The notes beneath the pieces are model-generated. The model did no database searches and was not told the origin of the DNA. It worked only from the letters and a program-made list of their open reading frames with translations. The position numbers and the translations under genes were made by a program. 22,033 bases of DNA from a virus: positions 1 through 22,033 of the IMG/VR virus record IMGVR_UViG_3300009605_005691. One strand, written 5' to 3'. This document shows, one piece after another, positions 1 through 22,033 of this stretch (position 1 is the stretch's first letter; every line of letters starts with the position of its first letter).

Positions 1-12
1 TACACACAAACA

Positions 13-381
13 TTACGCCACCTCCTTATGGAACTTCTCATCAATGTGGAATGGAGCACTGACTGAACCATTGTCTACAACGTTGTAGATTTCCAGTTGC
101 TGAACCTTAATGTTCCTACCAACCTTCGTATCATCACCACAGTCCCACCACAAATCATCACCATTACCCGGCATCGTTTGCTTATAGTTCCGGAAACATT
201 CCGCTCTCTTTTCAGCATCTTCCTTATTGGTAAAGTATTCTTGCTTCAACAACTCACCCTCATACTTATTCCAAATGTAGTAGAACACTTCCCATACAGG
301 AACCTTCACCATCTCTACACTCTTTCGGTAACCCTTATCGGCACCTTCTTCTCTAAAACTAACTTGAAATTGATTAGACAT
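13..381 (-). CDS. Hypothetical protein, 122 aa
   Basis: I do not recognise this protein. It is soluble-looking, rich in charged and aromatic residues, with no membrane segment or signal peptide. The N-terminal half alternates charged residues with Trp/Tyr (VWEVFYYIWNKYEG near residues 29-42), followed by a helical stretch with many Lys/Glu and a C-terminal part that looks beta-rich. The ATG is preceded by AAGGAG with 7 bases of spacing, which supports the start. It is the last gene of the lower minus-strand module and has its own promoter (419-447) in front of it, so it is probably transcribed independently or at a boosted level. Its stop lies 12 bases from the window edge. Function unknown; a small phage early protein acting on the host is possible but is only inferred from the position and promoter. 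Confidence 0.8.
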   Translation of the reverse strand: MSNQFQVSFREEGADKGYRKSVEMVKVPVWEVFYYIWNKYEGELLKQEYFTNKEDAEKRAECFRNYKQTMPGNGDDLWWDCGDDTKVGRNIKVQQLEIYNVVDNGSVSAPFHIDEKFHKEVA

Positions 382-403
382 TTTGTTTCTCCTTGTTGTG
401 TCT

Positions 404-460
404 CTAACTTCTAATACTATTATAACATAAACTGTTATGGTTGTATACCTTTATTTTACT
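404..460 (-). repeat. 57-base promoter repeat, copy 1
   Basis: Read on the minus strand this 57-base segment matches 796-852 at 46 of 57 positions by hand alignment. The longest identical blocks are TGTTATAAT and GTATTAGAAGTTAG. It contains the promoter at 419-447 and ends about 22 bases before the start codon of the 122-aa gene. Confidence 0.8.
419..447 (-). promoter_or_regulatory. Sigma70-type promoter P1
   Basis: On the minus strand a -35 box TATACA (447-442) is followed by 17 bases and a perfect -10 box TATAAT (424-419). TG one base before the -10 makes it an extended -10 promoter. It sits about 40 bases upstream of the 122-aa gene start. Confidence 0.75.
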
Positions 461-497
461 TCTGCCTCAATTAATTCTGAACGATGATAGGTTACGT

Positions 498-776
498 TCA
501 TTGGTCTAACCCCAACCTCTTTACCATTGGGTAATTGTGACTAGTCATTATACCACCTTTATATTCTTTCCATATTCCTAATACTTCTTCTTCACAATCA
601 GCGCATATCATTTCACCATCTTCCATTTCACCAACGTTCGGTGAATCACAATCAATACACTTCCACATCTTCCTCCGCTGTGCGATAGTAAAGAGAGGGA
701 TATCTAACTCTGTAACAGGGTTGTAGTATCCTCCTTCACATACGTATCCTTCTTCACAATCTCTGCATATCTTCAT
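498..776 (-). CDS. Small zinc-ribbon protein, 92 aa
   Basis: A cysteine-rich acidic protein. Two CxxC knuckles, C40/C43 and C58/C61, separated by 14 residues, form a classic zinc-ribbon arrangement; C4, C7 and C13 near the N-terminus could contribute a second site. No membrane segment is present. Zinc ribbons of this size usually bind nucleic acid or protein, and small ones are common in phage early regions; the exact role cannot be read from the sequence. The start codon has an excellent Shine-Dalgarno (AAAGGAG, 6-7 bases upstream) and is served by promoter P2 (811-839), with P3 (908-936) further upstream. The identification as a zinc-binding protein is fairly safe; any function in transcription is inference. 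Confidence 0.85.
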   Translation of the reverse strand: MKICRDCEEGYVCEGGYYNPVTELDIPLFTIAQRRKMWKCIDCDSPNVGEMEDGEMICADCEEEVLGIWKEYKGGIMTSHNYPMVKRLGLDQ

Positions 777-795
777 TGTTTATCTCCTTTCTTCC

Positions 796-852
796 CTAAC
801 TTCTAATACCATTATAACAAGAAAGGTTACGGTTGTAAAGGTTTATTTTCAT
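796..852 (-). repeat. 57-base promoter repeat, copy 2
   Basis: This is the second copy of the segment at 404-460 (46 of 57 identical). It contains promoter P2. The differences fall at all three codon positions of the short frame that runs through it, which fits conservation as a DNA or RNA signal rather than as protein. Confidence 0.8.
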
Positions 853-873
853 TTTGTTGAATTTAATTTCCAT
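796..873 (-). CDS. Possible 25-aa leader peptide
   Basis: A minus-strand frame opens at an ATG at 873 with GAGG five bases upstream and ends at TAG (796-798), giving a basic, polar peptide starting MEIKFNKMKINLYN. It lies just downstream of promoter P3, and its 3' two-thirds coincide with promoter repeat copy 2. The related frame in copy 1 lacks a start codon, which argues against a conserved peptide. It could be a translated leader or chance. Confidence 0.25.
   Translation of the reverse strand: MEIKFNKMKINLYNRNLSCYNGIRS
811..839 (-). promoter_or_regulatory. Sigma70-type promoter P2
   Basis: On the minus strand, -35 TTTACA (839-834), 17-base spacer, -10 TATAAT (816-811), with TG one base before the -10. 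It lies 34 bases upstream of the zinc-ribbon gene start. It differs from a consensus promoter at one -35 position. Confidence 0.8.
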
Positions 874-907
874 CGCAACCTCTTTGCTTCTATTAGTAAG
901 TAGTATA

Positions 908-936
908 ATTGTAACCCAAAAGCACATAAATGTCAA
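908..936 (-). promoter_or_regulatory. Sigma70-type promoter P3
   Basis: On the minus strand a perfect -35 TTGACA (936-931), 17-base spacer and -10 TACAAT (913-908). It begins just after the stop of the 27-aa membrane peptide and points toward the 25-aa leader frame and the zinc-ribbon gene. It forms a tandem pair with P2, about 97 bases apart. Confidence 0.7.
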
Positions 937-939
937 GGA

Positions 940-1023
940 TTATTTGAAGTAAGTTGAAATAAATTCTTTGGTGGCTATCACTGAACCGATGACCAGTAGT
1001 GTGATGCCTATGGTATTAATCAT
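940..1023 (-). CDS. 27-aa single-span membrane peptide
   Basis: The frame opens at an ATG (1023-1021) with GGAG eight bases upstream and stops at TAA (942-940). The peptide starts MINTIGITLLVIGSVIATKE and ends in a short basic, aromatic tail. Residues 4-18 form one short hydrophobic helix, so it is probably a small inner-membrane protein. It lies 21 bases after the stop of the 205-aa gene and is likely the last member of that transcript before promoter P3. Small phage membrane peptides include lysis, superinfection-exclusion and host-inhibition factors; nothing here tells which. The well-placed ribosome site is the main evidence that it is real. Confidence 0.55.
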   Translation of the reverse strand: MINTIGITLLVIGSVIATKEFISTYFK

Positions 1024-1044
1024 AGTGATGTCTCCTGCCTTTGA

Positions 1045-1662
1045 CTAATCTTCATTATTATAATGATACCTCCGATGCGCCCAATTGAATACATCTTTCT
1101 TTATTGCCTTCGCCTTTGGACTAATGACGCTGAACCTTTCACTCTCTATCTTTACCACATCTAACATTGAGATAGCATCTTGAAGATACAATACCCAATG
1201 CGCTCCATACTTTCCTTCAACATAATCTGCTACCTCTTTGTATAATAACTTTCGGTAAGCATTATCTTTATGTTCGTTGTCAACAACATACGATGCCTCT
1301 GTAATTGATGCGTCTGCTATGTCCTCTAACAATTCAACATCATACTTCTTTTTATTAATGTGGGTTTCTACAAAGTTCAACAACTTAAATCTTAACCAAT
1401 GCCAATTGATTAGCGGATACCAATGCTGCCCTTTATCTTTCTTCTTCTTACAGTAAGACAACAGTTCCTCAATAACATACGAACCACAATCTTCTTGTAG
1501 GTTTTTAGCACATATCATCTGCCAAAGGATCTTTGTTTTCTTTCCTCTCTTCGCTGTGTGTGCTATTGAATTGATTATGCACTGAGGGTGAGCACATTGT
1601 GATGGTGTCTCCGGGTCTATTAAATATTTTAATTTGTGTATCTTGCAAGGTATCTGTTTCAT
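1045..1662 (-). CDS. Hypothetical protein with N-terminal Cys/His cluster, 205 aa
   Basis: I do not recognise the family. The N-terminus has C6, H9, C23 and C28 in a C-x2-H-x13-C-x4-C pattern that could hold a zinc ion (H25 is an alternative ligand). The rest is predicted helical and basic, with a Trp/Tyr-rich stretch (HWYPLINWHWLRFKLLNF, about residues 79-96) and a C-terminal basic region ending near RRYHYNN. A zinc knuckle followed by helices would fit a small DNA-binding or sigma-like regulator, but this is weak inference. The ATG overlaps the stop of the preceding gene (ATGA), indicating coupled translation; AGGAG lies 10 bases upstream. The alternative ATG at 1666 in another frame is better spaced from that site but opens a low-complexity frame that I reject. 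Confidence 0.8.
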   Translation of the reverse strand: MKQIPCKIHKLKYLIDPETPSQCAHPQCIINSIAHTAKRGKKTKILWQMICAKNLQEDCGSYVIEELLSYCKKKKDKGQHWYPLINWHWLRFKLLNFVETHINKKKYDVELLEDIADASITEASYVVDNEHKDNAYRKLLYKEVADYVEGKYGAHWVLYLQDAISMLDVVKIESERFSVISPKAKAIKKDVFNWAHRRYHYNNED

Positions 1663-2081
1663 CCATTTGTATCTCCTGTATATTGTTCAACAATTTCTTT
1701 GCGTCTTTCCTTTGGTGTATCACAGTGGAATGCTATATGAATATTTTCTAGAAAGGTGCAGCATTGTCTTATAAACTTAATGACCCTTCTATTATTAGTT
1801 GCTTTTGCATACAACACATTACACTCTTCTGTTTCAATTCTCTTCTGAAATTCTTTCATTATATCTATTACATCTGTGTGTCTTTTGTTGATTGTATCTG
1901 CTGTATTACTCTCCAATGTATGTAGGAGGTTTTGTATTTCTCTCTTCACAATAAAGTAAGTTGCTTTTACATTATCAATCCTCTTCATATCACCCATATC
2001 TTTCAGATATATTCTATCTAAACTTTGTTTAATTTGTGATATCGTTTCTGATATCAATCCTTCTAACCATTCCTTTTTCAT
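1659..2081 (-). CDS. Hypothetical helical protein, 140 aa
   Basis: The protein is unrecognised: mostly alpha-helical and charged, with heptad-like stretches and no membrane span. I place the start at the ATG at 2081 (MKKEWLEGLI) because AAAGGA lies ten bases upstream and the codon follows the previous stop by four bases. A longer frame exists from a GTG at 2108, but it would overlap the upstream gene and has no better ribosome site. It sits in a run of overlapping small genes (88, 140 and 205 aa), so it is almost certainly co-transcribed with the 370-aa polymerase-like gene. Possible DNA-replication accessory or regulator, with no direct evidence. Confidence 0.75.
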   Translation of the reverse strand: MKKEWLEGLISETISQIKQSLDRIYLKDMGDMKRIDNVKATYFIVKREIQNLLHTLESNTADTINKRHTDVIDIMKEFQKRIETEECNVLYAKATNNRRVIKFIRQCCTFLENIHIAFHCDTPKERRKEIVEQYTGDTNG

Positions 2082-2085
2082 AATA

Positions 2086-2352
2086 TTAATTCCTTTGTAA
2101 ATAATCACGAAGTGCTATGAGCACTTGGTCTAATACTGCTATCATTGTCATCGTTGCTGTGTGTGCTGCAATGCGCTCTACATTATTTGGCTTCTTTGAT
2201 AAGAACGTTTCTGCATCCCTGTTCTTTTCAATTGCCACCAATCGCATCTTCCAATATGTTTTGTATAGCGGGTGTTCCAATACTTCCCAATCCTTTTGGG
2301 CACCATCATAAACTAAACGCTTGGATGATTTCTTTTTATCACTCTGTTCCAT
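2086..2352 (-). CDS. Hypothetical protein, 88 aa
   Basis: An unrecognised small protein with a basic N-terminus (SDKKKSSKRL), a Trp/Tyr-containing middle (HPLYKTYWKMRLVAIEKN) and a C-terminal amphipathic helix (about residues 60-86). It overlaps the 3' end of the 84-aa gene by 14 bases, indicating translational coupling. The pattern of basic head plus helical body resembles many small phage DNA- or protein-binding factors, but no family can be named. No transmembrane segment is convincing; the TMTMIAVLDQVLIAL stretch is amphipathic rather than uniformly hydrophobic. Confidence 0.75.
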   Translation of the reverse strand: MEQSDKKKSSKRLVYDGAQKDWEVLEHPLYKTYWKMRLVAIEKNRDAETFLSKKPNNVERIAAHTATMTMIAVLDQVLIALRDYLQRN

Positions 2353-2593
2353 TGTAAAGATAGTCCTGTAAATCTGCGTGGAACCTATTCAACTTACGAT
2401 AGTAGGTCATTCTGGATATACCGGTATCCTTCTTCTTTCCAAACCAATTAGACAACCTCATATTGTTACTCGGGTTCCAAGGAATTTCTTCCAGTTTAAG
2501 AAGAGCCTTAAAGAAGAACTTCTCCTCCTCTGTTCTGTCCTCACTGGACATAAACTTATAAATCTTCTCTATCGTTTCTCTTTCACTCATCAC
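2339..2593 (-). CDS. Small protein with helix-turn-helix-like C-terminus, 84 aa
   Basis: The N-terminal half is an acidic helix (residues 3-36). Residues 47-68 (starting LSNWFGKKK, ending SRMTYYRKL) look like a helix-turn-helix: a first helix, a turn at DTG (56-58), and a recognition-like helix rich in Arg, Tyr and Lys. The gene starts ATGATG and overlaps the stop of the 370-aa gene by four bases (ATGA), so it is translated together with it. A small DNA-binding regulator or a factor that recruits the polymerase-like protein is plausible. The helix-turn-helix call is by eye only. Confidence 0.7.
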   Translation of the reverse strand: MMSERETIEKIYKFMSSEDRTEEEKFFFKALLKLEEIPWNPSNNMRLSNWFGKKKDTGISRMTYYRKLNRFHADLQDYLYNGTE

Positions 2594-3702
2594 TTAACTC
2601 CTTTTGTCTGTGATTTATTAACCATCTTAATTCTAAAATTTGTGTCTTTATAAATGAAACTTTCTAAATCATTTAAATCAATTTCATCCTCACTCATAAA
2701 ACCATCAAACATTAACACATCAACTCTATGTCCTTTCTTCTCACAATATTTCTCAATTGATTGTAAGATTTTATCTTCGTGATACTGTGCTATCAATGCT
2801 AGAAACCTTTTATTATTATTGTCCGCTTTATCCCATAGCGGAGCATACCTTGAATCCCAACTTAATATAGTTGATAGGTCATACAGTTCTTCTTTAAGTT
2901 TTGAGAGGTTTGGGAAGGCTTCTTTCAACCTATGCATATCTCCTACAATATCCTGCATAGACTTACCTCCTATCGTAGCACCAAACATAACTGCTAAACA
3001 TATCTTCTTTTGTTCTTTGTAGGTTAAGTCAGTCTTATCAAAGGTTTGCTTAAAGAAAGTGTTTCGCTTTGTCGCATATTGGTTTAGTGTTTCATATTCT
3101 AAACCTTTAATCATCTGGTTAAGGATTGTCGGTAAGGCATTTGCCATATCGTAATCATTCAGTTGTGGGAAAAGATAGTCCCTCAGGTATGAGGGTAGTT
3201 GCTGCACACCACAGCCAACAACAAACCTTCTTCCTCCCTCACCAAAGGTGCGCTGATATGTTTCATAAATGAAACCATCTTCATTAATCCTCTTGTAGAG
3301 GAACTGAACGGGGATTAAGTGGTGTTGCTTTTCAACCTTGAAGGCACCTGAAAGGACTTCTTCAAAGCGTTTCTTATTGGGTAGGACTTTGTAATTGTTA
3401 GGTAAGGGGGTGGATGGGGCTACATTCCTTAACAGTTTGGCTGATTGCTTAATCTTTTTAAGAGGTCTATAAGCCTTTGTAACTCCCTTGACACCCTTTG
3501 TTCCTTTAATAAAGTTGTTATCAACAACCTCAAAGTATTCAGATAGGTAATTCTTATAGCCTCCACCAAATACCTTCTGCCACTTCGAAGCATTGAGTGG
3601 TCCGAAGTCCTTGTTATTAGGGTGGAATTTGTGCTCATTGATTCGGTTGAAATATAATTGACCGATAATGAAGTTTCTTTGTTCTGATGTTAGTTTGTTC
3701 AT
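2590..3702 (-). CDS. Putative polymerase-like (palm-domain) protein, 370 aa
   Basis: No named family is certain, but three motifs occur in the order seen in DNA/RNA polymerase palm domains. A motif-A-like NDYDMANALPTIL lies at residues 182-194 (D183, D185). A motif-B-like QKKICLAVMFGATIGGK follows at 231-247, ending in the F-G seen as YG in family A and B polymerases. A motif-C-like LMFDGFM lies at 330-336 (D333). The segment just before motif A (QQLPSYLRDYL) also looks conserved. The N-terminal 160 residues are basic and may bind DNA. At 370 aa there is no room for a proofreading domain. The ATG has AGGAG ten bases upstream and a promoter at 3738-3767, so this leads the lower module and its downstream genes are coupled by ATGA. 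Alternatives: a primase-related replication protein, or a nuclease with a coincidental DxD. Certain as a gene; the polymerase call is moderate. Confidence 0.85.
   Translation of the reverse strand: MNKLTSEQRNFIIGQLYFNRINEHKFHPNNKDFGPLNASKWQKVFGGGYKNYLSEYFEVVDNNFIKGTKGVKGVTKAYRPLKKIKQSAKLLRNVAPSTPLPNNYKVLPNKKRFEEVLSGAFKVEKQHHLIPVQFLYKRINEDGFIYETYQRTFGEGGRRFVVGCGVQQLPSYLRDYLFPQLNDYDMANALPTILNQMIKGLEYETLNQYATKRNTFFKQTFDKTDLTYKEQKKICLAVMFGATIGGKSMQDIVGDMHRLKEAFPNLSKLKEELYDLSTILSWDSRYAPLWDKADNNNKRFLALIAQYHEDKILQSIEKYCEKKGHRVDVLMFDGFMSEDEIDLNDLESFIYKDTNFRIKMVNKSQTKGVK
3394..3410. repeat. 17-base repeat, copy A
   Basis: ATTGTTAGGTAAGGGGG on the plus strand, identical to 4354-4370 and one base different from 4005-4021. 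This copy lies inside the polymerase-like gene, where it encodes part of TPLPNN on the minus strand. It is followed by further G runs (TGGATGGGG). Confidence 0.75.
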
Positions 3703-3737
3703 TCCTTGACGTCTCCTATGACTTGGTTTGTAATACT

Positions 3738-3767
3738 ACTATACCACAAAAGTAAGTAGTTGTTTAA
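3738..3767 (-). promoter_or_regulatory. Sigma70-type promoter P4
   Basis: On the minus strand, -35 TTAAAC (3767-3762), 18-base spacer and -10 TATAGT (3743-3738) with TG one base before the -10. The -10 and the bases after it (TATAGTAGTATTA) match P1 (TATAATAGTATTA) closely. It lies between the terminator at 3786-3818 and the polymerase-like gene at 3702, the expected place for the promoter of the lower module. Confidence 0.65.
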
Positions 3768-3785
3768 GAAAAAAGATACAATAAT

Positions 3786-3818
3786 AAAAAAAAACCCACC
3801 CTCATTTGAGAGAGTGGG
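3786..3818 (-). terminator. Rho-independent terminator of the late block
   Basis: On the minus strand CCCACTCTC and GAGGGTGGG form a 9-bp stem with a 6-base loop (3818-3795), followed directly by nine T residues (3794-3786). On the plus strand one pair would be a C-A mismatch and there is no T tail; on the minus strand the same pair becomes G-U, so the orientation is clear. It ends transcription coming from the structural genes. Confidence 0.9.
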
Positions 3819-3939
3819 AAAGGTAGCATAGTTAAATCAGTTTTAGGAGACGTCGTTTAAACAGCAGGAATGAACATCCCAGTTGCTTCCTTTTTTTTAC
3901 GGAGAGAGGGGGAATGTCAAGAACCCCCTATGAGAACTA

Positions 3940-3950
3940 ATCACCTCCTT
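3940..3950 (-). promoter_or_regulatory. Perfect Shine-Dalgarno without a gene behind it
   Basis: On the minus strand AAGGAGGTGAT, an 11-base complement to the usual 16S rRNA 3' tail; on the plus strand the same bases read as that tail (ATCACCTCCTT). No ATG, GTG or TTG follows at 5-13 bases. A GGGGG/CCCCC hairpin follows instead. It could be a leftover ribosome site, a decoy, or chance. Confidence 0.5.
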
Positions 3951-4004
3951 CGTCCTCATATTTTAAATATACCAGATTGGTAGAAGTTTGTTCAGATGTT
4001 GTTG

Positions 4005-4021
4005 ATTGTTAGGTAAGGGAG
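4005..4021. repeat. 17-base repeat, copy B
   Basis: Matches ATTGTTAGGTAAGGGGG with one change (A at the sixteenth base). It lies in the untranslated stretch and is followed by more G runs (AGGGGTGGAGG). Confidence 0.7.
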
Positions 4022-4072
4022 AGGGGTGGAGGTTTTTAGATGAAAGGATAGATATAGGAGGAGGGTTAGTTG

Positions 4073-4180
4073 ATGTTAAGGTGTGTTGATATTGATAAAA
4101 TAATTACAGTATTACTGAAACAGATTAAGAAAGATGACAAAAAGAAACTGAAAAAGATTTACTATATCATTCAGTCGTAG
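4073..4180 (+). CDS. Possible plus-strand 35-aa basic peptide
   Basis: This is the only candidate gene on the plus strand. An ATG at 4073 is preceded by AGGAGGAGGG, with the last GGAGG eight bases from the start, an excellent ribosome site. The peptide begins MLRCVDIDKIITVLLKQIKK and continues with a run of Lys (KKDDKKKLKK) and a hydrophobic end (IYYIIQS), forming an amphipathic basic helix. It converges on bS21 and overlaps its 3' end by 14 bases. I see no clear plus-strand promoter, and the purine tract that forms the ribosome site could be part of the repeat-linked G-rich sequence instead. Confidence 0.35.
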   Translation: MLRCVDIDKIITVLLKQIKKDDKKKLKKIYYIIQS

Positions 4181-4343
4181 AGTTATGATGCCTTCGTGCT
4201 TTTCTCTTCAAGTAACGCCTTCTGGATTTACTCTGGTGGTATCTCCGATCTTTGATTTCTTCTACTAGTCCGGTTTCTTTACACCACTTCTTCCATGCAG
4301 CAATTGCTTTCCAAACTTTATTATCTTTTACTGGGAATTCCAT
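4167..4343 (-). CDS. rpsU: Phage homologue of ribosomal protein bS21, 58 aa
   Basis: The 58-aa product matches the bS21 pattern: a short N-terminal strand (MEFPVKDNKV), a helix with aromatic and basic residues (WKAIAAWKKWCKETGLVEEI, residues 11-30, aligning with the family's ALRRFKRxxEKxGI), then R33-R34-Y35 and a strongly basic tail (SKSRRRYLKRKARRHH). bS21 sits on the 30S platform beside the 16S rRNA 3' end and helps mRNA start-site recognition; phage-encoded bS21 genes are known and are thought to replace the host protein in ribosomes. I translated it base by base: ATG 4343-4341, stop TGA 4169-4167. The ribosome site is weak (AGGA about 8 bases upstream), and a 17-base repeat copy lies 11-27 bases upstream. 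It is the last gene before the late terminator. Alternative: another small basic RNA-binding protein, less likely. Confidence 0.8.
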   Translation of the reverse strand: MEFPVKDNKVWKAIAAWKKWCKETGLVEEIKDRRYHQSKSRRRYLKRKARRHHNSTTE

Positions 4344-4353
4344 TGTATATCCT

Positions 4354-4370
4354 ATTGTTAGGTAAGGGGG
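4354..4370. repeat. 17-base repeat, copy C
   Basis: ATTGTTAGGTAAGGGGG on the plus strand, identical to 3394-3410. It fills the gap between the stop of the 40-aa membrane peptide (4371-4373) and the bS21 start, where it would be part of the bS21 leader RNA. Confidence 0.75.
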
Positions 4371-4493
4371 TTACCTGTTCCTTATAAGGATTACTACTGC
4401 AGTTAACAATGATATGATGCCAACGCATATCATAAAGGTATTGCCTAATTCAACTATGATTCCAGGGTCTAGACACATAGGTACAGTTTCCAT
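4371..4493 (-). CDS. 40-aa single-span membrane peptide, holin-like candidate
   Basis: The ATG (4493-4491) shares one base with the stop of the 142-aa gene (TAATG) and the frame ends at TAA (4373-4371). The N-terminal 18 residues are polar to mixed (METVPMCLDPGIIVELGN), then about residues 19-36 are hydrophobic (from TFMICVGIIS to VVILI), and the end is RNR. The basic C-terminus and single span suggest an N-out, C-in membrane peptide. Its place near a coiled-coil/membrane protein in the late block fits a small holin or lysis accessory, but no family is recognised. Junction type and hydrophobicity support it as real. Confidence 0.65.
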   Translation of the reverse strand: METVPMCLDPGIIVELGNTFMICVGIISLLTAVVILIRNR

Positions 4494-4921
4494 TAATCCA
4501 TTAAGTCATTATCTTCAGGTGGGTTAAGTGATTCTTGTTCGTTGTATTGTTTCAATATTCTCTGATACTGATCTACTAAACGATGCCACTCTTTGTTAAT
4601 TGTCACTATCTCCCTACCGGCTGCGTCTCTTTCTTCAAATAGTCTTGTTAGTTTAGCTTCATATTCTGGAGTTCTAGGTGCAGTTTTATCGTGATAGTGT
4701 TTCTCTAAACGCCTTCCTGCATCATTGTACGCATAAGAAGATGTTCTATATCTCCTTCTATTATCATCCATCTTTGCCTTCATCTTGTAAAGATCTTCTA
4801 GTTTAACAATACCTTTCATACCATGCAGCATTCTAGCAGCATCCCGTCTGGCTTCTATCATAGCATCTTCAGTAGTGCTTTCTAGAAACCCTCGCCCTTT
4901 TCCCTGTTCTTGTTTAGCCAT
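4493..4921 (-). CDS. Hypothetical helical protein, 142 aa
   Basis: An unrecognised, highly charged, almost entirely helical protein. Residues about 15-50 are Ala/Met/Lys-rich and residues 80-130 form a probable coiled coil (from YEAKLTRLFEERDAAGREIV onward), with an acidic, Pro-containing tail ending DNDLMD. No membrane segment. It starts at a TAATG junction with the 53-aa gene and ends at another with the 40-aa peptide, so it is translated as part of one chain. Candidates are a small virion or assembly factor or a terminase small subunit-like protein; I see no helix-turn-helix that would support the latter. Confidence 0.8.
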   Translation of the reverse strand: MAKQEQGKGRGFLESTTEDAMIEARRDAARMLHGMKGIVKLEDLYKMKAKMDDNRRRYRTSSYAYNDAGRRLEKHYHDKTAPRTPEYEAKLTRLFEERDAAGREIVTINKEWHRLVDQYQRILKQYNEQESLNPPEDNDLMD

Positions 4922-5082
4922 TACTTCTTCTTACCTACAACAGATACAACAAATGCCTCCGGATCTTTGATATCAGGTATGTGTTTCTTAACGTAGTTAA
5001 CCTTACCTTTAAAGGTTTTAAACTTCTTCAACAACTTCTTAAGTCCAGCCTTCCTTCTAGCTTTTGCTTTGGTTGGGGTCAT
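4921..5082 (-). CDS. Small basic protein, 53 aa
   Basis: Lysine-rich (MTPTKAKARRKAGLKKLLKK at the start, VVGKKK at the end) with a central stretch KVNYVKKHIPDIKDPEAF (residues 27-44), a short pattern that reminds me of small phage domains with a DPxAF motif, but I cannot name it. I start it at the ATG at 5082 rather than the more distant codon at 5142, because this ATG overlaps the preceding stop by one base (TAATG), as at six other junctions in the window. The longer version would run 60 bases into the coiled-coil gene. Likely nucleic-acid-binding from its charge; function unknown. Confidence 0.75.
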   Translation of the reverse strand: MTPTKAKARRKAGLKKLLKKFKTFKGKVNYVKKHIPDIKDPEAFVVSVVGKKK

Positions 5083-5300
5083 TACATAAACCCCTTCACT
5101 GTCGTTCCTATAAGTGCAGCACAAGTCACCATAGCAACCCACTTAAGGATCCCAAGCTGTTGTGATTGTAATTGCACGATGACTGTCAATTCAGATATCT
5201 GTACACACATGCGCTCAAAATGATTCTCTAGACTAGCTAACCTTTCTTCGGTTGCATTCAATCTAAAGTCCAACAATTCTGTATTAACGTCTTCATCCAT
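5082..5300 (-). CDS. Coiled-coil plus membrane-helix protein, XhlA-like
   Basis: The product has a heptad-rich helix (LLDFRLNATEERLASLENHF and onward) followed by one C-terminal transmembrane helix (about 17 residues, LGILKWVAMVTCAALIG) and a short tail (TTVKGFM). This layout, with Lys-Trp just before the membrane helix, resembles XhlA-type phage membrane proteins that assist holins. It would sit in the inner membrane with the coiled coil on one side. I chose ATG at 5300 (72 aa, starting MDEDVNTELL), although AAAGGA is about 15 bases away; a TTG at 5333 would add 11 residues. The neighbouring 40-aa membrane peptide supports a lysis role. No endolysin is visible in the window. Confidence 0.7.
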   Translation of the reverse strand: MDEDVNTELLDFRLNATEERLASLENHFERMCVQISELTVIVQLQSQQLGILKWVAMVTCAALIGTTVKGFM

Positions 5301-5337
5301 TAGTACTAGTTTAGTTCCTTTTACTGTAAGCAATCAC

Positions 5338-5658
5338 TCAGTATCCCTTTACATCTAATTCAGGTTCAACATCTCGTTGCAATGATTTAAGCGAGTCTAC
5401 AACTTTTTGTAGATCCTTCTCATATCGTTTACCTTCTTTAGATTTGGGTTTCCACTGAACAATTAACGCTTCTAACTTCTCAACAACATCAGGTGTAGGC
5501 ATGCCAGGAGGTCCAACTTCATCAACGATGCCGGGTATCTTGGTTAACTTACCTTCTTCAATTGGTGCGCCCGCACTATTACCCCCATGGGGATTGCCCA
5601 TTAATCGCCGCTCTATTTCATTAGCAGCTTCTCTGCGTCTCTCATATGGTAAAGCCAT
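5338..5658 (-). CDS. Hypothetical protein, 106 aa
   Basis: Unrecognised. The N-terminus is a charged helix (YERRREAANEIERRLMG, residues 5-21), followed by a Gly/Pro-rich linker (GNPHGGNSAGAP, and VGPPGMPTP near residues 48-56) and a C-terminal helical region (PDVVEKLEALIVQWKPKSKE and onward). The ATG has a strong AGGAGG seven to eight bases upstream. It lies 12 bases after the 108-aa gene and upstream of the XhlA-like gene, in the late block. The helix-linker-helix layout is common in small virion or assembly proteins, but this is no more than a guess. Confidence 0.8.
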   Translation of the reverse strand: MALPYERRREAANEIERRLMGNPHGGNSAGAPIEEGKLTKIPGIVDEVGPPGMPTPDVVEKLEALIVQWKPKSKEGKRYEKDLQKVVDSLKSLQRDVEPELDVKGY

Positions 5659-5670
5659 TATCTATTCCTC

Positions 5671-5997
5671 CTATCGTAATACCATTACGTAAACTACACC
5701 GGCGCATTCTAGCGCCCAATCGCTAGGTATATTTGCTACTTCTAATTCTAGTGTTGCATTAGGGGTAAGTAGAATACCAACCCCTGCGTCACCAGCCAAG
5801 CCGTCATGCAAATAAGCATTGCCTCCTGATGTATTAGAAATTAGAATATACCTGGCGGATGATAGATCAACTGCATCCACAAGTGCAACCAAAGTACCAT
5901 CTGCTGCATTAGCTGCATGTGCCACAATAGTTGCCTCAGTATCCAGTACTGGATTGCCTGCCGTTAATCGATTATTCAAACTTATTACTGTTGCCAT
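5671..5997 (-). CDS. Beta-rich small protein, possible virion decoration protein, 108 aa
   Basis: Ala/Val/Leu-rich with alternating hydrophobic pattern (TEATIVAHAANAADGTLVAL, RYILISNTSGGNAYLHDG, LELEVANIPSDW), no charged clusters and a final strand (VVYVMVLR). This looks like a compact beta-sandwich. Similar small beta proteins in phage late operons serve as decoration or tail-associated proteins, so a virion role is likely but inferred. The start has GAGGAGGA upstream and a GATATATA element 20-27 bases before the ATG, also seen before the 189-aa gene. It directly follows the giant 2256-aa gene with a 27-base gap, one of only two sizeable gaps in the structural block. Confidence 0.8.
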   Translation of the reverse strand: MATVISLNNRLTAGNPVLDTEATIVAHAANAADGTLVALVDAVDLSSARYILISNTSGGNAYLHDGLAGDAGVGILLTPNATLELEVANIPSDWALECAGVVYVMVLR

Positions 5998-6016
5998 TGT
6001 AAAATCCTCCTCGTTT

Positions 6017-6024
6017 TATATATC
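6017..6024 (-). promoter_or_regulatory. GATATATA element before the 108-aa gene
   Basis: GATATATAA on the minus strand, 20-27 bases before the start codon and just before the GAGGAGGA ribosome site. The same arrangement occurs at 15353-15360. It may be a promoter -10 like element or an AU-rich translation enhancer. Confidence 0.35.
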
Positions 6025-9000
6025 TTATTTTTTACTACCTTCCCCTGATTTCCCAGTGTGGTGGATAATCTCAAGGATTCTCTTCTTTTCAGCAGCAAGC
6101 TCATTTTTAATTATATGATCAATCATAGCTGCTTTTTCTAGATACATCTTTGCCTCACTTGTCTGACCTAGTGTTGACAGTTTCTTGGCTTTTATTTTCA
6201 TCTCTCTAGAAATAGATGATCTTAACCCAGACCCAACCTTCTTAAAATAATTATTAACCTTTTCTTTGGTATCAACCTTCTGCCAACCTCTACCAGTAAT
6301 CTTCCTTACAGCCCACCTAGTAAAGTCTTCTACGTCTGTTGAGTCATCAGCAATTGCATACCTTCGAGTACTCCATTCAGAAGTTGGATCAGCAGAAGCA
6401 ATTGCTATATCCATAACCTTATGTACGGCGCCTCCGAACATGACCATACCAAAATCACGATATATTTCAGCCAAGGTAGGATCAGTAAGTCTTCTTTCTC
6501 CAGTTGATACTTCTTCTAGGAAGTCAACAAAAGGACCGCCGGCTAAACCAGCTAGTCTTGTTACGTCTGCTATACTCCAGTACTGATTAGCCTCATTCTT
6601 AAGTACCATCTTCCGAACTGTTAGGATCCTCTTCCTTTCTTTTTCAGGCAAAGTTTTAAGTTCCCAATCAATACCACCGTCTTTTAGTATTGGATATAAT
6701 TCTCTTAACCCTTCTTCAGTTCTTAAGTTTGGATGTGCTGCTCTATGAATTAAGCCTTGTATAATCCCCAACACCTTTAAGGTTGGCTCTCCAAAGTTAA
6801 CACTTTCCCACCTATTAAATTGTAAAAACTCAGGATTAGTAATGTCTTGCAATAATACAGGTGAAAGATTCCCTGGTACTCTCGTCAGTATCTTTGCTAC
6901 TTCATCACGATCCTTATCCATCAATGCATTGCGCATACCATTAATGGACATGACTCTTCTTGCAGATAGCTTAAGTGCAGCCTTATCCTGCATCCTGCGT
7001 ACTTTTTTATTATTAGTATAGCCGGCTATCTCTTCACCACCCGGCAATATTGCAGATAATAGTCCAGGCTTACCCGGCATATCTACTGCCTTATGTTGCC
7101 AAATGTAGAATGGTGATGCAGTACCAACTATTGGTGCAGTTCTTAATGCTTTAGCATATAATGAAGCTTCACTATAATCAAAGAACAATGATTGTGCTAT
7201 CTTGGAAGCAGCATCTACTACAACTTTTCTATACTCTTTTTCGCTAAGTTGCTTGGTACCTTCGGGAGTTTTTAATTCCCAACCTTCTTTAGTTTTAGCA
7301 AGTATACCTTTCCTATCTTTTGTCATTTCAAGCACATAAAAATCACCTATCTCAAAATGACGAAGTTGATTTCGAAGTGATATTATACCTCTTAAGGCTT
7401 GATCAAACTTAAAGATGTTATCACCAAAACGATATAAACCAGTTAATGTCTTTTGTGCAGTTAGTTTTCTCCAAGTCTTTCCCCAATAACTTGCAGCAGG
7501 ATTCTTAAGGGATCCCAACTCAGCCTCTACAACAGTTGTATTTAACAACCCTGAGGCTTCTACTTCCTTAAGGAAAGGCTCTAAGTCTGCTAAATGACTA
7601 GGTAATTTACCTTCCAAATATTGCTTATATACAGTTCCACTATCAACTAGATCGGCTATGACACCTAGTGGACCTTTTCCTCTCTTTTGGCTCTGTACAA
7701 AAACATTTGCCATGAAGTTTGTTACTGTAGCACTAGGGTTCAAAGCAGTAAGGTGCGCCTTAATACCTGTTGTGATTCTCCAAAGCATGCTATTAGCATC
7801 TCTAGCAGTATTCAAAGTCTTGATATGCCAACTTAGAGTAGAGTTTAAACCACGATTAACTGCAGTAACATCACGCCCAACATAATTACGAATGATGCCC
7901 TCGGGTGGTTCATACTTGCTGAGAGTACGAATAAGTTTATTGATTCTTAAGAGGTTATCTGCATAATCAAGATGAGTATACCCTATACTTTTAACATATT
8001 TATCTTTATTTGCTTCTAGCTCTTCTAGAACCTGAGCTAATTTAAATCTCTTAATTGATTGGGGAAGCATTTCATTATCAAGTAATGTGCCTCTGACTAT
8101 ATTTCTAACATAATCAGTTATTTGTGTTCCACCTTCTTTATTAAAAAAGCGTGTAGATTCTGTGTGAAGTCCTTGTCTTAATTGGCGTCGTTGTATATCG
8201 GCAGCAACTTCATAACCAATCTGCATCCAAGCCTCTGCTCGTATATCTTTCTTTATTTCTGCAGGAAGCTTCTCGACAGTGTCTGTTATTAACTCCATGG
8301 TACTAATCACTTTACCATTTGGAAGCTCTAGTCTATATTCAAACACACCCTCAGTAAGTGATGGTTCAACCATGTTATTAAGAATTCTATTCCACTCCTT
8401 CTTGGGGACTGCAGGATCTAGTTCTGATAATCTATCAATAACTAAATCTCTAACTGTCTTATTTCTTAACCAGTGTACTGACTGATTATGGAATATATTT
8501 GCTAGGATTCTATCAGCAAACCTAGGCGGCATGCCTTCTCCGGGGCTGACAGCCCTATCTACAATGTTCCATATCTCCCCAGCAGGCTCAGTTGTTTTAA
8601 GGATATCTCTTGCGCCCTCATTCCCATAATGCTTCTCTATGAGCGCTTTAATTTCATTCATCACCCCCTGAACTTTTGGATCTTTGTAAAAGATTTCTGG
8701 AATTTTACTAGTCCATTGTTTACTAGTCACATACTGTGCTACAGCAGCAGCATCATCCCATGCTTTTCGTTGCATCATTGCGTTTGCTTCTTTCCTGGAC
8801 ATGAAGCCACGATCAACAATTTTATCAACCATCTTTTTCTTCATTTCTCTAAGGCGAAGATTACCTACAGTATCATGAAGCCATGTACTTGGATCTTCCA
8901 TATGCTCTTTGAGCCTTCTTTCAGCAGACTCGATAAATCCACGTTCAGTTTCTAGAATTGTTTCCGAGACAGGCGGATCCATTGCTTTGAGTCTAGCTAG

Positions 9001-12000
9001 GCGATCTCTCTTTTTCTGCAAGTCTAGTTCTAATTTAGTACTATCTTTAATTTGAATTTTGCCAGGAGTAGGATCTGATAGGTCGTCTAGCATTTCTCTA
9101 TATGGATTAGTATTATAAAGCTTGCCATTCTGTACTCTAAGTGTGATACTCTCCTTCTCGCCATAAATCCAATCATGGATAATCAGATCTTGCACTTCTA
9201 GAATATCTTCTGGTCTGATCTTATCACCAAACAACTTCTTAACCATAGCATCCCATGCTTCTTTGCTTTGTTTATAAAGTGGTTCAATTGGGATTCCACC
9301 GTGGAATTCGACAGTACTAATAGGATCTAGACCATGAGTAACTCTTTCTTCAACAATTGCTGCTATTGCTTGTATATTTCTCTTTGTTTGCTTCTCTCCT
9401 GTTGATATCACATGAGGTCTTTTTGGAGGCTCCCAAAACCATTCACTTCTTAACTCTATTGGTTGAGCACCCGGAGGTGCGATACCTGTAGCCGGATCCG
9501 TCCGGTACGACTCAATGCTCTTTACTGTTGCACCTTTAGGTTGCCAAAAACTTTGAACTTCGGGAGGTGCATTAAGTTTCATTAGTTGATCTTGAAGGCG
9601 AGTAACAATATCAACCATGGTTAAGTTATAAGAAAGAATAGGCTGGACTGGATGTCCAACACTTAGGTCAGTCATTGGAGGTTCTCTAAATAACTGTTTA
9701 CTACCTTGAGGACCATATTGATCTAAAATTTTAAGCCCTTCTCTACTAAAAGTAATAGACCAATCAGGATGCATTTGATTAAATTGTTGCACCATAAAAT
9801 TAAGCTGATCTACTACAGCATCAAGTACTTTTACATTACTAGCTGCTGCTCGTACTGCTTCAGGTAGTGGCTCTAAAGATTTACTCTCAGCTTCTGCAAG
9901 TCTAGCTTGTCTAGTTTCAAGAATATGATCATATAAATCTTTATACAGGCTAACTACAGGTTTTGCTCTAGTTCTTGTACGTCCTGTAAATGGCAGGTTC
10001 TTAAGGAATTCACGCATATCAAGACCAGCATGAAACTCTTTAGGTTCTTTATAACTCTCTATGAGCTTGTCATATTTTCTTTTAAATGCTTCCTGTATAC
10101 CTAGTTCTTCAATCAAAGATGCTTGAACACTAAAGGAAGAGTATTTTTGCGGCTTGGGATATTTTTCTCCAAGTGTAAAGCCATACATGTGAGGTGCATC
10201 TTTTTTACCCCAGGCGCCGTCATAGACTACTCCTAGCTTCTTAAGGATCGGTTCTAATTCTTTAAGTAATTCTGGTAATGGCACACCAGCACGCATTAAT
10301 TTAGGATCAGGTTCCCCTTCTTTGATTGGCTTATCTTTTTCTATATCACGCCTTCTCTTTTCTGCCCTTCTAACTTTAGCAGGATCTTTGATCTTCGGTT
10401 CGACCACACGGACTTGTCGCTCCTGTCTAACCCTTTCGACTAAACGCTCTCCTTGTTGAAGAAGAACTCTGTTGACGTCTTCAATACGATCAATATGTTT
10501 ATATGCTTCCTGAATCGCTTGCCATGTCGCTTCAGTAAGTGGTTCTGGACCAAGTACGCCTCCTTCCGTTCTAGCGTCAATTGCTCTTTGAACGTCCTCA
10601 ATCTCTTTCAAGTTGTCTCTTATCCGTTGTTTGAGAGTATCAAGATCTCTTGCCGTCGATGCCGTCGATGGCTCTCTAGGTGGCTTAGGTCTAGGGAAGA
10701 ATTCAGGTTCACCCGGAAATCTGCTCTCAACAACTTCACCAGTACGAGGATCCAACCTCTCAAGATTCTTGTATGTTAGTTCGGGATATCTTCCTGACTC
10801 AACTAATCCTTTAGTGAGTGGATAATCAGTTGCTGGTCTAGCGCCTAGTCCTCTTTCGTAATATCCTTGAGGAGGTTCTCTGAGTTTTGTTGTAAGTGGA
10901 TCGATCTGTCCTTCTTCGAAAGCTTCCCGATATTCTGCTGCTTCTTTTGCCTTAGCCCTTTCACTAAGAGTAAGTTTAGCTTCTTGTGCTAGATCAGACT
11001 CTAATTCTAGCGCTGCTCGACGTGCTCCTCTAGGAATCGGAGGCGGCTTTATTTCAACTGCGGGTGGACCATATCCTGATTCTGGGGGAGGTACAGGAGG
11101 CTTTGTAGGCACTTCAACAATGTCTGATGGTTTTATACCTATTACTTCCCCGGGTGGCGGAGGAGGGGTACCAGGGGCTGCAGGAGGTGCAGGTGGAGGT
11201 ACGTCACCCTCATATCGTGGTTTACCTACTTCCTCACCTCTTTTGATTCTTCGATAGATATCGCCAAATAATTGCTCAACCTCTAATCTTGCTCTTGTAG
11301 GCTTTTCAATTGCTAGCTTTTTCCAATATTCAATATTAAGTGTACCATCAGCATATGAATCATTCCACCATCTTAAAAATGCTGATGAAAGTTCAGGTGA
11401 TATTCCTAGAGACTGAGCAATATCAACACCAATTCTAGAAGCCTGACCAGATGCATATCCTTTTCTAAGTCTCTTGAGCGCTTCAACAGAAATTTCAATT
11501 GCATTACTAGCCTTAAGCCAACCTTCTATTTTGGCTGCATGTTCTGCTGATACAGTGCCTCGCATCTTAGCTCTAGCAAGACCGGTCTTAAGAATGGGGC
11601 TTAACATTAAAAACATTAACCATGGACGTGCGGCTAATGATCTTGGTATATTACGAGGATCTCCAAAGAATCCTATCCCACCAACCATACCAGAGACTAG
11701 TCCTCTTCCTAACTCTTGTCCTCTTTCTCCTTGAGTGGCAACATAGTTCCAATAGGAATTCTTAAGTTGTTTTTGATCTGCCTTGGTGATATCCTCAAAG
11801 CCCAAACCCTCAGACACTAAATGCCAAAGGATCTGGATTGTGTCAATAAAGTCTGTACCGAAGTTCTCTAATGCAACTAGTTGAGCATCTATAAGCCCTG
11901 AATTAACCATGGCTCTATCGACATTACCAAACCTTTCCTCAATATCTTTTTCAATCTGGTCATATGTTTCAGGAGTTAATGATAGTTTTCCATCTAATGC

Positions 12001-12795
12001 ATCACGAAGTAATTGTTCTTCTTGCTTAGGTGTTACTACAGCAACAGCTTCCATTCCCGTTCTAGCAATTTCTTCAAGTGCACCTGCTGCAGCACCTCCC
12101 AGACGCATAGCAGGTACCATAAGTCCCCCTGCGCCTAGGGATGTTTTATGATCTTCAATCCACTTTTCTTCATTCCACCCACCACCACCAAAGTCTGGGT
12201 GATTAGGATTAGGCTTATAACCTATGGGTCCTCCTGCTACGCCTCCAAATCCCTGTAAAGGCGTATCCGATATTGCAGCAAGACCTCCATGCTTATAAGC
12301 ATATCGTATTAGTGCAGCTTCTTTTCGAGCCTCTTCGTTATCTAGAGCTTCTGCTTCTGTCTTTGCTCTAGCCTCTTGTTCGCTAATGAACTCTTGAGTG
12401 GCTGCCTCGGGAATATACTTTTTTCTACTTACCTCAACCCGTTCAGGCTCTATTAATCTTCCTGTTGGAGCAACACCATATTTCCGGATATAAGCTTCTC
12501 TAGCTGCGGCTTCTGCCTCAGTAACATCTTCTTCTTTATATTCAACTCTACCACCACCTGCTCCAACCCGGGGACCAACAGCATAACCTCTTTCAGCAGC
12601 AGTTGCAGCAGAAGCTCCTTCGGCTTCTGCAGTCCATTTACTATGTAATTGGTGTAGTTCGAATATTACCTGTTCTGGAGGTAATCCTATACTATTGACA
12701 AACTCAACCCATTCTGGTGAATTTTGACTTTCTTCGAATAGGATCGCATCGATGTCACCGACGTTACCTTGTCTTAAGGTGAGGGAGTTAGCCAT
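6025..12795 (-). CDS. Giant internal virion protein, T7 gp16 position, 2256 aa
   Basis: This one gene fills nearly a third of the window. The N-terminal quarter is mixed helical with a short hydrophobic segment (RPWLMFLMLSPILKTGLA, about residues 389-406). Residues about 530-588 are Pro-rich (PPPAPPAAPGTPPPPP and later PPPIPR), a flexible linker. A long charged helical centre follows. The C-terminal third has motifs common in large phage ejected or polyvalent proteins: LNPSATVTNFMANVF (about 1687-1701), RFGDNIFKFDQALRG (about 1786) and PIVGTASPFYIWQHK (about 1885). It follows 189- and 654-aa genes, the order of T7 gp14-gp15-gp16. I find no clear lytic transglycosylase motif. It starts two bases after the 654-aa stop with no good Shine-Dalgarno, so it relies on coupling. 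Role inferred: ejected with DNA and helping genome entry. Confidence 0.85.
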   Translation of the reverse strand: MANSLTLRQGNVGDIDAILFEESQNSPEWVEFVNSIGLPPEQVIFELHQLHSKWTAEAEGASAATAAERGYAVGPRVGAGGGRVEYKEEDVTEAEAAAREAYIRKYGVAPTGRLIEPERVEVSRKKYIPEAATQEFISEQEARAKTEAEALDNEEARKEAALIRYAYKHGGLAAISDTPLQGFGGVAGGPIGYKPNPNHPDFGGGGWNEEKWIEDHKTSLGAGGLMVPAMRLGGAAAGALEEIARTGMEAVAVVTPKQEEQLLRDALDGKLSLTPETYDQIEKDIEERFGNVDRAMVNSGLIDAQLVALENFGTDFIDTIQILWHLVSEGLGFEDITKADQKQLKNSYWNYVATQGERGQELGRGLVSGMVGGIGFFGDPRNIPRSLAARPWLMFLMLSPILKTGLARAKMRGTVSAEHAAKIEGWLKASNAIEISVEALKRLRKGYASGQASRIGVDIAQSLGISPELSSAFLRWWNDSYADGTLNIEYWKKLAIEKPTRARLEVEQLFGDIYRRIKRGEEVGKPRYEGDVPPPAPPAAPGTPPPPPGEVIGIKPSDIVEVPTKPPVPPPESGYGPPAVEIKPPPIPRGARRAALELESDLAQEAKLTLSERAKAKEAAEYREAFEEGQIDPLTTKLREPPQGYYERGLGARPATDYPLTKGLVESGRYPELTYKNLERLDPRTGEVVESRFPGEPEFFPRPKPPREPSTASTARDLDTLKQRIRDNLKEIEDVQRAIDARTEGGVLGPEPLTEATWQAIQEAYKHIDRIEDVNRVLLQQGERLVERVRQERQVRVVEPKIKDPAKVRRAEKRRRDIEKDKPIKEGEPDPKLMRAGVPLPELLKELEPILKKLGVVYDGAWGKKDAPHMYGFTLGEKYPKPQKYSSFSVQASLIEELGIQEAFKRKYDKLIESYKEPKEFHAGLDMREFLKNLPFTGRTRTRAKPVVSLYKDLYDHILETRQARLAEAESKSLEPLPEAVRAAASNVKVLDAVVDQLNFMVQQFNQMHPDWSITFSREGLKILDQYGPQGSKQLFREPPMTDLSVGHPVQPILSYNLTMVDIVTRLQDQLMKLNAPPEVQSFWQPKGATVKSIESYRTDPATGIAPPGAQPIELRSEWFWEPPKRPHVISTGEKQTKRNIQAIAAIVEERVTHGLDPISTVEFHGGIPIEPLYKQSKEAWDAMVKKLFGDKIRPEDILEVQDLIIHDWIYGEKESITLRVQNGKLYNTNPYREMLDDLSDPTPGKIQIKDSTKLELDLQKKRDRLARLKAMDPPVSETILETERGFIESAERRLKEHMEDPSTWLHDTVGNLRLREMKKKMVDKIVDRGFMSRKEANAMMQRKAWDDAAAVAQYVTSKQWTSKIPEIFYKDPKVQGVMNEIKALIEKHYGNEGARDILKTTEPAGEIWNIVDRAVSPGEGMPPRFADRILANIFHNQSVHWLRNKTVRDLVIDRLSELDPAVPKKEWNRILNNMVEPSLTEGVFEYRLELPNGKVISTMELITDTVEKLPAEIKKDIRAEAWMQIGYEVAADIQRRQLRQGLHTESTRFFNKEGGTQITDYVRNIVRGTLLDNEMLPQSIKRFKLAQVLEELEANKDKYVKSIGYTHLDYADNLLRINKLIRTLSKYEPPEGIIRNYVGRDVTAVNRGLNSTLSWHIKTLNTARDANSMLWRITTGIKAHLTALNPSATVTNFMANVFVQSQKRGKGPLGVIADLVDSGTVYKQYLEGKLPSHLADLEPFLKEVEASGLLNTTVVEAELGSLKNPAASYWGKTWRKLTAQKTLTGLYRFGDNIFKFDQALRGIISLRNQLRHFEIGDFYVLEMTKDRKGILAKTKEGWELKTPEGTKQLSEKEYRKVVVDAASKIAQSLFFDYSEASLYAKALRTAPIVGTASPFYIWQHKAVDMPGKPGLLSAILPGGEEIAGYTNNKKVRRMQDKAALKLSARRVMSINGMRNALMDKDRDEVAKILTRVPGNLSPVLLQDITNPEFLQFNRWESVNFGEPTLKVLGIIQGLIHRAAHPNLRTEEGLRELYPILKDGGIDWELKTLPEKERKRILTVRKMVLKNEANQYWSIADVTRLAGLAGGPFVDFLEEVSTGERRLTDPTLAEIYRDFGMVMFGGAVHKVMDIAIASADPTSEWSTRRYAIADDSTDVEDFTRWAVRKITGRGWQKVDTKEKVNNYFKKVGSGLRSSISREMKIKAKKLSTLGQTSEAKMYLEKAAMIDHIIKNELAAEKKRILEIIHHTGKSGEGSKK

Positions 12796-12797
12796 TT

Positions 12798-14762
12798 TTA
12801 TAGCCCATCTAGATAAGTTTGAAGCTCAGCATCATCCATAGTTGCAACGTTTGCCATATCTTTAACGACCTTATCATGCTCTAGAACCTTTGCATTGATT
12901 CCGGTACCATAAACTCTGGGGTTTCCAAGCATCTCTCTAAGTTCGTTAGTAATACGAATTGCCCGTTGTCTGAGAGCGGCTTGTACAAGCCTTCTCTTTT
13001 TATCAATAGTATCCTTTGCCTCTCTATCGGCATCCCTTAAGATCTTATCAATTTGAGCTTTCGTCTTTTCCCTATCAAGTTCACGATCTTCTTCCTTCCA
13101 GCCATGGCGCTGAGCCGCTCTGAATTCGTCCATCTGGGCATAATAAAGCTCGGCTTCTTTTCCTTCAACCTCGGCTAGTTTCCTTCTAATCAATGTCAGT
13201 TGATCGGCTGCTAGAAGGAGTTCTTCTCTTTCAGTTTCAGCACGACCCTTCCTGGCATCTAGGATTTCTTGATAAGCCTCGGCTTCATATGGGGTAAGAC
13301 CTGCTATTTCAGTAGGAGTAAGGGGTGCATACTTCTTTCTCCTAGCAATATCCATAGCTTTAATTCTAGCATTCTTTAATTTTCTCTGCTCTTCTAGTGC
13401 AGGTGAAGTACCTTTATACTTACTAGCAGCAGCCATAAAGTCCTTCATTCGTCTAGCCTGAGCTTCCTTTCTGTAATCGTCGCCCCACAATACCTCACCC
13501 ATATCCCTAGGTTGGTACGTATCAACATACTCTTGAATAATTGCTTCTTGTTCTTCGGGTTCTGTTGCAGCCATGGCTCTTGCCCAGATAGAACCACTGT
13601 ACTTCTGCGGCTCTCTTGCTACAACTATTGGTGAAGAAGGAACAGCAGCAACTGGTGGTGGAGCAGCAACTGGTGGTGGAGCAGCTTCTCTAGCCATCCT
13701 ATCAATTTCTAGTTGTTCAAGATCTAGATCACGCATGCGTCTATCATAATCTGTAAGAGTCTTCGGAGTATCAGGAGCAACCCCGGGAGGTACCGGTCCA
13801 CTTCCCCCAGTTAACGGACCGAATTGAGGTGCACCGTATGGGCTACTTCTATCAGGAGCAGCTATCCTGCCTTCTACAAATACCGGTGGTTCGCCATATA
13901 ATCCACGTTTACCTGTAGCCTCAGCCTCAGCCACCCTCTCAGAGGTTTGTTGTATAAAAGGTACTCTCTGAAGGATCCTAGGATCTTGTTCCGCAGGTTG
14001 TCTTAATATATCTACATGCTCCCTGACAACTTTTATCTCACCAGACTCAGGATCTATTTCTAAATCTAAATGAGGATGCTTCTTTCGAGCAGCTTCTAAC
14101 TCTTCGCTCCAACTTCTAGATGGTGCTTTAAGTGCTTCTGCTCCCCACCATGAATTAACTCTTTGTCTAATTCTTTCTATATCATAATCTAAATCAGCTA
14201 GTCGATCAGAATTTGCAGTTAAGTAATTAAGTGCTCGCTCTTTTGTTAAGGATCCATCTTCGAACTTAAGATATAATTTATCGATAAATAGATTTTCCTC
14301 TGCAATTGTTTTTTCATCACGATCTGCTACGTCGAAGGTCATCACATCCCCTGCTCTTTCAGCCCTTCGCTCTTCTCTAGCGGCTAGATCTTCTGGTGTG
14401 GCTACAGGATCATAATACCCCATTTTATGTCTTACACTATCCGGATCGGCTTTTCTTATTTCAGCAGCGGCTTCTTTAGCCTTTTCCATATCTTTAGGAC
14501 TTGCCTTCATTACGGCAGCAAGCCTATTAACTTCCTTAACTGAAGCTTGTTTATCTGGACCTTCAGCTTGATTGGCTCTTACAATGGCACCAATGAGTGC
14601 TGCCATGTTAGGGGATATTACCTCGTCCCACAAGGTTTTACCTAGGCTGTAGATTGCTTTAAGTTCCCCGGGACCAATCTGAGTCTGAGGGGTATGCTGT
14701 ACAATCTTCCTATCTTCATACTGCCATGGTGCAGCTAATCCTGTTGGTAATATCCTAGCCAT
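12798..14762 (-). CDS. Putative internal virion protein, T7 gp15 position, 654 aa
   Basis: A charged, Ala/Glu/Arg-rich, mostly helical protein with no membrane segment. The middle carries low-complexity sequence, including a perfect duplicated AAPPPV segment (about residues 361-372) and other Pro/Gly-rich stretches (residues about 300-330), so it probably has two helical parts joined by a flexible linker. The C-terminal part (from about 430) is strongly helical with many Lys/Glu pairs. Size and position between 189- and 2256-aa genes match T7 gp15 (747 aa), which forms the ejection tube. No sequence identity to gp15 can be claimed by eye. The ATG lies two bases after the preceding stop. Likely packaged inside the head and ejected, by inference from order. 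Confidence 0.85.
   Translation of the reverse strand: MARILPTGLAAPWQYEDRKIVQHTPQTQIGPGELKAIYSLGKTLWDEVISPNMAALIGAIVRANQAEGPDKQASVKEVNRLAAVMKASPKDMEKAKEAAAEIRKADPDSVRHKMGYYDPVATPEDLAAREERRAERAGDVMTFDVADRDEKTIAEENLFIDKLYLKFEDGSLTKERALNYLTANSDRLADLDYDIERIRQRVNSWWGAEALKAPSRSWSEELEAARKKHPHLDLEIDPESGEIKVVREHVDILRQPAEQDPRILQRVPFIQQTSERVAEAEATGKRGLYGEPPVFVEGRIAAPDRSSPYGAPQFGPLTGGSGPVPPGVAPDTPKTLTDYDRRMRDLDLEQLEIDRMAREAAPPPVAAPPPVAAVPSSPIVVAREPQKYSGSIWARAMAATEPEEQEAIIQEYVDTYQPRDMGEVLWGDDYRKEAQARRMKDFMAAASKYKGTSPALEEQRKLKNARIKAMDIARRKKYAPLTPTEIAGLTPYEAEAYQEILDARKGRAETEREELLLAADQLTLIRRKLAEVEGKEAELYYAQMDEFRAAQRHGWKEEDRELDREKTKAQIDKILRDADREAKDTIDKKRRLVQAALRQRAIRITNELREMLGNPRVYGTGINAKVLEHDKVVKDMANVATMDDAELQTYLDGL
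13645..13680 (-). repeat. Perfect 18-base tandem duplication
   Basis: Two exact copies of GCAGCAACTGGTGGTGGA (plus strand, 13645-13662 and 13663-13680) encode a repeated AAPPPV-type linker on the minus strand. Perfect identity at the DNA level suggests a recent slippage event and a length-tolerant linker. Confidence 0.9.
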
Positions 14763-14764
14763 GA

Positions 14765-15334
14765 TTAAAAGTCCTCTTCTTTGCTTTTTACTCTTGCTGC
14801 TCTTGCTCTAAGTTCTGCAGCAATTTGAGGATCCTCTTCATTGTCAGCTAGCCTATTAATTGCTGCTGCAGCAGAATCCTCATCGTCATTAAACGTTCCC
14901 TTATTAGCTGCAAAGATAACTTGAATTTGAGCCTCATAATCAACACGCTTCTGTTGAGCTTCTGCCTCTCGGGATCCTAGTTCTGCTATTAGTTGTTCAG
15001 CTTCAAGACCAACTTGTCCTGCTCTTTCCAAACCAGCGGCTTCTCTCTCTCTAATACCCTGAATTTCTGATGCTTCTAATTGTCCAGCAGATAGGGCAGT
15101 CTGCCTAGCTCCAGCTAACATACCGCCTCCCATACCGCTACCGCCAGCAGAAATAGCAGCAGCCAATCCTTGGGCTGCCTGTTGTCTAATGGCGCCTCTA
15201 GCTACATCTTCACCAGCACCAATAACTCTTGCAGATTCTTGAGCCAAACCCTCTTGTGCCCTAGCTCTTTCTTTCATCCTTTCTCTAGAAGCTGCTTTTT
15301 CTGCTGCTAGTTTTCTCATTGCCTGACTTGCCAT
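14765..15334 (-). CDS. Putative internal virion protein, T7 gp14 position, 189 aa
   Basis: Ala/Glu/Gln/Arg-rich and almost entirely helical. The N-terminus (MASQAMRKLAAEKAASRERM) is a charged helix; a Gly/Ala/Met-rich central segment (AAISAGGSGMGGGMLAGA, about residues 59-76) could enter a membrane; then a long coiled-coil-like helix to about residue 135 and an acidic tail ending EEDF. This composition and length are close to T7 gp14 (196 aa), the ejection protein that forms the outer-membrane channel, and to other small phage ejection proteins. The start has a strong GAGGAGGAG ribosome site and a GATATATA element further upstream. Confident as a gene; the role rests on order and composition. 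Confidence 0.85.
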   Translation of the reverse strand: MASQAMRKLAAEKAASRERMKERARAQEGLAQESARVIGAGEDVARGAIRQQAAQGLAAAISAGGSGMGGGMLAGARQTALSAGQLEASEIQGIREREAAGLERAGQVGLEAEQLIAELGSREAEAQQKRVDYEAQIQVIFAANKGTFNDDEDSAAAAINRLADNEEDPQIAAELRARAARVKSKEEDF

Positions 15335-15352
15335 AGTTATAACTCCTCCTCT

Positions 15353-15360
15353 TATATATC
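15353..15360 (-). promoter_or_regulatory. GATATATA element before the 189-aa gene
   Basis: GATATATAA on the minus strand, 19-26 bases before the start codon and followed by GAGGAGGAG. It mirrors 6017-6024 in both sequence and distance. Confidence 0.35.
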
Positions 15361-15365
15361 CTGAT

Positions 15366-17156
15366 TTAGCATAAAGTCTTTTTACAGATTAGATACACCC
15401 AATACCCCTGTGGTGGAATCAACATCTGCTGATTTCCTAAGAAACTAGATCTTGGATCTAATGTCATTCTTACTTCAATCCACTGTTCGGTACCAGAGGC
15501 ACGACTAAAGTTTGGAGTACCACCTCCTGCTACACCAACATTTGTCCTATCAGCAGTAATATTAGTACCTTTGCCTACATAGAAAGGTCGACCACCAAAG
15601 TCATTTTGTACAGGATAAGTTGTAGTTCTAGTTGCTGCATCATTCCCCCATACTATAGGTATTTTAACTAATTTTCCAGATACCCACCTAACATTTTTTC
15701 TATCAATCTTAAGAGATTCAGGTTCAGTAATCCCAGCCCTCCATGTATCAATAACATTATCTGCAATATCAACACCATTAGTTGACATATAAGCAACTTG
15801 TTGATAATCATGTTGATCACCTTTAAGTCCTGTTGCAATACCAACTCCTACATTAATGTCCACACCAGCATCAATAGTACCTCCATACCACAAGAGTACT
15901 TCATGGATTAATAATGGATTTTTAATAGGAATAATTCTTCGATCAAATTCTGTATTTTCTGAATTACCACCAGAGCTAGATCCATCATCATCCGAATATC
16001 TTAATTGGGTTTTAATATAGTATGGATCGCCAGCACCAACACTTCCACCTTCCTGACATGCGGGAATTCCAGTACAAAATAAAGGCACTGATATTACTTC
16101 ATATGCAGCTTCTGCTTTTACCTGTTGATCAGTAGCGCATAATCCATACTCACTCCAACCACCACTAAGCTTATTTGTAAATTCTCTATCAATATCGGAT
16201 ATCGTTGTACCTATCCCGGGAACGTCACCACCTTCGGCGGCGTCGTTGTTTGCTTGAGCACTAATAAGTCTTTCTGCTGTAGCAACGTTAGGGGTTTTAG
16301 ATACCCATGAAAAATCATCCCTATTCCCTGGAAAGTTGTCTAAACCACCTATATCATTATCTAATTGTGCTTTAGGATAGTTTGGCAATGTTAGTGCTGC
16401 AGTAGCAATATCAGGCTCTAGAAGCTTCATTTTAAACTTAAGAGATATTGTTAATGATGCAACTTCCATTCGCTGTTCTGTTGTCTCGCTATAGTCATAC
16501 CAGAAGTTATTTAATTTAACTGCTAGCAAATATGACTTATAAGGATTAAATGCTTTATTTAGATCACCGACAGCAAACGGATTAAGTTTGGCTATACTGG
16601 ACATGTAAGCTGACGCTGGTAATTCTAGGCGTAGTACTTCATCATTCGAATAATCTTTTGTACCACTATCCCAGATTTGTTGTGCTTTAGAGAAAATTAC
16701 AAATTCAATACTAGAAGAATCTTTTTCACTTTTAAATACCATCTTACCATCTTCTAGTTCTACGAGTCCACTAATTTGCCTAGGTGGTCCTTCTAATAGA
16801 CAGTTTTCATCCCTCTGATCAAAACCAAAAGATATCTCATCTAAGATAGGAATTGGAGTATCTGCACTTAATTGTGCTAGATTATTAAAATGATCTTGAG
16901 TAGGTGGCAACGCAAATCCAAATTGATATGACCACTGATCAACCCTAGTCGAATCGGAGGCTCCGCTAGAAGTCCATGGTGTTGCAATGGGAAGTTGATA
17001 ATTAAGTCTGAAATAGGAGTGATCATGCTTCATTTGATCAGCTACGATCTCACGTTCTAGTCCCTCACCTACTTCATTTAATACATCATAAGTGTGATCA
17101 ACTGTAAGTTTGACACCTCTTATTAGCTTCTTTTTACTGCGATCTATTTTAGCCAT
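15366..17156 (-). CDS. Putative virion structural protein, 596 aa
   Basis: I do not recognise the family. The basic start (MAKIDRSKKKLIRGVKL) leads into mainly beta-rich sequence with many Tyr, Trp, Asp and Asn residues, typical of phage tail or capsid-surface proteins; examples are WSYQFGFALPPTQDHF (about residues 74-89) and LIHEVLLWYGG (about 418-428). The C-terminus (IPPQGYWVYLICKKTLC) also looks like a buried strand followed by a basic end. There are no enzyme motifs, signal peptide or membrane spans. It starts at a TAATG overlap with the 295-aa gene and has GAGGAG 11 bases upstream. It and the 295-aa gene together may build one tail or capsid-surface structure; this is inferred from size balance and coupling. 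Confidence 0.8.
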   Translation of the reverse strand: MAKIDRSKKKLIRGVKLTVDHTYDVLNEVGEGLEREIVADQMKHDHSYFRLNYQLPIATPWTSSGASDSTRVDQWSYQFGFALPPTQDHFNNLAQLSADTPIPILDEISFGFDQRDENCLLEGPPRQISGLVELEDGKMVFKSEKDSSSIEFVIFSKAQQIWDSGTKDYSNDEVLRLELPASAYMSSIAKLNPFAVGDLNKAFNPYKSYLLAVKLNNFWYDYSETTEQRMEVASLTISLKFKMKLLEPDIATAALTLPNYPKAQLDNDIGGLDNFPGNRDDFSWVSKTPNVATAERLISAQANNDAAEGGDVPGIGTTISDIDREFTNKLSGGWSEYGLCATDQQVKAEAAYEVISVPLFCTGIPACQEGGSVGAGDPYYIKTQLRYSDDDGSSSGGNSENTEFDRRIIPIKNPLLIHEVLLWYGGTIDAGVDINVGVGIATGLKGDQHDYQQVAYMSTNGVDIADNVIDTWRAGITEPESLKIDRKNVRWVSGKLVKIPIVWGNDAATRTTTYPVQNDFGGRPFYVGKGTNITADRTNVGVAGGGTPNFSRASGTEQWIEVRMTLDPRSSFLGNQQMLIPPQGYWVYLICKKTLC

Positions 17157-18043
17157 TATTCTACTATCTCCTCATATACTGTCAAGACTACAGAATAATA
17201 TTGATTGGTGAATCCTAATGGACGCATCGCTGAACTTTGTGTTTTAGGTGGCTGGATTGATAATCTAATCCTAGAATCTCTAGGAATAGGTGTATTAATA
17301 TCACTTAAGTTAATTGCCAATCCATTAATAGGAGTTTGATTTGCCTTACTATTATTTGTAGTTCTAGGGAATAATGGTAACATATCATTAAACCCAACTC
17401 TACCTTTACCAGCAAAATCAGGATATTGTTGATAACGATTAAGAGTATAGGCTTGCTCTTCAAAGTCATGCCGACATAATTCTTTAAGGTTATATGCTCG
17501 TTTTTCTGATTGATAAGGAGAGTCTACATGTAAGAGTACATCAGTCCATTTAAGCGGATGATAAGGAGCATCTAGATCTTGGTAATGGGCTTCTTCATCA
17601 TGAAAGATAGCATAATCATCAGTACCAAAATCATAAAAGTCTGTTATAAAGAATACGTGTATATCTTTTACAATAACCGGTTTCTTAAAAATCAAAGGTG
17701 TTGTCCACAGATCACCCCCCTCAGTACCAAATCCTTTAACTCTATATCTATTATCATACTTATCAGGAGCATCGGTTGCGGCATCGACTACTTGACTGTC
17801 ACTATTTGTATCATCAAGCCACTGCAAGTGTAATACAGTTTCATTATCCTCGGCGCCTGAGTAACTTCTTTTACATGGCATACACCCCATAACATATTGA
17901 GTCTGTGTAAACCGCTTTTCTAAATCACCTTTTTCTACATTATTAAATCTAGTAGCAATATCATCTAGGGCTTTTTCTATACGAGTGCCATCAATCGTAG
18001 TACCATCAGTAAACTGTTCTTTAGTTATTTTTCTATTACTCAT
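17156..18043 (-). CDS. Putative virion structural protein, 295 aa
   Basis: The N-terminal 50 residues (ITKEQFTDGTTIDGTRIEKA then LDDIATRFNNVEKGDLEKRF) are helical and look like a conserved assembly segment; I have an impression of similar starts in marine podovirus structural proteins but cannot verify it. The rest is beta-rich with many Asp, Tyr and Pro residues (PVIVKDIHVFFITDFYDFG, YYSVVLTVYEEIVE at the end), consistent with a jelly-roll or tail-associated fold. Cysteines at CMPC (about residues 54-57) are unusual for this setting. Both ends are TAATG junctions, and AAGGA lies seven bases before the start. Role unknown beyond a probable place in the virion. Confidence 0.8.
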   Translation of the reverse strand: MSNRKITKEQFTDGTTIDGTRIEKALDDIATRFNNVEKGDLEKRFTQTQYVMGCMPCKRSYSGAEDNETVLHLQWLDDTNSDSQVVDAATDAPDKYDNRYRVKGFGTEGGDLWTTPLIFKKPVIVKDIHVFFITDFYDFGTDDYAIFHDEEAHYQDLDAPYHPLKWTDVLLHVDSPYQSEKRAYNLKELCRHDFEEQAYTLNRYQQYPDFAGKGRVGFNDMLPLFPRTTNNSKANQTPINGLAINLSDINTPIPRDSRIRLSIQPPKTQSSAMRPLGFTNQYYSVVLTVYEEIVE

Positions 18044-18714
18044 TATACTATCCTTATTGGTATGGCTTGAATCGAAGTATTATTAAAGGCAGTAGCATTT
18101 GCCATACCAGTATCATTAACCCCACCAATTATTATACAGTATTGCGCAGGATTCCCTCCATGATTAAATACAGCATCCCCAGGTCCTGCAACAGGATATC
18201 GTGTACTAGTATCTGTAGTCCATGTGCAACCACTAAAAGTAGCATATGCACCTTCTTGTACAGCAACATAACAACCAGTACCAGCATTGTCTAGTGGGTC
18301 TGATGCATCCTTTATAAAGGTACAACCATTGAAAACAGCATAACCTGATTTGATGTTAACTAAGATAGAGGAGTTGTTTCTACCCGGGTTAGATCTACTG
18401 GAAATAAAGGTAACACCGTTGAACATTGTTGAGGGTGTTTCTGTACCATCTTGTTCAATCACAACTTGTCTAGATATTGTAGCACCAGTATTACTAGTAA
18501 TCTTAGTAGTAGGCTTGGTAAGCTTCATACCACCATGTTCACCCGCACCTAGTGTGATTATATTGTTCTTTTTCTTTGGCTCTTGTACTGGATTATTTCT
18601 TGTTGTAACCTCAAGCGAATCAATATCTGATCTCCACGCTTCACGAATAGAGGCATTATTCTGAACTTGTTTATCTTCTTGTTCAACAATATTTGATTCA
18701 CGTACTTTAGCCAT
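18043..18714 (-). CDS. Predicted beta-helix virion protein, 223 aa
   Basis: After a charged, disordered-looking N-terminus (residues 1-60), the protein shows repeated short turns of the type FNGVTF (about 98), AVFNGCTFI (about 129) and ATFSGCTW (about 157), each followed by a Gly/Asn-rich loop. This spacing of roughly 28-31 residues per turn is typical of right-handed parallel beta-helices found in phage tail spikes and fibre tips. At 223 aa it is short, so it may be a tip, adhesin or decoration rather than a full spike. I see no catalytic residues to suggest a depolymerase. The start is a TAATG overlap with the nozzle gene, with AGGAGG upstream; the end is another TAATG. The fold call is by eye. 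Confidence 0.8.
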   Translation of the reverse strand: MAKVRESNIVEQEDKQVQNNASIREAWRSDIDSLEVTTRNNPVQEPKKKNNIITLGAGEHGGMKLTKPTTKITSNTGATISRQVVIEQDGTETPSTMFNGVTFISSRSNPGRNNSSILVNIKSGYAVFNGCTFIKDASDPLDNAGTGCYVAVQEGAYATFSGCTWTTDTSTRYPVAGPGDAVFNHGGNPAQYCIIIGGVNDTGMANATAFNNTSIQAIPIRIV

Positions 18715-21700
18715 TATCTACCCTTCCTCCTTCTACCACCTGCGGGACGAATTGTAGCCTTTGCAGACTCAATTTCTAATGATTCCCCCGGAGCTTGCAT
18801 ATGTCCAAAAAGCATCCATGAAAAGTATTCACCTTTAACCGATGTTGACATGCAAATCGTATCATATTGTTCATCATCAATAAGATAGTTTCCTCTAGAA
18901 GATGCTGAATCACTACCCCAATATATAGAGGGATTGTGGAAGGTCTTTTTTCCAACGGTATTGGAAGCATCATATATTCTGCTTCTGATATTATTGGCAT
19001 TAACACCGGTATTCTCATCAAGAATACTTTGAATATCTTTATTTATTTCAGTATCTTGGTAATCAATAAATTGAGATACCCAGTCTTTCCAGTCGGATCC
19101 CAGTACAGCATTCAATTGTCCGTATATGCACTGAGATTCTTCTCGGGCTTTACCGGTAGTTGCAACTCCATGAGCTTTGACTCTAAGCCACAAGCTTCTA
19201 GCCTTTACTTGTGCTGCTTCTTCTAATCCAATTTGGTCTGATTTATAAACCCAATCGATAGGTTGCTGAGGATCACAAGTTTCATTGGGTACGGTACCTC
19301 CAGCAGATTTACCTTGCCTCCACGTCTTATCTAGATAGGAAGGTTCAAAGTGAAAGAAGTCACAAAATTGGGTACCATAACTCGCATGATTAGCGCCGGC
19401 AGCAGTAGCAGTTCTAGAATAATAGGCAGCAAGTCCTGTAATTCCTGCTGACATAACATCATTTGCTCCATCTGCAGGATAAGAAGTGCCCTGAGCATTA
19501 GTACCTGTGAGATTACCCCCGGTATAATAGATTGGAAGCCACATCAATAGGTTTCTATATCTCCTATTAACATTCATTCCATCATACTGATATGATGCTA
19601 AAGCTCTAATCTGATCGTGACTAAAGACAGCATCAACTTGCCAACCATCTCTTCCAAGTATCCATCCACCACCACCTCCTCCTTTTTTAACAAAGATGCC
19701 GTGTGATCCCGGTACCGGAGCAGATGTATCGGATCCCCATCCACCCATTGAGCGTACTCTTTCAGGAGGGAAGATTGCATTAATCTGATAATAATCATCA
19801 AGTGAGCTTAAGCTATTTTCTCTAAAATAGAAAGCCCAATGCACATTATCAAAATCAAAATTGAGTTGCAAGTCAGTGGGTAAGCCAGGAAATGAAGCAG
19901 CTATATCTGTTGCGACACTAGGGGCTGATGAACTCCACGACGTATCAGGTGTAAAGTATACTGGTACTAAAAATGATTTATCATATAGCACTGTATTCTG
20001 AACGCCTGCTCTGCTTCTAGGTAATAGGGTACCTTTTTTAATTGGTACCCATTCACCAATTTCAAATAACCCTTGTCTAGTTGTGTTGTTATCTGTATTA
20101 TAGTCGCCATCAGGATTGAAATACCAGCGTCCTTGAGCAACTCTACGGTCCTCAACAACCCTATCTTTTGTTGTATATTGTACGCTAGTACCATTATTCT
20201 TTGCAATAACAGTTCTATCAGGAGATCCTCCTCTCCCATATTCTAATATGTAATATGAACCACCCTGTGTTTGTGTAGTAGGTTGATTAGTTAGACTAGT
20301 AGATGCTGGATTGGTACCATCCTTTCCAGTAATAAACCGAGCAGCATTAGTAATATTATATCTGTCAGGAGATCCAATTAGATATAACTGGTTTTCTCCC
20401 ATGACAAACCATGGATTATCAACGTTCTTTATAGCTTCAGGGTTAGTAGTAGCTGCAATTGATTCGAAGTTCCACACACTCCAACCACCACTATTCCAAA
20501 TCATAGCTATATTTTCTTTAGGAATAGAAAATATTAAGCTCTTTCTTATATGATCAAAGGTGATATTTACTTGTTCAGAATCAAATCTAAAAATCAGATT
20601 GCCCTGATCTAGTGTACCAAGAGAAGCGTTAGATATGATACCACTATTATTAAAGAAATTTGAAAGAGGATTGCTGATATAATCAGTAAAAAGCTTCTCT
20701 ATACCTTTTGATATGGTATTAATTGACATGCCATTACTGGTCGTATATACACCATTTGTATCAATCCATAAAGCAGAGCCTTCAGCAGTAACAATTGTGT
20801 TTGGACTAACACAGCCAATTTGATTAGAAACTTTCTGTAATCTACCTGCTGAGACTATAACTCCAACAGAAGGCTGATAATAAAATGTTTCATTCTTTGT
20901 GAAAATAAGAAGATTGCCATTCAACTCTTTTATTGCTGTGATTGGATTTTCTGAAGATATTCGAAGTATATTATCAGCAATGATGCTGGTGGGATTACCA
21001 ATATCACTAAAGTAGACTGTAGTTTTATCTACATAAACAATACGATTTAACACTGAGGTAATGTCAATAGGGTTGGGAAATTCAGTCTCTGTTAGGTAAG
21101 CGTATGCATCAGCAAAGTCACCATCACGGGGCGCAACTCTTCGCAGTCTGGAAGATTCAGAGTAACCAAGCGCCCAATCGTTGTGACGCACACCATCCGT
21201 TGATTGAATTCGAGATCCTTCAAATACTGCTGGGATATAAGCTAAAATACCTGTCCTAGAGTCACCTAGGAAAAGTGTGTCATTAACCTCTTCAAAGAAG
21301 AACGCAGCATCAGAGTCTGCAAATAGGTTTGTTTCTATATCATCTTGGAAGTATGTCTCATAACGACCCCTTAGATCTCTCATATTGTTAGTATCACCCT
21401 GCCAGTTACTACCATTTAGAGCAACGTTATTTGTATTTGGATGTACTATCTCTTCCCATACTTCATCTGTGGTGATATCATAAATTGATACCATATAGGC
21501 TAGAACGTATTGTCCTACTCGTTTTGACTTAGATACAATATTGACAGTATCCTTGCCTCCTAGGCTACCAGTAAATGTTCTAATTAAACCAATAGTGATA
21601 ATTTGTTCGTGCCCAAAGTTAGTTTTAATATATCTAGAGCCAACATGCTTGATAAATTCCCAGTCATCCCAACCTATTGTTGTATCAAATTGGGAGTTTT

Positions 21701-21827
21701 GACCAAACCCTTTGCGAACTTTCCAGTTAATATGCCTATCCATATTCTGGATATAGGCGCCTTTGTGAGTTGAATCTGCATTCATCCCATCAACTAGGAG
21801 TTCTACTTCTTTGCCTTTGACAGCCAT
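18714..21827 (-). CDS. Putative tail nozzle / DNA-stabilisation protein, 1037 aa
   Basis: The N-terminal half resembles T7 gp12 / P22 gp10 type proteins that close the tail tube. Typical segments are RIVYVDKTTVYFSDIGNPTS (about residues 265-284), ITAIKELNGNLLIFTKNETF (about 297-316) and the Gly-Cys turn NQIGCVSPNTIV followed by ALWIDTNGVYTTSNG, all consistent with a beta-propeller surface. The second half is a long, less familiar region with a GGGGGG run (about residue 715) and a basic tail GGRRRKGR. At 1037 aa it is longer than T7 gp12 (794 aa), so an extra C-terminal domain may be fused. The start overlaps the upstream stop by one base and has no clear Shine-Dalgarno. It is followed directly by the beta-helix protein. 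Moderate confidence in the family, high in the gene. Confidence 0.85.
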   Translation of the reverse strand: MAVKGKEVELLVDGMNADSTHKGAYIQNMDRHINWKVRKGFGQNSQFDTTIGWDDWEFIKHVGSRYIKTNFGHEQIITIGLIRTFTGSLGGKDTVNIVSKSKRVGQYVLAYMVSIYDITTDEVWEEIVHPNTNNVALNGSNWQGDTNNMRDLRGRYETYFQDDIETNLFADSDAAFFFEEVNDTLFLGDSRTGILAYIPAVFEGSRIQSTDGVRHNDWALGYSESSRLRRVAPRDGDFADAYAYLTETEFPNPIDITSVLNRIVYVDKTTVYFSDIGNPTSIIADNILRISSENPITAIKELNGNLLIFTKNETFYYQPSVGVIVSAGRLQKVSNQIGCVSPNTIVTAEGSALWIDTNGVYTTSNGMSINTISKGIEKLFTDYISNPLSNFFNNSGIISNASLGTLDQGNLIFRFDSEQVNITFDHIRKSLIFSIPKENIAMIWNSGGWSVWNFESIAATTNPEAIKNVDNPWFVMGENQLYLIGSPDRYNITNAARFITGKDGTNPASTSLTNQPTTQTQGGSYYILEYGRGGSPDRTVIAKNNGTSVQYTTKDRVVEDRRVAQGRWYFNPDGDYNTDNNTTRQGLFEIGEWVPIKKGTLLPRSRAGVQNTVLYDKSFLVPVYFTPDTSWSSSAPSVATDIAASFPGLPTDLQLNFDFDNVHWAFYFRENSLSSLDDYYQINAIFPPERVRSMGGWGSDTSAPVPGSHGIFVKKGGGGGGWILGRDGWQVDAVFSHDQIRALASYQYDGMNVNRRYRNLLMWLPIYYTGGNLTGTNAQGTSYPADGANDVMSAGITGLAAYYSRTATAAGANHASYGTQFCDFFHFEPSYLDKTWRQGKSAGGTVPNETCDPQQPIDWVYKSDQIGLEEAAQVKARSLWLRVKAHGVATTGKAREESQCIYGQLNAVLGSDWKDWVSQFIDYQDTEINKDIQSILDENTGVNANNIRSRIYDASNTVGKKTFHNPSIYWGSDSASSRGNYLIDDEQYDTICMSTSVKGEYFSWMLFGHMQAPGESLEIESAKATIRPAGGRRRKGR

Positions 21828-22033
21828 TATGGTATATAACTCACATGGTTAGCTGCTTCTTGAGATCTTCCATGGCTTAGATAACTTATAAGTGATTGTT
21901 CTCTTCTTAACAGTTGGGCATCAACTGTGGGATTAGGAGCGCCATCTCTAACAGCATAATTGCCATATGCATATAAAGCTATTAGATCATGAAATTCTGA
22001 CAGGTCATCAACAAAAGCTGCAGCAGCAGCCCA
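21827..22033 (-). CDS. Truncated gene, C-terminal 68 aa, possible head-tail adaptor
   Basis: The window edge cuts this frame, which stays open from 22033 to a TAA at 21829-21827. The visible part begins WAAAAAFVDDLSEFHDLIAL and continues as helices (YAYGNYAVRDG, AQLLRREQSLISYL) to a final VSYIP. Helical C-termini of the type DLIALYAYGNYAV followed by Arg/Glu-rich helix are seen in phage head-tail adaptors (P22 gp4 / T7 gp11 class), and its place directly before the nozzle gene matches T7 order. The missing N-terminus makes the family call uncertain. It ends in a TAATG overlap with the 1037-aa gene. Confidence 0.65.
   Translation of the reverse strand, partial: WAAAAAFVDDLSEFHDLIALYAYGNYAVRDGAPNPTVDAQLLRREQSLISYLSHGRSQEAANHVSYIP

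Follow-up and report, generated by a model that had tools for sequence, protein, structure and literature searches.

Reports exist on phages that carry a gene for the ribosomal protein bS21. Chen et al. (2022, PMC9723584) have put forward the hypothesis that a phage bS21 favours late messages. Mizuno et al. (2019, PMC6375957) have shown that the bS21 of HTVC008M enters E. coli ribosomes and that in vitro translation is then poor (~5% of protein). That assay is the sole published functional test of a phage bS21 in ribosomes. For gene e of phage T4, the Shine-Dalgarno (SD) sequence and AUG have been reported to be closed in long early transcripts and free in short late ones, with a 100-fold effect (PMC3014915). 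The c4 RNA of P1 and P7 blocks the ribosome binding site of its target (PMC12197685; Rfam RF01695). Here we describe a phage whose bS21 gene is followed by a non-coding stretch carrying the mirror image of the start site of p370, a gene that lies beyond the terminator. Coordinates of the features are collected in Table 1.

Genome and gene order

The window, by which we mean the whole stretch of 22,033 nt that was analysed, was taken from an IMG/VR record, and a second contig, G001 (L001), was used for comparison. G001 matches the first 12,252 bases of the window at 99.8%, and L010, the opposite end of G001, overlaps the window on its right side, giving a circular map of ~33,815 bases (~33.8 kb). 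Positions 1 and 22033 of the window are joined by L010, and the complete gene order is readable though both records are classed as linear fragments. The phage is of podovirus type, ~34 kb in size, with all main genes on the minus strand. Their order is TerL (T4-type), a scaffold-like protein, capsid, a P22/SU10-like portal, tail-type proteins, a 2256-aa protein, small genes, bS21, the terminator and small early-type genes. The 2256-aa protein (6025-12795, minus strand) is without any Pfam match, and its middle part varies in length and sequence among relatives (2377 aa in L031). Within the 12 kb overlap of the two contigs, 16 substitutions are packed in ~45 bases (5551-5596) inside p106 and 6 lie elsewhere; the dense block reflects either local recombination or a mixed assembly.

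Relatives at 80-98% were found in several datasets. None of them covers the junction between bS21 and p370, and the longest, G009, stops inside p142, two genes before bS21. Searches of IMG/VR with bS21, p370, the C-terminal part of the 2256-aa protein, p83 with p53 and p142, the early proteins and the antisense pattern recovered the junction only in G001, the other contigs stopping short. A distant relative, G014, in which no bS21 was seen, has an M15 peptidase (endolysin type) after its corresponding large protein.

In the window, bS21 is the last gene of the TerL-capsid-portal-tail block and so lies among the core structural genes. The preliminary description had placed it last before a late terminator, and the sequence agrees: the 348 nt between the two are non-coding, and the terminator is of the intrinsic type. 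The same description had set the gene after a lysis-like cluster, a label that is only weakly supported. The 40-aa peptide p40 has a single strong membrane segment and p83 a weaker one, and the M15 peptidase of G014 mildly supports calling the small genes here lysis-like. Lysis families were unmatched, and p40 matched no family.

Table 1. Positions of the features around bS21 and p370 in the window
Feature	Position	Strand	Basis or detail
p40, 40 aa, membrane peptide with one span, before bS21	4371..4493	-	hydropathy 2.78 over 19 aa
Weak SD (AGGA) of bS21	4350..4353	-	16S-tail duplex -4.0 kcal/mol, among the genome's weakest
bS21 (rpsU-like) CDS, 58 aa	4167..4343	-	PF01165, phrog_21469, two-helix model, codon score
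Non-coding 3' stretch, bS21 stop to terminator, 348 nt	3819..4166	-	no coding signal in six frames
Promoter-like site TGAACA-17-TATATT, extended -10	3966..3994	-	8 such sites vs 8.3 expected, not above chance; weak
Hairpin, 9-bp stem, 14-nt loop GAAGGAGGTGATTA	3929..3960	-	-9.7 kcal/mol, z -3.3, 0/200 shuffles as good
Second hairpin, GGGGG/CCCCC	3908..3928	-	fold
Antisense block b TGTTCATTCCT	3866..3876	-	perfect complement of p370 start-codon region AGGAATGAACA (3706-3696)
Antisense block a GACGTCTCCTA	3844..3854	-	perfect complement of p370 SD region TAGGAGACGTC (3718-3708)
Late intrinsic terminator, 9-bp stem then nine T	3786..3818 (stem 3818-3795)	-	sequence
Promoter P2 of p370, TAAACA-17-TATAGT, extended -10	3738..3766	-	three-copy motif member
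Target TAGGAGACGTC-A-AGGAATGAACA, p370 SD and ATG	3696..3718	-	antisense duplex
p370, first early-type gene after the terminator	2590..3702	-	ORF

The bS21 gene

The profile search that the preliminary description proposed against the bS21 family gave a match to PF01165 (Ribosomal_S21) with an E-value of 3.3e-7 and 30.4 bits, which passes the Pfam gathering cut-off of 27. The ORF also matches phrog_21469, "ribosomal protein S21" (6e-5). Against TIGR00030 it scores 27.7 bits, just under the NCBIfam equivalog cut-off of 28.95, a score that backs homology rather than strict equivalog status. A profile built from four viral bS21 proteins, this ORF and three others, matches bS21 chains in the PDB at an E-value of 1.8e-7. 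AlphaFold2, run with the four sequences, predicts two helices at residues 8-24 and 26-57, with a pLDDT of 73.5 and a pTM of only 0.34; a Foldseek search of the PDB with this short model returned no match. The absence of a family match or of the two helices had been set against the assignment; the match was found, and two helices are predicted at moderate local and low global confidence. Codon use is of the late-gene type in frame 0 only (+0.165; the five remaining frames score -0.13 to -0.33), and the gene in G001 is identical to the copy in the window. The EEIKDRRY core is common to other viral bS21s, and the usual KPS after the conserved RRY is lacking here. A tblastn search of INPHARED with this bS21 gave nothing. 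A second viral bS21 was unmatched as well, and the low-complexity filter was active on both of these K/R-rich sequences, so that the null result is no evidence of absence.

The family match above cut-off, the PHROG match and the coding-type codon use bear out the description of a convincing homologue. On this sequence evidence the ORF is confirmed as a real bS21 homologue and a rather divergent member of a class that, as had been said, is not new, given the PF01165 match and the phage bS21s published from late blocks. The protein could also be a bS21 descendant that is no longer ribosomal, such as a basic nucleic-acid-binding protein for the virion or for DNA packaging. Its very basic composition (18 K+R among 58 residues), its divergence and its place at the end of a structural operon would fit such a role, which we nevertheless consider improbable, as the EEIKDRRY core is kept and the Pfam cut-off is passed.

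A 14-nt sequence, CCTTACCTAACAAT, occurs in three exact copies within 1 kb on the minus strand: inside p370 (3394-3407), in the stretch 3' of bS21 (4005-4018) and just upstream of the bS21 ATG (4354-4367). The number expected is 0.13 with 2 mismatches allowed. Copies with one mismatch lie in TerL (L010 9009-9022, plus strand, and 9424-9437, minus strand) and are largely kept in relatives.

Shine-Dalgarno use and host

The phage start sites have a median SD duplex of -7.4 kcal/mol, vs -2.7 kcal/mol at control ATGs (p = 2e-12), and 14 of 31 reach -8 kcal/mol or better. Such strong SD use speaks against both a Bacteroidia host and the hiding of the anti-Shine-Dalgarno (ASD) sequence that has been discussed for large phages of Bacteroidetes (PMC9723584). 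The F. johnsoniae chain (7jil) was among the weakest PDB matches of the viral bS21 profile. Scans of GTDB with the bS21 and portal alignments found nothing, and a tree from the 58 residues of bS21 would be of little use for naming the host. Within a 1037-aa gene, GGAGGAGGTGG (19667-19687, minus strand), which encodes part of a glycine run, matches the 16S tail slightly better (-18.4 kcal/mol, 19682) than the hairpin loop downstream of bS21.

The non-coding stretch downstream of bS21

The 3' stretch matched no Rfam family at gathering threshold, and a permissive scan gave sub-threshold matches only. Two of these, a Betaproteobacteria toxic sRNA (22.6 vs 50 bits) and preQ1 (17.9 vs 39), were dropped for falling below threshold, and a small plus-strand gene in the stretch was dropped for want of a coding signal. 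The loop of the first hairpin (3960-3929) contains AAGGAGGTGAT (3950-3940, minus strand), 11 nt that pair with the common 3' end of bacterial 16S rRNA with 0 mismatches. An exact match of this type is expected ~0.016 times per 34 kb, and its duplex with the ASD has a predicted energy of -18.0 kcal/mol. The preliminary description had noted an ASD match beside bS21. The match is real and perfect; it sits 217 nt past the stop codon of bS21, on its downstream side, and in the transcribed strand it reads as an SD-like sequence that pairs with the 16S tail. It belongs to a non-coding, RNA-like stretch that also holds an antisense feature which that description did not report.

The RNA from this stretch might serve chiefly as a ribosome decoy. 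Its loop would pair with the 16S 3' tail and, together with the phage bS21, withhold 30S subunits from host messages or dock the antisense RNA on ribosomes. A perfect 11-nt complement in an exposed 14-nt loop, adjoining the gene of a protein that sits beside the 16S tail, would suit this role, and in Flavobacteriales extended SDs act together with bS21 in regulation (PMC9976891). However, the stronger match inside the coding gene at 19682 (minus strand) indicates that such matches also arise without function, and the AGGA in the loop could equally bind a CsrA-type protein; we regard the decoy as very unlikely.

Upstream of the hairpins, the promoter-like site at 3994-3966 could, by its sequence, start a separate RNA of ~170 nt. 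The predicted fold of such a free small RNA is not unusually stable (z -1.2).

Antisense blocks and the p370 start site

Two 11-nt blocks near the end of the non-coding stretch are perfect complements of the SD and start-codon regions of p370. The predicted duplex between the antisense stretch and the p370 start site has an energy of -38.4 kcal/mol, vs a mean of -17.9 (sd 2.7) and a best value of -30.9 among 1000 shuffles of the same stretch. The best of the other phage start sites tested reached -24.9 kcal/mol. No further copy of either block was found in the ~34 kb map.

The terminator and the promoter P2 both sit between the antisense arm and the p370 start site. The -10 region of P2 and the bases after it read TATAGTAGTATTACAA, and the motif TATA[AG]TNGTATTA[GC]AA has exactly three copies in the map. 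Each of the three (-10 at 3743, 816 and 424) stands shortly upstream of the start of a gene that follows the late terminator, namely p370, z92 and e122. P2 is most likely an early promoter, where "early" is read from the gene order and the host-type promoter. Directly upstream of e122 and z92 lies a 79-bp repeat (379-457 and 774-849, minus strand; 77% identical), which by its sequence is a duplicated early-type promoter and leader sharing the motif of P2.

Folding predictions for the p370 start site differ between the two possible transcripts. The SD is predicted to be unpaired with a probability of 0.82 in the P2 transcript vs 0.00 in late read-through, and the AUG with 0.34-0.44 in the short form vs 0.001. 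At twelve other start sites in similar context the value for the SD ranges from 0.10 to 0.82. The predicted gain from duplex formation in trans is -25.5 kcal/mol. Since the two contigs are identical over the junction and so give no covariation signal, the claims about RNA rest on one genotype, folding energies and shuffles.

A competing account is a plain bS21 gene beside a role-less remnant, the 22-bp complementarity being left over from a duplication of the p370 start site in inverted orientation. The plus strand of the antisense stretch reads TAGGAGACGTC, a spacer of 11 nt instead of 1 nt, and AGGAATGAACA, as a template-switch duplication would give, and this plus-strand copy even starts a 37-aa ORF. 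That ORF, however, falls where no coding signal is seen, the two 11-nt blocks have kept their perfect complementarity and cover the SD and the ATG exactly, and a terminator and an early-type promoter stand between the arms, an arrangement also seen in T4 gene e. On balance we judge a remnant unlikely, though it is an account to be taken seriously.

The inverted repeats could also act as DNA, serving a regulator around P2 as operators or for looping, with the SD-like loop unrelated. The arms do flank P2 and the terminator, block a holds the palindrome GACGTC, and the dispersed copies of the 14-nt repeat occur here too. Yet neither block is copied elsewhere in the ~34 kb map, and the match ends on translation signals rather than on promoter elements, which leaves little room for a role as DNA.

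As for p370 itself, it matched no family in Pfam or PHROG and nothing in the PDB, and its single-sequence model has a pLDDT of 34. A hypothetical protein of Erwinia and Dickeya jumbo phages, matched at an E-value of about 0.01, was not significant and was set aside. The strings YDMANALPTIL and VLMFDGFM may resemble polymerase-type motifs, for which profile, PDB and fold searches give no support. Genes that come first behind an early promoter often serve replication or takeover, and for p370 such a role would be a guess.

Proposed mechanism

The bS21 protein is a loosely bound, exchangeable ribosomal protein. The phage version would be made late and be exchanged for the host protein on the platform of the 30S subunit, close to the 3' tail of the 16S rRNA. 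The swapped-in protein would then bias initiation in favour of late phage messages, which are abundant and in many cases carry a strong SD. We hold it probable that bS21 acts in such a late takeover of the 30S subunit, with incorporation and bias as its inferred steps. Family membership, the predicted two-helix shape, the closing position in the late block and the SD use of the phage speak for it. The proposal, which the preliminary description had also made, agrees with the published hypothesis of Chen et al. (2022, PMC9723584), and the HTVC008M assay (PMC6375957) counts against it.

The second part of the proposal concerns p370. Early in infection, p370 would be made from P2 with an open start site. 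Late transcripts would run past bS21 into the 3' stretch with its mirror image of that site and end at the terminator; those that read through would lock the p370 start site in a 22-bp helix. The RNA that stops at the terminator, or a short one begun at the 3994-3966 site, may also pair in trans with P2 transcripts. With a strong terminator behind the antisense arm, the majority of late transcripts would stop there and leave the arm free to act in this manner. The complementarity is perfect, a terminator and a promoter separate the arms, and the site is predicted to open and close; all this is consistent with such a switch, to which we give roughly an even chance, the existence and action of the RNA being its conjectural steps.

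Taken together, the closing part of the late operon would supply bS21 and at the same time turn p370 off, and this combined explanation, a bS21 takeover with a p370 RNA switch, is the one we favour, with some reserve. A tighter version would make the locus a single ribosome-takeover module, in which, late in infection, the phage bS21 alters the 30S platform while the 3' RNA, anchored to the 16S tail by its SD loop, shuts the p370 start; this version seems to us doubtful.

If the RNA switch is real, a late operon ends its own early phase by carrying the mirror image of an early start site before its late terminator, and a simple, testable RNA logic is linked to a ribosomal protein gene. A direct test of phage bS21 function would also come from an RNA that shares its transcript and may contact the same part of the ribosome.

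Comparison with known systems

Phage bS21 genes in late blocks have already been published, and the RNA part of the locus appears to be new. The combination of a late bS21 gene with a 3' antisense switch on a start site appears undescribed in PMC6375957, PMC9723584, PMC7029224 and PMC8163748, as far as the parts reached in most of them by search terms go. In the searched text of PMC9723584, terms for non-coding or untranslated elements found none.

The phage bS21 genes of Chen et al. (2022, PMC9723584) and Mizuno et al. (2019, PMC6375957) likewise lie in a TerL-capsid-portal block, were inferred to be late and come from uncultivated viruses. The complete phage genomes of Chen et al. are 293-331 kb, with predicted Bacteroidetes hosts that do not use SDs, whereas the phage here is ~34 kb and SD-using. 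A small SD-using phage thus joins the carriers of bS21, and ASD hiding as in Bacteroidetes cannot be the general reason for a phage bS21. The bS21 of the pelagiphage HTVC008M belongs to the same Pfam family and has a similar start (VK-N-V-KAI) and core; the siphovirus Kolga also has an S21 gene (PMC8163748). In the same kind of search the HTVC008M protein scores 65.7 bits vs 28.9 here, and it keeps YYEKPS where the present protein has YHQSKS.

The switch proposed for p370 resembles T4 genes e, soc and 49 (PMC3014915), where a start site is closed in transcripts from upstream and open in those from a promoter between the arms; here the likeness is in silico, and clear for the SD. The timing is reversed relative to T4 gene e (closed late, open early), a terminator stands between the arms, and the upstream arm would be releasable as a separate RNA. 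With c4 the locus shares complementary blocks aimed at a ribosome binding region and the potential of a separate RNA to act in trans. It differs from c4 in giving no match to the RF01695 covariance model and in being attached to a late bS21 operon rather than to an immunity region. The extended SD of rpsU in Flavobacteriales (PMC9976891) likewise ties a 16S-tail complement of exceptional length to a bS21 gene, whereas here the complement lies in a 3' hairpin loop rather than at the start of bS21, where the SD is weak.
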